Part shown: piece by piece, positions 1 to 64,000 of the stretch
How positions within the stretch are numbered: position 1 is the first letter of the stretch
Layout: every line of letters starts with the position of its first letter
NCBI GenBank assembly: GCA_023623185.1
Contig: JAMNXV010000124.1
Coordinates: forward strand, 1-64,000
Source: Bacillota bacterium
GTDB taxonomy: Bacteria; Bacillota; Sulfobacillia; Symbiobacteriales; Symbiobacteriaceae
Direction of reading: 5' to 3'
Length of the DNA stretch: 64,000 bases
Program-made: the position numbers and the translations under genes
Notes under the pieces: model-generated
Told to the model about the DNA's origin: nothing
Seen by the model: the letters and a program-made list of their open reading frames with translations, nothing else
Database searches by the model: none

Positions 1-155
1 TCGGCGGCCACCGCCTTCTGAGTGCCCCGCCCGATGGCGATGATGGCGATCACCGAACCGACGCCGATGATCAGGCCCAGCATCGTCAGAGCCGAGCGCA
101 GCTTGTTCGCCCAGAGCGCGGAGAGCGCAACGCTGAAGGTCTCCAGCAGGTTCAT
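1..155 (-). CDS. MacB-like ABC transporter permease, N-terminal fragment
   Basis: About 51 residues are visible before the gene runs off the left edge. The reading starts MNLLETFSVALSALWANKLR and continues through ALTMLGLIIGVGSVIAI, the typical first transmembrane helix of MacB/FtsX-type permeases. These export peptides, antibiotics or lipoproteins together with a membrane fusion protein. The ATG overlaps the stop of the upstream membrane-fusion gene (ATGA), so the two are translationally coupled. An ATPase gene should follow outside the window. Confidence 0.85.
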   Translation of the reverse strand, partial: MNLLETFSVALSALWANKLRSALTMLGLIIGVGSVIAIIAIGRGTQKAVAA

Positions 156-1837
156 CGCACCCCGCCCCCCGTCAGGAGGCCGAGCGGCACCACCCGAACC
201 CGCCCGGGCATCGGCCCACCCCCCGGCCTCATCCCCGGTCCCATGCCGGGATCCATCCAGGGACTCACCTCAATGCGCACCTGGTCGCCGTCCTGGAGCG
301 TCTCAATCAGCCCGAACGGGGAGGTGATGATCATCTCACCCTCCTCCAGCCCCGAGATCACTTCGACCTCGCGGTTGGTGACCAGTCCGGTCTGGATGGG
401 CCGCAGCTCCACGGTGTAGTCGTTCACCACCAGGACGAAGGCCTGGCCGGCTTCCTCCTTCACGGCCAGCAGCGGCACCACGATCACGTCCTCGCGCTGG
501 GCGGTCTGAATGCGCATCTCCACCTGCATGCCGCTCTTCAGGCGGCCATCGGCGTTCTGCACCTCACCCCGGACCTCGAAGGTCACGGAGTCGCCCATGT
601 AGTACGGGCCGCCGTAGTAGTCGTTGCTCTGCGCCGTCTGCTGGCTGATGCTCGTGACCACGCCCTCAAAGTGAGCCAGCGGCAGAAGCGCCGAGGTGAC
701 CATGATGGTCTGCCCGGGCTCCAGGCTGTCCAGATCCACGGCCTCCACCTGGCCGACCAGCTCCATGCGCTCCATGTCGCCCACCCGCAGGAGCGGGGCG
801 CCCTGCTGCACCGGGTCGCCGTCCTTCACGCTGACGCTCAGCACCGTTGCCGGGGCCGTGGCGACGATGCGGGTCGACTCCAGATTGGCGCGCAGCTTGT
901 CCAGCGTGGCCTGCGCGGCCTCCACACGGGCCTCGGCCAGCTCGACCTGGCCCATGTCCGGGCCGCGGCGCAGGGCCTCCTCGGCCTCCCGCACGGCCAC
1001 CTCCGCCAGGCTCACCTGAATCTCCGCCAGCCTGATCCGGGTGTCCTGATCCGCCTCGCCCTCACCGGCCGCCAGCAGGGCATCCAGCTCCGCCTCAGCC
1101 TCGGCCAGCTTCTCGGCGGTCTCTTGCGCGGTCTGCTGGCTCTTCCTCACGGCCTCCCGGTACGCCTCGTCCGCGGCGCGGTACCGCTGGGCCGCCTCGA
1201 CGTCGCCGGGGTTGGCCATGTAGGCCGCCTCGGCGGCCATCAGGCTCTGGCGGGCCTCCTCCACCGGCTGCTGCGCGGCCGCCGCCTGGTTCCGGAGCTG
1301 GGCGATCTGGTCGCGCAGCTGCTTCACCGCGGTGCTCTCGCCGCCGCCTCCCCCGGCCTTCACCCGCGCCAGGTTGGTCTGCGCCTCAATCAGCTGACGG
1401 CGGGCTTCCTGCAGGTTGCGCTCCAGCTGAAGCGGCGCGCTCTCCATCTGGCGCAGCAGCTCCTCGAGGTCCCGCTGCGCCTGCAGGAGATCGCGCTCCT
1501 TCGCCTTGACCTCCTCCTGCAGCTCCGTCGCGTCCAGTTCGGCCAGCACCTGGCCCTCCTCCACCTGGTCGCCGGCCTCCACCAGGACCGTCACCCGCGG
1601 GCTGGCCAGCGGGGCCTTGTACTCCTGCAGGTTGCCGGCCAGCACCTGGCCGGGGGAGAAGACCTCCTGCACCAGCATGCGCCGGCTCACGGGCTCCACC
1701 TGCACGACGGGTGCGCCCTCCGGCCCTTCGGCCATCACCGTAACGGAGGAATGCCGGCCGAAAAAGCGCTGGTAGCCGAACCAGCCGCCACCCAGCACCG
1801 CAAGCACGATCATGATCGCAATTACCTTCCGCCTCAA
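152..1837 (-). CDS. HlyD/MacA-type membrane fusion protein
   Basis: A 561-residue periplasmic-adaptor-type protein. It has one N-terminal transmembrane anchor (about residues 6-23), a biotinyl-lipoyl-like half motif, a very long coiled-coil hairpin rich in Ala/Glu/Gln/Arg (about residues 100-325), the second lipoyl half, a beta-barrel domain, and a Gly/Met/Pro-rich tail. Start is TTG, with GAGGTGA six bases upstream. The hairpin is longer than in proteobacterial MacA. It is coupled to the permease at the left edge, so this is probably a tripartite-like exporter adapted to a Gram-positive-type envelope. The substrate is unknown. Confidence 0.85.
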   Translation of the reverse strand: MRRKVIAIMIVLAVLGGGWFGYQRFFGRHSSVTVMAEGPEGAPVVQVEPVSRRMLVQEVFSPGQVLAGNLQEYKAPLASPRVTVLVEAGDQVEEGQVLAELDATELQEEVKAKERDLLQAQRDLEELLRQMESAPLQLERNLQEARRQLIEAQTNLARVKAGGGGGESTAVKQLRDQIAQLRNQAAAAQQPVEEARQSLMAAEAAYMANPGDVEAAQRYRAADEAYREAVRKSQQTAQETAEKLAEAEAELDALLAAGEGEADQDTRIRLAEIQVSLAEVAVREAEEALRRGPDMGQVELAEARVEAAQATLDKLRANLESTRIVATAPATVLSVSVKDGDPVQQGAPLLRVGDMERMELVGQVEAVDLDSLEPGQTIMVTSALLPLAHFEGVVTSISQQTAQSNDYYGGPYYMGDSVTFEVRGEVQNADGRLKSGMQVEMRIQTAQREDVIVVPLLAVKEEAGQAFVLVVNDYTVELRPIQTGLVTNREVEVISGLEEGEMIITSPFGLIETLQDGDQVRIEVSPWMDPGMGPGMRPGGGPMPGRVRVVPLGLLTGGGVR

Positions 1838-1942
1838 TCTGGTTCACCTCATTATGCGGGCCTATCATTCCTTAGACAGGTGATGCTCGCCGTTTGGTTC
1901 CACCTTCCTGGAAAAAACGCGGGGGCAAACTGGAAGGAGCGT

Positions 1943-3274
1943 CTACTCCGCCCGGCGGGGCTGCAGGCGCGGCGGCAGCACGTCACAGCCCGCCATGTCG
2001 GCGAACGTCTCCCGGCGCACCACCAGATCCGCCCGGCCGTCGCGCACAAAGACCACCGGCGGCGTGGGGAAACGGTTGTAACGGGACGCCATGCTGTAGT
2101 TGTAGGCCCCGGTGGCGAAGACGGCCAGCAGGTCACCCGGGGCCACGTCCGACGCCACGGCGACGTCGGTGAGCAGCACGTCGCCGGACTCGCAGTACCG
2201 GCCGACAACGGTGACGATCCGCCCCCGCTCGCTGTCCAGCTTATTGGCGACGGCGCACTCGTAGCGGGCCTGGTAGAGCGCCGGCCGGATGTTGTCGCCC
2301 ATGCCGCCGTCCACAGAAAGGTAGGTGCGCACGCCGGGAATCTCCTTGATCGTGCCCACGGTGTAGAGCGTGGTCCCCGCCTCGGCGACGATGGAGCGGC
2401 CGGGCTCCACGATCAGCCTCGGCAGCGGCAGGCCGTGCGCGGCGGCCCCGCTGCGCACGGCGTCGGCCAGGCAGGCGATCAGCTCCGCCGGCCGCGCCGG
2501 CGCGTCGCCCTCCACGTACCGGACCCCGAGCCCGCCGCCCAGGCTCAGCTCAGAAGCCGTGAAGCCCGTCTCCTCCCGGACCTCCGCGGCGAAGGCCAGC
2601 ATCCGCTCCGCCGCGAGGCGGTAGCCGGTCAGGTCGAAGATCTGGGAGCCGATGTGGCAGTGGAAGCCGGTCAGTTCAACGTTGGGCATCCCGAGGGCAG
2701 CCTGTGCGGCCGCCAGGGCCAGGCCCCCCGTGATGGGAATGCCAAACTTGGAGTCCAGCTGGCCGGTGCTGATGTACTCGTGCGTGTGGGCCTCGACGCC
2801 GGGCGTGACCCTCAGCAGGGCCCGCGCGGCCTCCCCCCGCTCGCCGGCGAGCCGGTTCAGGAGCTGCAGCTCCTGGGTCGAGTCGACCACGAACCGGCCG
2901 ACCCCGGCCTCCAGCGCCAGCCGGATCTCGTCGGCGGTCTTGTTGTTGCCGTGGAAGTACACACGCTCCATGGGGAACCCGGCCTGCAGCGCGGTGGCGA
3001 TCTCGCCGCCGGAGACGACGTCCAGCGACAGCCCCTCCTGCGCCACGAGTCCGGCCATGGCCGTGCAGAGAAAAGCCTTCGAGGCGTACGCCACGTCGAA
3101 GTCGGGGTAGTGCTGCCGGAAGCTCTCCATGTAGGCGCGGCAGTTCCGGCGGATCAGTTCCTCGTCCATGATGTACAGCGGCGTGCCGAATTCCCTCGCC
3201 AGGTCCGCCACGTCAACGCCGCCGATGGTCAGGCGCCCCTGCGCGTTGCGGGACGCAGTGCCGTACAGGTGCAT
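1943..3274 (-). CDS. lysA: Diaminopimelate decarboxylase
   Basis: 443 residues. It removes CO2 from meso-diaminopimelate to give lysine, with PLP as cofactor. Visible features are the PLP-lysine motif in VAYASKAFLC, HCHIGSQ, the glycine-rich phosphate-binding segment LSLGGGLGV, EPGRSIVAEAG, and CESGDVL near the C-terminus. Length fits the family. The ATG at 3274 is preceded by GGAGGGAG; a longer in-frame reading to 3358 has no ribosome site. lysA lies next to the spoIIA/spoVA region in bacilli too, which supports the assignment. Confidence 0.97.
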   Translation of the reverse strand: MHLYGTASRNAQGRLTIGGVDVADLAREFGTPLYIMDEELIRRNCRAYMESFRQHYPDFDVAYASKAFLCTAMAGLVAQEGLSLDVVSGGEIATALQAGFPMERVYFHGNNKTADEIRLALEAGVGRFVVDSTQELQLLNRLAGERGEAARALLRVTPGVEAHTHEYISTGQLDSKFGIPITGGLALAAAQAALGMPNVELTGFHCHIGSQIFDLTGYRLAAERMLAFAAEVREETGFTASELSLGGGLGVRYVEGDAPARPAELIACLADAVRSGAAAHGLPLPRLIVEPGRSIVAEAGTTLYTVGTIKEIPGVRTYLSVDGGMGDNIRPALYQARYECAVANKLDSERGRIVTVVGRYCESGDVLLTDVAVASDVAPGDLLAVFATGAYNYSMASRYNRFPTPPVVFVRDGRADLVVRRETFADMAGCDVLPPRLQPRRAE

Positions 3275-3409
3275 CGTGCATAACTCCCTCCGGGGATGTC
3301 GGCCGGTCAAGAGCACCGCCTCATAAATATTACCCACAATAGCATCCCGCTTCGTCAACTGTCAACGCCGCCGGGGTGCGCAGACCGGCACCTGCGGCGC
3401 GGGGCACCG

Positions 3410-3441
3410 AAAAGCCCGGGCGCTGTCGGCGCGTCCGGGCT
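3410..3441 (-). terminator. Rho-independent terminator after spoVAE-like gene
   Basis: Inverted repeat AGCCCGGGCGC (3413-3423) and GCGTCCGGGCT (3431-3441). It is followed on the minus strand by TTTT, and the stem overlaps the stop codon of the SpoVAE-family gene. It separates that transcript from lysA. Confidence 0.75.
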
Positions 3442-3995
3442 CAGGAACGCTCCAGTATTTCCATGATCGCCCTGGTGGTGATCTCGCATCCCGCCTCCAG
3501 GTCGTCCGCCCCCTCCATCTTGCCGGGGTCGCCCACCCCCACGATGAGCGGCACCGACAGCCGGTTCAGCACGTCTACCGTGTCGCCCCGCAGGCGCCCC
3601 CGCTTGCGCGGCTGCCCGTCCTTGTCCACCGGGCCCTCGCGCACGCGCCCGCCGCGGTCGACGGAGAGGGCCACCTCGACGCCTTGCGCCCGCCGGCTGT
3701 TGGAAGCCACCGCCACGGCCCCGAGCACCCGGATGTCCGGATGCCGGCAGATGTAGGCGAGGGCCTCCTCACCGGGACCCGTGCCGGGGTTGCCCTTGTC
3801 GTCGACCATCACCAGGACCGGGTCATGCACCGCCTGTTTGATCAGTTCCACCAGTTCCGGACCGCTCAGCGGCGTGGGGTTCCCGGCGGATGCCGAGATG
3901 CAGCGGAGCCCCAGCCGCCGCGCCGCCTCCTCGGCCACGCGCCGCGCCGCGTGGTCGCCGTCGGTCAGGAGAATGACGCGAATGGGCGGTTTCAG
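3441..3995 (-). CDS. spoVAE: Stage V sporulation protein AE (SpoVAEA-like)
   Basis: About 184 residues. The fold starts with IRVILLTDGDHAARRVAEEAARRLG and contains VMVDDKGNPGTGPGEEALAY, matching the soluble SpoVAEA family (SpoVAE), part of the spoVA locus involved in dipicolinic acid movement in spores. No ATG, GTG or TTG lies in frame upstream of the conserved start. The reading is open back to a run of seven G followed by ATT-TGT-CTG, so a CTG (3995) or ATT (4001 or 3983) start is likely; the coordinate is a best guess. Position downstream of sigF matches bacilli, but spoVAC, spoVAD and spoVAEB are not here. Confidence 0.8.
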   Translation of the reverse strand: MKPPIRVILLTDGDHAARRVAEEAARRLGLRCISASAGNPTPLSGPELVELIKQAVHDPVLVMVDDKGNPGTGPGEEALAYICRHPDIRVLGAVAVASNSRRAQGVEVALSVDRGGRVREGPVDKDGQPRKRGRLRGDTVDVLNRLSVPLIVGVGDPGKMEGADDLEAGCEITTRAIMEILERS

Positions 3996-4129
3996 ACAAA
4001 TCCCCCCCGGGCGCCCGCGTCCGCAAGATGCGCCGGGGGCCTCGGGCGGCTGACCCGCCAGCCGAGCCGTGGGCGGAGCCGCTGCCTTTCGGCCCCCGGA
4101 CCCCTAGCATCCCACGCTGCACAGCCGTG

Positions 4130-4303
4130 CTATGCGAAGCTCCCCCCGGGCCGTGCGGCGCCGTCGACCAGTGTGGCCCCGGCCGGAGGGGGCTTCGGGT
4201 GCGACGCGTACCAGTACCAGGTGCTGGCGGCCGCCGCGGCGAGCAGCAACGCCCCCAGCGCGATTCCCCACCACAGCCGCTTCTCGCGGTAGGCCAAGCG
4301 CAT
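4130..4303 (-). CDS. Small single-pass membrane protein
   Basis: 57 residues: a basic start (MRLAYREKR), one hydrophobic helix (about residues 11-29, GIALGALLLAAAAAS), an aromatic patch WYWYASHPKPPP and a short tail ending GGSFA. ATG is preceded by GAGGTGG. It lies 52 bases after sigF and before the SpoVAE-family gene, so it is probably read with the spoIIA transcript. I do not recognise a family. It could be a sporulation-specific small membrane protein, but this rests on position only. Confidence 0.55.
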   Translation of the reverse strand: MRLAYREKRLWWGIALGALLLAAAAASTWYWYASHPKPPPAGATLVDGAARPGGSFA

Positions 4304-4355
4304 GTTCCTGCCACCTCGGCTACTACGATTCCCCGCCGGCCCCCGGCTCTACACA

Positions 4356-5123
4356 TCAGTTGGCGGCCGTCACGTGCTTCCGGATCCGCTCCAGGGCGCG
4401 ACGCTCAAGGCGCGACACCTGAACCTGGCTGCAACCCAGGATCGAGGCCACCTCCGTCTGCGTCTTGTCGCGGAAGAACCGGAGCAGGATCACCGTGCGC
4501 TCCCGGTCGTCCAGCTGGTTCAGCCCCTCCCGCAGGGCCACGCGGTCCAGCCACAGCCCCTCCCGCTGGCCGTCCTCCGCGGCCAGCTGGTCCAGAAGGT
4601 AGATCGGGTCGCCGTCGCCCTCGTGCACCGTCTGGTGGATGGAGGCCGGCGGCCTCACGCCGTCCAGCGCCTCAACCACCTCCTCGGGCGAGACGCCCAG
4701 TTCCTCCGCCACCTCGGCCACCGTGGGATCGCGCTCCATCTCTGCGGCCAGCCGCTCGCGGACTCGCCGGGCCTGCTGGGCCAGCTGCTTCAGGCTGCGG
4801 CTCACGCGCATCGGACCGTCATCGCGCAGGTGGCGCCGTATCTCGCCCATGATGAGCGGCACGGCGTAAGTGCTGAAACGCACGTCGTAACTCAGGTCGA
4901 ACCGGTCGATGGCCTTCAGGAGGCCGATGCAGCCAATCTGGAACAGGTCCTCGGGATCGGCGCCGGAGGCGCTGAAGCGGGCGACCAGCGACCGCACCAG
5001 CCGGAGGTTTCCTTCCACCAGCCGGTCCCGCGCTGCCTTGTCGCCTGCCCGGGCCAGGGCGACCAGCCGCCTGACCTCGTCGTCAGGCCAGCCGCGCTCC
5101 TCCAGGGTGCTCTCACGCGCCAT
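4356..5123 (-). CDS. sigF: RNA polymerase sigma-F factor
   Basis: 255 residues. The first compartment-specific sigma factor of the forespore. Region 2 is clear (EGNLRLVRSLVARF, DLFQIGCIGLLKAIDRFD, VRFSTYAVPLIMGEIRRHLRD). Region 3 follows (ERDPTVAEVAEELGVSPEEV), then region 4 with the helix-turn-helix TQTEVASILGCSQVQVSRLE. It is seven bases downstream of spoIIAB and forms the third gene of the spoIIA operon. The ribosome site is weak (GTTGAGCGGG), which suggests coupling to spoIIAB translation. Confidence 0.97.
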   Translation of the reverse strand: MARESTLEERGWPDDEVRRLVALARAGDKAARDRLVEGNLRLVRSLVARFSASGADPEDLFQIGCIGLLKAIDRFDLSYDVRFSTYAVPLIMGEIRRHLRDDGPMRVSRSLKQLAQQARRVRERLAAEMERDPTVAEVAEELGVSPEEVVEALDGVRPPASIHQTVHEGDGDPIYLLDQLAAEDGQREGLWLDRVALREGLNQLDDRERTVILLRFFRDKTQTEVASILGCSQVQVSRLERRALERIRKHVTAAN

Positions 5124-5130
5124 GGCCCGC

Positions 5131-5580
5131 TCAACTGCCCTTCAGCGAGGCGACGTCCTTTGCCGCTGGCCGCTTCCGCATGCTCACCCGGGTCCCCTGC
5201 CCGACCTGCGACGTCACCTCCACTTGGTCCATGTGGGCCTCCATGAAGGAGAAGCCCAGCCCCATCCGCTCCGGATCGGTGGTCACCGCGGCCTGCATGG
5301 CCAGGGCGACGTCCTCGATGCCCCTGCCGTGATCGATCACCACGATCGTCAGCTCGCCGTCCTCCAGCGCCGCCTCCATGCGGACCATCTGCCGGCTGTC
5401 GCCCCGGTACCCGTGAACGATGGCGTTGGTCACGGCTTCGGACACCGCCAGCTTCACCTCGTCGACCTCCGCGACGGTGAACTCGGCCTGGGCGGCCACC
5501 ATTGCGGCCATGAGCCGGGCGACGCCGACGTTCTCGGGGATGGCGGCCAGCTCAACGATGACCCGGTTCTCTGCGACCAT
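5131..5580 (-). CDS. spoIIAB: Anti-sigma F factor and SpoIIAA kinase
   Basis: 149 residues. GHKL-type ATPase that binds sigma-F and phosphorylates SpoIIAA. The N box is visible (SEAVTNAIVHGY), as is the G1 box (IDHGRGIEDV) and the G2 region (RMGLGFSFMEAHMD) before the C-terminal QGTRVSMRK. Start taken as ATG at 5580 behind GGAGAGGGGG; a GTG one codon earlier is possible. It sits between spoIIAA and sigF, as in all sporulating Firmicutes. Confidence 0.95.
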   Translation of the reverse strand: MVAENRVIVELAAIPENVGVARLMAAMVAAQAEFTVAEVDEVKLAVSEAVTNAIVHGYRGDSRQMVRMEAALEDGELTIVVIDHGRGIEDVALAMQAAVTTDPERMGLGFSFMEAHMDQVEVTSQVGQGTRVSMRKRPAAKDVASLKGS

Positions 5581-5612
5581 CACGCTGCCCCCTCTCCTGC
5601 ACGGCGCTCCGC

Positions 5613-5951
5613 CTAGCCCGCGGAGAGCGCCTCCTGTTCGGAACGGAACTCCTCCATGGTGTGGAAGACGCCGGAGAGCTCCAGCGCCGAACGCACCTGC
5701 GGCGGCACACCGATCACGCCCACCCGGCCGCCTTCCCGGCTAATCCGCCGGTACCGCCCGAACAGCGAGCCGAGGAAGGCGCTGTCCACAAAGGTGACGC
5801 GCGCTAGGTTGACGTACAGGTGGCGGACGGGGCGCCGGTCCATCAGCTCCTCCACCGCTTCCTTGAACCGGGCGGCCGCCACGAGGTCCAGTTCGCCGGA
5901 GAGCCGCACGATCAGGCTCTGCCCTACCAGCTCGTACTCCATCGATGACAT
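5613..5951 (-). CDS. spoIIAA: Anti-sigma F factor antagonist
   Basis: 112 residues, STAS domain. Unphosphorylated SpoIIAA frees sigma-F from SpoIIAB. The fold is intact (LIVRLSGELDLVAAARFKEAV through VRSALELSGVFHTMEEF). In the phosphorylation loop the sequence reads VDSAFLGSLFGRY, where Bacillus subtilis has MDSSGLGVILGRY. The residue aligned with phosphorylated Ser58 is therefore Ala and the next Gly is Phe, leaving only the preceding Ser. ATG is preceded by GGAAGGAG; a second ATG three codons later is also possible. First gene of the operon. Confidence 0.93.
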   Translation of the reverse strand: MSSMEYELVGQSLIVRLSGELDLVAAARFKEAVEELMDRRPVRHLYVNLARVTFVDSAFLGSLFGRYRRISREGGRVGVIGVPPQVRSALELSGVFHTMEEFRSEQEALSAG

Positions 5952-6009
5952 GGCCGGCCACGCTCCTTCCTGCTCTGCGCGGCCCGCCGCGGCCGCGCGT
6001 GATTCAGGC

Positions 6010-6039
6010 AATTTCTTCCCTTGGTCTGCCATTTCCTGC
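6010..6039 (-). promoter_or_regulatory. Sigma-H-type promoter of the spoIIA operon
   Basis: On the minus strand GCAGGAAAT, then 12 bases, then GAAGAAATT. This fits the sigma-H pattern RnAGGAwWW-N11-12-RnnGAATww with one mismatch, in the -10 box. It lies about 60 bases upstream of spoIIAA, whose Bacillus counterpart is sigma-H dependent. Confidence 0.6.
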
Positions 6040-6084
6040 CGGGCATGGCATCTTTCGGTCGACAACATTCGACCAAATGTGCGC

Positions 6085-6118
6085 GAGAAGCCCGCCGGCT
6101 GCCGGCGCCGGCGGGCCT
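6085..6118 (-). terminator. Hairpin after dacF
   Basis: GCCCGCCGGC (6090-6099) pairs with GCCGGCGGGC (6107-6116), just beyond the dacF stop. Only a weak T-rich stretch (TTCTCGC) follows on the minus strand, so termination may be partial. Confidence 0.5.
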
Positions 6119-6130
6119 GCCGCAAGATGT

Positions 6131-7423
6131 TCAGTCGAAGCTGAAGATGCCGCGCACCGTATGCACGACGGACTGCCACAGGTTCGCCTTCCCCACCGCC
6201 TCGGGCGCGACCAGCTCGATGCGGCCGACCTCCTGCCCCTCCAGCGTGGCCACGATCTCGCCCACGACCTGGCCCTTCTCCAGGGGCGCCGCGACCTGCC
6301 TGGGCAGCCGCACCTCCCATTTCACCTTGTCCTGAGATCCCTTGGGCACGCTCACCCCGAAGGCAGCGCGCGGGACCGGCTCGATCGCCGGCACGGCCCC
6401 CCGGGCCACGCGCACCGGGCCGAACTTCTTGCCGGCCGGGGCGATCTCCACGGCCGTGTAGTTGGCAAAGCCGTAGTCCAGGAGCCGGGCGACCTCGATG
6501 TTGCGGGTCTTGGCGCTCTCCGCCCCCATGACCACGGCGATCATCCGGGTATTGTTCTGCACCGCCGTGGCCGCGAGGCAGTAGCCGGCTGCCTGCGTCC
6601 AGCCGGTCTTCAGCCCGTCTGCACCCTTGTACCAGGTGAGCAGCTTGTTGTTGTTCCACAGCTGGAACTTGGGCCCGTTCTTGCGCCACGGCACGTTCAG
6701 CTCGGCGCCGTAGATGGCGGTGAGCTTGACCAGCTCCGGGTAGTTGAGCACGGCGTGGCGGCTCATCAGGGCGATGTCGTAGGCGGTGCTGAGGTGCCCC
6801 TCCGCCGAGAGCCCGGTGGGGTTCACGAAGTGGGTGTCGTTCATGCCCAGTTCCCTGGCCTTGGCGTTCATCAGGGCCACAAAGGCCTCCACCGAGCCGG
6901 CCACGTGCTCCGCCACTGCAACCGCCGCGTCGTTGGCCGAGCCCACCGCCACCGAGAGCAGCAGCTCCTCCAGGCTGAAGGTCTCGCCCACGTCGGCGAA
7001 GATGGTGGTGCCCGGCTGCCGCTTGGCCTCCTCCGAGATGGTCACCGGGTCCTTCAGGTTCACCTTGCCCTCGCGCAGGGCGTCGTAGGCGATGATCAGG
7101 GTCATGATCTTGGTGACGCTGGCCGGGTTGCGCCGCTCGTGGGCGTTCTTCTGATAGATCACGCGGCCGCTCAGCGGCTCCATCAGCACCGCGGAGGGCG
7201 ACGTAATCTTCACAGGGTCCTCGCGGCCGGCCTCCTGGTCTGCGGCGGCCTCCACCGCCTCATCCAGGTCGCCCGCGGGCCGGCCCCCCAGCACACTGTC
7301 GCCGTCCTCGACGTCGGGCGCCGGCGGCCACCGCTCCGTGCCCAGCGCGATGGGCGAAAGCGCCGAAAGTGCGATGACGACGCACAGCAGGGCCGCCCAG
7401 CGGCGCATGCGCGTTCTCCACAT
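6131..7423 (-). CDS. dacF: D-alanyl-D-alanine carboxypeptidase (DacF type)
   Basis: 430 residues with an N-terminal signal peptide (WAALLCVVIALSALSPIALG). Penicillin-binding protein family S11; trims pentapeptides of peptidoglycan outside the membrane. Motifs in order: SVTK (SxxK), SAND (SxN), LKTG (KTG), followed by the C-terminal beta-rich domain of PBP5-type enzymes. ATG with GAGGAGG eight bases upstream. Its place just before spoIIA is the classic dacF position, so a forespore role in cortex formation is likely. Confidence 0.95.
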   Translation of the reverse strand: MWRTRMRRWAALLCVVIALSALSPIALGTERWPPAPDVEDGDSVLGGRPAGDLDEAVEAAADQEAGREDPVKITSPSAVLMEPLSGRVIYQKNAHERRNPASVTKIMTLIIAYDALREGKVNLKDPVTISEEAKRQPGTTIFADVGETFSLEELLLSVAVGSANDAAVAVAEHVAGSVEAFVALMNAKARELGMNDTHFVNPTGLSAEGHLSTAYDIALMSRHAVLNYPELVKLTAIYGAELNVPWRKNGPKFQLWNNNKLLTWYKGADGLKTGWTQAAGYCLAATAVQNNTRMIAVVMGAESAKTRNIEVARLLDYGFANYTAVEIAPAGKKFGPVRVARGAVPAIEPVPRAAFGVSVPKGSQDKVKWEVRLPRQVAAPLEKGQVVGEIVATLEGQEVGRIELVAPEAVGKANLWQSVVHTVRGIFSFD

Positions 7424-7593
7424 GGGTCATGCCTCCTCGCAGAGTCTCTGGTGCTAGTCTGCCCGCGGGACATGCACACTTGCGCGCACGGCCGCAAACC
7501 CGGCGGCGGAGCCGAACCCAGCGCAGGGCGGCTGACGTCGGAACTATAGTAGCAACGAAAGTCACCAAACTTGGAATCGGAGTGAGGACGACG

Positions 7594-8367
7594 GTGGCAG
7601 CGCAGCCCGCGATCAAGCTGGAAAACCTGACGAAGGCCTACGAAAACCACCTCGCCGTGCAGGACCTGAACATCTGCGTCCAGCCCGGCGAGATCTTCGG
7701 ATTTCTCGGCGCCAACGGCGCCGGCAAGACGACCACCATGAAGATGATGGTGGGCCTTCTGCCGCCCACGTCCGGGCGGGTCATCATTCAGGGGCACGAC
7801 GTGTGGCAGAACCCGGAACCCGCCAAGCGGACCATCGGGTACGTGCCCGACACGCCGATCCTCCACGAACTCCTGACCGCCCGGGAGTTCCTCTGGTTCA
7901 TGGCCGACCTCTACGGGCTGAGCCGCAGCGAGGGCAGGGCCCGCGCGGAGGAGCTGCTGGAGCTGATGGACCTCACGCCCCACGGGGACCGGCTGATCCG
8001 CGACTTCTCGCTGGGGATGAAGCGCAAGATGGCCATCGCCACGGCCCTCCTGCACCGCCCCCAGGTGCTGCTGCTGGACGAGGTGACCAACGGCCTCGAC
8101 GCGCGCGCCGCCCGCGAGGTGAAGGACCTCATCAAGGCCTGGGCCCGGGAGGGCGTGGCCGTGGTGCTCACCACCCACATCCTCTCGATCGCCGAGGAGC
8201 TGTCCGACCGCATCGGGCTGATTCACCGCGGCCGGCTGATCGCAGAGGGCACCGCGGCCGAGCTGGCCGAGCAGGCCGGGATTCCCGGCGCCAACCTGGA
8301 GGAGAGCTTCCTGGCGCTCACCGGGGACCCGCTGCCCGCAGAAGTGACGGAGGGTGAGCTGCAGTGA
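7594..8367 (+). CDS. ABC transporter ATP-binding protein
   Basis: 257 residues. Walker A GANGAGKTT, Q-loop near IGYVPDTP, signature degenerate (FSLGMKRKMAIA), Walker B VLLLDEV, H-loop TTHIL. This is the BcrA/CcmA-like group of ABC-2 exporters. Start chosen at GTG 7594, which has GAGTGAGG six bases before it; longer in-frame readings lack a ribosome site. The stop overlaps the permease start (GTGA), so the pair is coupled. It is on the strand opposite to the surrounding core genes, so probably an insertion. Confidence 0.93.
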   Translation: MAAQPAIKLENLTKAYENHLAVQDLNICVQPGEIFGFLGANGAGKTTTMKMMVGLLPPTSGRVIIQGHDVWQNPEPAKRTIGYVPDTPILHELLTAREFLWFMADLYGLSRSEGRARAEELLELMDLTPHGDRLIRDFSLGMKRKMAIATALLHRPQVLLLDEVTNGLDARAAREVKDLIKAWAREGVAVVLTTHILSIAEELSDRIGLIHRGRLIAEGTAAELAEQAGIPGANLEESFLALTGDPLPAEVTEGELQ

Positions 8368-9914
8368 ACGGCATCGTCTCCCTCTCGCTGGCCGTTGCCC
8401 GCTCCGGCTGGCAGGCCAGCTGGAACCGCCTGTTCCGCTTCTCCCGGATGAAGGCCGGGCTGATCTGGCTTGCGCTCCAGGGCTTCATGGTCTTCGTCAT
8501 CGCGCGCCGGGCGCCCGCGGTGGCGCCGGACTCGGCAGAGGCAGGGCTCTTCGGGGCCCTCACCCTGATGGGCGCGCAGATGGCCTGGTTCGGCCTCATG
8601 AACGGCTTCTCCCGCGGGCAGATGCAGCTCTACCAGGGCCTGCTGGTCCCGCTGTTTCAGATCACCCCCGCCCGGCCGCTGGCCTTCCTGCTGGGCCGGG
8701 TGATCGAGGCGGTGCCGGCGCGCGCGTGGACGACGCTGCTCTGGGCCTGGGCCTACTCGGCCATCATCCCGCCGCCCGGGCGGTGGCCGGCCCTTGCCCT
8801 GCTCTGGCTCACGGGCCTCGCCGCGGGGATGCTGGCCCACCTGGCCGGGCTCCTGCTCCTCACCTTCTGGGGCCGGTATCATCCCCAGACCATGCGCCAC
8901 GGCAACACCATCTTCGGCGTGCTCACCATCGCCATGATGACCGCGGCGATCATCTACCTCAGCTCAGGCGGCACCGCCACCGAGCTGGCCCTGGTCATGC
9001 GTGAGTCCCGCCGGTCGGTGCTGACGACCATGGCGGCAGTCGCCGGTCTGCCCGGCCTGTTGCTGGCCCTGGCCCTGCTGGTCCGCCCGCGGTGGGTGGA
9101 GAGCCACTACCGGGACGGGCTCTACCGGGTGCTGGAACTGGGCGAGCAGGACACGGTGCGCTCCGGCCGCTCCTACTGGCTGCCGCTGGGCGACGGCGTG
9201 ATGCGGGCGGTGCTCTCCCGGGAGTGGCTGCAGCTGGCCCGCTCCAGGATGGCCCGCACGCAGCTGCTCATCTTCATCGCCGGGGTCGTGGGCGTCTGGT
9301 TCGCCGGCCGGGGCGCCGCCGACCAGCCGATGGCCGGGCTCGTGGGCTCCATCGGCGGCCTTTCCCTCCTCGCCTGGTTCAACGCCTTCGGCCATTGGGT
9401 GGCAAAGGTCTTCCAGCAAGAGCGGGTGACCATCGCCCTCTACCGGCTGGCGGCGGTGCCCACCGCGAAGCTTGTGGCGGCCAAGTTCACCTCGCTGCTG
9501 GTGCCATCGCTCCTGCTGGTGGCCATTGCGGTGGCTGTGGGCAGCCTGGCCGCCGCACTACCGTCCTCCACGGCGCTGATCCTGCTGCTCTGGACGGAAC
9601 TGGGGCTGCTGGCCGGCCTGATGGGCGGCTTCGGCGCCGCGGCCGCGACGGCCGACCAGGAGCCGGAAGAGCCCGAAGCCGCCGGCGCCCCCCGGGTGGA
9701 GCAGGGGGGCTCGGCGGCCGTGCAGTCGAGCGCGTGGTTCTCGCTGGCCCGGACCCTGGGTCTCACCGTCTCCACCGCCCTGCCGCTCTGGGCGGCCGCC
9801 GGCCGGCCCTGGGTGCCCCTGCCGGCGCCGGTCGCCTGGGCGGTGGCCCTGGGGCTTCCGCTGGCGCTATTTCTGGGCGGCGTCGGCTGGATGCTCCGCA
9901 CCTGGCGCCGCTGA
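8364..9914 (+). CDS. ABC-2 type transporter permease
   Basis: 516 residues with about ten to twelve hydrophobic segments (for example LIWLALQGFMVFVIA, LLIFIAGVVGVWFAG, LVPSLLLVAIAVAVG). A central soluble stretch carries ARSRMARTQ, and an acidic loop EEPEAAGAPRVEQ precedes the last helices. It is coupled to the ATPase and forms the membrane part of an exporter of unknown substrate. Its 3' end overlaps the convergent lipoprotein gene by 48 bases. Confidence 0.88.
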   Translation: MNGIVSLSLAVARSGWQASWNRLFRFSRMKAGLIWLALQGFMVFVIARRAPAVAPDSAEAGLFGALTLMGAQMAWFGLMNGFSRGQMQLYQGLLVPLFQITPARPLAFLLGRVIEAVPARAWTTLLWAWAYSAIIPPPGRWPALALLWLTGLAAGMLAHLAGLLLLTFWGRYHPQTMRHGNTIFGVLTIAMMTAAIIYLSSGGTATELALVMRESRRSVLTTMAAVAGLPGLLLALALLVRPRWVESHYRDGLYRVLELGEQDTVRSGRSYWLPLGDGVMRAVLSREWLQLARSRMARTQLLIFIAGVVGVWFAGRGAADQPMAGLVGSIGGLSLLAWFNAFGHWVAKVFQQERVTIALYRLAAVPTAKLVAAKFTSLLVPSLLLVAIAVAVGSLAAALPSSTALILLLWTELGLLAGLMGGFGAAAATADQEPEEPEAAGAPRVEQGGSAAVQSSAWFSLARTLGLTVSTALPLWAAAGRPWVPLPAPVAWAVALGLPLALFLGGVGWMLRTWRR

Positions 9915-11384
9915 GACGGCGGTCGCCTCGGTGAAGGGCGCCGCCACCAGCCGGTCGGCCAGGATGATGTAGAGCTGATGACGCCCGAGCCTGATGCCCC
10001 GCACCTCCCCTTCCACCTGCCAGGTGCGTTCTGCACCGGTCAGGTGGTTTTTCGCGGTGACCGTCTGCCCCGCCGCCGTGAACGCCGTGACCCCGTCGTC
10101 CCAGATGGCAATATCGGCACTTTCCAGGGGTATGCTGAAGTGCTCACCCCGGTAGTCGCCGGAGGCCCGCAACAGCTGGGCGGCAAGCCGCCCTTCCCGG
10201 CGCTCAACGACGGCGAAGAACCCCGCCCCGGGGCTCCAGGTGAGGAAGACCGGCTCGGCGTCTTCCGGCACCTGGTAGAACGTGTAGGCCGAGCCGCCGC
10301 GATTGGGGTAGGCCACAAGACCCCGCTCCCGATCCACGTGGAGGTAGTCCCCGGACCCTGCGCTCCAGGGCTGCGTGAGCCAGGCCGGGAAGACGACCTC
10401 GCTGCCGGGGGCGAAGATCTGCTTCGCCGGGAAGCGCTCCCACCGGCCGGAGTCCGGGCGCAGGGCCAGCCCCTCCGGTTCGCCCTCCGGGTCGGCCAGG
10501 ACCAGCACCGTGCCCGGCGGGTAGCTGCTGCCGGAGGCAGCGTGCCACTCCTGCAGCGCCCAGTACGGGAAGCGGACCGGGGCATCCGACGGCGCTTCGA
10601 AGACCTGGTGGACGACCGGCCCCCCGGGCCGCACCAGGTGCATCCGGTTGCCGTCGCTGATGAACGCCAGCTGGTCTTCCGCCGGATGCCAGACCAGGTC
10701 GTACCCCGCGGCGTCGTACCGCTCGTGCGCGCTGCCGTCCACGGCCCACCAGCCCACACCGCCGCCGGCGAGGCGCGCTGCGACGTACCGCCCGCTGGGC
10801 GAGGGCAGGGCGTCCAGGAGCGTCCAGCCGTCCGGCGCCGGCAGGTTCCGGGCCTCGCCGAAGTCCAGCTCCGTCGTGCGGGCGAAGGCCTGGTACCCTG
10901 GGAGCGACGTATCGATCCTCTCCCCGCCGGTGACCAGAATGTCGTAAGCCACGGCCGCCCGGTAGGCGCGGTCAGCCCTCGCCGTGCGGGCAACGCACTG
11001 CCACAGCTCGTCGGATGGCAGCCCCTGCAGCAGATCCTGCACGGCCGGACCCAGTCCCGCCAGCCCGAACCGCTGCAGGCAGTCCAGCATGGTCAGCTCC
11101 CCGCGCGCAGCCTCCTCTGCTGCCGCGGGCGCACTCTCGCCGCCTGTGTCGCCCTTGCCCGGGCCGGCTTGGCCGTCGCTGTCGCCTGCAGGGCCGTCGC
11201 CGTCGCCTGCAGGACCGTTGCCGAAGTCTGCAGGGCGGTTGCCGTCCCCCGCGGGGTCGCTCCCGTCCACGTGGCCTGCCGTCGGCACGCCGCCGTCCGG
11301 CGCACCGGGCCGTGCGGTGCAGCCGGCCAGCGCCGCGGCCAGCAGACAGACGAGGGTCCACCTCAGAGCCCGTGTTGATCTCAA
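9867..11384 (-). CDS. Lipoprotein with beta-propeller-like C-terminal region
   Basis: About 505 residues. A lipobox LAAALAGC near residue 22 marks a secreted, lipid-anchored protein. Next comes a low-complexity Gly/Asp/Ala/Pro linker with seven-residue repeats (PAGDGDG, PAGDSDG). The C-terminal 330 residues contain repeated beta-strand patterns with Trp and Asp (YVAARLAGGGVGWWAVDG, DLVWHPAEDQLAFISDGN, PVFLTWSPGAGFFAV), reminiscent of TolB/WD-like propellers. TTG at 11384 has GGAGGTG six bases upstream; GTG at 11393 is the alternative. Function unknown. Confidence 0.75.
   Translation of the reverse strand: MRSTRALRWTLVCLLAAALAGCTARPGAPDGGVPTAGHVDGSDPAGDGNRPADFGNGPAGDGDGPAGDSDGQAGPGKGDTGGESAPAAAEEAARGELTMLDCLQRFGLAGLGPAVQDLLQGLPSDELWQCVARTARADRAYRAAVAYDILVTGGERIDTSLPGYQAFARTTELDFGEARNLPAPDGWTLLDALPSPSGRYVAARLAGGGVGWWAVDGSAHERYDAAGYDLVWHPAEDQLAFISDGNRMHLVRPGGPVVHQVFEAPSDAPVRFPYWALQEWHAASGSSYPPGTVLVLADPEGEPEGLALRPDSGRWERFPAKQIFAPGSEVVFPAWLTQPWSAGSGDYLHVDRERGLVAYPNRGGSAYTFYQVPEDAEPVFLTWSPGAGFFAVVERREGRLAAQLLRASGDYRGEHFSIPLESADIAIWDDGVTAFTAAGQTVTAKNHLTGAERTWQVEGEVRGIRLGRHQLYIILADRLVAAPFTEATAVSAAPGAEHPADAAQK
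11171..11254. repeat. 21-bp in-frame tandem repeat, four imperfect copies
   Basis: Units beginning GGCCGTCGC and ending CCTGCAG, 21 bases each, inside the lipoprotein gene. They encode the seven-residue Gly/Asp/Pro repeats of the linker. The first two copies are nearly identical; the last is degenerate. Confidence 0.8.
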
Positions 11385-11482
11385 TCTCGGCACCTCCGAC
11401 CATTCATAACGGCAGCATCGCCCGGACGGTTACGGCCGCACCATGGCCGGGCCAACCCGCCCCGGCGGCGCGGGCTTCGCGG

Positions 11483-12751
11483 CTACTCCATCACGCCGAC
11501 CAGCACCACCTCTGCGTCTTCCAGTGCCTCTTTTGCCTCCTTCACCCGGTCGGCGTCCGGACATGTCACCTGAATGATGCAGCCCAGCCGCTGCAGCTGC
11601 CCCGCCTCCGCATCCCGCGAGCGCCCCCGGCTGATCCACCGGTCGCAGAGCCAACCCACGAAGCCGCCGCCCAGCAGCCCCGCCACGCCGCCGCCAATGG
11701 GCCCCGGCGCCAGGACAGATCCGTACACGACCCCGGCCAGCGACCCGATGGTAGCCCCCGCCGTCGCGCCGTCCATCAGGCTGATGCCGTCGGCCCGGCG
11801 GAAGGTATCACCCAGGGTTCCGCCCAGCATCAGCCACTCCCGCAGTCCGTCGGGACGCGACGGCCTCCGTCTCCGCTCCAGCCGGCCCCAGCGGATGGCG
11901 TCCGCCGGAAACCCCCGGCGCTGCAGGGCCAGCAGGGCCAGCTCCAGGTCCTTCGTGGTCAGCACCACCCCGACGACGGTCCGCATACTGTCACCCGCCC
12001 TCCCCCGCTGGCGCCCAAGCCAGTCCCACTGGGCTTCCTCCGCCAGCTTGTTCTGTTCGACGCAGTCGTGGTAGGCGTCCCACATGCTGAAGAGGTACAT
12101 GCTGGGCAGGAAGAGCAGCCACTGGTAGTCCACGCTCTCCGCCGCCAGCCGGCCCTGGCCCAACAGCGTGAGGTAGACGGCGTTGCTGGCGGAGGCGAGC
12201 GCGATGAGGGCGATCTGCCAGCCCATGAGCATGGCGCCTTTGAGCAGCTGCGAGTTGTACAGGTGGCCCGCGCCGAAGACGAACGTGGACCAGAACCAGG
12301 CGACCCACGGCGAGCGCTTCACCAGCATGCCGTGGCCCCAGATGCAGAGGTGCTGATAGTTGAAGTGGCGCTGCGGCTGCTGCGCCTCAAGCTTCGCCAG
12401 CCAGTTCAGCTCCACGGCCAGCCGGTAGGCGTCCCAGAAGGAAAGCAGATAGACAGCCGGATAGAGGAAGGCCCACTTCATCACCAGCACCTCCCTGGCC
12501 CGGGCGACGTCGCCCAGCAGGGAGTGGTAGATGGCCAGGTTGAGGTGCGAGAGGTTGTTGAGGATGATCTCCAGCGACATGAGGATGAAGCCCTTCAGAT
12601 GGGCGCCCAGGTAGAAGTGCCCCAGCCCCGGGAGGGCGACCGACCACCACACCGCCACCCAGGGATTGCAGGTGTGGACAAAGTTGACCCCCAGGGGGGT
12701 CATGACCATCTTCCGGTACCGGGGTTCTGAGGGCGACTGCACGTCCGCCAT
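11483..12751 (-). CDS. Membrane protein with duplicated domain and glycine-zipper tail
   Basis: 422 residues. Two homologous halves can be seen: residues about 16-125 (NPWVAVWWSVALPGLGHFYL ... YPAVYLLSFWDAYRLAVELN) and about 135-245 (SPWVAWFWSTFVFGAGHLYN ... LPSMYLFSMWDAYHDCVEQN). Each has about three membrane helices, a G(L/A)GH(F/L)Y motif and a closing FWDAY/MWDAY motif. A soluble segment follows, then a glycine-rich hydrophobic hairpin (AGATIGSLAGVVYGSVLAPG) and a small alpha/beta domain. I do not recognise a named family. It is in tandem with the FAD oxidoreductase upstream. Confidence 0.8.
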   Translation of the reverse strand: MADVQSPSEPRYRKMVMTPLGVNFVHTCNPWVAVWWSVALPGLGHFYLGAHLKGFILMSLEIILNNLSHLNLAIYHSLLGDVARAREVLVMKWAFLYPAVYLLSFWDAYRLAVELNWLAKLEAQQPQRHFNYQHLCIWGHGMLVKRSPWVAWFWSTFVFGAGHLYNSQLLKGAMLMGWQIALIALASASNAVYLTLLGQGRLAAESVDYQWLLFLPSMYLFSMWDAYHDCVEQNKLAEEAQWDWLGRQRGRAGDSMRTVVGVVLTTKDLELALLALQRRGFPADAIRWGRLERRRRPSRPDGLREWLMLGGTLGDTFRRADGISLMDGATAGATIGSLAGVVYGSVLAPGPIGGGVAGLLGGGFVGWLCDRWISRGRSRDAEAGQLQRLGCIIQVTCPDADRVKEAKEALEDAEVVLVGVME

Positions 12752-12787
12752 CCTCCGTCGTTGCAGGTGCGATCGGCTTAATCTCGT

Positions 12788-13888
12788 TCAGGAAGGCCCG
12801 ACTTCGGGCGACGGGTCCTGGGCCACAGGCAGGTACGCCATGGCGGTGCCCGCGAGGTCCAGCAGGTTGAGCGGCGAGCGGATCAGCACGCTTCCCACGC
12901 CGCGCCCGGCCATGCCGACGAACCGCTCCATCTCCCTGTCCGTCCACGCGTTTACGTTGAGCCGGAGCCGCATCAGGTCGGCATAGTAGTGGTCCCACCG
13001 GGCGGCGAATCGGTCGAACTGGTCGTCGCCCAGGGCCAGTTTGCGCGCCGCGTAGACGCCGCTGGCCAGCGAACTGGACTGCCCGGTGATGCCCAGCGGC
13101 TCGATGAACCCGCCGGCGTTGCCCACGAAGATGACGTTGTCCAGCACCCGCTGCCGCACCCGGCCCATCTCGTAACACTCCAGCTTGTACTCGTCCTCGA
13201 CCTGCTCCCAGAACCGCCCCTGCTCCTGTCGGAACCGGTTCCAGTAAGCCTCCAGCTGCTCCTCGGTGGTGTCGGGCACGCCGACGCCCGCCGAGGCCAT
13301 GCGCCCGTCGAAGGGGGCGATCATGGCGTACCCGGTGCCGGCGTACCGCGTGTCGAAGTAGAAGTGGAGCTCTCCGGGGTTGAAGTCGCCGATGACGTTG
13401 GCGCCGCGCACGTACCACGCGATATCCCGCTCCCAGAGACCGAAGTGCTTCGGCCACTTGGGCGAGCCGGTCGCCACCACCACCCAGTCGTACTCGGCCA
13501 TGAGCGCCTCCACGTCCGGATTCTGGTCGAAGTGGATCGGCGAGCGGCAGTGGCGGGCCAGCTGCTGCTCCAGCGAGCGCTCCTCGGGCCCGCGGATCGT
13601 CGTGTACCCCACCCGGCCCCTGATGAGCGACTCGCGCGACCGTGAGTGGAGCACCAGCCTGGTGATGTGGTTCGCCGGGTTCACCGGCAGGTGCAGCTCC
13701 TGCCGCAGCGTCTCGAACACGTCCTTGGTCGGGTCGGTGGTGAGCGCCTCCAGCATGGTCTCGACGGTGTTGAACATCTTGCCGACCCGGTCCCGCTTCT
13801 CGAAGATCTCGCACCGGTGCCCCAGCCGTTCCAGCTCGTGGGCGCAGGCAAGCCCGGCCAGCCCCGCTCCGACGATGGCGATGCGCAT
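12788..13888 (-). CDS. FAD-dependent oxidoreductase (geranylgeranyl-reductase-like)
   Basis: 366 residues. N-terminal dinucleotide-binding motif IVGAGLAGLACAHELERLG with a following acidic strand end (CEIFEK). There is a second FAD motif around NVIFVGNAGGFIEPLGITGQ and a conserved WVVVATGSPKWPKHFGLWE. The layout matches the geranylgeranyl reductase/halogenase-like flavoprotein group. ATG at 13888 has GGGAGGT just upstream. It lies 36 bases before the duplicated membrane protein, so the two probably form one operon. Substrate unknown; an isoprenoid or lipid is one possibility. Confidence 0.78.
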   Translation of the reverse strand: MRIAIVGAGLAGLACAHELERLGHRCEIFEKRDRVGKMFNTVETMLEALTTDPTKDVFETLRQELHLPVNPANHITRLVLHSRSRESLIRGRVGYTTIRGPEERSLEQQLARHCRSPIHFDQNPDVEALMAEYDWVVVATGSPKWPKHFGLWERDIAWYVRGANVIGDFNPGELHFYFDTRYAGTGYAMIAPFDGRMASAGVGVPDTTEEQLEAYWNRFRQEQGRFWEQVEDEYKLECYEMGRVRQRVLDNVIFVGNAGGFIEPLGITGQSSSLASGVYAARKLALGDDQFDRFAARWDHYYADLMRLRLNVNAWTDREMERFVGMAGRGVGSVLIRSPLNLLDLAGTAMAYLPVAQDPSPEVGPS

Positions 13889-14123
13889 GCACATACCTCC
13901 CGAAGGTAGCATGCCCGAACCCGGGGCTTTTCCCCGGCATTCGGCACGCCGTGCGGGCCGCGTAACCCGGGGGCCACCCCGGCAGTTAGAGAGGTTGGAG
14001 AGAAAGACGGAGGTCGTGGTATGCGGCGGATGATCTTCGCTTCGATTCCGCCACCTGACTCCAACACGCCGCAGCGCCCCGGCCCGCGGCGCCCACACAG
14101 GCAAACACCCCCATACGCGCCGA

Positions 14124-14148
14124 GGAGCGCCCCGACCAGGGGCGCTCC
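14124..14148 (-). terminator. Hairpin after deoB
   Basis: Perfect ten-base stem GGAGCGCCCC (14124-14133) and GGGGCGCTCC (14139-14148), just downstream of the deoB stop on the minus strand. There is no clear T run, so it is called on stem strength only. Confidence 0.5.
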
Positions 14149-14154
14149 CGTCGC

Positions 14155-15336
14155 TTACACCAATATCTCCTTCGCAAAGCTCTCGCCGTACCCCGTGCCC
14201 CTGACCCCCAGCAGGTCCGCCACGGTGGCGCCCAGGTCAGCCAGCGAGGCCCGGGTGCCCACGTTCACCCCCGGCCGGATGGCCTGGCCCCAGACCAGCA
14301 CCGGCACGTACTCCCGGGTGTGGTCGGTGCCGGGGTGGGTCGGGTCGTTGCCGTGGTCCGCAGTGACCACCAGCACGTCCTCGGGGCCCAGCTTGTCCAT
14401 GATGCCCGGCAGGGCGTCGTCGAACTCGATCAGGGCCCTGGCGTACCCCTCCACGTTCCGCCGGTGGCCGTAGAGCATGTCGAAGTCGACCAGGTTGGCG
14501 AAGATGAGCCCGGGCTCCTGCTGATCGATGCACTCGTGAATCTTGTCGATGCCGTCGGCGTTGGACTTGGTGGGCAGGCTCCGGGTGATGCCGTGGCCCG
14601 AGAAGATGTCGCTGATCTTGCCCACCGCCAGCACGGCGAGGCCGGCTTCCTTGATCTCGTCCAGCACCATCCGCGGCGGCTCCAGGGCGTAGTCGTGCCG
14701 GTTGGCCGTGCGGGTGAAGTTCGTCGGGTCGGTGCCCACGAAGGGACGGGCGATCACCCGGCCCACCCGGTGCGGTGGGCGCAGCAGCTCCCGGGCGACC
14801 TGGCAGACCTCGTAGAGCCGCTCCAGCCCGAACCGCTCCTCGTGCGCGGCCACCTGGAAGACCGAGTCCGCGCTGGTGTACACGATGGGCCAGCCGGTGC
14901 GCAGGTGCTCCTCGCCGAGTTCCTTGATGATCTCCGTGCCGGAGGCCACCTTGTTGCCCAGCACGCCCTCCACCCCGGCGCGGCGGCAGAACTCGGCGAT
15001 GAGGTCTTCGGGGAAGCCGTCGGGATACGTGCGGAACGGGGCCTCGGGCCGAATGCCCACCATCTCCCAGTGGCCCGTCATCGTGTCCTTGCCGTGCGAG
15101 GCGATCGCCATGCGCCCGAATGCGCCCGCGGGGTCGGCCACCGGAGGCGTGCCCTCGATCTCGGTCAGGTTGCCGAGCCCCAGCCGGCCCAGGTTGGGCA
15201 GGGGCAGCCCCCCGCGCGCACGGGCCATGTTGCCCACCGTGTTCGACCCGGCGTCGCCCCACTCGGCGGCGTCGGGCATCGCGCCGATCCCCACGCTGTC
15301 GATGACGATCAACACGACTCGTCGGACTGCTGCCAT
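14155..15336 (-). CDS. deoB: Phosphopentomutase
   Basis: 393 residues. Interconverts ribose-1- or deoxyribose-1-phosphate and the 5-phosphates. Alkaline-phosphatase superfamily metal motifs are present: VLIVIDSVGIGAMPDA at the N-terminus, TMTGHWEM, FDMLYGHRRN, VTADHGNDPTHPGTDHTRE near the C-terminus. ATG at 15336 follows AAAGGAG; a longer reading to 15372 lacks support. It follows xerD (ripX), as drm does in Bacillus. Confidence 0.97.
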   Translation of the reverse strand: MAAVRRVVLIVIDSVGIGAMPDAAEWGDAGSNTVGNMARARGGLPLPNLGRLGLGNLTEIEGTPPVADPAGAFGRMAIASHGKDTMTGHWEMVGIRPEAPFRTYPDGFPEDLIAEFCRRAGVEGVLGNKVASGTEIIKELGEEHLRTGWPIVYTSADSVFQVAAHEERFGLERLYEVCQVARELLRPPHRVGRVIARPFVGTDPTNFTRTANRHDYALEPPRMVLDEIKEAGLAVLAVGKISDIFSGHGITRSLPTKSNADGIDKIHECIDQQEPGLIFANLVDFDMLYGHRRNVEGYARALIEFDDALPGIMDKLGPEDVLVVTADHGNDPTHPGTDHTREYVPVLVWGQAIRPGVNVGTRASLADLGATVADLLGVRGTGYGESFAKEILV

Positions 15337-15393
15337 GTGCCTTTCTCCTTTATCTGGACTCTTCCCTCCCACTATATCACCTGGCAGAGGCAG

Positions 15394-15425
15394 GGAAAAG
15401 CGGGCCTTCCTCGCGGAGGCCCGCT
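15394..15425 (-). terminator. Rho-independent terminator after xerD
   Basis: AGCGGGCCT (15399-15407) and AGGCCCGCT (15417-15425) form a nine-base stem followed by TTTTCCC on the minus strand. Confidence 0.8.
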
Positions 15426-15447
15426 CAGCGCGTCTGCCCGTCGCCGC

Positions 15448-16332
15448 CTATGCCCGGGGATGAGTCCGTGCGTAGACCTCTTTCAGCCTGCCCTTGGTGA
15501 CGTGGGTGTAGATCTGGGTCGTGGAAATATCGGCGTGGCCCAGCATCTCCTGCACCGACCGCAGGTCCGCACCGTTCTCCAGCAGGTGGGTGGCAAAGGA
15601 GTGGCGCAGGGTGTGCGGGGTGATCTCCTTGTCGATGCGGGCGTCCTCGGCGTACTTCTTCACGATCTTCCAGAAGCCCTGGCGCGTCAGCCGGTTCCCG
15701 TGGTGGTTGACGAAGAGCGCCGTCTCCTCGCGGTCCTTCACCAGCTTCGGCCGGCCGCCCTGCAGATACTCCTGCACCCACTTGATCGCCAGGGAGCCCA
15801 GCGGCACGATGCGCTCCTTCGACCCCTTGCCCGTGCAGCGTATGTAACCCGTCTCCAGGTTGACGTCCTCCACGTTCAGCGAGACCAGCTCAGACACCCG
15901 GATGCCGGTGGCGTAGAGCAGCTCCAGCATCGCCCGGTCCCTGAGCCCCGCGGGCAGGGAGGGATCGGGCTGCGCCAGCAGCCGCTCCACCTCGCTCACC
16001 GTCAGCACCCGCGGCAGCCGCTTCTCCAGCTTCGGCGATTCCAGGTTGGCGGTGGGGTCGGTCTTGATGCGTTTCTCCCTGACGAGAAACTGGTAGAAGG
16101 CCTTCAGCGCCGCCAGCCGCCGGGCGATGGTGGCGGTGGCCTTCCCCTGCTTCTGCAGGAACATCAGGTAATTGATGATGGTCGAGCGAGAGACGGCGTC
16201 GAGGTCGACTTGATCCTCCCCGAGATACTGGTAGTACTGGCGCAGGTCGCGGCCGTACGATTCGAGCGTGTTGGTCGCGAGGCCCCGCTCCACGCTCAGG
16301 TAGTTGATGAACTCATGGATCAAGTTGTTCAT
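15448..16332 (-). CDS. xerD: Site-specific tyrosine recombinase XerD
   Basis: 294 residues. Resolves chromosome dimers at dif. N-terminal SAM-like core-binding domain (HEFINYLSVERGLATNTLESY) and C-terminal catalytic domain with Arg in ATGIRVSEL, Lys in TGKGSKERIVPL, HTLRHSFATHLL, LGHADISTTQIY and the nucleophilic Tyr in QIYTHV. All catalytic residues are present. ATG at 16332 is preceded by AAGGGG. The place next to deoB matches Bacillus ripX-drm, which supports XerD over XerC. Confidence 0.95.
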   Translation of the reverse strand: MNNLIHEFINYLSVERGLATNTLESYGRDLRQYYQYLGEDQVDLDAVSRSTIINYLMFLQKQGKATATIARRLAALKAFYQFLVREKRIKTDPTANLESPKLEKRLPRVLTVSEVERLLAQPDPSLPAGLRDRAMLELLYATGIRVSELVSLNVEDVNLETGYIRCTGKGSKERIVPLGSLAIKWVQEYLQGGRPKLVKDREETALFVNHHGNRLTRQGFWKIVKKYAEDARIDKEITPHTLRHSFATHLLENGADLRSVQEMLGHADISTTQIYTHVTKGRLKEVYARTHPRA

Positions 16333-16540
16333 GTTGCATCCCCTTCGCGCCATTAGTGGTAATCATTCTCTCGCATATCGGGGCGGATTATGCGTCAGAC
16401 CTGACCGATTTTGTCAATTCCACGGAATTCGGCCCATCCCCTCCTGCAGGCCTTCTGTCAGCTCCTTCCCGACACGCCTCCCGCACCGTCACTTTATGAC
16501 GACCGGCTCCCAGTTATGCCCCCGCCTCTCCCTTCCCATG

Positions 16541-16571
16541 GCAAAGGCCCCGCATCGCTCTGATGCGGGGC
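16541..16571 (-). terminator. Rho-independent terminator after ald
   Basis: GCCCCGCATC (16547-16556) pairs perfectly with GATGCGGGGC (16562-16571) over a five-base loop. CTTTGCC follows on the minus strand. Confidence 0.75.
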
Positions 16572-16586
16572 TCCTCTGGCAGCGCA

Positions 16587-17705
16587 CTAGCGGAGCAGGG
16601 TGTTCAGGTCCACATACTCCAGCCCGTGGGCCTCGGCCACGCCCGGATGGGTGACCTGCCCCTTGACGACGTTGGCCCCCTTGGCCAGGGCCGGATCGCG
16701 CCGCATGGCCTCCTCCCAGCCCAGGTTGGCGACCTTCAGCAGGTAGGGCAGGGTGGCGTTGGTGAGCGCGTAGGTGGAGGTCCGGGGCACCGCGCCGGGG
16801 ATGTTGGGAACCGCGTAGTGCACCACGCCGTAGCGCTCGTAGACCGGATCCTGGTGCGTCGTCACCCGGTCGATGGTCTCGATGGAGCCGCCCTGATCGA
16901 CCGCCACGTCCACGATGACGGCGCCCGGGGCCATCCGCTGCACCATCTCCTTCGTGACCAGCTTCGGCGCCTTGGCGCCGGGAATCAGGACGCAGCCGAT
17001 GACCAGGTCGGCCTTCTCCACCGCGTTCGCAATCTCGAACTCGTTGGACATGCGGGTCTGCACCCGGGCGCCGAAGATGTCGTCCAGGTAGCGGAGCCGC
17101 TCGGCGCTGATGTCCAGGATGGTCACATGGGCGCCCAGGCCGGAGGCGATCTTCGCCGCGTTGGTGCCGACCACGCCGCCGCCGATGATGGTCACATTGC
17201 CGGGGGCGACGCCGGGCACGCCGCCCAGGAGCACGCCGCGCCCGCCCTGGGCCTTCTCCAGGTAGTGCGCGCCGATCTGTACGGCCATCCGCCCCGCAAC
17301 CTCGGACATGGGCGTGAGCAGCGGCAGCGACCGGTCGGCCAGCTGCACCGTCTCGTAGGCGATGGCGATGGTCTTGCGGTCGATGAGCTGCCTGGTCAGC
17401 TCAGGTTCGGCGGCCAGATGCAGGTAGGTGAAGATGATCTGTCCCTCGCGCATCAGCTCGTACTCGGGGGGCAGCGGCTCCTTCACCTTCACGATCATAT
17501 CGGCGGCGGCCCAGACCTCCTCGTTGCTCGCCAGAATCTGCGCGCCCGCCGCTGCATACTCAGAATCGTCGAAGCCGGAGCCTCTGCCGGCATCGTGCTC
17601 CACGAACACCTCATGGCCGGCCTTCACCATCGCCATGACACCGGCGGGGGTCATGGCGACCCGGTTCTCGTAGGCTTTCAACTCACGCACTACGCCAACC
17701 CTCAC
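16587..17705 (-). CDS. ald: Alanine dehydrogenase
   Basis: 372 residues, the usual length. Reversible NAD-dependent deamination of L-alanine to pyruvate. Recognised from [40 protein letters not shown], the NAD motif [21 protein letters not shown] and [18 protein letters not shown] start with GGAAGGAG eight bases upstream. Stands alone between terminators. In spore formers it often serves alanine catabolism during sporulation. Confidence 0.97.
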
Positions 17706-17853
17706 TGCTCTCGCTCCTTCCGCGTCCGGCGCGCAGCGCCAGTAGTGACTGATTTCAGCTACGAACCCATCCAGTCAGGTTCTCTACGCATTATCCCATG
17801 TGTTGGCCATAAGGACAAGACCGACATGGGCGCCAATTGGGAAGAGTGGCGCA

Positions 17854-18495
17854 TCACAGCAGGTCGGCGACGAGGCGCACCAGGTGCGGGGTCACGAACC
17901 CCTCCACCAGGGCCGCCGCCGCCAGCAGGACGCCCGCCGAAAGGAGGGTGTTGGAGTAGCCGGCCAGAGCGCTGTAGTAGCCCGACAGCCGGCGCCGCAC
18001 CCGCCAGGAGGTGACCACCTCCAGCGCAAACCCCACCGACGCCGTGGCCGCCAGGATGATCCCCGGAACCTCCAGCACCGTCTGGGGAAGGTGCCCCACG
18101 GCCGCCAGCAGCACTCCGCGGGAGCCCATCTCCGCGGTGAGGTACGCCACCGCAAAGCCCGAGGTGAACCCCCGCACCAGGGGCAGGGCCACCACCGCCA
18201 CGCTGCCCACCAGCGAGATCGCCAGCACCCACATCAGCACGATCGTGCGGGCCTGCCGGAGCAGGGCATCGCGCAACAGCGGTCCGGTCGCCGGATCCGG
18301 CCCCTCCCTGAGCGCCTGCAGGGCGCCGGAGAGCTGCCGGGCCAGCTCCAGCTGGGTCTCCACTTCCAGACTGCGCAGGGCCAGGGCCCCGAAGAGCAGC
18401 CCGACGACGAACAGCACCGTGTGGAGCAGCGCCAGGCCGCCCCGCTCCAGCAGAAGGTCCTCCAGGTTCTGACGCCACGCCGCGTACAGATGCAT
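17854..18495 (-). CDS. spoIIM: Stage II sporulation protein M
   Basis: 213 residues with about five hydrophobic helices and the family's hallmark segment FTSGFAVAYLTAEMGSRGVLLAAVGHLPQTVLEVPG. In bacilli SpoIIM works with SpoIID and SpoIIP in septal peptidoglycan removal and engulfment in the mother-cell membrane. The ribosome site is weak (GTGGCGG). A sigma-E-like promoter lies about 40 bases upstream. Its place near nudF and the EndoQ-type gene matches Bacillus. Confidence 0.93.
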   Translation of the reverse strand: MHLYAAWRQNLEDLLLERGGLALLHTVLFVVGLLFGALALRSLEVETQLELARQLSGALQALREGPDPATGPLLRDALLRQARTIVLMWVLAISLVGSVAVVALPLVRGFTSGFAVAYLTAEMGSRGVLLAAVGHLPQTVLEVPGIILAATASVGFALEVVTSWRVRRRLSGYYSALAGYSNTLLSAGVLLAAAALVEGFVTPHLVRLVADLL

Positions 18496-18527
18496 TCCGC
18501 CACACCCCTGCCCGTAGACTCACCCGG

Positions 18528-18556
18528 AGTCTATGGGACAGGTCCGGCGATTATGT
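18528..18556 (-). promoter_or_regulatory. Sigma-E-type promoter of spoIIM
   Basis: Minus strand ACATAAT, 14 bases, CATAGACT. Compared with the sigma-E pattern KMATATT-N14-CATACAHT, the -10 box differs at one base. The spoIIIA promoter at 52308-52336 has the same layout, including CATAG, which strengthens both calls. Confidence 0.6.
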
Positions 18557-18563
18557 CGTGCCG

Positions 18564-19784
18564 TCACTCCGCCGCGGTCACCCGGCCGTAGATGCCGCCG
18601 GCGCCGGACTCGATGGCCAGCCGGCCCTCCCGGGCCAGCGCCACCAGCCGGGCCAGCTTCGGCCCCACCACCTCCGCCAGGGCCTCCTCGGAGGCCGCAT
18701 GCAGCACCGCCATCTCGGTGCCGAAGGCGGCCAGCAGCCGCTCCAGCCCCTTCCGGCCCAGGCCGGGAACGAAGCTCAGCGGCACCTGGTGCACGTAAGG
18801 CGGCCGCTCCCGGCCCACCCGGGCGAAGCGGCCCTCCTGCCAGGCGGCGTAGTGGCGGATGCGGTCCAGCACCCCCAGCACCACCCGGTGCGAGGGATCC
18901 ACCGGGCACCGCAGCACCGGGGGATCGCCCTCCACCCTGCGGCCACAGGTCTGGCAGAAGGTGCGGTGGTACTTCCCGAGGCGCGGGTCCAGGCCGAAGT
19001 TGGCCACGATGCGCCGCCCGCCCTCCCCTCGCATGGCCAGCAGCCACTCGTCGAAGGAGGGCTCTGCCAGCAGGAGCTGGTTGTACTCCCGGCCGATCCG
19101 GCCCAGCGAGTGCGCGTCGGAGTTGGTGACGAAGGGGAACCGGCCGAGCTCCGGCAGCTCGTCCGCCAGCGCCGTGTCGGACGAGAGGCCCAGCTCCACC
19201 GCGGGAACGGCGGCCCACAGCTCGGGCGGGATCACCTCGGACACCGCCGGCGCCGCAGCCAGTGCCGCCTTGTGCGGCGTGAAGATGTGGGCTGGAATCA
19301 CCACACCGCCTCGCTCCGCAGCGGCCTCCACCACGTCCGCGGCGGTGGTGCCGTGGTGCCGCTGGGTGGAGAGGCGCGTGTTCTTCACCCGCCCCGCCTG
19401 CCAGGCGGCAAAGGCGCGGAGCCCGTCCACCCCCCTGAAGTAGCAGAGCAGGTGGACCGGCTTCCCCCGGTGCACCACCTCCACCTCTGCGCCGGGGATG
19501 AGCGTCAGCCCGCCGTAGGCCAGGCCGCCGCCGGGCCGCTCCTCCACGAGCCCGTCTTCCAGCAGCCGCTCCAGGTCCTGCAGGGCCCCGCTGGTGGCAG
19601 CGTCGATCACCCCCACCAGGCCCAGCCCCTTGCGGTCGCGGGCCTCCGCGAGGATGTTGGCGAGGGTCAGGTCGCGGGCGGCGGCGATCTTGACCCCGCC
19701 GCCGGGGTCGCCCGCCCAGCCCAGGTGCACGTGCAGGTCGGCGTAGATGACCCGCAGGGCGTCAGCGGCCCCGGTGCCGGGCAT
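18564..19784 (-). CDS. Endonuclease Q-like PHP-domain nuclease
   Basis: 406 residues. N-terminal PHP metal site (YADLHVHLG), HLLCYF, RHHGTTAADVVE, IPAHIFTPHK, and SDAHSLGRIGREYN. A four-cysteine zinc finger follows (CQTCGRR ... RCPVDPSH), then a C-terminal helix-hairpin-helix-like segment LGRKGLERLLAAFGTEMAVL. This architecture matches EndoQ, which cuts DNA 5' of deaminated bases; the Bacillus counterpart is YqxK, also next to nudF. It overlaps nudF by 23 bases. Confidence 0.88.
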   Translation of the reverse strand: MPGTGAADALRVIYADLHVHLGWAGDPGGGVKIAAARDLTLANILAEARDRKGLGLVGVIDAATSGALQDLERLLEDGLVEERPGGGLAYGGLTLIPGAEVEVVHRGKPVHLLCYFRGVDGLRAFAAWQAGRVKNTRLSTQRHHGTTAADVVEAAAERGGVVIPAHIFTPHKAALAAAPAVSEVIPPELWAAVPAVELGLSSDTALADELPELGRFPFVTNSDAHSLGRIGREYNQLLLAEPSFDEWLLAMRGEGGRRIVANFGLDPRLGKYHRTFCQTCGRRVEGDPPVLRCPVDPSHRVVLGVLDRIRHYAAWQEGRFARVGRERPPYVHQVPLSFVPGLGRKGLERLLAAFGTEMAVLHAASEEALAEVVGPKLARLVALAREGRLAIESGAGGIYGRVTAAE

Positions 19785-20280
19785 AGAGCAGCACCCCCGC
19801 CAGCGTCTTCGCGTCCCGCAGCTGACCGGCCAGGGCCATGCCGACCGCCTCGTCCAGGCTCATCCGCACCAGTTCGATCTGTTCGTCCTCATCCATGGGC
19901 AGCCGGCCGGGCGTAAGCTCCTCCGCCACGAAGAGGTGGAGCTTCTCGGAGCAGAAGCCTGGGGCGCTGTAGAACTCCGCCAGCTTGGTCAGCCGCCCCG
20001 CCCTGAAGCCCGCCTCCTCCTGCAGCTCCCGCTGCGCCGTCACCGCCGGATCCTCGCCGGGCTCGCACGTGCCCGCCACCAGTTCCAGCAGCGTCTCGCC
20101 CGCGGGGTGCCGGTACTGCCGGACCAGCAGCAGATCATCGCCGTCCACCGGCAGCACCACCACGGCGCCCGGGTGGGCCACCACATCCCAGGTGCGCGCT
20201 TTCCCCTCCACCTCCACCACGTCGCGCCGAACGGTGAAGACCCTGCCCCTGTAGATCTCTTCCTGCCTGATCAGCCTCAC
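19762..20280 (-). CDS. nudF: ADP-ribose pyrophosphatase (Nudix)
   Basis: 172 residues. Hydrolyses ADP-ribose to AMP and ribose-5-phosphate. The Nudix box is complete: G at GTCEPGEDP followed by RELQEEAGF, fitting GX5EX7REUXEEXGU. The N-terminal beta domain RGRVFTVRRDVVEVEGKART and the substrate-loop FYSAPGFCSEKLHLF are typical of the ADP-ribose branch. Its start overlaps the end of the first butyrate kinase gene. Confidence 0.93.
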   Translation of the reverse strand: MRLIRQEEIYRGRVFTVRRDVVEVEGKARTWDVVAHPGAVVVLPVDGDDLLLVRQYRHPAGETLLELVAGTCEPGEDPAVTAQRELQEEAGFRAGRLTKLAEFYSAPGFCSEKLHLFVAEELTPGRLPMDEDEQIELVRMSLDEAVGMALAGQLRDAKTLAGVLLYARHRGR

Positions 20281-21368
20281 TCGCCTGCCTCCCTGTACTC
20301 GCCGGCCGGCTCCTCGCCCCGCAGCACCCGCAGGGCCCCGGAAACCAGCGCGGCCATCTCATCCTCGCCGGGGTAGACCGCCACCGGGGCGATCCACCCC
20401 ACCTGCTCCGCGATCCAGCCCGTGAGCAGGCTGGAGTGGGCCAGCCCGCCCGTGAGCACGATGCGGTCCACCTTGCCCTCCAGGGCCACCGCCGCCCGGC
20501 CGACTTCCTTGGCCACCTGGTAGGCCATCGCCTCGTAGGCGGCCCGGGCCACCTGGTCGCCGGCGGCGATCCGCTCCTCCACCTTCCGGGCGTCGTTCGA
20601 GCCCACGTGGGCGACCAGGCCCCCCTGACCCACCAGCATGCGCCCGACCTCGCGCAGCGTATGCTTCCAGGAAAATGCCAGGGAAACCAGCCCCAGGCTG
20701 GGGACCGTGCCCGCCCGCTCGGGCGACATCGGCCCCTCGCCGTCGAGGGCGTTGTTCACGTCGATCACCCGCCCGCGCCGGTGCGCGCCCACCGAGATGC
20801 CGCCGCCCAGGTGCGCGACGATCAGGTTCACCTCGGTGTACCGGCGGCCCAGGTCGTCCGCCGCCCGCCGGGCCACCGCCTTCTGGTTGAGGGCGTGGAA
20901 AATCGACCGCCGGGGCATCTCCGGCAATCCGGTCAGCCGCGCGACGGGCTGCAGCTCGTCCACCACCACGGGGTCGACGATGAAGGCCGGCACGCCCCCT
21001 GCCGCCTGCGCGATGTCGTGGGCCAGGAGCGCCCCCAGGTTGGAGGCGTGCTCGCCGTGCACCGCCTGCGAGAGTTCCTCCAGCATGGCCGCATCCACCC
21101 GGTAGGTGCCGCCGGCGACCGGCCGCAGGAGGCCCCCTCGCCCGACCACGGCGGTGAGGGAACCGAGCGGCACACCGTGACCCTCCAGCGCCTGCAGGAT
21201 CAAGTCTCGCCGGAAGGAGAACTGCGCGGCCACGGTCCGGAAGCGCGCCAGATCGGCCGAGCCGTGGCGCAGCGTCTCGGCGAACAGGGGCGCATCGTCG
21301 TGGAACACGGCGATCTTGGTGGAAGTAGAGCCCGGGTTGATGATCAGCAGGCGATGGTGCAAGTCCAT
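20277..21368 (-). CDS. buk: Butyrate (branched-chain acyl) kinase, canonical copy
   Basis: 363 residues. Transfers phosphate from butyryl- or isovaleryl-type acyl phosphates to ADP. ASKHA fold with the intact phosphate-1 motif INPGSTSTKIAVF at the N-terminus, VGRGGLLRPV, HLGGGISVGAHRRGR, ERAGTVP and VLTGGLAHS. ATG follows GGACTGAGGA. It lies downstream of leucine dehydrogenase copy 1 and fits the Bacillus ptb-bcd-buk pathway of branched-chain keto acid breakdown. Confidence 0.95.
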   Translation of the reverse strand: MDLHHRLLIINPGSTSTKIAVFHDDAPLFAETLRHGSADLARFRTVAAQFSFRRDLILQALEGHGVPLGSLTAVVGRGGLLRPVAGGTYRVDAAMLEELSQAVHGEHASNLGALLAHDIAQAAGGVPAFIVDPVVVDELQPVARLTGLPEMPRRSIFHALNQKAVARRAADDLGRRYTEVNLIVAHLGGGISVGAHRRGRVIDVNNALDGEGPMSPERAGTVPSLGLVSLAFSWKHTLREVGRMLVGQGGLVAHVGSNDARKVEERIAAGDQVARAAYEAMAYQVAKEVGRAAVALEGKVDRIVLTGGLAHSSLLTGWIAEQVGWIAPVAVYPGEDEMAALVSGALRVLRGEEPAGEYREAGE

Positions 21369-21448
21369 TCCTCAGTCCTTTCGCGTGAGCCCGGTCGCCG
21401 TGTGGGCGCCGGAGAGGGAGCGGAGCCCCCTCCCCGGTCCGCCCGGGC

Positions 21449-22516
21449 TTATTCGGCCAGGTACATCCGGTTCAGCTGGTGGATCTTCTGCATGCGCTCC
21501 TCAGCCAGCACGTCCGCCGCCGCGGCGGTGCTGATGTTCCGCTCCTCCGCGATCTGGAAGATGCGCAGGAGCTTGTCGTAGATGGTGGCCACCCGCGCCA
21601 GGGCCCGGTCGCGGCTGTAGCCGGCCGGATGGTACTCCTCCGCCACGTTGATGACCCCGCCGCCGTTGATGACAAAGTCCGGCGCGTACAGGATGCCCCG
21701 CTCCCGGAGCATGTCGCCGTGGCGCGGCTCCTTCAGCTGGTTGTTGGCCGATCCGGCCACGATCCGGCACTTGAGCTGCGGAATCGTGTCGTCGTTCAGC
21801 ACCGCCCCCAGGGCGCAGGGGGCGAAGATGTCGCACTCGACGCCGTAGATCTCGTCGGGGGCGACAACGGTCGCGCCGAACTCCCTCTTCGCCCGCTCCA
21901 CCGCCTCCGGGTTGATGTCGGCGACGGTGAGCCTGGCGCCGGCGTCGTGCAGGTACTCGCACAGCGCCATGCCCACCTTCCCCAGCCCCTGAACGGCGAC
22001 CTTCCTGCCCTTCAACTCCTCTGTCCCAAACACCTTCTTCACAGCCGCCTTCAGGCCCATGAAGACCCCGTACGCGGTGACCGGGGAGGGGTCCCCCGAC
22101 AGCTCCGCCCGACCGGCGGCGTGGTCGGTCTCCATCAGGATGTAGTTCAGGTCCTCGACCGTCGTGCCGACGTCCTCCGCCGTGATGTACCGGCCCCCCA
22201 GCGATTCGACGAACTTGCCGAACGCACGGAAGAGTTCCTCGCTCTTGTCGGTGCGCGGATCACCCCACAGCACGGCCTTGCCCCCGCCGAGATTGAGACC
22301 CATGGCAGAGTTCTTGTAGGTCATGCCCCGCGACAGCCGGAGCACGTCCGTCACGGCATCCTCCTCCCGCTCGTACTGCCACATGCGGAGCCCGCCCAAC
22401 GCCGGCCCCAGCGTGGTGTCGTGGATGGCGATGATCGCGCGGAGCCCGGTTGACTTGTCGTAGCAGAAGACCAGCTGCTCGTGCCCGTACTGCGCCATCT
22501 GCTCAAAGATGCCCAT
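21449..22516 (-). CDS. bcd: Leucine dehydrogenase, canonical copy
   Basis: 355 residues. NAD-dependent oxidative deamination of Leu/Val/Ile. Motifs: [40 protein letters not shown] with the catalytic lysines, [29 protein letters not shown] fold [17 protein letters not shown], and [11 protein letters not shown] at 22516 has AAGGAGG upstream. Placed between ptb and buk, as in Bacillus. Confidence 0.95.
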
Positions 22517-22571
22517 GCGATGACCTCCTTTGTGCTTGACCCATGCTCGTGGGAACTGCGGGGGTGAACCG

Positions 22572-23414
22572 CTATGCAGAGGCGGCGAGAACCGCCAGTG
22601 CAATCGAGTTGAGCTTGGACGCGGGCGGGTCGGAACGGGACAGAAGGACGATGGGGCACCGCGCGCCGACCACGATTCCGGCAGCAGATGCCCCGGCCAG
22701 GTGGACCAGCGCCTTGTACAGGACGTTGCCCGTCTCCAGGTCGGGCATGATGAGCACATCGGCCGCGCCCACCACCGGCCCTGAGACGCCCTTCACGGCG
22801 CCGGCCTCCGCAGACAGCGCGAGGTCCAGGGCCAGGGGACCCTGCACCACGCAGTCCCCCAGCTCGCCCCGCTCCGCCATCTCCTGCAGGGCCCGGGCGT
22901 CGACCGTGGCCGGCATGTCGGGGTTGACCTTCTCGACCGCGGCGATGACGGCCACCTTCGGCCGCTCCACCCCCAGAGCCCTGGCCACGGCCACCTGGTT
23001 TCGCAGGATGTCGGCCTTGCGGGAAAGGTCCGGCGCGATGTTGAGGGCGATGTCGCTGATGTGCAGCAGCCGCGGCAGCGCGGGCACCTGCACGACGCAC
23101 GCGTGCGAGAGCGCACGGCCGGTCCGTAGCCCGGTCTCGCGGGCCATCACCGCCCGCAGCAGATCCGCCGTCTGCAGCAGGCCTTTCATCAAGAGCTGCG
23201 CCTTGCCGGAACGGACCGCGCCCACCGCTTCCCGGGCCGCCTCGGCCGGGTCGTCGCGCACAATGCGGTAGCCTCGGACGAGCCCGAGTCGCTCGGCCTC
23301 GGCGACGGCCTCCTCCACGTGCGGGTCGTCAGCCTGCGCCACGGCCATCGTCGGCGGATGGCTTCCGACGGCGCGCCGTGCGGCGGAAATCAACTGGTCC
23401 AGCGTCGTGATCAT
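22572..23414 (-). CDS. ptb: Phosphate butyryltransferase
   Basis: 280 residues. Converts butyryl- or branched acyl-CoA plus phosphate to acyl phosphate. Family features: [72 protein letters not shown], and [18 protein letters not shown]. The ATG overlaps the stop of kinase copy 2 (ATGA), so the two are coupled. It is the only transferase gene for the two kinase copies. Confidence 0.95.
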
Positions 23415-24487
23415 GCGTATATCCTGGCCTCCTCCTCACCCCGGAGGACCCGCAGGGCGCCGGCCGCCAGGGCCCGGTTCTCCTCGCTGCCCGGGAAGCG
23501 GAGCACGGGCGCAATCCACTCAACGCGCTCCTCAATCCAGCCCGTGAGCAGTTCCGAGTGCGCCAGGTCGCCGGTGAGCACAATGGCGTCCGCCCGCGCG
23601 CGCAGGGCCACCGCCATCGCGCCGATCTCCTTGGCCACCTGGTAGGCCATGGCCTCGTAGACCAGGCGGGCGTCCGCGTCCCCGCCGGCGATGCGCGCCT
23701 CCACCTCACGCCAGTCGCGGGTTCCCAGGTGGGCCACCAGGCCGCCGCCGGAGGTGAGCTTCCTGATCAGCTCCCGCTCCGTGTAGCGGCCCGAAAAGCA
23801 AAGCCGCACCAGGTCGCCTGCCGGCAGGCGCCCGGCCCGCTCTGGGCCGAAGGGCCCGTCCTCCAGGGCGTTGGTGGCATCCACCATCAGCCCCTCCCGG
23901 TGGGCGGCCACGGAGATGCCGGCGCCGAGGTGCGCCATGACCAGATTGCTTTCATCGTATGCCTTGCCCAGCGCCGCGGCCGCCTGCCGGGCCACCCAGC
24001 GCATGTTGAGGGCGTGGGCCAGGCTGGTGCGCCGGATGGCCGGCACCCCCGTGATGCGCGCCTCGGGGCGCATCTCATCGGTGGAGACCGGGTCGACCAC
24101 ATACGCGGGAATGGAGAGCACATGGGCGATGCCGTAGGCCAGTATGCCCCCGAGGTTGGCCGCGTGCTCCCCCTGCACGCCCGCGCGCAGATCGTCCAGC
24201 ATGGCGCCGTTCACGGCGTACACCCCGCCGGGCACCGGCTTCAGGAGCCCTCCCCGGCCGACGACGGCGTGCAGGCTGCGAAGCGGGATCCCGGCCTCCT
24301 CAAGGTGGGACGTGATCTGGTCCTTGCGGTACAGGTACTGGTCCCACACCCGCTCGAACCGGGCCAGTTCGGCCAGGCTGTGCGGCAGGTCCGCCGCGAG
24401 CCGCTCTTCCTCGGCGTCGAACACTGCAACGCTTGTGGCTGAAGCCCTGGGGTTGATCACGAGAATGCGGAAGACCTCACCCGGCAC
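23411..24487 (-). CDS. Butyrate-kinase-like protein, divergent copy
   Basis: 358 residues, plainly homologous to the first kinase (VGRGGLLKPVPGG, HALNMRWVARQAAA, VLTGDLAHSELLTGWIEE). The N-terminal phosphate motif reads NPRASATSVAVF instead of NPGSTSTKIAVF, losing the Gly, one Ser and the Lys. The second motif has HLGAG for HLGGG. Kinase activity may be altered or lost. GTG start with AGGTGA nearby. It follows leucine dehydrogenase copy 2 and overlaps ptb. Confidence 0.85.
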   Translation of the reverse strand: MPGEVFRILVINPRASATSVAVFDAEEERLAADLPHSLAELARFERVWDQYLYRKDQITSHLEEAGIPLRSLHAVVGRGGLLKPVPGGVYAVNGAMLDDLRAGVQGEHAANLGGILAYGIAHVLSIPAYVVDPVSTDEMRPEARITGVPAIRRTSLAHALNMRWVARQAAAALGKAYDESNLVMAHLGAGISVAAHREGLMVDATNALEDGPFGPERAGRLPAGDLVRLCFSGRYTERELIRKLTSGGGLVAHLGTRDWREVEARIAGGDADARLVYEAMAYQVAKEIGAMAVALRARADAIVLTGDLAHSELLTGWIEERVEWIAPVLRFPGSEENRALAAGALRVLRGEEEARIYA

Positions 24488-24504
24488 CCTGGTTCACCTG
24501 CCCC

Positions 24505-25578
24505 TCACTCCGGGATGTAGATGCCCCGCAGCCGGCCGGCGCGCGCGATGCGCTGCTCCGCCAGCCGGTCGGCGGCGATGTACGTCGGAATCTGCTCACG
24601 CTGGCTGATGGCAAAGATCTGCAGAAGCTGGTCGTAGATCGCGGCGGTCTTGCGGCGGGCCCGCTCCGGGTCGAAGCCCAGGATCTCGTCGGCCACGCCG
24701 ATCAGCCCGCCGGCGTTGATGACGTAATCAGGGGCGTACAGAATGCCCTTCCGATGCAGGAGATCGCCGTGCCGGGGCTCGGCCAGCTGGTTGTTGGCGG
24801 AGCCGGCCACCGCCCTGCAGCGGAGCCGGGGGATCGTCTCGTCGTTGAGCACGCCGCCCATGGCCGTGGGCGAGAAGATGTCGCAGGGCTGATCGTAGAT
24901 GGCCTCCGGCTCCACCCCGGTCACCTGGGGGTGAGCGGCGCACACCGCCTCCACCCGCTCCCGGCGGATATCGGTCACGGTGACCTGCGCGCCGCCCTCC
25001 AGCAGGTGCGTCAGGAGCCGGGTCCCCACCTTGCCCAGCCCCTGCAGGGCCACCCGCCGGTCCCGCAGGCTGCTGTCGCCCCACAGGAATCGGGCGACGG
25101 CCCGCATCCCCTGCCAGACCCCGTAGGCCGTGAGCACGGCCGTGTCGCCGGAGCCGCCCTCCTCCTCGGGAAGGCCGACGAACCAGGGCGACTCCAGCTT
25201 CGCCCAGACGAAATCGGTCTTGTCGGTCCCCACATCCGTTCCCGTGATGATGCGGCCCTTCAGCGTCCCAATGAACCGCCCCAGCGCCCGAAACAGGTGC
25301 TCCGATTTCTCGGTGGCCGGGTCGCCCCAGATGACGACCTTGCCCCCGCCGTGGTTCTGCCCGGAGGCGGCGGACTTGTAGGTCATGCCGCGCGCCAGGC
25401 GGAGCGCATCCTCCACGGCTTCCTCCTCGGTGGCGTAAGGCCACATGCGGCACCCGCCCAGGGCCGGACCGAGGGTGGTGTCGTGAATCGCGATGATCGC
25501 CCTCAGCCCCGTGGCCCTGTCGTAACAGAACACCACCTGTTCGTGTCCGTCGCGCGCCATGCGCTCGAAGAGACCCAC
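24505..25578 (-). CDS. Leucine-dehydrogenase-like protein, divergent copy
   Basis: 357 residues, Glu/Leu/Phe/Val dehydrogenase family. The N-terminal part is almost the same as copy 1 ([20 protein letters not shown]). It differs around the catalytic loop (SGQNHGGGKVVIW rather than [13 protein letters not shown]) and in the substrate region (GGSGDTAVLTAYGVWQG rather than [15 protein letters not shown]). The NAD fold VALQGLGKVGTRLLTHL is intact. GTG start behind GAGGGGGG. First gene after the sigma-54 promoter; substrate may differ from copy 1. Confidence 0.88.
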   Translation of the reverse strand: MGLFERMARDGHEQVVFCYDRATGLRAIIAIHDTTLGPALGGCRMWPYATEEEAVEDALRLARGMTYKSAASGQNHGGGKVVIWGDPATEKSEHLFRALGRFIGTLKGRIITGTDVGTDKTDFVWAKLESPWFVGLPEEEGGSGDTAVLTAYGVWQGMRAVARFLWGDSSLRDRRVALQGLGKVGTRLLTHLLEGGAQVTVTDIRRERVEAVCAAHPQVTGVEPEAIYDQPCDIFSPTAMGGVLNDETIPRLRCRAVAGSANNQLAEPRHGDLLHRKGILYAPDYVINAGGLIGVADEILGFDPERARRKTAAIYDQLLQIFAISQREQIPTYIAADRLAEQRIARAGRLRGIYIPE

Positions 25579-25642
25579 GAAGGCTGCCCCCCTCGCTGGC
25601 AGCGGCCGGACGACGCCGCTGCCCGTCGTTGTCCTCAACCAT

Positions 25643-25658
25643 CGCAAGTTTCATGCCA
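25643..25658 (-). promoter_or_regulatory. Sigma-54 promoter (-24/-12)
   Basis: TGGCATGAAACTTGCG on the minus strand has the invariant GG-N10-GC spacing of sigma-54 promoters (TGGCACN5TTGCW). It lies about 65 bases upstream of leucine dehydrogenase copy 2 and downstream of a gene for a sigma-54 activator. Confidence 0.8.
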
Positions 25659-25745
25659 CTTGCGCAAGGCCGCCGGGGCGCCTCCAAACACGCCCGGGGC
25701 GGCGGACAACCGGGCGCAGCGATATTTCCTTCCACCTCTCCTTAC

Positions 25746-25815
25746 GCAGGATCCTGCAACCTTCTGCAGGACGCTGCCTGCAAATTGTTGCAAATACCCT
25801 GCGCTGCAACGCAGG
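25746..25815. promoter_or_regulatory. Cluster of palindromes, probable upstream activator sites
   Basis: Within 70 bases: GCAGGATCCTGC (25746-25757), CCTGCA-N6-TGCAGG (25753-25770), TGCAA-N4-TTGCA (25779-25792) and CCTGCG-CTGCAA-CGCAGG (25798-25815). They lie 90-170 bases upstream of the sigma-54 promoter, where enhancer-binding proteins dock; the BkdR-like regulator encoded next door is the likely ligand. Confidence 0.6.
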
Positions 25816-25816
25816 G

Positions 25817-25842
25817 CCGGGCGGGCCGCACGGCCTCGCCCG
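25817..25842 (-). terminator. GC-rich hairpin after bkdR-like gene
   Basis: Minus strand CCGGGCGAGGCC then GTGC then GGCCCGCCCGG, a strong hairpin with one bulge immediately after the stop. No T run, so termination is uncertain. Confidence 0.4.
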
Positions 25843-25845
25843 GTC

Positions 25846-27918
25846 TCACAGCAAGCCATATCTTTCCAGTTTGTAATACAGCGTACGCGGGGCGATCTCC
25901 AGCCGGCGCGCGGCCTCCGTCTTGTTGCCCTTCGTCTCCTCCAGGGCCTGCAGCAAAGCTGCCTTCTCCGCCTCCGCCACCACCTCGAACAGCGGGCGCA
26001 CCCTGGGCCTGGGCTCGGCGCCCGTGGCCGGGGCGCTTTCCGGGGCCGGTGCGATGCCCAGAGGCGGCAGGAAGCGCCGCTCGATGGTGGTATCCGTCAC
26101 CGTCATCGCGATCATCGCCCGGCCGATGACGTTCTCCAGCTCCCGCACGTTGCCCGGCCAGTGGTATTCCCGCAGGACCTGCAGGGCGTCGGGCGCGATG
26201 TCCCGCACGTTGCGGCCGTACTCCTCGTTCAGCTTCTCGATCAGGTGCGCGACCAGCCGCGGGATGTCCTCCTGCCGGTGGCGCAGCGGGGGGATCATGA
26301 TGGGAATGACGTTCAGCCGGTAGTAGAGGTCCTCCCGGAACGTGCCCCGGGCGATCATCTCCTCCAGCGGCGCGTTGGTGGCGGCGATCACCCGCACATC
26401 CACCTTCACCGGCTTCGCCTCGCCCACGCGCACGATCTCCTTCTCCTGCAGCACCCGCAGCAGCTTCGCCTGCAGACCCGGGGGCAGCTCGCCCACCTCG
26501 TCCAGGAAGAGCGTGCCGCCGTGTGCCTCCTCGAACAGGCCGCGCTTGCCGCCCTTGCGGGCCCCGGTGAAGGCTCCCTCGGCGTAGCCGAACAGCTCCG
26601 ACTCCAGCAGCGACTCGGCGATGGCGGCGCAGTTCACGCGGATGAACTGCCCCCGCCGGCGGCTGGAGGCGTTGTGAATCGCGTGCGCGAACAGCTCCTT
26701 GCCCGTGCCGCTCTCGCCCCGGAGCAGCACGGTCGCCGGGGTCTCGGCGGCCCGGCGGGCCTGCTCCACCGCCTGGCGCATCACCGGGCTGTCGGCGATG
26801 ATCTCGTTGAACGTGTACGAGGAGGTCAGCCGGCGCAGGAGCTTGCGGTGCTGCTCCAGCTCGGCGGAGAGCCGGGCGATCTCCGAGACGTCCCGCACCA
26901 CGCCCACCGAGCCCTTCAGCTTGCCGTCCACCAGGATCGGCGCCACGTTCACCACGACCTCCCGCTTGCGGGGGCCGACCCGCAGGGGCACGTTCCGCAC
27001 CGGCTGCCGGGTGCGCAGCACCTGCAGGTGCATGGACTCCTGCGTGGGGTCGATGTCCACCGTCGCCGGCTTGCCGATGACCTCCTCCGGTTTCAGACCC
27101 GTAAGGGCCGTGTACGCCGGGTTGACCATCCACCCGATGCCGTTTTCATCCACCACCGAGATGGCGTCCTGCGTGGAGTGGAAGATCGCCTCCAGGAGCA
27201 CCTTCATCTCCCTGAGGCCCGAGATCTCCTCCGCCAGTGCCTTGACCTCGGTGATGTCCCGGAAGACGGCCACCGCCCCCACCACACGCCCGTCCTTGTT
27301 GCGCACGGGGACCCGGTTGGTGACGATGGTGGTCTTGCCCACCTCCTGCTGCTGGTTCAGCTCCGCCTGGCCCGTCGCGAGCACCACGTGCAGCCGGGTG
27401 TTGGGAATGACCTCCTCCGCCGGCTTGCCCAGCACCTGCTCTCGGCTCACGCCCAGCAGCTGCTCCGCGGAGCGGTTGAGCAGGGTGACGACGCCCTCGG
27501 CGTTCACGGCCACGATGGCGTCGTGGGTGGAGTCGAGCATCACATCCCGTTCCAGTTCCTTTTCCTCAAGGGCCCGGAGCAGCCGGTGGCTCTCCTCGAC
27601 GAAGCTGAGGATCAGGTTCATGGCCAGCCCCTCGATGACCACGGCCCGCGGCCACTTCAGCCGCCTGATCTCCTCGTCGAGCCCTGGCTGCCCCGTCGCG
27701 TCAACGATGATATCCACTTCGGGCAGGCAGACCAGCCCCGTGTAATCGGACGTGGTGGGGATCCCCCTGGCCGCCGCCAGCGCCAGGCCCGGGGCGTCAG
27801 GCCGCCGGTCGGCCACCCCCAGCACCCGCACATGCCGCGACATCTTCAGCAGCGCGTTGAGCAGCGACGAACCGCCCTTTCCCGCGCCGATGATCACCAC
27901 GTTCAGCATCCGCCACAC
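25846..27918 (-). CDS. bkdR: Sigma-54-dependent activator, BkdR-like, with N-terminal Rossmann domain
   Basis: 690 residues. Domains: a Rossmann-like start (VVIIGAGKGGSSLLNALLK, then VDIIVDATGQPGL, about residues 1-120), two PAS domains (about 125-235 and 245-360), a AAA+ domain with Walker A GESGTGKE, sigma-54 contact loop GAFTGA and Walker B GGTLFLDEV, and a C-terminal Fis-type helix-turn-helix (NKTEAARRLEIAPRTLYYKL). It probably drives the leucine dehydrogenase-kinase-transferase operon, as BkdR does in Bacillus. The Rossmann domain is extra compared with Bacillus BkdR and could sense a nucleotide cofactor. Confidence 0.92.
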   Translation of the reverse strand: MWRMLNVVIIGAGKGGSSLLNALLKMSRHVRVLGVADRRPDAPGLALAAARGIPTTSDYTGLVCLPEVDIIVDATGQPGLDEEIRRLKWPRAVVIEGLAMNLILSFVEESHRLLRALEEKELERDVMLDSTHDAIVAVNAEGVVTLLNRSAEQLLGVSREQVLGKPAEEVIPNTRLHVVLATGQAELNQQQEVGKTTIVTNRVPVRNKDGRVVGAVAVFRDITEVKALAEEISGLREMKVLLEAIFHSTQDAISVVDENGIGWMVNPAYTALTGLKPEEVIGKPATVDIDPTQESMHLQVLRTRQPVRNVPLRVGPRKREVVVNVAPILVDGKLKGSVGVVRDVSEIARLSAELEQHRKLLRRLTSSYTFNEIIADSPVMRQAVEQARRAAETPATVLLRGESGTGKELFAHAIHNASSRRRGQFIRVNCAAIAESLLESELFGYAEGAFTGARKGGKRGLFEEAHGGTLFLDEVGELPPGLQAKLLRVLQEKEIVRVGEAKPVKVDVRVIAATNAPLEEMIARGTFREDLYYRLNVIPIMIPPLRHRQEDIPRLVAHLIEKLNEEYGRNVRDIAPDALQVLREYHWPGNVRELENVIGRAMIAMTVTDTTIERRFLPPLGIAPAPESAPATGAEPRPRVRPLFEVVAEAEKAALLQALEETKGNKTEAARRLEIAPRTLYYKLERYGLL

Positions 27919-27987
27919 CCCTACTGCAGTCTCATGCAGACCATTTCGGCTGAAGGGGCGCAGTTCCCTGCATTCGGAATCGCGGGC

Positions 27988-28773
27988 TCAACTTGCCGCC
28001 GAGCCCGCCCGAAGCCGGTCCACCACCACGGCGATGAACTCTGAGTTGCTGGGCTTCGTCCGCCGCTGGCCCACGGTGTGCCGGAAGAGCGCCTGCAGCC
28101 GGTCGGCGCCCCGCTCCCAGGCCATGCCGATCGCGTGGCGGATGGCCCGCTCGACCCGGCTGGCCGTGGTCCCGTTGTTCTCGGCCACGGCGGGGTAGAG
28201 CCCCTTGGTCACCGCCCCGAGCAGCTCGGGCTGCTCCAGCACCATCAGGATGGCATCGCCCAGGTAGCGGTAGCCCTTCAGGTGCGGCGGAATGCCCAGG
28301 CCGCGCAGCAGCTCGTGCACCTCCTCCAGCGTGCGGCCTTGCACGGCCCCCACCGGAGACAGCGTCTGCGCGACATGCGCAGGGGCCGCGTGCCCCGGCG
28401 CCAGCTGCCGCACCCGGGCGCTGAGCAGATCCAGATCCACCGGCTTGACCACGTAGTAGTCCGCGCCGAGCCCCAGCACCCGCCGTGCGATCGCTTCCTG
28501 CCCGAACGCCGACAGCATCAGGATCTTGGGCCGGCGTTTCAGTTCCGTGCGGGCCAGCTGCTCCAGCACGCCGATGCCGTCCATGTAGGGCATGATGATG
28601 TCCAGCAGCACCACGTCAGGCTGCTGCTCGTGGATGGCCGCCACCGCATCCAGGCCGTTGTGCACCACGCCCACCACTTCGATATCGGGCTGAAGCGCAA
28701 AGTACTCGCGGAGCAGCGTGCAGAAGTCGCGGTTGTCGTCGCAGACCAGGAGCCGAATTTTGGCTGCCGACAT
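27988..28773 (-). CDS. spo0A: Sporulation master response regulator Spo0A
   Basis: 261 residues. Receiver domain with acidic pair D12-D13, phosphoacceptor D58 in VVLLDIIMP, S88 and K110. The C-terminal DNA-binding domain carries the diagnostic recognition helix NNGTTASRVERAIRHAI and the terminal motif KPSNSEFIAVVVDRL. Directly downstream of spoIVB, as in bacilli and clostridia. ATG is preceded by a GGGGGT stretch, a modest ribosome site. Confidence 0.98.
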   Translation of the reverse strand: MSAAKIRLLVCDDNRDFCTLLREYFALQPDIEVVGVVHNGLDAVAAIHEQQPDVVLLDIIMPYMDGIGVLEQLARTELKRRPKILMLSAFGQEAIARRVLGLGADYYVVKPVDLDLLSARVRQLAPGHAAPAHVAQTLSPVGAVQGRTLEEVHELLRGLGIPPHLKGYRYLGDAILMVLEQPELLGAVTKGLYPAVAENNGTTASRVERAIRHAIGMAWERGADRLQALFRHTVGQRRTKPSNSEFIAVVVDRLRAGSAAS

Positions 28774-28857
28774 TGTGATTCAACCCCCAACCCTCAGCCG
28801 TAAATTCCAGGGGCGTACAGGCACCGCGGAGAGAAGAAGAGACCCCATATCTTATAA

Positions 28858-30249
28858 CTATACACACGTCGGTGTTACACAAACGTTACCGGCGCGCATG
28901 CCCCTGCCCGGATGAACGCCGCACGCGCGCAGACTCCGGGAGGATTGCTCCTCCCGGAGGCCCGAATCGTCCTGTTCAGTTGGGAGGATGCCGGCTTCCT
29001 GCAGCATCCACTCGATCAACACGCCGTAACCGCGCGTCGGGTCGTTCACGAAGACGTGGGTTACGGCCCCGACCACCCGGCCGTCCTGGATGATGGGACT
29101 GCCCGACATGCCCTGCACGATGCCGCCGGTCGCCTCCAGGAGCCGCGGATCCGTAATCTGAACGATCATGTTCTTGCCCTCAGCGGTCGGCTGCCGGATG
29201 AGCCGCACGATCTCGACATCGAACCGCTCGATCTTCTGCCCGTCGACGACCGTGAGAATCTGCGCCGGCCCCTCCTTCACCTGGCTGGCCATGGCCACCG
29301 GCAGCGGTTCTTCATAAAGGGGGTTCTTCAGCGGTGCATTCAGCCGGCCGAAGATGCCAAACGGCGTGTTCTTCTCGATGACTCCCAGCCTGCCGCCGGC
29401 CTCGGGGTAGCTGGTGATCTTCTCGCCCGGCGCAGCCCGCTTTCCTTTCTGAATCTTGACCACGTCGGCCGCGGTGATCTGCCCGTGGGCGAAGTCGAAG
29501 GGGCGCCGGTTCTCGCCCTCGGCGATGACGTGCCCCAGGGCACCGAACTTGCGGGTGGGCGGGTGGTAGAAGGTGAGCGTGCCCACTCCGGACGCGCCGT
29601 CGCGGATGTAAAGCCCCACCCGCCAGCGGCCCGACTCCTTCTCCTGCACGGGCTGCACCGTGCGCTCCAGCCGCTCTTCACCCCGGCGGACGGTGAGGGT
29701 AACCGGCCGCCCCCGCCGGCCGGCCTCCTGAAACAGGTGGACCGCATGCTCCTCGCCCCGCACGGGCCGGCCGTCGATGGCGATGATCGTGTCCCCGACC
29801 TGGAGCCCGGCCGCGCGGCCCGGGTGATGCACGCGCCCCTCCTCATCCTGGATGGCCGCAAAGCCCACCACCAGCACACCGTGGCTCTGCAGGCGCACGC
29901 CGATGGAGTGGCCGCCGGGCACGACCCGGATCTCGGGAACCACGTCCACGGTCATCCGCCGGATCGGGATCAGCCCGAACAGCTTCACATCCAACGTGTA
30001 CCGGCCCGGCTGCTCGGCGGCGAGCTGGAGCGGTGCGCCGCCGCCGCCCACCGCGAGCCCCTGGCCCGCAGTGGGCACGGCCGTGCTGAAGGGGAGGCCC
30101 AGCGACAGCTCGTGGGCCTGGCCCTGGGGAAGGCGCAGGTGATCGGGCAGGGCGACAAAGGTGCGGAACTCAGGTGTTGCGCAGATGGAAAGGATCAGGA
30201 CGACCAGCAGAAGGCCAGTGGCCCTCCGCCACTTCTCCCGGGTTGACAT
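28858..30249 (-). CDS. spoIVB: SpoIVB serine peptidase
   Basis: 463 residues. Secreted from the forespore into the intermembrane space, where it starts sigma-K activation. N-terminal membrane anchor (TGLLLVVLILSIC), PDZ domain (GRAAGLQVGDTIIAIDGRPV), then the S55 peptidase domain with the His of FGALGHVI, an Asp in ITDPRLLE and the Ser of QGMSGSPIIQDGRVVGAVTH. The C-terminal 35 residues after PTEQDD are an unusual tail containing two cysteines. Between recN and spo0A, the classic location. Confidence 0.96.
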   Translation of the reverse strand: MSTREKWRRATGLLLVVLILSICATPEFRTFVALPDHLRLPQGQAHELSLGLPFSTAVPTAGQGLAVGGGGAPLQLAAEQPGRYTLDVKLFGLIPIRRMTVDVVPEIRVVPGGHSIGVRLQSHGVLVVGFAAIQDEEGRVHHPGRAAGLQVGDTIIAIDGRPVRGEEHAVHLFQEAGRRGRPVTLTVRRGEERLERTVQPVQEKESGRWRVGLYIRDGASGVGTLTFYHPPTRKFGALGHVIAEGENRRPFDFAHGQITAADVVKIQKGKRAAPGEKITSYPEAGGRLGVIEKNTPFGIFGRLNAPLKNPLYEEPLPVAMASQVKEGPAQILTVVDGQKIERFDVEIVRLIRQPTAEGKNMIVQITDPRLLEATGGIVQGMSGSPIIQDGRVVGAVTHVFVNDPTRGYGVLIEWMLQEAGILPTEQDDSGLREEQSSRSLRACGVHPGRGMRAGNVCVTPTCV

Positions 30250-30363
30250 CGGGGCGTCCCTCCCTGAAGCTTCTCTTCCCCAGGGCGGACCCCTTCTCCG
30301 CTAAGTCTCCCACTTCTCTAAGAGAACTGGCGGCGTAGTTGACCTCGCCGCCTCTGTGCACAT

Positions 30364-30393
30364 TAAGTTACCCGCCGAAACGCAGGATTATGC
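30364..30393 (-). promoter_or_regulatory. Possible forespore (sigma-G/F-type) promoter of spoIVB
   Basis: Minus strand GCATA, 18 bases, TAACTTA. The -35 matches the GYATA box of forespore sigma factors; the -10 is only partly like CATACTA. It lies in the gap between recN and spoIVB, about 115 bases before the spoIVB start. Confidence 0.3.
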
Positions 30394-30412
30394 AACCTGG
30401 CCGCGCGAGCGT

Positions 30413-32203
30413 TCAGACCGACGCGGCCTGTCCGCGCTGCGCGGTCTTCCATTCTTCGGCCGCGCGCAGCAGATCGCGCGCCGCCGCCATGGTGTGCTGC
30501 GTCAACTCGGCGCCGCCGATCATCCTGGCGATCTCCTCGGCCCGGCCGTCGTCGCCCAGCACGCGGCAATGCGTCGTCGTGCGGCCCTCCGCGGTCGCCT
30601 TTTCAATGTGGAAGTGGCGGTCGGCCATGGCGGCGACCTGCGGCAGGTGCGTGACGCAGAGCACCTGGCGGTCGCCCGCGATGCGCGCCAGCTTTTCGCC
30701 GACGGCCTGCGCCGCCCTGCCGGAAATGCCGGTGTCCACCTCGTCGAAGACGAGGCTGGGAACGTTGTCAACCCGCGCGAGAATCGCCTTCAGCGCCAGC
30801 ATGATGCGGCTCATCTCGCCGCCGGACACAATCTTTGCCAGCGGCTTTACAGGCTCGCCGGGGTTGGGCGAGAAGAGGAACTCCACCCGGTCCCACCCGC
30901 GCGCAGTGACATGGTGGTACGTCGGCTCCGGCGGGCCCTCCACCGCGACCACGAAGCGGGCGGCCGGCATGCCCAGGTCTGCGAGTTCGCGCGCGACCTG
31001 CTCGCCCAGCCGGGCCGCCGCCGCCTGCCGGGCCTGGCTCAGGGCCGCGGCCAGCGACTCTGCCTCCCGGCCCAGCTCCGCCTGCCGCGCTTTCAGCTCC
31101 TCAATCAGCTCCTGGCTGTGCTCCAGCCGCGAGAGCTCCTGCTCGACCTGTGCGAGATAGCCGAGCATCTCCTCCACCGTGTCGCCGTACTTGCGCTTCA
31201 GCGTCGCGAGCTGGTCGAGGCGCGCCTCCACCCGCGCCAGCCGCTCAGGGTCCAGGTCGACCCGCTCCCGGTAGTCCGCCAGCAGGTGGCTCGCCTCCTG
31301 GGCATGCACCAGGGCCAGGTTGACCATCTCCACGGCCTCGCCCAGGCTGGGGTCCATCCGCAGCAGGTCCTCCAGCTCGGCCCGCACCTGCCCGAGCAGG
31401 TCCACCGCGCTGGCCTGCCCCGCCATGCCGTCGTACAGCAGGGCGTACGAGTGGCCGGCCCCGCGCTTCAGCCGCTCCGCGTTGGCCAGCAGCCTGTGCT
31501 CGGCCTCCAGCTCCTCCTCCTCGCCGGGTCTCAGCTGTGCGGCCCGCAGTTCCTCCACCTGGAAGCGCAGCAGGTCCTCCCGGCGGGCGCGGTCGCGTTC
31601 GTCGCCCAGCAGCTCGTTCAGCTCGGCCTGGATCCCGTGAATCTGCTGCACGACCTCGGCGAGCCGGGCCCGCATCTCCGCCAGGTCGAGCCCCGCGTAC
31701 CGGTCCAGCAGCTCGAGGGGCTTCTCGGCGTCGTGCAGGAGCGATCCGCCGTACTGGTCCAGGAGGTCCAGGTGCTTCTCGGTCTGAAGCAGCGACTGGT
31801 GCTCGTGCTGGCCGTGCAGGTCCACCAGCCCCTGCGCGGCCTCCCGCAGCATCCCCGCGGTGACCGTGCGGCCGTTCAGCCTGATCGCCCCGCGCCCCTT
31901 GCGGGCAATCTCCCTGCGCACGACCAGCAGGCCGTCTTCCGCCACCGGCACCCCCATGCGCTCCAGGACTTCCCGCGTTTCGGGGGCGTCTGCCAGGTCG
32001 AAGACGGCCTCGATGACGGCCCGCTCCTCGCCGGACCGCACCACATCGGCCGAAGTGCGGCCGCCGAGTACCGCCTGCACGGCGTCCAGAATGATCGATT
32101 TGCCGGCGCCCGTCTCGCCGGTCAGGACGTTCATCCCCTCGGTGAACTGCAGGCGCACCTGGTCTATGAGAGCGAACTGCTCGATCGCGATTTCGACCAG
32201 CAC
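30413..32203 (-). CDS. recN: DNA repair protein RecN
   Basis: 596 residues. SMC-like ATPase that gathers double-strand break ends. Walker A GETGAGKSII near residue 30, long coiled coil with Leu/Glu/Arg-rich arms (about 150-370), ABC signature VSGGEMSRIMLAL and Walker B LVFDEVDTGI near the C-terminus. GTG start with GAGGGG upstream. Sits 16 bases after argR, as in Bacillus argR-recN. Confidence 0.97.
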   Translation of the reverse strand: MLVEIAIEQFALIDQVRLQFTEGMNVLTGETGAGKSIILDAVQAVLGGRTSADVVRSGEERAVIEAVFDLADAPETREVLERMGVPVAEDGLLVVRREIARKGRGAIRLNGRTVTAGMLREAAQGLVDLHGQHEHQSLLQTEKHLDLLDQYGGSLLHDAEKPLELLDRYAGLDLAEMRARLAEVVQQIHGIQAELNELLGDERDRARREDLLRFQVEELRAAQLRPGEEEELEAEHRLLANAERLKRGAGHSYALLYDGMAGQASAVDLLGQVRAELEDLLRMDPSLGEAVEMVNLALVHAQEASHLLADYRERVDLDPERLARVEARLDQLATLKRKYGDTVEEMLGYLAQVEQELSRLEHSQELIEELKARQAELGREAESLAAALSQARQAAAARLGEQVARELADLGMPAARFVVAVEGPPEPTYHHVTARGWDRVEFLFSPNPGEPVKPLAKIVSGGEMSRIMLALKAILARVDNVPSLVFDEVDTGISGRAAQAVGEKLARIAGDRQVLCVTHLPQVAAMADRHFHIEKATAEGRTTTHCRVLGDDGRAEEIARMIGGAELTQHTMAAARDLLRAAEEWKTAQRGQAASV

Positions 32204-32219
32204 TCTGCGCCCCTCCTCG

Positions 32220-32669
32220 TCAACGCATCAGGCCCTTCAGCCGCTCCTCGATCTCGCCGGCCGCCTCGGCCGGCTTCACCACGACGATCACGGTGTCGTC
32301 GCCGGCCACCGAGCCGATCATCTCGGGCCAGCCCAGGTGGTCGATGGCCGCGGCGACGCCCTGCGCCGTACCGGGCAGCGACTTGATGACGACCAGGTTC
32401 CCGCTGTGGTCGATGGTCAGCACCGCCTCCCTGAAGATGCGGCGCCGCTTGTCCCACGCCCCCGCGCCCGGCTCCTCGGGCAGCGCGTAGCGGTAACGCC
32501 CATCAGGCGTCGGCACCTTGTTGAGCTGCAGTTCCTTAATATCGCGCGAAATCGTCGCCTGGGTGACCGGAATTCCCTCCGCCGCCAGCGCAGCGGCCAG
32601 TTCCTCCTGCGTCTCGATCACCCGCGTCTTGACCACCTCGAGAATCTTGGCCTGTCGGCGTGCCTTCAC
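32220..32669 (-). CDS. argR: Arginine repressor
   Basis: 149 residues. Winged-helix DNA-binding domain with TQATISRDIKELQLNKVP and a C-terminal arginine-binding hexamerisation domain with GTAQGVAAAIDHLGW and AGDDTVIVVV. Represses arginine biosynthesis genes when arginine is plentiful. GTG at 32669 has GAGGTGA five bases upstream. A perfect nine-base inverted repeat lies about 90 bases upstream and may be its own operator. Confidence 0.95.
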   Translation of the reverse strand: MKARRQAKILEVVKTRVIETQEELAAALAAEGIPVTQATISRDIKELQLNKVPTPDGRYRYALPEEPGAGAWDKRRRIFREAVLTIDHSGNLVVIKSLPGTAQGVAAAIDHLGWPEMIGSVAGDDTVIVVVKPAEAAGEIEERLKGLMR

Positions 32670-32757
32670 ACGTGTCACCTCGCACTGCAGTTGGACTGCA
32701 CGCCACCCGGAAGCGGCGGCTGTCTCCCCTGCCAATTCGGCGGTACGCCCGGCAATC

Positions 32758-32791
32758 CCTGCATATTCATCCGCATTCCTGTATATGCAGG
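32758..32791. promoter_or_regulatory. 34-bp inverted repeat upstream of argR, possible ARG operator
   Basis: CCTGCATAT (32758-32766) and ATATGCAGG (32783-32791) are perfect inverted arms around a 16-base AT-rich centre. It lies in the argR-nadK gap. ArgR binds pairs of 18-bp AT-rich palindromes, and the size and place fit autoregulation, but the match to the known ARG-box consensus is loose. Confidence 0.4.
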
Positions 32792-32802
32792 GGTGTATGA
32801 CG

Positions 32803-33654
32803 CTAGGTGCCGGCCAGCTTCTGCCGCAGCACGTCGTAGAAGCAGTAGCCCGGCAGCCGCACCAGCCGGGCGGTGTACGGGGCGCGGGCGACCCGCACCA
32901 CGTCGCCGGGAACGAGGGGGAACGGGTCGGAGCCGTCGGCGGACAGGCCCACCTCGCCGGGGCTGGCCACGACGCGGATGGCCACCGCGACGTCGGCCCC
33001 CACCACGATCGAGCGTGCGCTCATGGTGTGGGGGCAGATCGGCGTGATCATGAGACAGTCCACCGTGGGCTCGACGATGGGCCCCCCGGCGGAGAGCGAA
33101 TAGGCGGTGGAGCCGGTGGGGGTGGCGACGATGACGCCGTCGGCCGGGTAGCGGGCGACCTGCGTGCCGCCCACCGTGACCTCCAGGTGCACCATGCGGG
33201 CGCGCGGCCCCTTCGAGATCACGGCGTCGTTCAGGGCGGGCATCGTCGCCAGGGCCTGCCCTTCCCGCACCACCGTGGCCTCCAGCATCAGCCGCTCCTC
33301 CAGCAGGTAGTCGCCCGCCAGAATCCGGTCCAGCTCCGCCAGGGCATCGCCGCCTTCCAGGGCGGTCAGAAAGCCCAGGTGGCCGGTGTTGATGCCGAGC
33401 ACCGGCACACCGTACGGGGCGACCCGCTGCACCGCCCGGATGAGGGTGCCGTCGCCGCCCAGCACGATTGTGAGCTCGGCCTCGCCCCAGCCGGAGCCGT
33501 CGGGAATCGCCAGTTCGGGCCGGCCGAGGCACCCGGCCGCCGCAGGGTGAAGCAGCACGGCGGTCCCCTGCGCTTCGAGCCGCTGCAGGATTTTCTCACC
33601 GGTCGTCACGGCCATCGGCTTGTCCACGTTGATCACGAGAGCGACTTTCCGCAT
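32803..33654 (-). CDS. nadK: NAD kinase
   Basis: 283 residues. Phosphorylates NAD to NADP. Motifs: VLGGDGTLIRAVQ (GGDG), LGINTGHLGFLT, NDAVISKG, YPADGVIVATPTGSTAYSLS. ATG at 33654 follows a GGGGGG stretch; an earlier ATG at 33684 is possible. Lies between tlyA and argR, as ppnK does in many clostridia. The plus-strand gene pair between tlyA and nadK interrupts the otherwise continuous minus-strand order. Confidence 0.95.
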   Translation of the reverse strand: MRKVALVINVDKPMAVTTGEKILQRLEAQGTAVLLHPAAAGCLGRPELAIPDGSGWGEAELTIVLGGDGTLIRAVQRVAPYGVPVLGINTGHLGFLTALEGGDALAELDRILAGDYLLEERLMLEATVVREGQALATMPALNDAVISKGPRARMVHLEVTVGGTQVARYPADGVIVATPTGSTAYSLSAGGPIVEPTVDCLMITPICPHTMSARSIVVGADVAVAIRVVASPGEVGLSADGSDPFPLVPGDVVRVARAPYTARLVRLPGYCFYDVLRQKLAGT

Positions 33655-33846
33655 GAAACGCACGGCCCCCCCACGGGCAGACATCTTTGAGTAGTATTCG
33701 CTTCCTTCCTCATCCTTCCTCTTGCCGCCCCCCGTCACCTATGGACCGGCGAGGCCGGTATGCAGGCCGGTGACACCTCGCGGCGGCGCCGCGTAGACTG
33801 GTACACGGCGTCCATCCCTGCGACTTTGCGAAAGGAGGCACCTCCG

Positions 33847-34380
33847 ATGCACGCACAGCTCACACCCGCGGCCGCGCCGCCGCTGCATGAGCCGATGATG
33901 CCGACTGCCCGTACATACCCCGCCGCGCCCGCCTTCGCTCCTGCCCTGGCGCCCCTGCCCTGGCCGCCTCCCATCCTGCCTGTGCCGGGACCCGCCGCAC
34001 TCGGCCCCGGCGGGGTGCAGGGCGGGCGGGGAAGCGCGGTCCCCGGCGTCGCGATGGTGCCGGTGACCGCCGTGGCGCCCCCGGCCCTGCCCGGAGGGCC
34101 GCACCCGCTGCCCGGCCTGCCTCCGTGCCCGCTGCCCTTGGGGTTTCCCAACCCCTTCGCGATCCGGGCGGCGGTCGTCGCGCCGGCGCAGCCCGCGTCA
34201 GGCACGCCCGCAGCCGGCCATTCGCAGCCCGGCGCATCCCCGGCCGGCCAGCCCGCCCCCGGCACCGTCACGATCACCGGCCCCAGCGGGTACATGCCGG
34301 GCATCGGCTACTTCGATCCGCTGCAGACCGCGGCCGCCGCCGCACCGTGGCTGGCCGGCGCGCCCGGGGCGGCGACGTAA
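33847..34380 (+). CDS. Proline/alanine-rich protein of unknown function
   Basis: 177 residues, roughly half Pro, Ala and Gly, with no charged core and no signal peptide. Segments such as LAPLPWPPPILPVPGPAALG and GPSGYMPGIGYFDPLQT. A very good ribosome site (AAAGGAGG, seven bases before ATG) supports it as a real gene despite low complexity. It is directly followed by another small repetitive gene on the same strand. Composition suggests a structural or surface protein, possibly of the spore; this is a guess. Confidence 0.65.
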   Translation: MHAQLTPAAAPPLHEPMMPTARTYPAAPAFAPALAPLPWPPPILPVPGPAALGPGGVQGGRGSAVPGVAMVPVTAVAPPALPGGPHPLPGLPPCPLPLGFPNPFAIRAAVVAPAQPASGTPAAGHSQPGASPAGQPAPGTVTITGPSGYMPGIGYFDPLQTAAAAAPWLAGAPGAAT

Positions 34381-34423
34381 CCGCCCGCGCATGCCCTGCA
34401 TAGGCTGGCTCGGGGGGATTCTG

Positions 34424-34576
34424 ATGTTCTACGGTTTCGGCAAGCCGTTTTTCGGCAAGCCCTTCTTCGGAAAACCGTTCTTCGGCAAGGGCTTCCCGGC
34501 CACCAAGAGCACGGGCTTCAACACGTTCATCCCGAACACCACGGTGGCCACCACGCCGTTTCCCGGTGGCATCTAG
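34424..34576 (+). CDS. Small FGKPF-repeat protein
   Basis: 50 residues. Starts MFYGFGKPFFGKPFFGKPFF and continues GKGFPATKSTGFN to a tail ending TTPFPGGI. Four copies of a five-residue FGKPF-like unit are encoded by 15-bp tandem repeats. ATG with GGGGGG eight bases upstream; a longer reading begins at 34391. Composition (Phe, Gly, Lys, Pro) resembles small spore-coat or adhesive proteins, but I recognise no family. A 15-bp-stem terminator follows. Confidence 0.65.
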   Translation: MFYGFGKPFFGKPFFGKPFFGKGFPATKSTGFNTFIPNTTVATTPFPGGI

Positions 34577-34586
34577 CGGCCGCGCA

Positions 34587-34621
34587 GAGGCCCTCCCGGC
34601 CGCATGGGCCGGGAGGGCCTC
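34587..34621. terminator. Bidirectional terminator
   Basis: Perfect 15-base stem GAGGCCCTCCCGGCC (34587-34601) and GGCCGGGAGGGCCTC (34607-34621), loop GCATG. It lies between convergent genes (FGKPF-repeat gene and zinc-ribbon gene), so it probably serves both strands. No long T run on either side. Confidence 0.75.
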
Positions 34622-34634
34622 GTCACGAACCCAT

Positions 34635-34880
34635 TTACTGCGCCTCTGAACCCGGGCTCTGCGCCTGCTGCTGCTCCGGCCGTTCCGGAAAGGGCTTCGG
34701 CTTGATGGCCTGCGGGCTGAACATCTGAATGTAGCCGCACTTGGGACAGCCCAGCATGACCACAGGCACCGCCGGTCCCGGGACGGGCTGGTTCTTCTCA
34801 TTCAGCGCCATCGGCGTCCACTGGCCGGGAATCTGGGCGAGCTTCGTATTGCCGCAGTGTGCGCACTCAACCTCCAACAA
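34635..34880 (-). CDS. Small zinc-ribbon protein
   Basis: About 81 residues. Two Cys pairs, CAHCGN and CPKCGY, spaced about 38 residues apart, form a zinc ribbon. The C-terminal third is Pro/Gln/Glu-rich (PKPFPERPEQQQAQ). GGAGGT precedes a GTG (34886) and two TTG codons (34880, 34877), so the exact start is uncertain. It follows tlyA directly. Function unknown; a nucleic-acid or protein-interaction role is possible. Confidence 0.7.
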   Translation of the reverse strand: MLEVECAHCGNTKLAQIPGQWTPMALNEKNQPVPGPAVPVVMLGCPKCGYIQMFSPQAIKPKPFPERPEQQQAQSPGSEAQ

Positions 34881-34896
34881 ACGCACCTCCCCACCC

Positions 34897-35673
34897 TCAT
34901 GATTCCCGGTTTCCCGCCGACCTTCCTCCCTCGCGCCCGAAATCCGCCGACCGCACCAGCCAGGCCAGGAACTCCCGGTTCCCCTCTGTGCCCAGAATGG
35001 GCGACTCGATCAGCTTCCGGCATGCAAGCCCCAGTTCTTCCGCCCGGCCCAGCACCCGGTTCACGGCCACCTGGTGCTGCGCCGGATCGCGCACGATGCC
35101 GCCCTTGCCCACGCCGCCCGGCCCAACCTCGAACTGGGGCTTGATCAGCGCGACGATCTGCCCGTGCGGCGCGAGCAGCCGCACAACGGCGGGCAGCACC
35201 AGGGTGAGCGAGATGAAGGATACGTCCACGGCCGCCAGGGCCACCGGTTCGGGCAGGGACGCCACCGCCCGGATGTCGGTCTCCTCCATGACCACGACGC
35301 GGCTGTCTGCCCGCAGGCTGGGGTGAAGCTGGTCCCGGCCGACGTCCACGGCGTAGACCCGACGCGCCCCCCGCCGCAGCAGGCAGTCGGTGAAGCCGCC
35401 GGTGGAGGCGCCCACGTCCAGACAGACCCATCCGGCCGGGTCGATGCCGAACTGGTCCAGCGCGCCCTCCAGTTTGAGCCCGCCCCGCCCCACGTAGCCG
35501 ATGGGATCGCCGGTCACCTCGATCCGGTCGCCGGCTTTCACCCTGCGGGCCGGCTTCGTCGTCACCTGTCCGTTCACCCTGACCATCCCGGCGGCGATCG
35601 CCTCCTGCGCCCGCTCCCGGGAGGTAATGTGGCCCTGGCTCACCAGGGCCACGTCAAGTCGTTCTCCTGCCAT
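34897..35673 (-). CDS. tlyA: TlyA-family rRNA methyltransferase
   Basis: 258 residues. N-terminal S4 RNA-binding domain (RLDVALVSQGHITSRERAQE, GMVRVNGQVTTKPARRV) and an FtsJ/RrmJ-type methyltransferase fold with the SAM motif CLDVGASTGGFTDCLL. ALIKPQFEVG carries the catalytic Lys. The family 2'-O-methylates rRNA. Bacillus YqxC lies in the same place between dxs and argR. Confidence 0.93.
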   Translation of the reverse strand: MAGERLDVALVSQGHITSRERAQEAIAAGMVRVNGQVTTKPARRVKAGDRIEVTGDPIGYVGRGGLKLEGALDQFGIDPAGWVCLDVGASTGGFTDCLLRRGARRVYAVDVGRDQLHPSLRADSRVVVMEETDIRAVASLPEPVALAAVDVSFISLTLVLPAVVRLLAPHGQIVALIKPQFEVGPGGVGKGGIVRDPAQHQVAVNRVLGRAEELGLACRKLIESPILGTEGNREFLAWLVRSADFGREGGRSAGNRES

Positions 35674-35684
35674 ATCCCCGCTCC

Positions 35685-37628
35685 TCAGGGCCGTTCGCTG
35701 CCGGCGGCCTTCGCGCCCACGCGCCGCACGGTCCGCTTGGGCCGGGCCGGCTGAGCCGACAGGTCGGCGCGCACCTGCAGCAGCAGCTGCTCCGCCCGCT
35801 GCGCCACGCCCTCCGGCGTCAGCCCGTACCGCTCGAGGAAGTGGGCCGGCTTGCCGTGGTCCACGAACTCGTCGGGGATGCCCATGCGCGTGACGCGGGC
35901 GTCCACCCCGTGGGCCGCGAAGAGCTCCAGCACGGCGGAGCCGAAGCCGCCCGCGAGGCAGGCCTCCTCAACTGTGACCACCGCGCCCACCTGCCGGCCG
36001 GCGGCGAGCAGCAGGTCTGCATCCAGCGGCTTCACATACCGCGGGTTGATCACCATCGCGGAGATCGACTTCTCCGCCAGCAGCCGGGCCGCCTCCTGGC
36101 AGACCCGCGCCATGGTCCCCAGGCCGACCAGGACGACGTCCGTGCCCTCCTGCAGCACCTCGCCCCTGCCGATGGGCAGTTGCTGCAGCGTCTCGTCCAG
36201 CGGCACCCCCTGCGCCTTCCCCCTGGGGTAGCGCAGGGTCGCGGGGCCCTCGTGGCAGAGGGCGGTGTAGAGCATGTGCTGCAGCTCGTTCTCGTCCTTC
36301 GGCGCCATGACCACCATGTTGGGAATCGCGCGCAGGTACGCGACGTCGAAGACGCCCTGATGGGTCGCGCCGTCCTCGACCAGCCCGCCCCGGTCGATGG
36401 CCAGGGTCACCGGCAGGTTCTGCAGCGCGACGTCGTGGATCACCTGGTCGTAGGCGCGCTGCAGGAAGGTGGAGTAGACGGCGAAGACCGGCCGCATGCC
36501 TCCCTTGGCGAGGCCCGCGGCGAACGTCACGCCGTGCTGCTCCGCGATGCCCACGTCGAAGTACCGGTCCGGGAACTGCCGGGCAAAGCGGCTGAGCCCG
36601 GTGCCGTCGGGCATGGCCGCGGTGATTGCGCACACCCGCTGGTCTTCGGCGGCAAGCTTGCAGATCGTGCGGCCGAACACCTCGCTGTAGGTCACGGCCC
36701 CCGGCCCGGTCCGGCCCGTGGCAACATCGAAGGGGCCGCCGCCGTGGAACTTGTCGGGCAGCTCCTCGGCGTAGGGCACCCCCTTGCCCTTGGTGGTCAC
36801 CACGTGGACCACCGTCGGACCCGGGTAGGACCTGGCCTGGCGGAGCACATCCTGCAGCGCGGCGAGGTTGTGGCCGTCCACGGGGCCCAGGTACGTGAAG
36901 CCCAGGTCCTCGAAGAACATGTTGTGCACCAGCAGGTGCTTCACGCCCTCCTTCAGCCGGTCCACCAGGTCGAGCGCCTGGGAGCCGACGAAGGGGATCT
37001 GCCGCAGGGCCTCGGCCACATCGTGCTTGACCCGCTGATAAGAGGGTCCGGTGCGGATGCGGGCCAGGTAGTTGGAAATGCCGCCGACATTGGGGGCGAT
37101 GGACATGGAGTTGTCGTTGAGCACGACGATCAGCTTCGTCTTGTCCTGGCCGGCATGGTCGAGTCCCTCGTAAGCCATGCCGCCGGTCAGCGCGCCGTCC
37201 CCGATCACGGCGACCACCTCGTAGTCGTCGCCGGCCAGGTCGCGCGCCTTGGCCATGCCCACCGCCGCGGAGATCGAGGTGGAGGCATGGCCCCAGTGGA
37301 AGTGATCGTGCACCGACTCCCGCGGGTCGGTGAACCCGGCGATGCCGCCGTACTGGCGCAGGGTATGGAACTGGTGCAGCCGCCCCGTGAGCAGCTTGTG
37401 GACGTAGCTCTGGTGCGATACATCCCACAGAATCTTGTCGCGCGGGCTGTCGAATACGATGTGCAACGCCAGGGTCAGCTCGACGACACCCAGGTTGGGG
37501 GCGAGATGACCGCCGTTGGCTGCCACGGTCTCCAGAATGACGCGCCGAATCTCGGCCGCCAGCTCGGCCAGTTCTGCGGGAGTCAGCCGTTTCAGCTGCT
37601 CCGGACCCGTAAGGTCCCGCAGGTGCAT
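35685..37628 (-). CDS. dxs: 1-deoxy-D-xylulose-5-phosphate synthase
   Basis: 647 residues. First enzyme of the MEP isoprenoid pathway; joins pyruvate and glyceraldehyde-3-phosphate with thiamine diphosphate. Seen: [19 protein letters not shown], the TPP motif [13 protein letters not shown] through [30 protein letters not shown] and the C-terminal [17 protein letters not shown]. In the motif usually EA(M/L)N(H/N)AG this copy has EGLDHAG, with Asp for Asn. ATG at 37628 has AAGGAGGA upstream. Three bases after oapA, so co-transcribed. Confidence 0.96.
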
Positions 37629-37630
37629 CG

Positions 37631-38236
37631 CTACGAGTTCCTCCTTCGCCCGTTGCTCACGGACCGGCCGCCCGTGAAGGAGCGGCCCGTGATCTGCTCT
37701 ACCCAGTAGATCATCCGCCCCGCCGCCATGACGGCCGTCGTGGCCTTCTCGATGGCAAACGTCTTCCCCGCCGCCTTGCCGCCCACCGTGAGGCCCGAAA
37801 TCACGCCGACGATCACCAGGTTCAGAACCTGCTCCGTCCAGCTCTGGCCCTGCATCACCAGGGAGAGCCGCAGCGCCACCGTCGCGCCCGCGGCGCCCGT
37901 CACGGCGCCGGCCACGTCGCCGACCACGTCGTTGCAGAAATTGGCCACCGCGTCCGCGTTCCGCACCAGCCAGAGCGCCTGCCGCGCACCCGGCACCTTC
38001 TTCGACGCCATGGCGTTGAACGGCGGAAGCTCCGCGGCGGTCACGCTGGTGCCCAAAATGTCGAAGACGATGTTGACGACGATCAGCAGCAGGACCACCA
38101 GAAAGGCGATGATGGCATGGACCCGGTGCAGCGCCAGGTTTGAACCCCAGTTGACGACGACGGCCAGTAGAAAAGAGAGTACGCCGACCCGGACAGCGCG
38201 TCGCCATCCAGGTGATGGAGGAGGCTCTTTCGCCAT
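37631..38236 (-). CDS. oapA: OLE-associated membrane protein OapA
   Basis: 201 residues with about four hydrophobic helices. The hallmark region [20 protein letters not shown] then [20 protein letters not shown] and [11 protein letters not shown] contains a D-x3-D motif (DVVGD), the pattern I know for OapA, the membrane partner that binds OLE RNA. Often annotated as a DUF21 or CorB-like protein. Its place between the OLE RNA and dxs is the usual one. The leader carries a 13-base site complementary to the 5' end of the OLE RNA. Confidence 0.88.
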
Positions 38237-38264
38237 GTTTGACAGACGCTCCTGAAGTACAAAC

Positions 38265-38277
38265 TATGGGTGGCGCA
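38265..38277 (-). promoter_or_regulatory. oapA-leader site complementary to the OLE RNA 5' end
   Basis: On the minus strand TGCGCCACCCATA, an exact 13-base complement to TATGGGTGGCGCA at the start of the OLE RNA (39056-39068). It could compete with the normal 3' partner strand (38413-38424) for pairing. It lies about 30 bases before the oapA start. Confidence 0.55.
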
Positions 38278-38321
38278 CCCTGAGGGGCCGCGCCGGATCC
38301 CCAAACCACGTGGTTATTCCG

Positions 38322-38350
38322 ATACTACCATACCACCGATTGGGCTACAA
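38322..38350 (-). promoter_or_regulatory. Possible sigma-A-type promoter for oapA-dxs
   Basis: Minus strand TTGTAG, 17 bases, TAGTAT, located after the OLE terminator. Both boxes are weak matches to TTGACA and TATAAT. It would allow oapA and dxs to be read when the OLE transcript terminates. Confidence 0.3.
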
Positions 38351-38367
38351 CGCCAGCGCACCCGCGG

Positions 38368-38400
38368 GAAAAAGGCGGATACCCCGTGGGTACCCGCCTT
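38368..38400 (-). terminator. Rho-independent terminator of the OLE RNA
   Basis: Minus strand AAGGCGGGTACC, CACG, then GGGTATCCGCC followed by TTTTT. It lies 13 bases after the 3' end of the RNA's closing stem and before oapA. Confidence 0.85.
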
Positions 38401-38412
38401 CGCGTATTCAAA

Positions 38413-39070
38413 ATTATGGGTGGCAGCCTGGCAAGTAAATCTTGCGGCTTAGGTCCAGCAGGCTTTCCCCATGGCCTCCGCAGCGTCGCCGCCACGGCGG
38501 TTTCCCTTTATGGCCAAGCTGCCGTGTCACCACCGGCAGGGCTGGATTGCCACTTAGACCGCACTACAATCCTTGCCAGACCTCTTGCGAGCAGCCTAGG
38601 AATTTTCTTCGACAACACACCTTTTCCTAGCCTCTTTTGCAAGCGTGGTTTCAGCGGCCATCGCCCCCGCCATCTGCTGGCCGGCGTCCGACGGGGGGTT
38701 TCGGACCCGTAAGCCCACGGTCGCATCCGCCACACCCACTCAAGGCAGGCTACGCTGCACCCGGCACCTCACCATGTTTCAGTACCGCATGCAGGTGTTC
38801 ACTGCACCGCAGCCGCATCGCTCACGTTGGCGCGACCGCCGCGGGTGCAGGCCTCCACGGAAAGAGGGTCGGGGCCCGCATGCCATTGCGGGTCGCCCCC
38901 ATTCCGGCAGCGCCGGACCAAAACGGCCCGGTTGGCTGTATCCCCAGCACCAGCCCCCGATTGGGCATCGGCGGCCAGCACCAGAGACGTCATCGATGTG
39001 CCCGTTGACGGATTTTTAGGCCCGCCTTCAGAAAAGGTAGTACTGACTAGGATACTGCGCCACCCATAAT
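38413..39070 (-). ncRNA. ole: OLE RNA (ornate, large, extremophilic)
   Basis: A 658-nt intergenic region without a credible gene. It is bounded by ATTATGGGTGGC at its 5' end (39059-39070) and GCCACCCATAAT at its 3' end (38413-38424); these form a perfect 12-bp closing stem. A strong terminator follows. OLE RNAs are about 600 nt, occur in extremophilic and anaerobic Firmicutes, lie among isoprenoid genes and precede oapA. Here the order is ispA, RNA, oapA, dxs. Many internal complementary stretches are visible, for example CCTAGGAAT-type arms around 38600-38630. The call rests on context, size, terminal stem and the neighbouring oapA, not on a covariance search. Confidence 0.88.
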
Positions 39071-39111
39071 CTGAGTGAACGGCCTTCGTCACCAAGAAAT
39101 CATAGCACCCG

Positions 39112-40005
39112 TCACGCGACACGGTCAACTACAGATTCTGCCAGAGCCCGCAGCACCCACGCGTCGCGGCCGAAGGGTTCCAGCTCTCCCAGGGCCTGGC
39201 GCACGGCCGCGTACGCGCGCTCGCGCGCGCCGTCCACGCCGTGCAGGGAGACATAGGTCGACTTCTCCTGGCGGGCATCGCTCCCGACGCCCTTGCCCGT
39301 CAGGGCGGCGTCGCCCACCACGTCCAGCACGTCGTCCCAGATCTGGAAGGCCAGCCCGAAGTGCGCGGCGTACCGGCCCAGCCGGTCGAGGTCGCCCTCG
39401 CCCGCACCGGCGAGGATGCCGCCCATGCGCACCGCCGCGCAGAAGAGCGCACCGGTCTTCAGCGAGTGAATGCGCCTGAGCTGCGCCTCATCCGCCTGCC
39501 GGCCCTCCCACGCCAGGTCCTCCACCTGCCCGCCGATCATGCCCGCCGCCCCGGCAGCCTGTGCGAGCTCCAGGGCAGCCCGCGCGGTGCGCGCGGGCCC
39601 CACCCGGGCAACGCCGGCCTGCTCCGCCATCAGGCCGAAGGCCTGGGTCAGCAGGGCGTCCCCGGCCAGTACCGCCATGGCCTCGCCATAGACCACGTGG
39701 CAGGTGGGACGGCCCCGGCGCAGCTCGTCGTCGTCCATGCACGGCAGGTCGTCGTGAATCAGCGAGTAGGTGTGAATCATCTCGATGGCGCAGGCGCACG
39801 GCATGGCGTCGGCGGCATCGAGACCGAACAGCTCCGACGCCGCGAGGACCAGGATCGGACGCAGCCGCTTTCCCCCGGCCAGCAGGCTGTACCGCATGGC
39901 CTCCACCAGCCGCGGCGGGGCGTCCAGGCCGGACGTGTAACGGTCCAGCGCCGCCTCCACCTGCTCCCGCCTCGCGGCCACATACTGCAGATACTCACGC
40001 TTCAA
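39112..40005 (-). CDS. ispA: Farnesyl/geranyl diphosphate synthase
   Basis: 297 residues, usual length. Condenses IPP with allylic diphosphates. First Asp-rich motif DDLPCMDDDELRRGRPT, second DDVLDVVGD, plus LLAGGKRLRP and the substrate Lys/Gln region MIGGQVEDL. The family residue pattern fits short-chain (C15) synthases of Bacillus type. TTG start behind GGGGGG. Preceded by xseB, followed by the OLE RNA. Confidence 0.95.
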   Translation of the reverse strand: MKREYLQYVAARREQVEAALDRYTSGLDAPPRLVEAMRYSLLAGGKRLRPILVLAASELFGLDAADAMPCACAIEMIHTYSLIHDDLPCMDDDELRRGRPTCHVVYGEAMAVLAGDALLTQAFGLMAEQAGVARVGPARTARAALELAQAAGAAGMIGGQVEDLAWEGRQADEAQLRRIHSLKTGALFCAAVRMGGILAGAGEGDLDRLGRYAAHFGLAFQIWDDVLDVVGDAALTGKGVGSDARQEKSTYVSLHGVDGARERAYAAVRQALGELEPFGRDAWVLRALAESVVDRVA

Positions 40006-40023
40006 ACCCGTCGTCCCCCCGCA

Positions 40024-40248
40024 TCACTCCGGCTCGAAGGGGGCGATCGCGACCTCGCCGTCGCGCTCCAGAAGCTGTTCGATGCGGGCCTCTGCGCCGT
40101 CCAGCAGGGCGGTGCAGTGCCGCGTGAGCGCGACCCCCTCCTGGAAGAGCTCCAGCCCGCGCTCCAGCGGCAGGTCCCCGCTCTCCAGCTCCTTCACTAC
40201 CTGCTCGAGCCGCTGTATGGCCTGCTCGAAACTCAGCTCCTGCGTCAT
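40024..40248 (-). CDS. xseB: Exodeoxyribonuclease VII small subunit
   Basis: 74 residues. Helical hairpin of the family: LSFEQAIQRLEQVVKELESG, then LPLERGLELFQEGVALTRHC. Forms a complex with XseA that degrades single-stranded DNA. Overlaps the xseA stop by four bases (ATGA), so the two are coupled. Confidence 0.95.
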   Translation of the reverse strand: MTQELSFEQAIQRLEQVVKELESGDLPLERGLELFQEGVALTRHCTALLDGAEARIEQLLERDGEVAIAPFEPE

Positions 40249-41453
40249 GTTGTCGCCTCCCCCGTTTCAGGGTGTATCTCTTCCACCTGACACCGCACAG
40301 ATCCTTTATGCAGGAGCACGTCCAGCCGGTCGCCCACCTGGAGACTGGCCGCCTCTTTCACCACGCACCCGTCCCCGGTGCGCGCGATCGCGTACCCCCG
40401 CGCCAGCACCGCCAGCGGCGACAGGGCTTCCAGGCGGCCGGCCAGGCCGCCCAGCTCGCGCCGGCGCGCCGCCAGCAGGCTGCCGCCCAGGTACTCCAGC
40501 CGCCGGGCCAGGTCGTCCAGCCGCTGCCGGTCCTGCTGCAGCCGGCCCTCCGGGCTGCGGCGCCGCTCGACCGCGCGGCGGGCGGCGGTGGCCAGGCGGA
40601 TGCGGAGGCCGTCCACCACGCCCTGCAGCTCGGAGCGGGAGGGCACCACCAGCTCGGCCGCCGCCGAGGGCGTGGGCGCCCGCAGGTCGGCCGCGAAGTC
40701 GGCGATGGTGAAGTCGGTCTCGTGGCCCACCGCCGAGACGACCGGAACGGGGCAGGCCCGGATCGCACGGGCCAGCCGCTCGTCGTTGAACGCCCACAGG
40801 TCCTCCAGCGATCCGCCGCCCCGGCCGATGATGACCACGTCCACCTCCGGCACCCGCGCCACAAGGCCGAGCGCCCGGATCAGGCTCTCGGCGGCCCCGG
40901 GCCCCTGCACGAGCGCGGGGGCCAGCACCAGCCTCACCCCGGGGAACCGCCGGCAGGAGACGGTGATCATGTCCCTGATCGCCGCCCCCGTTGGCGCGGT
41001 CACCAGCCCGACCGCCCGGGGCAGCCGGGGCAGCGGCCGCTTCAGGGCGTCGTCGAACAGCCCCTCCGCGGCCAGGCGCCGCTTCAGCTGCTCGAACTCC
41101 AGGTGCAGGGCCCCGAGGCCGAAGGGCTCCATGGCGGCGGCGTAGAGCTGGTAGACGCCGTCGCGCTCGTAGACCGTCACGTTGCCCTGCACGATGACCT
41201 GCATGCCGTTCTCTGGCCGGAAGCGCAGCCGGTTCGCGTAGGAGCGGAACATGACCACCTTCACCTGGGAGGTCTCGTCCTTCAGCGTGAAATAGATGTG
41301 GCCGGAATGGTGCCACTTGAAGTTAGAGATCTCCCCCTGCACCCAGACCGACCGCAGCAGGGGGTCTGCATCCAGCAGCCCCTTCACGTAGCGGGTCAGC
41401 TCCTTCACCGTCAGGAGCCGCCGCCCGCCCTCCGCCAAAGCAAAGGACTCCAA
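40245..41453 (-). CDS. xseA: Exodeoxyribonuclease VII large subunit
   Basis: 402 residues. N-terminal OB fold (SVWVQGEISNFKWHHSGHIY, FTLKDETSQVKVVMF), catalytic domain with VGLVTAPTGAAIRDM, IIGRGGGSLEDLWAFNDE and SAVGHETDFTIADFAADLRA, then a coiled-coil region. TTG start with GAGGAGG only a few bases away, so the start is somewhat uncertain. Between folD and xseB, as in Bacillus. Confidence 0.96.
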   Translation of the reverse strand: MESFALAEGGRRLLTVKELTRYVKGLLDADPLLRSVWVQGEISNFKWHHSGHIYFTLKDETSQVKVVMFRSYANRLRFRPENGMQVIVQGNVTVYERDGVYQLYAAAMEPFGLGALHLEFEQLKRRLAAEGLFDDALKRPLPRLPRAVGLVTAPTGAAIRDMITVSCRRFPGVRLVLAPALVQGPGAAESLIRALGLVARVPEVDVVIIGRGGGSLEDLWAFNDERLARAIRACPVPVVSAVGHETDFTIADFAADLRAPTPSAAAELVVPSRSELQGVVDGLRIRLATAARRAVERRRSPEGRLQQDRQRLDDLARRLEYLGGSLLAARRRELGGLAGRLEALSPLAVLARGYAIARTGDGCVVKEAASLQVGDRLDVLLHKGSVRCQVEEIHPETGEATT

Positions 41454-41486
41454 CGCCTCGCCTCCTCGCGGGCCCGGAAGGGGCCC

Positions 41487-42347
41487 CTACATGCCGGTCT
41501 GCATCCGCGCGGCCTTGACCGTGTTGGCCATCAGCATGGCGATGGTCATCGGGCCCACGCCGCCCGGCACCGGCGTGATGAGGCCGGCCACCTCGGCGGC
41601 GCCGTCGAAGTCCACGTCGCCCCGGATGCGCCGCTTGTAACCGGGAACGGGATTGATGCCCACGTCGATGACGACCGCCCCGGGCTTGATGTACTCCTTC
41701 GTGATCATCTGCAGCCTGCCCACGGCCGCCACCAGGATGTCGGCGCGGCGGCAGGTCTCCGCGAGATCCCGGGTGCGGGAGTGGCAGATGGTGACGGTGG
41801 CGTGCCGCGCGAGCAGCAGCGCGGCCATGGGCTTGCCGACGATGTTGGACCGGCCGACGATCACCGCGTGCTTCCCCCTGGGGTCCACATCGTAGGCGTC
41901 CAGCAGCCGCATGACCCCCGCCGGGGTGCAGGGCACCAGCCCTTCCTGCCCCAGCCAGAGCCGGCCGACGTTCTCCGGATGGAAGCCGTCCACATCCTTC
42001 AGCGGGTCGATGAGCCGGACGACGGCGTCCATATCGAGCCCCTCCGGCAGCGGCGACTGCACGAGGATGCCGTGGATGGCCGGATCCCGGTTGAGCTTCG
42101 TCACCAGCTCCGCCAGCTCGTCCTGGCTGGTGGTGGCGGGCAGCCGGTGCAGCACCGAGTGCATGCCCAGCTCCCTGGCCGTCCGCTCCTTGTTGGCGGT
42201 GTAGACCTGGCTGGCCGGGTCGTCGCCCACCAGCACCACCGCCAGCCCCGGCGTGAGCCCCCGCTCCTTCAGCGCGGCGACCTCCCGGGCCACCTCTTCC
42301 CGCACCTGGTCCGCAACTTGCTTGCCGTCGATGACACCTGCGCGCAC
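41487..42347 (-). CDS. folD: Methylenetetrahydrofolate dehydrogenase/cyclohydrolase
   Basis: 286 residues. Interconverts methylene-, methenyl- and formyl-tetrahydrofolate with NADP. Motifs: [20 protein letters not shown] with the catalytic Lys, [22 protein letters not shown], the nucleotide fold [14 protein letters not shown], and [22 protein letters not shown] start with GGAGG seven bases upstream. Confidence 0.97.
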
Positions 42348-42381
42348 GCGATCGCCTCCGTTTCCTCTTCCTCAGTGGCGT

Positions 42382-43353
42382 CTATGCTGTCACGCCGTGG
42401 CACGCCCGCGCCAGCAGGGCGGTGCCCACGGCGTTGTCGGTGCTGAACCGGGGCTCCGCAAAGGCGAGGCGCGCGCCCACAGCCGGGTGCTCCAGCCGCT
42501 TGCGCAGGCGGCCCCGCAGGATCTGGTTGGCCGCCACCCCGCCGACGATGAGAATCTCCCTGAGGCCCGTCTCCCCCATGGCGTGCAGCAGCCATTTCTC
42601 CAGGCTCTTTGCCACCGCCTGCAGGACGGCCAGCGCCAGGTCCGCGGGCTCGGCCCGGCCCACCAGCCGCTGGGCCGCGCTCTCCGGCCCCGAGAAGGAT
42701 AGGGCGTACCCCCGGACCGCGGAGGGCAGCGTTACCCGGCCGGGCCGGCCGGACGCGGCCAGCCGCTCCAGGTGCGGGCCCGCCGGGAAGGGAAGCCCGA
42801 GCGCGACACCGACGCGGTCGACGAACTGGCCGGCGTGCAGGTCCTGAGTGCCGCCCAGCAACTCCTCGTCGAACCCGCCGGGCCGCCGGGTCACCCGGAT
42901 CAGCTCGGTGGTGCCGCCCGAGAGGTGCACCGCCAGAAACTGCTCGCCCCCCGGAGGCTCGTCCGCGGACCAGAGGCCAGCCTGGATGTGCATCTCCTGG
43001 TGTGTGGTGGGGTAGAACGGCACGCCCAGGGCCGCCGCCAGGGTGCGGCCGAAGCCCTCCCCCACCCGGAAGGGCGGCAGGTAGGAGCCCTCCACGGGCC
43101 GGGGCTTCACGGAGGCCGCCACCGCGGCCACAGCCGGCCCGTGCCGCCGGAGAATGGGCTCAGCCAGCCCGGGCAGGGCGTTCAGGTGCGCCCACACTGC
43201 CTCGTGGGGCGCAACGCCCCGCGCGCCTTCCGCAACGGCCAAAAGGCGGCGCTGATCCTCCAGCAGCCGCCCGGCTTCATCCACCAGCGCCACCGAACAG
43301 GTGTAGTAGCTTGTATCAATCCCGAGAAACAGTCTGGTCTGCACCGCCAGCAC
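42382..43353 (-). CDS. TsaD/Kae1-family paralogue
   Basis: 323 residues, ASKHA fold. Begins RLFLGIDTSYYTCSVALVDE, has the metal-type pair H-x3-H in THQEMHIQAG, LAVHLSGGTTELI, and a C-terminal IVGGVAANQILRGRL. The core matches the TsaD (t6A tRNA modification) family, but several TsaD motifs are altered, and it lies between nusB and folD, where clostridia carry a second TsaD-like gene (old name O-sialoglycoprotein endopeptidase). It is probably not the housekeeping TsaD. GTG start inside the nusB 3' end. Confidence 0.8.
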   Translation of the reverse strand: MLAVQTRLFLGIDTSYYTCSVALVDEAGRLLEDQRRLLAVAEGARGVAPHEAVWAHLNALPGLAEPILRRHGPAVAAVAASVKPRPVEGSYLPPFRVGEGFGRTLAAALGVPFYPTTHQEMHIQAGLWSADEPPGGEQFLAVHLSGGTTELIRVTRRPGGFDEELLGGTQDLHAGQFVDRVGVALGLPFPAGPHLERLAASGRPGRVTLPSAVRGYALSFSGPESAAQRLVGRAEPADLALAVLQAVAKSLEKWLLHAMGETGLREILIVGGVAANQILRGRLRKRLEHPAVGARLAFAEPRFSTDNAVGTALLARACHGVTA

Positions 43354-43777
43354 CCTTCAGTCCGCGGATGACGGAACCGAGAATTCCGTTGACAAACCGT
43401 GATGAATCGGCCGTGGAGAAGCTCTTGGCCAGCTCCACCGCCTCGGCAACGGCGACGCTGTCGGGCACGTCCTCGCTGTGCACGATCTCATAGACGGCCA
43501 TGCGGAGGATCGCCCGGTCCACCGCCGCCATGCGCTCCACCTTCCAGCCGCGCGCGTGCGCGGCGATCAGCTCATCGCTCTCCTCCCGGTGCTGCCAGGC
43601 GCCCTGGATCAGCCTCCGGGCAAACTCCGCGGACTCCTCCGGCAGGCGGTCCGGCGTCCAGTCGGGCTCGACCTCCCGCGTGAGCGCCTGGGCGACCGCC
43701 GTGTCGGGATCCGTTCCGGCAATATCCATCTGAAACAGCGCCTGGAGGGCCAGTTCTCTCGCCTTTCTCCTGCTCAC
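43316..43777 (-). CDS. nusB: Transcription antitermination factor NusB
   Basis: 153 residues, all helical. Recognised from RRKARELALQALFQMDIA, RRLIQGAWQHREESDELI, MAAVDRAILRMAVYEIVH and AVELAKSFSTADSSRFVNGI. Works with NusE on rRNA antitermination. Its 3' end overlaps the TsaD-like gene by 38 bases. Confidence 0.96.
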   Translation of the reverse strand: MSRRKARELALQALFQMDIAGTDPDTAVAQALTREVEPDWTPDRLPEESAEFARRLIQGAWQHREESDELIAAHARGWKVERMAAVDRAILRMAVYEIVHSEDVPDSVAVAEAVELAKSFSTADSSRFVNGILGSVIRGLKGAGGADQTVSRD

Positions 43778-43799
43778 CTATCCGTCTCCTCCTGCATGG

Positions 43800-44024
43800 T
43801 CAACGCCGACCTGGCGGCAGCAGACGCTCGAAAATCTGCACCAGCGACTCCGGCCCCTCGTCCATGCGCTTGCCTACCCAGTAACCTATCCCGGTGCAAA
43901 ACAGAATAAACAGGGCCCACCAGCCGAACCAGACCACCAGCAGGGCGAAGAAGAAGCCGCCCAGTCCGCCGATGACCTTGTAGCGATGCTCCGCCAGGAC
44001 CTCTCTGAGCCATTCCCACTTCAC
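43800..44024 (-). CDS. Small DUF2273-type membrane protein
   Basis: 74 residues with a hydrophobic core of two close helices (VIGGLGGFFFALLVVWFGW, ALFILFCTGIGYWVG) and a charged tail. GTG start behind GGGGGG. In many Firmicutes a DUF2273 gene sits with amaP and asp23, as here (amaP upstream). It likely helps anchor an Asp23-type complex at the membrane. Confidence 0.8.
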   Translation of the reverse strand: MKWEWLREVLAEHRYKVIGGLGGFFFALLVVWFGWWALFILFCTGIGYWVGKRMDEGPESLVQIFERLLPPGRR

Positions 44025-44039
44025 TGAATGGCCCCCCAA

Positions 44040-44585
44040 TCAATCCAGCCGGCGCGTGCGGCCGTCGGTGGCGATGTTCTCGATATCGATGCGCACCTCG
44101 GCCATCTCGACGCCGACCACCCGCTTGACATACTGCCGCACCGCGGACTGAATCTCCTCAGAGACTTCGGGGATGGAGATCTCGGGCGAGACGGTTCCGG
44201 TCAGGTGTGCGCGCAGGCCGTCCTCCGCGTGGGTGATGACAGCCTTCATGTCGCGCACGCCCTTCACCGAGCGGGCCGTCTTCTTCACCAGCGATTCCAC
44301 GGCCTCCAGGGAGATGTGCACCTCGCCCATCGACGACTCGTAGATCACCGGCTGGCCGCCCCCCTGGCGGGAGAACGCGAAGACGATCAGCCGGACGGAG
44401 ACGACGAAGAAGGCGCCGCCGACCAGCCCCATGATCACCCGGCCGCGCCCGGTGAGCAGGAGCTCCTCCAGCCAGACATGCACCTGAAGCCATTCAGGGG
44501 CGATGGCCACCAGGATCATCAGGCCCGAGAAGATCGCAAGGCAGAACGTATAAATCGAGAGCACAATCCGGTCGATGATTCCCAC
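44040..44585 (-). CDS. amaP: Alkaline shock membrane anchor AmaP
   Basis: 181 residues. Two N-terminal helices (IVLSIYTFCLAIFSGLMILV and VIMGLVGGAFFVVSVRLIVF), then an Asp23-like soluble domain (GEVHISLEAVESLVKKTARS ... VVGVEMAEVRIDIENI). Anchors Asp23 to the membrane in staphylococci. Next to asp23 and the DUF2273 gene. Confidence 0.88.
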   Translation of the reverse strand: MGIIDRIVLSIYTFCLAIFSGLMILVAIAPEWLQVHVWLEELLLTGRGRVIMGLVGGAFFVVSVRLIVFAFSRQGGGQPVIYESSMGEVHISLEAVESLVKKTARSVKGVRDMKAVITHAEDGLRAHLTGTVSPEISIPEVSEEIQSAVRQYVKRVVGVEMAEVRIDIENIATDGRTRRLD

Positions 44586-44599
44586 GCGGCAAGCACCCC

Positions 44600-45001
44600 T
44601 TACCGAACTCGATAGTCTTCCTCAGGCTCCTGGAAGGAAACGCCCTGAACGTGGATGTTGATCTCGACGCACTCCAGCCCCGTCATCGACTCGACCGCCC
44701 GCTTCACGGCTTCCTGCACCTTCGTCGCCACCTCGGGGATGCGCACGCCGAACTCCACCACGATGTAGAGGTCGATCGCCACTTCCTTCTCCCCGAGCTG
44801 GACCTTCACGCCTTTGGAGAGGTTCTTCTTGCCGGTCATCCGCTCGCCGACCTCGGCGGCAAAGCCCCCGCTCATACCGGCGACCCCGTCAACTTCGAGC
44901 GCGGCGATGCCGGCGATGACGCCGACCACGTCATCGGCGATGCGTATCGAGGACTCGACCTGCGATTCTCCTTCCTTCTTCGAATCTTTGTCCACCGACA
45001 T
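44600..45001 (-). CDS. asp23: Asp23/Gls24 family protein
   Basis: 133 residues. Core features IRIADDVVGVIAGIAALEVD, GVKVQLGEKEVAIDLYIVVE and VAVESMTGLECVEINIHVQ-like C-terminal segment. ATG at 45001 is preceded by GAGGCGAGG. A longer in-frame reading upstream is spurious. Bacillus yqhY holds the same position before nusB. Role in envelope stress or homeostasis is known only in general terms. Confidence 0.93.
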   Translation of the reverse strand: MSVDKDSKKEGESQVESSIRIADDVVGVIAGIAALEVDGVAGMSGGFAAEVGERMTGKKNLSKGVKVQLGEKEVAIDLYIVVEFGVRIPEVATKVQEAVKRAVESMTGLECVEINIHVQGVSFQEPEEDYRVR

Positions 45002-45229
45002 CCGCACCTCGCCTCCGCCGCACGTTATGTAGTATACCAGCCAGTTGCCATCGGAATACAGCCACGGGAACGGCTGGTCGCTTGCATGCTCATAGTAGCA
45101 TAGATTGCCAGGCCCTGTCACCGACATGCCGCGCTGCCTTTTCCCCAGGGCGCCTGTCCTTGCGCAACCTTTCAGACTGCCTTTTCGTTCTATTTCGTGA
45201 ATAGCGAAGGCAGGGAAAGGTGGAAGCGC

Positions 45230-46096
45230 ATGGGTTCCTTTCTCTCCAACCTGGCGAAGGCGCTGCTCCTGATCACCCTTCTGGCGCACGCCGGTTCGGT
45301 TCAGGCGGTTCCGGTGCAGGGAAGCCAGAGCTCCGGCAGCCCACCGCCGCCTGCGGGGGACCTGAAACAGGCCGAGCCGACCGGGGGCTCCGTCCCCGCA
45401 GAAGAAGCCGGGACTGAGGAGGACGAGCCCCTCGCTGAGTCCGAGCCGGCGGGCCCGCCGACGCACGCTCTCCCTCATCCCGCATCGCCGGATCCGATCT
45501 ATTGGGTGCCCACCGAGGGCATGGAGGTGGTGCTGACCATCGACGACGGCCCCAGCCACCTCACCGAGGGCTTCCTGGCGATCCTCGCCGCCGAGGAGGT
45601 TCCCGCCGTCTTCTTCTGGCTCGCCGGCAGTGCACGCCTCCCCCTGGCCGCAGAGGTGGTCCGGCAGGGGCATCAGCTCGGCACACACACCATCTCCCAC
45701 CCCCGCCTTCCCAGGCTTCCGCCTGCTGAGGCCGAACGGCAGATCGCCGAGTCGAAAGCGGCCCTGGAGGCGGCGGCAGGAGTGCCCATCCACTTCTTCC
45801 GCCCCCCTTACGGCGAGCACGACCGGCACACGCTGGAGACCGCCGCTGCCCACGGGCTGACGACGGTCCTCTGGAACGTCGACTCGCGCGACTGGGCCCT
45901 GGCGGATGACCCCGACACGATCATCGCCAACGTGATGGCGCGCGTGAAGCCGGGCGCCGTCATCCTGATCCACGAGCGCACGCAGACCCTGGCCGTGCTG
46001 CCCGCCTTGATCCGGGCGCTGCGGGAGGCGGGCTACACCTTCGTGCCACTGGCGGAGCCCGTTCCCGCCCCGGCGTCCGGCGCTTCCGGCGAGTGA
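45230..46096 (+). CDS. Secreted polysaccharide deacetylase
   Basis: 288 residues. Signal peptide (LAKALLLITLLAHAGSVQA), a Pro/Gly/Glu-rich linker, then a NodB domain: LTIDDGP (catalytic and metal Asp), H-T-x2-S-H in GTHTISHPRLP, FFRPPYGEHD, WNVDSRDW and VILIHE. All NodB motifs are present, so it should be an active deacetylase of peptidoglycan or chitin-like glycans. ATG at 45230 has AAAGGTGG upstream. Its 3' end overlaps the convergent next gene by 64 bases. Confidence 0.92.
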   Translation: MGSFLSNLAKALLLITLLAHAGSVQAVPVQGSQSSGSPPPPAGDLKQAEPTGGSVPAEEAGTEEDEPLAESEPAGPPTHALPHPASPDPIYWVPTEGMEVVLTIDDGPSHLTEGFLAILAAEEVPAVFFWLAGSARLPLAAEVVRQGHQLGTHTISHPRLPRLPPAEAERQIAESKAALEAAAGVPIHFFRPPYGEHDRHTLETAAAHGLTTVLWNVDSRDWALADDPDTIIANVMARVKPGAVILIHERTQTLAVLPALIRALREAGYTFVPLAEPVPAPASGASGE

Positions 46097-46890
46097 GTGG
46101 CAGCCTTCGCGCCACCGGCCCCCCGGTCCGCCTCCAGAGACGCGAACGCCAGGGTGCGCAGGGCCATGGGATAGTCGAGGCCGATGCGCCGGAAGAGGGG
46201 CAGCACCAGCCCCTCGAAGGCCTCGGCCAGCCGGTGGGCGGCGCGGCGCTGCGCACGGCCCTCCAGCGGCGCGCTGAGGAACTCCCGCACCGGCTCCACG
46301 GACGACAGGAGCCCGGGAACCGTATCCGCGTCGATCCAGCCCCGCTCTCCGGAGTCGGGCTCCAGGGCGAGCCGGTAGAGATCGATCAGGTGGCCGCCGC
46401 AGGCGAAGAGCCAGTGGTGGGCCGTCAGCGGCCGCTCGGCCCGGATCGCCCGCCCGGCCCGGTAGAGGTCGCGCCAGAAGGCCCCTGCCACGGCCGCCAG
46501 GTCCGGCGGGCCCGAGCGAACTGCCGCCGCCTGCCGGCTCTCAGCAGTCGGGGCTGCCGCCGGCCGCCCCGTCCGCCGGTCGAACACCGGCTGCGTGCCT
46601 CCGCCGCCGAACTCGGCCCCCGGGCCGTGGAGGCAGAGGCGCCACTCCACGCCGTCGGCCGTGATCAAGGTCCACCCGTGGGGCTCGGCGCCGCTGTATA
46701 CGAGGTCCGGCAGCGCGGCCGCCCAGGCACCGACCTCCTGCGCGAAGGACCCCTCCACCGCCAGGTGGAGGGCGACCTCGTCCACTTCGCCGATCCCCGG
46801 AGCGGTCAGCCTGCTGTCGACGTAGACGGCCAGCGCCCGCGGCTCCTGGCGGAGCCGGCCCAGAAGCTGCTGCAAGAACGAAGGGCTCAT
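46033..46890 (-). CDS. Nucleotidyltransferase-like protein with altered active site
   Basis: 285 residues. N-terminal beta-polymerase-like segment (LAVYVDSRLTAPGIGEVDEV, ALHLAV) and a C-terminal helical region with FWRDLYRAGRAIRAERPLTA and HWLFACGGHLIDLYRLAL, similar to substrate domains of aminoglycoside or streptomycin adenylyltransferases. The usual GS...DxD metal site is not intact: DSR replaces GS and E/D spacing is changed. Function unknown. Confidence 0.65.
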   Translation of the reverse strand: MSPSFLQQLLGRLRQEPRALAVYVDSRLTAPGIGEVDEVALHLAVEGSFAQEVGAWAAALPDLVYSGAEPHGWTLITADGVEWRLCLHGPGAEFGGGGTQPVFDRRTGRPAAAPTAESRQAAAVRSGPPDLAAVAGAFWRDLYRAGRAIRAERPLTAHHWLFACGGHLIDLYRLALEPDSGERGWIDADTVPGLLSSVEPVREFLSAPLEGRAQRRAAHRLAEAFEGLVLPLFRRIGLDYPMALRTLAFASLEADRGAGGAKAATHSPEAPDAGAGTGSASGTKV

Positions 46891-47015
46891 ACGCTTCCTC
46901 CCGCGGTCGAGGGGCTGACCTGCCGCCGGTTCTGCGGAACCCCCCGCCGTTCGGACCTATTCTAAAGCAAAACCCCCGCCGCGGCCAATACGCCCACCTC
47001 CGCTACGCTGCGTGC

Positions 47016-47055
47016 CCCGTCACCGCTCCTGCCCGTCACCGCTCCTGCCCGTCAC
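47016..47055. repeat. 16-bp tandem repeat, 2.5 copies
   Basis: CCCGTCACCGCTCCTG at 47016-47031 and 47032-47047 plus CCCGTCAC at 47048-47055. The last partial copy overlaps the spoIIIAH stop codon. No hairpin is evident. Confidence 0.8.
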
Positions 47056-47642
47056 TCTCCGCGCGCCATCACCGTGATCGCCGTCGCCCGCACCCCCGTG
47101 ATGCGGCTCACCGTGTCGATGACCTGCGCCACCTGCTGCTGCGACAGGCTGTCCGCCTTCACCACCACCTGGGCGGACCCGTCGGAGAGGTGCACGATGA
47201 CGTCGCTGAAGCCCCGGGCCTTCACCATCGCCTCGGCCTGGCCCTCCAGCGCAGCCCGCCGACCCAGTTCCAGGTACTGGGCCGCGGCCTCCTGCCGCAC
47301 TTCCGGCGAGGCGCCGTCCGAGGCCATCACCTCGCGCAGCCGGTCGCCCAGCGCGCCCCGGGTCCGCTCCCGTTCAATCCGGTACTCCGCGAAGTAGTCG
47401 GCCCCCTCGCTGGCCTCCGCCAGCGCCGGCTCCTGCAGCGGGACCAGCGCCTCCTCCGCTTCGTCGTCAGGCTCGCCCCGGAGGATGGGCGCCGGCCCGT
47501 CCGCCAGCACGGGCCCGGTGGAGGGGGCTTCGGCCGCGCGCCACTGGCCGAACCGGCTCACCACGTACCAGACCAGCGACGCCACCACCAGAACGAACAG
47601 CGCGAACCTGAGCAGGTCGGAACCCCGCTTCACGACAAACAC
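47052..47642 (-). CDS. spoIIIAH: Stage III sporulation protein AH
   Basis: 196 residues. One N-terminal membrane helix (LLRFALFVLVVASLVWYVV) and a C-terminal YscJ/FliF-type ring domain (AMVKARGFSDVIVHLSDGSA through ISRITGVRATAITVM-like segment). Mother-cell partner of SpoIIQ in the A-Q feeding channel. GTG at 47642 has GGGAGGT upstream, better than ATG at 47657. Last gene of the operon. Confidence 0.93.
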   Translation of the reverse strand: MFVVKRGSDLLRFALFVLVVASLVWYVVSRFGQWRAAEAPSTGPVLADGPAPILRGEPDDEAEEALVPLQEPALAEASEGADYFAEYRIERERTRGALGDRLREVMASDGASPEVRQEAAAQYLELGRRAALEGQAEAMVKARGFSDVIVHLSDGSAQVVVKADSLSQQQVAQVIDTVSRITGVRATAITVMARGE

Positions 47643-47646
47643 GGCG

Positions 47647-48279
47647 CTACCTCCCATCTGCCGGCACCACCTGAATCCGGTTGGCGGGTATCTTCAGCGC
47701 CACCATCGCCGCGTCCAGAAGCCGCGCTCTGATGCGCACATCCTTGGCGCCCTCGGCCACGATCAGCACCCCGGCGATCTCCGGCGCGCTGGTCTGGGCG
47801 ATCACGGGCTGCTCGGCCGACCCGTTCCGGGTGAACACATGGTCCTCCCGGGTGTTGATGGACTCGGTCCTGCGGGTCGAGCTGTCGGCCGCCTCCTCCG
47901 TGGTGGTCGACTGGTCCACCGTCGTGTTCTTCACCACCTGAATCGCCGGACCGGCTGCCAGGGTGACCATCACCCGCACCCGCCCCGCGCCTTCAATCTG
48001 TCCCAGCATGCTCTCGAGCTCCGCGGCCTTCTGCCGCTCCAGCCGGGTCAGCTCGTCCTCCTCGCGAACGGCGCTGACCAGCGAGGCGCCCGGGGCCGGA
48101 TCCACCGGCGTGTTGCCCGCATCCACCCCGAACAGTTCACCCGACTGCAGCATGAGAATGCCGATGAAGAGCAGCACCGCGATCAGCGGCACCAACTTCG
48201 CCTGCTCCTTCGAAAGCCCCAGACCCAGCCAGCCAAGGGGATTGCCGGGGCCCCGTCCCGGCGTGTTCTGCCCGCCCAT
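47647..48279 (-). CDS. spoIIIAG: Stage III sporulation protein AG
   Basis: 210 residues. One membrane helix (LVPLIAVLLFIGILMLQSG) followed by a ring-building domain (LESMLGQIEGAGRVRVMVTL, PEIAGVLIVAEGAKDVRIRA). Forms a large ring in the intermembrane space. ATG at 48279 has GGGGAGG upstream. Confidence 0.93.
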   Translation of the reverse strand: MGGQNTPGRGPGNPLGWLGLGLSKEQAKLVPLIAVLLFIGILMLQSGELFGVDAGNTPVDPAPGASLVSAVREEDELTRLERQKAAELESMLGQIEGAGRVRVMVTLAAGPAIQVVKNTTVDQSTTTEEAADSSTRRTESINTREDHVFTRNGSAEQPVIAQTSAPEIAGVLIVAEGAKDVRIRARLLDAAMVALKIPANRIQVVPADGR

Positions 48280-48283
48280 ATCA

Positions 48284-48934
48284 CTACCTCCCCGGCGACT
48301 CCACGCTCTCGATCCATACCGACACCAGGCCCGCATCGGTCAGGCCCAGCTGCTCGGCCACCTGGCGCCGGACCGCCTCCGCCAGCGGCAGCTCCGCGGG
48401 CGTCGGCGCCCGCACCCGCCCGCCCGACCCGCCGCCGGCCGCCTCCTCCTCCCCGCCGATCCGCACCGGCGCAACGGGGCGCACCTGGCCAAACCGGGAC
48501 CCCAGCAGGACGGTTACCGTCACCCGGTCCACCCTCACCGCCTCCAGTTGCGGGCCGCCGGCCAGCTCCAGCGCGACCGCCGCCTCCGCAACCCCTTCCA
48601 CAGACCGGGCCGCCTCTTCCGCGGCACGCCGGAGGCGGCCCTCCACCTCCTCCAGGAGCATCGCCTGGGTGCGCGCCTGGAAGCGGTCCGCTTCCTCCAT
48701 GATCTCGTCCACGCTGGGGAGCGCGGCCGTCGGCTGGACCCAGACGCCCGGATCGACGCTGATCGGCCCGCCCAAAAGGCCCAGGATGGGCCGCACGATG
48801 CCCAGCATGATCAGCAGCCCCATGGTGAGCCGCACGAACCGCTTCATGCCGCCCATGGGCAGGAGCATCTCCAGCAGCGAGGCCAGCACCACCAGCACCA
48901 CCAGGCCCCGCACCCACTCCGTCAGCGCGGCCAC
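48284..48934 (-). CDS. spoIIIAF: Stage III sporulation protein AF
   Basis: 216 residues. Two N-terminal helices (GLVVLVVLASLLEMLLPMG, LTMGLLIMLGIVRPILGLL) and a C-terminal soluble domain with EVEGRLRRAAEEAARSVEGV and ending LTDAGLVSVWIESVE. GTG start. Part of the channel's mother-cell side. Confidence 0.92.
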   Translation of the reverse strand: MAALTEWVRGLVVLVVLASLLEMLLPMGGMKRFVRLTMGLLIMLGIVRPILGLLGGPISVDPGVWVQPTAALPSVDEIMEEADRFQARTQAMLLEEVEGRLRRAAEEAARSVEGVAEAAVALELAGGPQLEAVRVDRVTVTVLLGSRFGQVRPVAPVRIGGEEEAAGGGSGGRVRAPTPAELPLAEAVRRQVAEQLGLTDAGLVSVWIESVESPGR

Positions 48935-48938
48935 GGCC

Positions 48939-50132
48939 TCACCTCACCATCACCGCCACGTTGGCGGAACCCACGATCACCACGACGGAGATGAAGAACA
49001 TCAGCGCCACCATGCCCACCGCGGCGAAGACCATGTGCAGCGACCTGGCCATCGTGGTCAGCATGCGGGCGATCTCGCCGGCCCCGGCCGGCTGCACCAG
49101 GGCGCCGGCCACCTGGTAGACCCAGGAGATGCTGAGGATCTTCAGCAGCGGAAAGGCGACGATGAAGAAGATCGCCGTTGCCCCGAGCATGCCCAGGGCG
49201 TTCTTCAGCATCAGGGAGGAACCAACGATCAGGTCGGTGGCGTCTGCCAGCGTCTTGCCGATGACGGGCACGAACGTGCCGGTGACGAACTTGGCCGCCT
49301 TGACCGAGAGCCCGTCGGCCACGGCCCCCGCCGCCCCCTTCACCGCCACGGTGCCCAGAAACACGGTTCCGGTCAGCCCCAGGGCCAGCATGGCCCCCTG
49401 CCGCAGGAGGTCGGCCAGGTTCGACAGCTTGTACTTCTCGTGCAGGCCCGAGACGATGTCCAGCACCGCCGCCAGGAACGCCATGGGAAAGACCACCGTG
49501 ACCATGATCGTGCTCGTCAGATTGAGCAGGGTCACCATGAGCGGCTGAAAGATGGTCGCCGTGGCCGCCCCGCCCATGGCGATGAGCACGGTCAGCAGGG
49601 TCGGCAGCATCGCCAGCATGAAGGCGTTCAGGCTCTCCATCACCTGCCGGGCCGTCGCCACCGCCAGGCCGAAGCCCGTGAGCGCCAGCCCCACCAGCAG
49701 CAGGTAGATGACCCAGTAGGCGGCCCGGCCCGCGGCGTCGGCATTGAAAGCCTCCTGCATCTGCCCGAGGACGGCGGCGGCGACGGCCAGCACCACCAGC
49801 TTCAGGAGCAGGTCCGCGTTGGCCAGCACCTCGCGGACCAGGTAGCGGAGCAGCCCCTGCAGGACGGCGCCGGCCGAGAGCGAAGGGGGCTCGTCCCCGC
49901 TGTAGAGCCGCAGGAAGTCGCCCAGGCTGATCTGGGGCCCGTAGCCCTCCCAGGTCCGGTTCACCTCTTCCAGGAAGCGTTCGATGGCGCCGGTCTCCAG
50001 GGCGGCGGCCTGCTCCCAGAGCAGATCGCCGGTCTCCGCCGGCCCCTCGGCCGCCGCCGGCGGGCCGTGGATGACCAGGGCGAACAGGAGCAGGACCCGC
50101 CACCACCACCGCGCGTGCTTCACACTCCGCAC
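48939..50132 (-). CDS. spoIIIAE: Stage III sporulation protein AE
   Basis: 397 residues. Signal-like N-terminus, then about seven membrane helices (for example FGLAVATARQVMESLNAFML, TATIFQPLMVTLLNLTSTIM, VVIVGSANVAVMV near the end). Contains the conserved VKAAKFVTGTFVPVIGKTLA and ALGMLGATAIF segments of the family. GTG start. Stop lies four bases before spoIIIAF. Confidence 0.94.
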   Translation of the reverse strand: MRSVKHARWWWRVLLLFALVIHGPPAAAEGPAETGDLLWEQAAALETGAIERFLEEVNRTWEGYGPQISLGDFLRLYSGDEPPSLSAGAVLQGLLRYLVREVLANADLLLKLVVLAVAAAVLGQMQEAFNADAAGRAAYWVIYLLLVGLALTGFGLAVATARQVMESLNAFMLAMLPTLLTVLIAMGGAATATIFQPLMVTLLNLTSTIMVTVVFPMAFLAAVLDIVSGLHEKYKLSNLADLLRQGAMLALGLTGTVFLGTVAVKGAAGAVADGLSVKAAKFVTGTFVPVIGKTLADATDLIVGSSLMLKNALGMLGATAIFFIVAFPLLKILSISWVYQVAGALVQPAGAGEIARMLTTMARSLHMVFAAVGMVALMFFISVVVIVGSANVAVMVR

Positions 50133-50134
50133 CC

Positions 50135-50521
50135 CTACTCCAGCAGTTTCAGAATCGCGTCCAGCACCCCGAGGATGATCGGCACCGCCAGCAGCATGAT
50201 GATGATCTTGCCGGCCATCTCCACCTTGGTGGCCACCGCCTTCTCCCCGGCGTCGCTCAGCACCTGGGCGCCGAAATCGGCGATGTAGGCGATGCCGATG
50301 ATCTTCAGAACCGTGTCCATGTGCGCCTGTTCCAGGGCCGCCCGGGTGGCGAGCGACTGCATCACCTCCACCACCCGGAGCACCTTGGCCATCATCAGGA
50401 CGAAGAGCATCACGCCCGCCGCGATCGAAAGCTGCATCGCCAGCTCCGGCTTGTGCTGCCGGAGCAGGCTGATCAGCATGCCCGCGAGCAGGCCGAGTCC
50501 GACGATCTGCACGATCTCCAC
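50135..50521 (-). CDS. spoIIIAD: Stage III sporulation protein AD
   Basis: 128 residues with about four helices. Family features IVGLGLLAGMLISLLRQHKP, VLKIIGIAYIADFGAQVLSD and ATKVEMAGKIIIMLLAVPII. GTG at 50521 follows GGGGAAGGG; a longer reading to 50578 lacks support. Confidence 0.93.
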   Translation of the reverse strand: MEIVQIVGLGLLAGMLISLLRQHKPELAMQLSIAAGVMLFVLMMAKVLRVVEVMQSLATRAALEQAHMDTVLKIIGIAYIADFGAQVLSDAGEKAVATKVEMAGKIIIMLLAVPIILGVLDAILKLLE

Positions 50522-50564
50522 TGGCCCTTCCCCCCGTGCCGCCGGCATCCGCCCCGCCGGGCCC

Positions 50565-50762
50565 TCAGTACATGCCAAAGGTGGCCTTCACCAGGTTGAA
50601 GAACTTGCCCAGCAGCGTCACCACCATCATCAGCACCACCAGCACGCCCACCAGGGTCACCATCTGGCCCTGCTCGTCCTTGCCGGCCTGCTTCAGCACG
50701 GTGGCCATGACCGCCACGATGATGCCGACCCCGGCGATGCGGAACAGCAGCTGCACATCCAC
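50565..50762 (-). CDS. spoIIIAC: Stage III sporulation protein AC
   Basis: 65 residues, two helices (LLFRIAGVGIIVAVMATVLK and LVGVLVVLMMVVTLLGKFFN). GTG at 50762 has GGAGGG about seven bases upstream. Small channel component encoded between AB and AD. Confidence 0.93.
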   Translation of the reverse strand: MDVQLLFRIAGVGIIVAVMATVLKQAGKDEQGQMVTLVGVLVVLMMVVTLLGKFFNLVKATFGMY

Positions 50763-50799
50763 AGGGCTCACCCTCCAAAGAGATCAGTGTCAGGACCAG

Positions 50800-51321
50800 C
50801 TACATCAGAATCAGCACCAGGGCCAGGCCCGAGAGCACGCCCACGTACCGGTACATGCGCTCGTAGCGCCGCCGCTCATCCGCCGCCTCGGCCTCGGCCG
50901 CCGCCAGCCGGTCCAGGGCCAGTCGCAGGTGGCGCACCTGGTCGTGCCGGTCTGAGGCCCCCAGCACGGGGAACAGCGCGGCCAGGATCTCCTCATCCGC
51001 CGGCGTCAGGCAGACAGAGCCGCGGTGCTCGGCCAGCGCGTCGGAGAGCGCCTCGCCGGGCGTGATGCCGCCGCCTGCCTCCAGCCTCCGGGCGGCGTCG
51101 GCCAGAATGGCCCCGGCCACGGGTCCGGCCGCCCGGGCGGCGCTGCGCAGGGCGTCGGGCATCGGGGTCGCGCCGTACTCCACCTCGGTGACCAGCACCG
51201 CCAGCCCGTTCTGGAAGCCCCTCAGTTCCACCGGCCTGCGCCCGTAGCGGGCGGCGATCTGAAAGCCGATCCAGCTGGGCGCCAGGACCGTGAGCGCGGC
51301 TCCCACCAGCTTCAAGGTCAT
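50800..51321 (-). CDS. spoIIIAB: Stage III sporulation protein AB
   Basis: 173 residues, with helices at both ends and a GspF-like cytoplasmic core (RPVELRGFQNGLAVLVTEVE, DQVRHLRLALDRLAAAEAEA). The ATG overlaps the spoIIIAA stop (ATGA). Confidence 0.92.
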   Translation of the reverse strand: MTLKLVGAALTVLAPSWIGFQIAARYGRRPVELRGFQNGLAVLVTEVEYGATPMPDALRSAARAAGPVAGAILADAARRLEAGGGITPGEALSDALAEHRGSVCLTPADEEILAALFPVLGASDRHDQVRHLRLALDRLAAAEAEAADERRRYERMYRYVGVLSGLALVLILM

Positions 51322-52280
51322 GCCACCACCTCCCGGGCGAGGTCCAGGACGGCCTCCACCGTGCCCGGTCCGCGCCTTCGGCTGAGCAGCACGGCCCGCT
51401 CGAAGGCGCCCACCCGCAGAAGCTCGGCCAGGGCGGGCCGGCGGCGCACGTCCGCGAGCCCTGAACCATGGGCCGTCGCCAGCACGGCGACGCCTGCGTG
51501 CAGGGCCTCCATGACGGCTGTGGCGTCCTCCGGGCGGCCGATCTCGTCGGCGGCCACCACCTCCGGCGAGAGCGCCCGGATCAGCAGCATCAGCCCCTCG
51601 GCCTTCGGGCACCCGTCCAGCACGTCCGTGCGGGGGCCCACGTCCCGCTGCGGCACGCCGCGCAGGCAACCGGCCACCTCCGAGCGCTCATCCACCAGCC
51701 CCACCTTCAGGCCCCTGAGCCCGAGGCGCGGCACCCCGGCCGACAGCTGGCGCACCAGATCCCGGAGCAGGGTCGTCTTTCCCGCCTGAGGCGGGGAGAT
51801 GAGCAGCGTCGACAGGAAGCGGCCGCCCCGCACCAGGTGCGGCAGCAGGCCGTCGGCGGCGCCCGGCACCTCCCGGGCGATGCGGATGTTCAGGCTGGCC
51901 ACCTGCGTCAGGGTGCGGATGCGGCCGGCCTCCGTCACCGCCCTGCCGCAGAGGCCGACCCGGTGGCCGCCCTCCAGGGTCAGGAAGCCGCCCCGCACCT
52001 CCTCCTCCCAGGCGTAGACCGATCCCCTGGCCATGAGCTGGAAGGTGCGCTGCAGGTCGTCGTGGTCCGGCCGCACCGCCCGGCCGGGGTCTGCGGTCAG
52101 CCGGCCGTCGGGCGCGACGAAGGCGTCGCCGCCGGGGTAGACCAGCTGCAGCGGCCGGTCCTGGCGGATGCGGATCTCTTCCAGCGGGGCCGGCAGAGCC
52201 TCGGCAGCCCGCCGCAGCAGCCCGGTCAGGCGGGGCGACACGTAGGTCAGAATCTCCCGCTCGAACCCTTCCGGCAGCAT
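51318..52280 (-). CDS. spoIIIAA: Stage III sporulation protein AA (ATPase)
   Basis: 320 residues. Secretion-type ATPase of the SpoIIIA complex in the mother cell. Walker A-like PPQAGKTTLLRDL, KVGLVDERSEVAGCLRGVPQ, DVLDGCPKAEGLMLLIRALS and Walker B VVAADEIGRPEDA. First gene of the operon; a sigma-E-like promoter lies 30 bases upstream. Confidence 0.96.
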   Translation of the reverse strand: MLPEGFEREILTYVSPRLTGLLRRAAEALPAPLEEIRIRQDRPLQLVYPGGDAFVAPDGRLTADPGRAVRPDHDDLQRTFQLMARGSVYAWEEEVRGGFLTLEGGHRVGLCGRAVTEAGRIRTLTQVASLNIRIAREVPGAADGLLPHLVRGGRFLSTLLISPPQAGKTTLLRDLVRQLSAGVPRLGLRGLKVGLVDERSEVAGCLRGVPQRDVGPRTDVLDGCPKAEGLMLLIRALSPEVVAADEIGRPEDATAVMEALHAGVAVLATAHGSGLADVRRRPALAELLRVGAFERAVLLSRRRGPGTVEAVLDLAREVVA

Positions 52281-52307
52281 CGCTCGTCCCCCCCATCCTG
52301 CTGAGAG

Positions 52308-52336
52308 ATGCTATGCCTGCCTGTCCCGCATTATGA
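52308..52336 (-). promoter_or_regulatory. Sigma-E-type promoter of the spoIIIA operon
   Basis: Minus strand TCATAAT, 14 bases, CATAGCAT. It fits the sigma-E layout with small deviations and has the same CATAAT-N14-CATAG core as the site upstream of spoIIM. In Bacillus this operon is sigma-E dependent. Confidence 0.55.
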
Positions 52337-52371
52337 AGACCTGTCCGCGGCGAAGATGGGCGGCCATGCGA

Positions 52372-52420
52372 AATGAGGCGGGGCCGTCCCGCCAGCGCGA
52401 TGGGCTGGTGGAACGGCCCC
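52372..52420 (-). terminator. Long hairpin after the zinc-ribbon gene
   Basis: GGGGCCGT (52380-52387) pairs with ACGGCCCC (52413-52420), with an inner CCAGC/GCTGG stem. It is followed on the minus strand by GCCTCATTT and lies between this gene and the spoIIIA promoter. Confidence 0.55.
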
Positions 52421-52440
52421 GGGGTGGGCTCGCCTGCGAT

Positions 52441-52845
52441 TCATGCTTCATCGGCTTCCATCGTGCAGCCGCAGACCGGGCAGGTGACCTCGAGCTCGTC
52501 AGCCGTCATCAGCCCGGCCGACGCCCCGATCGGTTCGCCGCACTCGGAACAGGTCAGCACGGCGACGGGGCCGTCGTCGTCGTCCGCCACGACCTCGTCG
52601 GGAATGAAGACAATCTCATCTTCCGTGTAGACCTCGTCCTCCACCGACGAGAGGTCGTCGTCCATCTCATCCACGTACTCGGCCAGGTCGCCCTGCATCA
52701 CGGTGAGCTCCTCGATCTCCTCCGCCAGGTCCCCGAGCACGTCCAGCACGCCGGCCAGCACCCGGCCGTGGGGACTGCCGGTGTCGAGGTCGAGTCCCTC
52801 CGCGAGTCCGTGCAGATATGCGACGCGGGATCGAAGGTCGGTCAT
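52441..52845 (-). CDS. CD1247-type acidic zinc-ribbon protein
   Basis: 134 residues. N-terminal helical half (RSRVAYLHGLAEGLDLDTGS, EEIEELTVMQGDLAEYVDEM), a strongly acidic middle (DDDLSSVEDEVYTEDE) and a C-terminal four-Cys ribbon (CSECGEP ... CPVCGC). I know this arrangement as the CD1247 N-terminal domain family common in clostridia near efp. ATG has AAGGAGGAG upstream. Function unknown. Confidence 0.8.
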   Translation of the reverse strand: MTDLRSRVAYLHGLAEGLDLDTGSPHGRVLAGVLDVLGDLAEEIEELTVMQGDLAEYVDEMDDDLSSVEDEVYTEDEIVFIPDEVVADDDDGPVAVLTCSECGEPIGASAGLMTADELEVTCPVCGCTMEADEA

Positions 52846-52901
52846 GACAGAACTCCTCCTTCCTCGGGCGGTCCCGCGCGATAGTCTGCCCGGGTTGACC
52901 G

Positions 52902-52933
52902 GAAAACAAATCGGGGTGCGAAACCGCACCCCG
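52902..52933 (-). terminator. Rho-independent terminator after efp
   Basis: CGGGGTGCG (52912-52920) and CGCACCCCG (52925-52933), a nine-base perfect stem with loop AAAC, followed by ATTTGTTTT on the minus strand. Confidence 0.85.
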
Positions 52934-52951
52934 TGTTCCGGTTCGTTCAGG

Positions 52952-53509
52952 TCAGGCCCGCGACAGGTACTCGCCCGTGCGGGTGTCGACCTTGATGACG
53001 TCGCCGTTGTTGACGAAGAGCGGCACCTGCACCACGTAGCCGGTCTCCAGCTTGGCGGGCTTGTAGGTGCCGGTGGCCGTGTCGCCCTTGAACCCGGGCT
53101 CCGTCTCGACCACCTTCAGCTCCACCGTGTTGGGCAGATCCACGCCGATGATCTGACCGTTCCAGCTGGCGATCTGCACCGTCATGTTCTCCAGCAGGAA
53201 GTTGGGAGCGTCGCCGATCTGATCGCGGGTCAGCTCGATCTGCTCATAGGTTTCGTTGTTCATAAAGACCCAGACGCCCTGGTCCGCATAGAGGAACTGG
53301 TACTCCCGCCGATCCACGTTTGCCTGGGGAACCTTCTCGCCGGCGCGGAAGGTGGTCTCGATGGTGGCGCCGGTGAGGACGTTCTTCAGCTTCGTCCGCA
53401 CAAACGCCGCGCCCTTGCCGGGCTTCACATGCAGAAACTCGATGACCTGGTACACGGTACCGTCCATCTCGATGGTCATGCCGTTCCGGAGATCGTTAAC
53501 CGAAATCAC
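52952..53509 (-). CDS. efp: Elongation factor P
   Basis: 185 residues. Relieves ribosome stalling at proline runs. Domain I with the modifiable Lys at position 32 ([17 protein letters not shown]), middle OB domain ([14 protein letters not shown]-like segment) and C-terminal OB domain with [23 protein letters not shown] at 53509 with GGAGGGG upstream. Next to the peptidase gene, as in Bacillus yqhT-efp. Confidence 0.97.
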
Positions 53510-53579
53510 TGTTCTGTCCCCTCCGCTCAACGCTAAGCGCCAGAATTTCTACGCCCCGGGGGCGAATACACACCGCACG

Positions 53580-54653
53580 CTACAGAATCAGCAGTTCCTT
53601 CGGCGAGTGGGTGAAGGACTCAGCCCCCGACTCGGTGATCAGCAGCATGTCCTCGATCCGGACGCCGCCCCACCCGGGCAGGTAGATGCCCGGCTCCACC
53701 GTGACCACCATGCCGGGCTGCAGCACCACGTCGCCGCCCCGCTGACTGACCCGCGGTCCCTCGTGGATGAACCGGCCGACGCCGTGCCCCGTGCCGTGGC
53801 CGAAGTACTCGCCGTAGCCCTTCTCGGCGATGTAGGAGCGGCAGACCGCGTCCAGCTCCTTTCCGGTGATGCCCGGCCGGCAGGCCGCCACGCCGCGCTT
53901 CTGCGCCTCCAGCACGATCCCGTAGATCTCGCGCTGTTTGTCAGTAGGTTCCCCAACCATAACGGTGCGAGTCATGTCGGAGCAGTATCCCTGATAAAGG
54001 GCGCCGAAGTCGAAGGTGACCAGGTCGCCCTGCTCCAGCGGCTTGTCGCTCGCGACGCCGTGCGGCAGCGAAGAGCGGACGCCCGAGGCGACGATGGTCT
54101 CAAAGGCCACGCCCTCGGCACCCAGCTTCTTCATGCGGTACTCCAGTTCCGTCGCCAGGTCGCGCTCCAGCACGCCCGGCTTGATCAGGGGCAGGATCTG
54201 GGCGAAGGCATCGTCGGCAATCGCCGCGGCCTTGCGCATCAGTTCGATTTCAGTTTCGTCCTTGATCATGCGGAGCCCTTCCACGAGCCCCGTAATCGAG
54301 GTCCACTGGCAGCCGGCGGCGGCCTGCTGGTAGTTCCGGTGGTCGTCGACCGTCAGGAAGTCGCCCTCGAAGCCAAGGCGGCTGACGCCCCACTCGTCCA
54401 CGAGCCGGGCCAGCGCGGCCTGGTTGGTGCTCTCCATCTTCACCACGTCGAAGGCCGGCGCCTGAGCCGTCGCCTGCTCGATGTAGCGGAAATCGGTGAT
54501 CAGCGCTGCCCTGTCCCTGGAGATGAGCAGCAGGCCGGCGCTCCCGGTGAAGCCGCTCAGGTAGGCCCGGTTCTCGGGCTTCGCGATGAGAACGGCGTCC
54601 AGTTCCCGTGCGTCCAGTTCAGCCCGCAGCCGCTCCAGGCGCATCTGGGTCAT
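53580..54653 (-). CDS. Xaa-Pro aminopeptidase (PepQ/YqhT type)
   Basis: 357 residues. N-terminal creatinase-like domain (LDAVLIAKPENRAYLSGFTG) and a pita-bread metalloprotease domain with ligands in VTFDFGALYQGYCSDMTRTV, GHGTGHGVGRFIHEGPRV and TVEPGIYLPGWGGVRIED. Removes N-terminal residues before proline. ATG with AAAGGAGGA upstream. Three bases after aroQ. Confidence 0.95.
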   Translation of the reverse strand: MTQMRLERLRAELDARELDAVLIAKPENRAYLSGFTGSAGLLLISRDRAALITDFRYIEQATAQAPAFDVVKMESTNQAALARLVDEWGVSRLGFEGDFLTVDDHRNYQQAAAGCQWTSITGLVEGLRMIKDETEIELMRKAAAIADDAFAQILPLIKPGVLERDLATELEYRMKKLGAEGVAFETIVASGVRSSLPHGVASDKPLEQGDLVTFDFGALYQGYCSDMTRTVMVGEPTDKQREIYGIVLEAQKRGVAACRPGITGKELDAVCRSYIAEKGYGEYFGHGTGHGVGRFIHEGPRVSQRGGDVVLQPGMVVTVEPGIYLPGWGGVRIEDMLLITESGAESFTHSPKELLIL

Positions 54654-54656
54654 GCT

Positions 54657-55115
54657 TCAGTTCCTCCTTTGTGCGCGGTCGCCCTGAAGCAGGTACACCA
54701 GGGCCCGCAGTCCGAGCCGGTACGATTCGGCTCCGAAGCCCGCAATGGTGCCTGCGGCCACCGGGGCGATGACGGAGCGGTGGCGGAACGGCTCGCGCTT
54801 GTAGATGTTGGAGAGGTGCACCTCGACCACGGGCAGGTCAACGGCCGCGATGGCGTCGCGAATCGCCACGGAGTAGTGGGTGTACGCCCCGGGATTCAAC
54901 AGAATGGCGGCGCAGCGTCCCCGGGCGCCGTGGATGGCGTCGATGATGGCGCCCTCGTGGTTCGACTGAAACGACTCCACCTCAACCCCCAGTTCACCAC
55001 CTAGCTCGGAGAGCATGGCGTCGATCTCTGACAGGGTGGTGGAGCCGTACACCTCGGGCTCGCGCGTGCCCAGAAGGTTCAGGTTCGGGCCGTGAATGAC
55101 CAGAATGCGCAGCAT
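54657..55115 (-). CDS. aroQ: 3-dehydroquinate dehydratase, type II
   Basis: 152 residues. Third step of the shikimate pathway. Motifs: [20 protein letters not shown] with the catalytic Tyr, [34 protein letters not shown] with the catalytic His region, and [18 protein letters not shown]. Start of an aroQ-pepQ-efp run, as in Bacillus. Confidence 0.96.
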
Positions 55116-55235
55116 GGGGTCTGGGCCTCCTCCCCAACTAAACCTGCATTATCGTACCAGAATATTGCACAGCCACGCAAGAGGCGCCGCCTGTGGGCGG
55201 CGGCTCAGAACGCCGACTCCTGGCGGCAGCCCGGC

Positions 55236-56444
55236 CTATGGAAGCAGGGCCCCGATGTGCCGCAGGGGCAGGATGCCCACCACAAGCAGGGCGGCCAGCA
55301 CGCCCAGCACCGGCGCGGCGTACTGCCGCCAGCCGTAGCGCTCGCCCGGCGCTCCGACGATGAACGCCGCCAGCAGGCCGCCCAGGAGGCCGCCGATGTG
55401 CGCGTAGTTGTCCACCCGCCCGTACATGAAGCCGAAAAGCAGGTTGATGGCCACCGGCGCGAGCAGGCCCTGCCAGTCCACGCGCCGGTTGCGGACTGTG
55501 GTCGCAAAATAGATGAGAGCACCCATGAGGCCCAGGATGGCCCCTGACGCCCCGACGCTAATGACCAGGCCCGGGCGCAGCGCGACGGAAGCGACGCCCC
55601 CGGCCACCCCGGCCACGAAGTAGATGAAGAGCATGCGCGCCGAGCCGTAGATCAGCTCGCAGTACCTGCCCACATGCCAGAATGCCCACATATTGAACGC
55701 CAGGTGCATCGCGCTGCCGTGGAGGAACAGGTGACTGACGAGGCGCCACTGCTGTGTCTGCTCGGCCAGCGTGAGCAGCGTGTAGTTTGCCCCCCAGATC
55801 ACCAGCGAGAAGGTGTCCGGCCCGCTGATCAGCCGGAAGAGACCGCCACCCATCCAGACCGTCCACAGGTAGTACGCGATCGTCAGGGCCAGAATCACCC
55901 GGGTGGCCGGAAAGCGGCCCAGGTTCAGCAAGGGGCGCGGCGCCTCGTAACGGGGGGTTGCCTCCACATACCTGGGGGCCGGCGGCTCCGGCACATCGGT
56001 GAGGATGCGGGCCACCTCCGCGTCCACCGGCGGGAACCCGGTGTGCTGGTCCAGCAGCCCCACGTCCAGGTCCGCGCACCAGGGGATGACGCCCCAGCGG
56101 CCTTCGGGATCGCGCTCCCGCAGGGCGGCGATCGCGTCCGCGTCCTCGTCCGTCACCCCGCGGTCAAACGGGAAGAGCAGGATCATGTGCCGGGGCTCGC
56201 GGGCGCGTTCGTCAGTCTGCCCCGTCCGCAGCCACACCGCGCAGGCGCGCGTGAGCTCCTCCCGCTCCAGCGGGTCGGTGGGGTTCAGATCCTCGGTCAG
56301 CGCGATCAGGAGCCTTCCCCACTCCTCTGACCGTGAGACCACCAGCGCCAGGCGGCCCTGCAGCTCCGGGGGGACGGCCTCCGGCTGGAATCCGGCTTCC
56401 TTCAGCTGGCCCGCGACCATTTCAACGTATGCAGCGTAGTTCAC
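55236..56444 (-). CDS. Rhomboid family intramembrane serine protease
   Basis: 402 residues. About 190 residues of soluble N-terminal region, then six to seven helices. Catalytic Ser in SVGASGAILGLMGAL and His in DNYAHIGGLLGGLLAAF; LVSHLFLHGSAMHLAFNMWA is the usual substrate-gate/HxxxN segment. The large N-terminal domain resembles GluP-type rhomboids of bacilli. Substrate unknown. Confidence 0.9.
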   Translation of the reverse strand: MNYAAYVEMVAGQLKEAGFQPEAVPPELQGRLALVVSRSEEWGRLLIALTEDLNPTDPLEREELTRACAVWLRTGQTDERAREPRHMILLFPFDRGVTDEDADAIAALRERDPEGRWGVIPWCADLDVGLLDQHTGFPPVDAEVARILTDVPEPPAPRYVEATPRYEAPRPLLNLGRFPATRVILALTIAYYLWTVWMGGGLFRLISGPDTFSLVIWGANYTLLTLAEQTQQWRLVSHLFLHGSAMHLAFNMWAFWHVGRYCELIYGSARMLFIYFVAGVAGGVASVALRPGLVISVGASGAILGLMGALIYFATTVRNRRVDWQGLLAPVAINLLFGFMYGRVDNYAHIGGLLGGLLAAFIVGAPGERYGWRQYAAPVLGVLAALLVVGILPLRHIGALLP

Positions 56445-56454
56445 AGCCCACCTC

Positions 56455-56487
56455 CGAAACGGGCGATGGCCGTCTGAGCCATCGCCC
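56455..56487 (-). terminator. Hairpin terminator upstream of the rhomboid gene
   Basis: GGGCGATGGC (56461-56470) and GCCATCGCCC (56478-56487) form a perfect ten-base stem followed by GTTTCGG on the minus strand. It would end transcripts coming from the ABC remnant. Confidence 0.6.
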
Positions 56488-56653
56488 TGAACGCCATTCC
56501 ACTTGATTCACCATCTGCAGCGACCATACCTCCTGCGTAGGGCCGTCAGGTCACGCGCTACGCCGGATGAACCTAAGGTAAACCAACCAGAGCGTGAACC
56601 GCAAGGCCCGCCGGCGGGAAATGTGCAGTCCGCTCCTCCGGGCGCCCCGCGCG

Positions 56654-57382
56654 TCAAGCCAGATGGCGCTGCGCAGCGCGGTGTGCCAGAAACATGGTGA
56701 AGGCAATAAAGAGCCAGAGGGCCAGGGTCATCGCCGACAACCCCCGGATCGTCGCACCTCCGATGACCAGCGCCCGTGCCGCGTCCACCGCATAGGTGAT
56801 GGGGTTGAACCGCGCCATGGCGCCGAGCCAGCCGGGCATGGCGTCGAGGGGCGCAAACACGCTGCTCAGGAACACCAGTGGCAGCGATACCAGGCCGGTA
56901 AGGGTGTAGAACTGTCCGTGGTGTTTCACGGTGAACGCCAGGGCGAGGGAAGCGGCGCAGACTCCGGCCCCGAGCAGCACGGCCAGCAGCAGCAGTCCGG
57001 GGAGCGTCCACCATCCTGCAGCGAACCGGACGCCGAGCAGCCCTGCCATCGCCACGATCGCCAACGTCTGGGCCGCGCCGACCGCGGTTACGTAAGTAAA
57101 CCGGCTCGAGACGAGCGCCAGCGGGTGAACCGGGGCCACCAGAAAACGGTCCAGGGCGCCGCGCTCCCGGTCGACCAGAATCTCCAGCCCGCCCATGAGC
57201 GACACGTTGAACACGGTCATCATGACAGCGCCCGCCGTCATGAACCGCAGATAGCTCTCCCCCGCCCAGTCCGGCCGGGCTGCGCTCTCCCAGAGGTGCC
57301 CGAAAAGCACCAGCCAGATGGCCGGCTGCACGCCCCCTTCGTTCCGGAACGCCCTGCCGAACCGGCGGCGCGGCGGGCACAT
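56654..57382 (-). CDS. DrrB-like ABC-2 permease, probably remnant
   Basis: About 242 residues: RNEGGVQPAIWLVLFGHLWE, MTAGAVMMTVFNVSLMGGLE, VDRERGALDRFLVAPVHPLA, then four more helices to AALIFI-like C-terminal hydrophobics. This is the permease partner of daunorubicin-type ABC exporters. The N-terminus is shorter than usual, the proposed ATG (57382) lacks a ribosome site, and the partner ATPase gene is broken. It may be part of the same decay. Confidence 0.6.
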   Translation of the reverse strand: MCPPRRRFGRAFRNEGGVQPAIWLVLFGHLWESAARPDWAGESYLRFMTAGAVMMTVFNVSLMGGLEILVDRERGALDRFLVAPVHPLALVSSRFTYVTAVGAAQTLAIVAMAGLLGVRFAAGWWTLPGLLLLAVLLGAGVCAASLALAFTVKHHGQFYTLTGLVSLPLVFLSSVFAPLDAMPGWLGAMARFNPITYAVDAARALVIGGATIRGLSAMTLALWLFIAFTMFLAHRAAQRHLA

Positions 57383-57409
57383 GATCGAGGGCAGGAGGCT
57401 CCGCCGCTT

Positions 57410-57858
57410 CCACGGCCGACAGCGCCGGCTCCAGTTCCGCCGGCCGTGCAACCGCAGCCCCGGTCACCGGGTCAACGGCCCGCCCGGTCACCCGCGCGAA
57501 GACCTGGTCCAGCGTTGGACTGAGGGTCTCGATGGCGCCCGGCGGGGGCAGGGCACCCGCCTCAAGGGCGGGAACCAGCTTCAGCAGCGTGCCGGTCAGG
57601 TCGGAGCGCCGGCGCCTGGGGCACCCACCCGATGAGGCGCCGAATCGCCGCGCCGTCCTCCCGGAACGTCAGCCCCGCGATCCGCACCGTGCCCGAGGTG
57701 GGCCTCTCCAGCCCCATCAGCATGCGGATGGTCGTCGTCTTTCCCGCCCCGTTCGGCCCCAGCAGCCCGAAGATCTCGCCCTGGCGAATCGAAAGGGTGA
57801 GGTCGCGCACCGCCTCGACCTCGCCGAACCGTTTCGAGACCCCCGCAAGTTCGACCAT
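57410..57858 (-). pseudogene. DrrA-like ABC ATPase, internally deleted and frameshifted
   Basis: Starts normally ([17 protein letters not shown], Walker [12 protein letters not shown], to RRLIGWVPQ) and then runs to a stop in frame at about 57562. In another frame the true C-terminus follows: [17 protein letters not shown], then LSPTLDQVFARVTGRAVDP. The signature motif, Walker B and H-loop are absent. By family length about 150 codons are missing around 57600-57625. The transporter cannot hydrolyse ATP. Confidence 0.75.
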
Positions 57859-57994
57859 GAAGGTCAATCTCGCTCCCCCCGTGTCGAGATGCTGTCCGGC
57901 CGCGGCTCCCCCGCCGCCCACTCCGCCGCCGGCCCTCGTCGGCGGTGCGGGCGCTTGTTGTCGGCGCGGCGGCATCTTTGCCCTTATGATTCCA

Positions 57995-58032
57995 ACAGAT
58001 TTTATATTATTACGTCGAATATTCTGCTTACT
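57995..58032 (-). promoter_or_regulatory. AT-rich promoter-like patch upstream of the ABC remnant
   Basis: Stands out in GC-rich surroundings. Contains TATAAA and TAATAT on the minus strand and a perfect palindrome GAATATTC (58017-58024). No good -35 box is visible. The remainder of 57859-58167 shows nothing I can assign. Confidence 0.25.
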
Positions 58033-58167
58033 GGTTACGCTCGCCCTTTTGGACTGCCGCCACAGAGCCCCCTGCGCCTCCCCGGAAAACGGCGGAACCA
58101 GGACGCCGCCACAACCGCGTCCTGGTTCCGCTTCACACGCACAGGCCCGCTCACTGCCCATGCCAGC

Positions 58168-58324
58168 CCGACTCACTGCTCACCTCTCACAGTCAACAGC
58201 CCACTGCCCCCACAACCCACGGCCCACAGCTCATAGCCAACTGCCTCTCACCGCTCACAGCTCACCGCCCACAGCCCACCGCTCACCGCTCACAGCTCAC
58301 CGCCCACAGCTCACCGCTCACCGC
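58168..58324. repeat. Low-complexity CTCACxGC repeat with 35-bp unit
   Basis: Two 35-bp copies at 58254-58288 and 58289-58323, differing at one base, built from CTCACAGC, CTCACCGC and CCCACAGC words. The pattern decays leftward to about 58168. The array ends exactly at the kbl stop codon. Confidence 0.8.
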
Positions 58325-59509
58325 TCAGATCAGTCCGAGTTCCCGCCCCACCTTCGCAAAGGCGGCCAGGGCCTCGTCCAGGTCCTCCTTCGTGTGCGCG
58401 GCGGTGACGATGGTCCGCACCCGGGCCTTCCCCCGCGGCACCGTCGGGTAGGCGATGCCCTGGGCGAAGACGCCTTCTTCCAGCAGCCGGTCGGAGAGCT
58501 GCATCGCCTTCACCTCATCGCCCACGATCACCGGGGTGATCGGCGTCTCGGACCGGCCGGTGTCCAGCCCCAGGTCGGTCAGCCCCTTCTTGAAGTAGCG
58601 GGTGTTCTCCCAGAGCCGGTCGATCAACTCCGGCTCCGACTCCATGATCTCGATGGCCTTCAGGCAGGCCGCGGCCACGCCCGGGGGATGGGACGTGGAG
58701 AACAGGAACGGCCGCCCCTTGTGCCACAGCAGCTCGATCAGCGCCCGGGGGCCGGCCACGTAACCGCCCAGCACCCCGACGGCCTTCGAGAGCGTGCCCA
58801 CCTGCACCGTCACCCGGCCGTCGAGGCCGAAGTGGTTCACCGAGCCCCGGCCGTTCTTCCCCAGCACGCCGGAGGAGTGGGCGTCGTCCACATAGGTCAT
58901 GCAGCCGTACTTCTCGGCCAGCTCCACAATGTCGGGCAGCGGGGCGATGTCGCCGTCCATCGAGAAGACGCCGTCGGTGATGATCAGCCGGCGCCGATAC
59001 TGCCCGTCGGTCTCCTTCAGCACCCGCTCCAGGTCGTCCATGTCCGCGTGCCTGAAGCGGTGGATCTTCGCCTTCGACAGCCGGCAGCCGTCGATGATGG
59101 AGGCGTGGTTCAGCTCGTCGGAGATGACCGCGTCGCCCTCGCCCACGAGCACGGGAATCACGCCGGAGTTGCACGTGAACCCCGACTGGAAGACCACGGC
59201 GGCCTCCACGTGCTTGAACTCGGCCAGCTTCTCCTCCAGCCGGTTGTGGATCGTCATCGTCCCGATGATGGTCCGCACCGCGCCGGAGCCGGCGCCGTAG
59301 GCCTCGGTCGCCTCGATCATCGCCTGCTTCAGGCGCGGGTCGTCGGCGAGACCGAGGTAGTTGTTGCTGGAGAGGTTGATGACCTCCCGCCCGTCGATGA
59401 GGGACCGGGGACGCTGGGGCGACTGCAACTCCTTCAAGGGCCGGTAGAGCCCAGCCTGCTTCAGGCTGTTGAGCTCCTCCACCAGAAAGTCCGTAAGAGC
59501 CATCCGCAT
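58325..59509 (-). CDS. kbl: Glycine C-acetyltransferase (2-amino-3-ketobutyrate CoA ligase)
   Basis: 394 residues. PLP enzyme that splits 2-amino-3-ketobutyrate with CoA into glycine and acetyl-CoA. Motifs: [70 protein letters not shown] and the PLP Lys in [20 protein letters not shown] behind GGAGGAGG; a second ATG is two codons on. 19 bases after tdh, so the pair forms the threonine degradation operon. Confidence 0.96.
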
Positions 59510-59528
59510 AGACCTCCTCCGCGGGAAA

Positions 59529-60584
59529 TCAGGCCTTCAGATCGGGCAGCAGGACGATCTTGCCGCTCTGGCCCGAACCCATCAGCTCCATGGCGGTGTC
59601 AAGCTGCTCCAGCGGCAGCCGGTGCGTGATCAGGGGCCGCAGCCGCTCGGCGAGGCCGGCGCGGTAGAGCGAGCGCACCTGGTACCAGGTCTGCCACATC
59701 CGCCTGCCGGTGATGCCCTGCAGGACCAGGCCCCGCATGATCACGTCGGCCGCGAGGTCCAGCTCCACCGGGCGGCCCGGCAGGCCCAGCAGCGAGATGC
59801 GCGCCCCATTGCGCGCCGCCCGCAGCCCCTGCCGGATGGCGGAGGGGTTGCCGGACATCTCCAGCACCACATCGGCGCCGTAGCCGCGCGTGTAGCTGCG
59901 CACCGCCTCCACCGGATCCTGCTTCGTGGGGTTGATCAGCACGTCAGCCCCCAGCTGACCGGCCAGCTGAAGCCGGTACTCGTTGATGTCCATCGCCATG
60001 ACGATCTCCGCGCCGGCCATCTTGGCCACGGCCACCGACATGATGCCGATCGGGCCGCAGCCGGTGACCAGCACGGACCGGGCCGTGAGCTCGCCGCTGA
60101 GCGCCGTGTGCACGGCGTTGCCAAGCGGCTCCTGAATCGACTGCAGCTCAAACGGGATATCCTTATCGTTCACCCAGATGTTCTGTTCCGGAATCGCCAC
60201 GTACTCCGCGAAGACACCGTCGGTATCCACGCCCAGGATCTGCGTGTTCTCGCACAGGTGGTACTCCCCCACATGGCAGCGGGGGCAGCGGTTGCATACA
60301 ACATGCGTTTCGGCAGATACGTAATCGCCCACCTTGCAGGCGGTGACCTCCCGGCCCGTCGCCACCACCTCACCGGCCAGCTCGTGCCCGATGGTCAGCG
60401 GCGGCTTCACCCTCCCCGCGGACCAGGGATCCCACGTGTAGATGTGGTAGTCGGTGCCGCAGATCGAGGCCGCCCGCACCTTCACCAGGACGTCGCGGGG
60501 GCCGATGGTCGGGATCGGAACTTCCTGCAATGTCGCTCCAGGACCAGCTTCCATTTTTCGCAAAGCTCGCATCGTCTCTGCCAC
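59529..60584 (-). CDS. tdh: L-threonine 3-dehydrogenase
   Basis: 351 residues. NAD-dependent, zinc-containing alcohol-dehydrogenase family. Catalytic zinc site [11 protein letters not shown] and GHELAGEV, structural zinc cysteines [18 protein letters not shown] fold [20 protein letters not shown], then [22 protein letters not shown] start with AAGGTGGG upstream. Product feeds Kbl. Confidence 0.96.
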
Positions 60585-60837
60585 GGCTGCCCACCTTCTT
60601 TCCCCTGCCGGACTGGATGCCGCAGGGAAGTTTGATGGCTACCACTCATTACTGTATATCAGGCGCGCGAGCCGCCGCAAGGTTGTGTGCGCGCCCGGCT
60701 TCTCGCGCCCTGAACACTGTTAGCGAGATGAACTTTCACAGCGTTAGAAGGAATTCGCCGCCGCCGAAGCCAATTCACCACCATTCGAGAGCGTATAGGT
60801 CGAAATATCTAGTTATTCATGCACAGGGGGCTCCTCT

Positions 60838-62511
60838 ATGGGTCTGAAAGCACGGCTGGTGAGCTACGAGCAGGCAACCAACCGCACGGTCAACCGCATC
60901 CTCTGGATCAGTCTCCTGCTGGTCGTCGGCGCCATGCTGCCGCTGGCCTCGCGCACCGGCCTTCCCCGGGGTCCGTTCCTCCTCTGGGCCGCGGGCTCGG
61001 CCGTCCTCCTGTGCGCCGTCACCCTGCTCGTCCGGTCCGGCCGCTGGCCCCGGGCGCAGAAGTTCGTGCAGATCGGTACGCTCGGCGTGGTGCTCGTGGG
61101 CATCGCCTTCCTGGTGCCGGGCTCCAACCAGCACACGGGCATCTGGTTCCTCCTGCCGGTGCTCACCGGCCTGTACGTCGAGCGGTGGGTCTCGGCCTAC
61201 GGCACCCTCCTCGCCCTGGCCGGGTGGACGGCGGTGCTTCTCCTGCACCCTCCGGAGGTCCCGCCCTCGATGACGGTGGCGCGCATCGGCCTGGTCAACG
61301 GGGTGATGCTCACCCTGGTCGGGATCGGGACGTACGCGGTGGCCGCGCGGTCCCGGCAGCTGCTGGAGGCGCTCGCGGAGGCCGCCGCGCAGGAGGACGT
61401 CCTGCGCCGGCTCGACGCGGTGGTCGCCGAGGCCCGCCAGACCACGCACCAGCTGACCGCGGCGGTGGCCGACCTGGCCCGGGCCGGCAGCGAGGCCGAC
61501 AGGCAGATCGAGAGCCGGCTGCGCCCGACCGTGGGACGGCTGACCCGGGCCAGCAGCGAGTCCAGCACGGCCGCGCGGGAGAGCCACACCGCGCTCGGGG
61601 AGCTCGCGACATCCGTCACGACCGTCTCCGAAGGGGCGCACAGCCAGGTGTCCCGCACCGACAGCGCGCTGGCCCTCAGCCGCGACGTGCGCGAGGCCGC
61701 CGCGGCGATCACGGAACTGGCCCGGGAGGTCGCCGCGGAAGCGGAGGCCGCCAGGGAGGCGGTGGAAACCGGCCGCGGCTCCATCCGCCGGTCGGCCGAG
61801 ACCATGGGCCAGCTCGCCCGGGCGACCGAGGCCGCTGCCGACGCCATGGTCCAGCTGGCCGGCCACTCGACGCAGATCGACCAGGTGGTCACGACCATTG
61901 AAGCCTTCGCCGGGCAGACCCGCATGCTCGCGCTCAACGCCGCGATCGAGGCTGCGCGCGCCGGGGCCGCCGGCCGGGGCTTCGCCGTGGTGGCGGATGA
62001 GGTGGGGAAGCTGGCGGCGCACTCCAGCCAGGCCGCGGCCGAGATCGGCCGGCTCATCCGACAGGTCCAGGAAGGCGTCGCCCTGGCCCAGTCGGCCATG
62101 AGCAGCGCCCGGGAGCTGGCTGCGGACGGCCTGGCCCTCGCCTCCGCGACCGGCGGAAACCTGGAGGATCTGGCGGTGACCGTGGGCCTCACGGCGGACC
62201 GGATGACGGCCATCACGGCGCAGGCGGAGCACCTGGCCGGATACAGCCGGCAGCTGGCCGAAGCCCTCGCCGAACTGACGTCCATCGCGCAGGAGAACTC
62301 CGCCTCCGCCGAGCAGATGGCGGCCACGGCCGAACAGCTCGCGGCGGGCACCCGCACCGCTGCGGAGGCGGCGGCCACCAGCGCCTCCGTCGCCGAAGAG
62401 GTGGCGCAGGTGGCCGATGCGCTCTCCGACGTGGTGGCGCAGATCAACACCAACGTGGACCGGCTGCGGGGCGCGGCCGATGCCCTGACGGCCGTGATCG
62501 CCTCAGGTTAG
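60838..62511 (+). CDS. Methyl-accepting chemotaxis protein with membrane-embedded sensor region
   Basis: 557 residues. About six closely spaced helices in the first 175 residues and no large external domain. Then comes a short linker and a long coiled coil with the conserved hairpin tip segment [20 protein letters not shown] and [20 protein letters not shown]. Sensing probably happens within the membrane or through the cell's own state. ATG with GGGGGC upstream. Plus strand, convergent with the dehydrogenase. Confidence 0.92.
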
Positions 62512-62517
62512 CCGCCG

Positions 62518-63360
62518 TCAGTCGTCGCCGACCATGCGCTGTTCCTCCCGGGCCCGGGCGAAGCGCACGCCGGCCACGGCGCCGCCGTCCACCAGCAGGT
62601 CCGTGCCCGTGATGAACGAGGCGGCGGGGCTGACCAGGAACTCCACGGCAGCGGCGATGTCGTCCGGCGTGCCCACGCGACCCGTGCCCGAAGCGGCGAT
62701 CATGGCCCGCATCATCGGGCCGGAAGGCCCGCTCAGCTCCTCCTGACCCATGGGCGTCGAGATGATGCCGGGGCTGACCGAGACGACGCGCCCGCCCTTG
62801 CGCCCCCACTGCAGCGACGCCCACTGTACCCGCAGCTGATTCGCCCGCTTGGCAATACTGTACGCAGCGCCCCTGTCCAGCCTGGCGGGATCGAGCAGCG
62901 GAAGCCCGGCCAGCTCCGCCGTGGGCGTGGTCGCCAGAAGGTGCTCGGCCTCCGGCGGCAGTGTGGCCATGGCCCCCGCCATGCTCGCGACGCAGACCGC
63001 TACGCTCCCGGGGCCCGCGAGGCGCAGGAACTCGTCCAGCACCAGCGCGGTGCCCACCACGTCCACCGCGATCACCCGTTCGGGCGGCGCCTGCACGGGC
63101 GAGACGCCGGCGGTGTGGACGAGGATGCGGAACGTGCCGAGCTCTGCCGCCGCGTCGGCCAGGCTTCGCACCGCTGCCGCGTCCGACACATCGGTCTGCC
63201 TGCCGTGTACATCGTAGCCTTCGGCCTGAAGCTGCTGGACGGCCCGCTCCAGCACGGTCTCCGCGTAGTCGGCCAGCAGGACGCGCCGGCCCGGCCCCAG
63301 GCGGCGGGCGATGGCCATTCCCATGCCCCCGGCGCCGGTGACCACCAGAACCTCTGCCAT
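62518..63360 (-). CDS. Short-chain dehydrogenase/reductase
   Basis: 280 residues. Rossmann motif VVTGAGGMGMAIARRLG, Asp in TDVSDAAAVRSLADAAAELG, VHTAGVSP, catalytic Ser near CVASMAGA, YSIAKRANQ (YxxxK), and the C-terminal SFITGTDLLVDGGAVAG. Between Ser and Tyr about 30 residues are inserted compared with typical members. Substrate unknown. Confidence 0.9.
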   Translation of the reverse strand: MAEVLVVTGAGGMGMAIARRLGPGRRVLLADYAETVLERAVQQLQAEGYDVHGRQTDVSDAAAVRSLADAAAELGTFRILVHTAGVSPVQAPPERVIAVDVVGTALVLDEFLRLAGPGSVAVCVASMAGAMATLPPEAEHLLATTPTAELAGLPLLDPARLDRGAAYSIAKRANQLRVQWASLQWGRKGGRVVSVSPGIISTPMGQEELSGPSGPMMRAMIAASGTGRVGTPDDIAAAVEFLVSPAASFITGTDLLVDGGAVAGVRFARAREEQRMVGDD

Positions 63361-63578
63361 GTGTGTTCCTCCCCTTCACCGTATTGCAGGATGCCCCATC
63401 CCATCCCAACCAAATCCTTGGACCCTGAACCAGTTCTGTATTCTCAATTCTACTGAATAGTTACTTTGGGTCAATCTCGGATTTCCCCACTCGCCCTTCG
63501 CGGCGGATCTGCCTGATCCCTACGGGCAGCCTCTAGACCTTTTGGACCACTTCTATCTGGATGAGGTGAACATCCCCG

Positions 63579-64000
63579 ATGCACCGGACACCGCCTTCGC
63601 TTCAGCCCAAGCCCGCCAGCCTCAGCGCCTGTGAGATGACGGAGATCGTCATGCCCAACGATGCCAACCCGCTGGGCCACATGCTGGGCGGACGGCTGCT
63701 GCACCTGATGGATATCGCGGCCTCCATCACCGCGATGCGCCACGCCGGCAACCCGTGCGTCACCGCGTCGTTTGACTCCGTCGACTTCCACACGCCCGTC
63801 CACATCGGCGAGGTCTGCATCCTGAAGGCCCGAGTGACCTGGACCGGCCGCACTTCCATGGAGATCGGCATCGACGTGTACGCGGAGTCGCCGACCCGGG
63901 GCGAACGCCGCCACACCACGTCCGCGTTTGCCACCTTCGTCGCGCTGGATCCGGAAACCGGGCGGCCGACGCGCGTGCCGCCCTTGGCCATCGAGACCGA
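63579..64000 (+). CDS. Acyl-CoA thioesterase (hotdog fold), 3' end outside window
   Basis: About 140 residues visible. MTEIVMPNDANPLGHMLGGR, then LLHLMDIAASITAMRHAGNP, VTASFDSVDFHTPVHIGEVC and TSMEIGIDVYAESP fit YciA/BACH-type acyl-CoA thioesterases, including the catalytic Asp/Asn in NPLGHMLGG. ATG has GAGGTGA ten bases upstream. No stop is reached before the right edge. Confidence 0.88.
   Translation, partial: MHRTPPSLQPKPASLSACEMTEIVMPNDANPLGHMLGGRLLHLMDIAASITAMRHAGNPCVTASFDSVDFHTPVHIGEVCILKARVTWTGRTSMEIGIDVYAESPTRGERRHTTSAFATFVALDPETGRPTRVPPLAIET

Follow-up and report, generated by a model that had tools for sequence, protein, structure and literature searches.

The window analysed here, a 64-kb stretch of DNA, belongs to a Symbiobacterium-type member of the Symbiobacteriaceae (Bacillota) whose assembly comprises 3.4 Mb in 226 contigs and is about 88% complete. 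Its minus strand carries, in the direction of reading, ispA (farnesyl diphosphate synthase; 39112..40005), an OLE RNA gene (38404..39079), oapA encoding the 201-aa OLE-associated membrane protein A (37631..38236), and dxs (35685..37613). The first-pass annotation had named ispA and dxs as the neighbours, and both were confirmed by curated family models, at 354 bits for ispA (NF045485, cut-off 275) and 826 bits for dxs (TIGR00204). The true start of dxs likely lies just past the oapA stop. Three other reading frames of the window are worth noting. A TsaD/Kae1-like protein, encoded at 42382-43353 (minus strand) between folD and nusB, scored 139.6 bits with TIGR03723, far under the cut-off of 296, and was thus regarded as a divergent paralogue in a conserved cluster. 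A PdaB/NodB-type polysaccharide deacetylase, at 45197-46096 on the plus strand, opposite to the cluster, stayed under all curated cut-offs. An 83-aa frame downstream of tlyA (34635-34886, minus strand) has a zinc-ribbon-like CxxC...CxxC pattern and matched none of the NCBIfam models.

OLE is a large membrane-associated RNA known from thousands of Bacillota genomes, and the host analysed here falls within the phylum expected for the class. Members are expected to yield an abundant, stable transcript of about 600 nt that localises to the membrane. When the whole window was compared with the Rfam covariance models, RF01071 (OLE) was the sole family above its cut-off. The match, at 39079-38404 on the minus strand, scored 465.6 bits (E = 1.8e-133; gathering score, 50 bits) and covered model positions 1-616 of 616; a permissive search of the window yielded nothing credible beyond it. 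Covariance searches further found OLE to be single-copy in the host genome and gave zero matches in 14 control genomes. OLE had been proposed at this place by the first-pass annotation with a covariance search as the suggested check, and that search, now run, upholds the identity; what had been described as a structured stretch matches the OLE model from end to end. The perfect 12-bp closing stem described for it also stands, with ATTATGGGTGGC as the 5' strand (39070-39059) pairing with GCCACCCATAAT as the 3' strand (38424-38413), both read on the minus strand. The stem spans exactly the 658 nt from 38413 to 39070, and the same pairing was seen in two congeners. The RNA probably begins a few bases before 39070 and downstream of the -10 element (39104-39099). 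Some variable stems show mismatches to the model, as might be expected of a degenerate OLE remnant, but the score is close to those of the best relatives, the conserved core and loops are intact, as are oapA and the genes of the other partners, and there is conservation in the congeners, so that such decay can practically be dismissed. We are therefore nearly certain that the stretch is a genuine OLE RNA and that, in this Symbiobacterium species, it forms with oapA the unit that is standard for the isoprenoid gene cluster of Bacillota.

A predicted promoter for OLE, TTGACC-18-TATGAT with an extended -10 TG (39128-39099, minus strand), scored 10/12 in a consensus scan and overlaps the end of ispA. 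The same promoter-like sequence is recognisable in three other family members (both congeners and G126), a conservation that may stem from coding, as the -35 overlaps ispA codons. Downstream of OLE, an intrinsic terminator was predicted at 38400-38369 (minus strand), with 14 pairs and a folding energy of -24.4 kcal/mol, compared with -13.2 kcal/mol for shuffles (z = -4.6). The hairpin is kept in both congeners, where bases have changed on both arms and the arms largely still pair. A terminator had been claimed within the 658-nt stretch; the strong hairpin is indeed present, but its position is outside that stretch. Between the terminator and oapA lies a weaker promoter-like sequence, TTGTAG-17-TAGTAT (38350-38322, minus strand), with a similar one in congener G129. 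If the stretch were not an independent RNA but a long, structured leader (or attenuator) of oapA-dxs, it would likewise sit directly upstream of these genes and end in a terminator hairpin. We consider this explanation very unlikely, since every domain of the published stand-alone RNA class is matched, a promoter-like site is located in front of the stretch and another promoter-like sequence is found past the terminator. Taken as an independent RNA, OLE appears to have its own transcription unit here, as the predicted promoter and terminator suggest.

No Pfam or NCBIfam model matched the 201-aa product of oapA and a PDB sequence search with it found nothing; its identity was therefore established from homologues that adjoin OLE in other genomes and from the predicted fold. 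When 30 OLE loci of the class were searched with this protein, homologues adjoining OLE were found in 24 of the other 29, and identity to OapA proteins outside the genus was 34-43%. Among 24 aligned OapA sequences, D103, G106 and D107 of the DVVGD motif are invariant, as are G153, K154, A155 and K158, which form a GKA..K motif. The DxxxD motif is a published hallmark of OapA (PMC11332333). The AlphaFold model (mean pLDDT 80) is all-helical, with four long helices at residues 11-38, 41-67, 94-127 and 133-163 plus shorter ones, while simple hydropathy analysis gave only about three stretches where OapA is expected to have four transmembrane helices. Its sole notable PDB match was the CNNM protein CorB (7m1t; Foldseek probability 1.00, TM 0.53), and likeness to CNNM proteins has been reported for OapA of H. 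halodurans (PMC11332333). Homology, the DVVGD motif with its two D residues and G invariant, synteny and predicted fold thus agree on OapA, as had been claimed for this frame.

The genes for the other partners are located elsewhere in the genome than the OLE locus. An OapB orthologue is encoded between adk and infA, with OLE-associated protein B (7k9b, E 1.1e-9) as its best PDB match; a 94-aa KOW match (L113) considered as OapB was rejected as ribosomal protein L24. An OapC/YbxF orthologue is encoded beside rpsL, with YbxF structures as its best PDB matches (4lck and 3v7e, E 9e-18), and a bS21 gene is present as well. OapC is absent from some OLE carriers (PMC11332333). The genome also contains a lone CNNM-domain gene, an MpfA-like counterpart of OapA (489-aa frame, G000:C225:23066-23614), and a single CNNM-domain gene has likewise been published for OLE carriers (PMC11332333).

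OLE was present in 100 of the 154 genomes of the class. Among 92 related loci, ispA, OLE, oapA and dxs lie together on one strand in 62, many of the others being truncated contigs. The isoprenoid setting, which the first-pass annotation had pointed out for this locus, does not distinguish it: ispA upstream and dxs downstream is the common arrangement across Bacillota, and the clustering of OLE with isoprenoid genes has already been reported (PMC12265935). Gene order and position are thus those usual for this known class, of which the locus is otherwise an ordinary representative; OLE, OapA, OapB and OapC are all published. In a sister family (order relatives G130, G131 and G132; loci L118, L126 and L127), OLE-oapA is present and ispA and dxs were not detected in the available flanks, so that the pair seems not to belong to the isoprenoid cluster in that family.

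We found that the joining region J4a/5 contains a 31-nt hairpin (38938-38908, minus strand) that is an insert relative to RF01071, with an outer stem CAGC...GCUG and an inner stem CCGGGCC/GGUCCGG. An insert of about 29-33 nt occurs at the same J4a/5 site in all five Symbiobacteriaceae genomes examined (that of the window and G126-G129) and in none of the 87 other OLE loci. Across the 95 loci compared, the P4a loop and P5.1 are separated by 67-71 nt in the eight that come from the five family genomes and by 36-40 nt in the 87 others. A search of 398 genomes of the phylum for the long-spacing pattern gave matches only in the window's genome and one congener, which is a lower bound as the pattern demanded exact flanks. 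The insert divides the conserved UUAAGG after its UU, and the AA that follows is changed to CC in 5/5 family genomes. The outer stem reads CAGC/GCUG, CGGC/GCCG or CGGU/ACCG among the five genomes, and the inner hairpin follows. All 20 cells of the outer stem are paired and two of its four pairs show two-sided, compensatory change, a covariation drawn from only five sequences and one in which shuffles reach two two-sided pairs in 73 of 500 cases. Folded as a lone strand, the J4a/5-P5 region did no better than shuffles (z -0.78), so the hairpin was called from covariation and conservation and draws no support from folding energy. A pairing of the inserted CAGC with a GCUG of P4a was also considered and rejected, as it needs G-U pairs in G126 and G127, whereas the outer stem of the hairpin is made up of Watson-Crick pairs only. 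In the literature search, no open paper mentioned OLE RNA together with Symbiobacterium, and this Symbiobacteriaceae-specific hairpin may be undescribed so far.

In H. halodurans, J4a/5 contributes one strand to the OapC kink-turn (PMC9723947), and it likewise forms a strand of the kink-turn that cryo-EM revealed in C. acetobutylicum (PMC12286853). This strand, as found in other species, is split here by the hairpin and has its AA replaced by CC; because of this alteration, binding of OapC to the Symbiobacteriaceae OLE is doubtful. In addition, P6 of H. halodurans OLE contains a perfect anti-Shine-Dalgarno mimic, CCUCCU, that is the bS21 site (PMC12054373). The mimic is missing from the P6 5' strand of the window's OLE, which reads CCUGCACCC / GGCCUGCACCCGCGG. 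It is possible, though somewhat short of probable, that the covarying, family-specific hairpin has replaced the OapC kink-turn, and that the switch region, which turns on OapC and bS21 binding in other species, works differently or without OapC in this family. A comparably tentative explanation, which rivals this reading but not the identity of the RNA as OLE, holds that the hairpin arose by neutral expansion, the joining region being tolerant, and that OapC is still bound. The retention of the OapC gene is in keeping with such an expansion, as is the free variation among relatives at the insert positions of the Rfam model in P6, P7 and P9. In contrast, the spacing in J4a/5 is otherwise nearly fixed among the loci compared, and the pairs of the hairpin have been maintained through compensatory change.

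A working scheme for the particle can be proposed. Transcription would start at a promoter of OLE's own, the one that overlaps the ispA end, and run to the terminator ahead of oapA, yielding an RNA of about 660-700 nt; expression of oapA-dxs would depend on read-through or on a second promoter. By analogy with published work in other species, the RNA would fold as OLE and dimerise via its conserved loops, and OapA dimers would anchor it in the membrane at P4a. OLE would then recruit OapB; OapC and bS21 would probably join as well, and the particle may serve stress adaptation as in Halalkalibacterium halodurans. To this scheme the present analysis contributes the family membership, the gene order, the presence of all partner genes and the inserted hairpin. 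Among the conserved bacterial RNAs whose biochemical function is not known in any organism, OLE is one of the largest, and for this reason each well-placed representative helps. The OLE of the Symbiobacterium lineage is naturally altered precisely in the OapC/bS21 switch region and can therefore serve as a natural test of whether the OLE particle needs the kink-turn.

Compared with known systems, the window's OLE shares with the class, as represented by Halalkalibacterium halodurans and Clostridium acetobutylicum, the full-length core structure, the conserved loops, ispA upstream, oapA immediately downstream and dxs beyond. It differs in having the J4a/5 hairpin of about 31 nt, the adjoining change of AA to CC, a P6 without CCUCCU, and a predicted promoter and terminator of its own; the J4a/5 kink-turn and the CCUCCU mimic are not defining features of the class. 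OLE of H. halodurans is reported as part of a polycistronic transcript (PMC12265935), whereas both signals of a separate unit here are sequence predictions. The window's OapA agrees with known OapA: it is a helical membrane protein, its DxxxD and GKA..K motifs are invariant and its gene adjoins OLE; there is no difference of note. Its predicted fold resembles the CNNM domain of the CNNM/DUF21 Mg2+ transporters (MpfA, CorB), but OapA lacks the CBS and CorC_HlyC domains, has the DxxxD motif, and is encoded in a genome with a separate CNNM protein.
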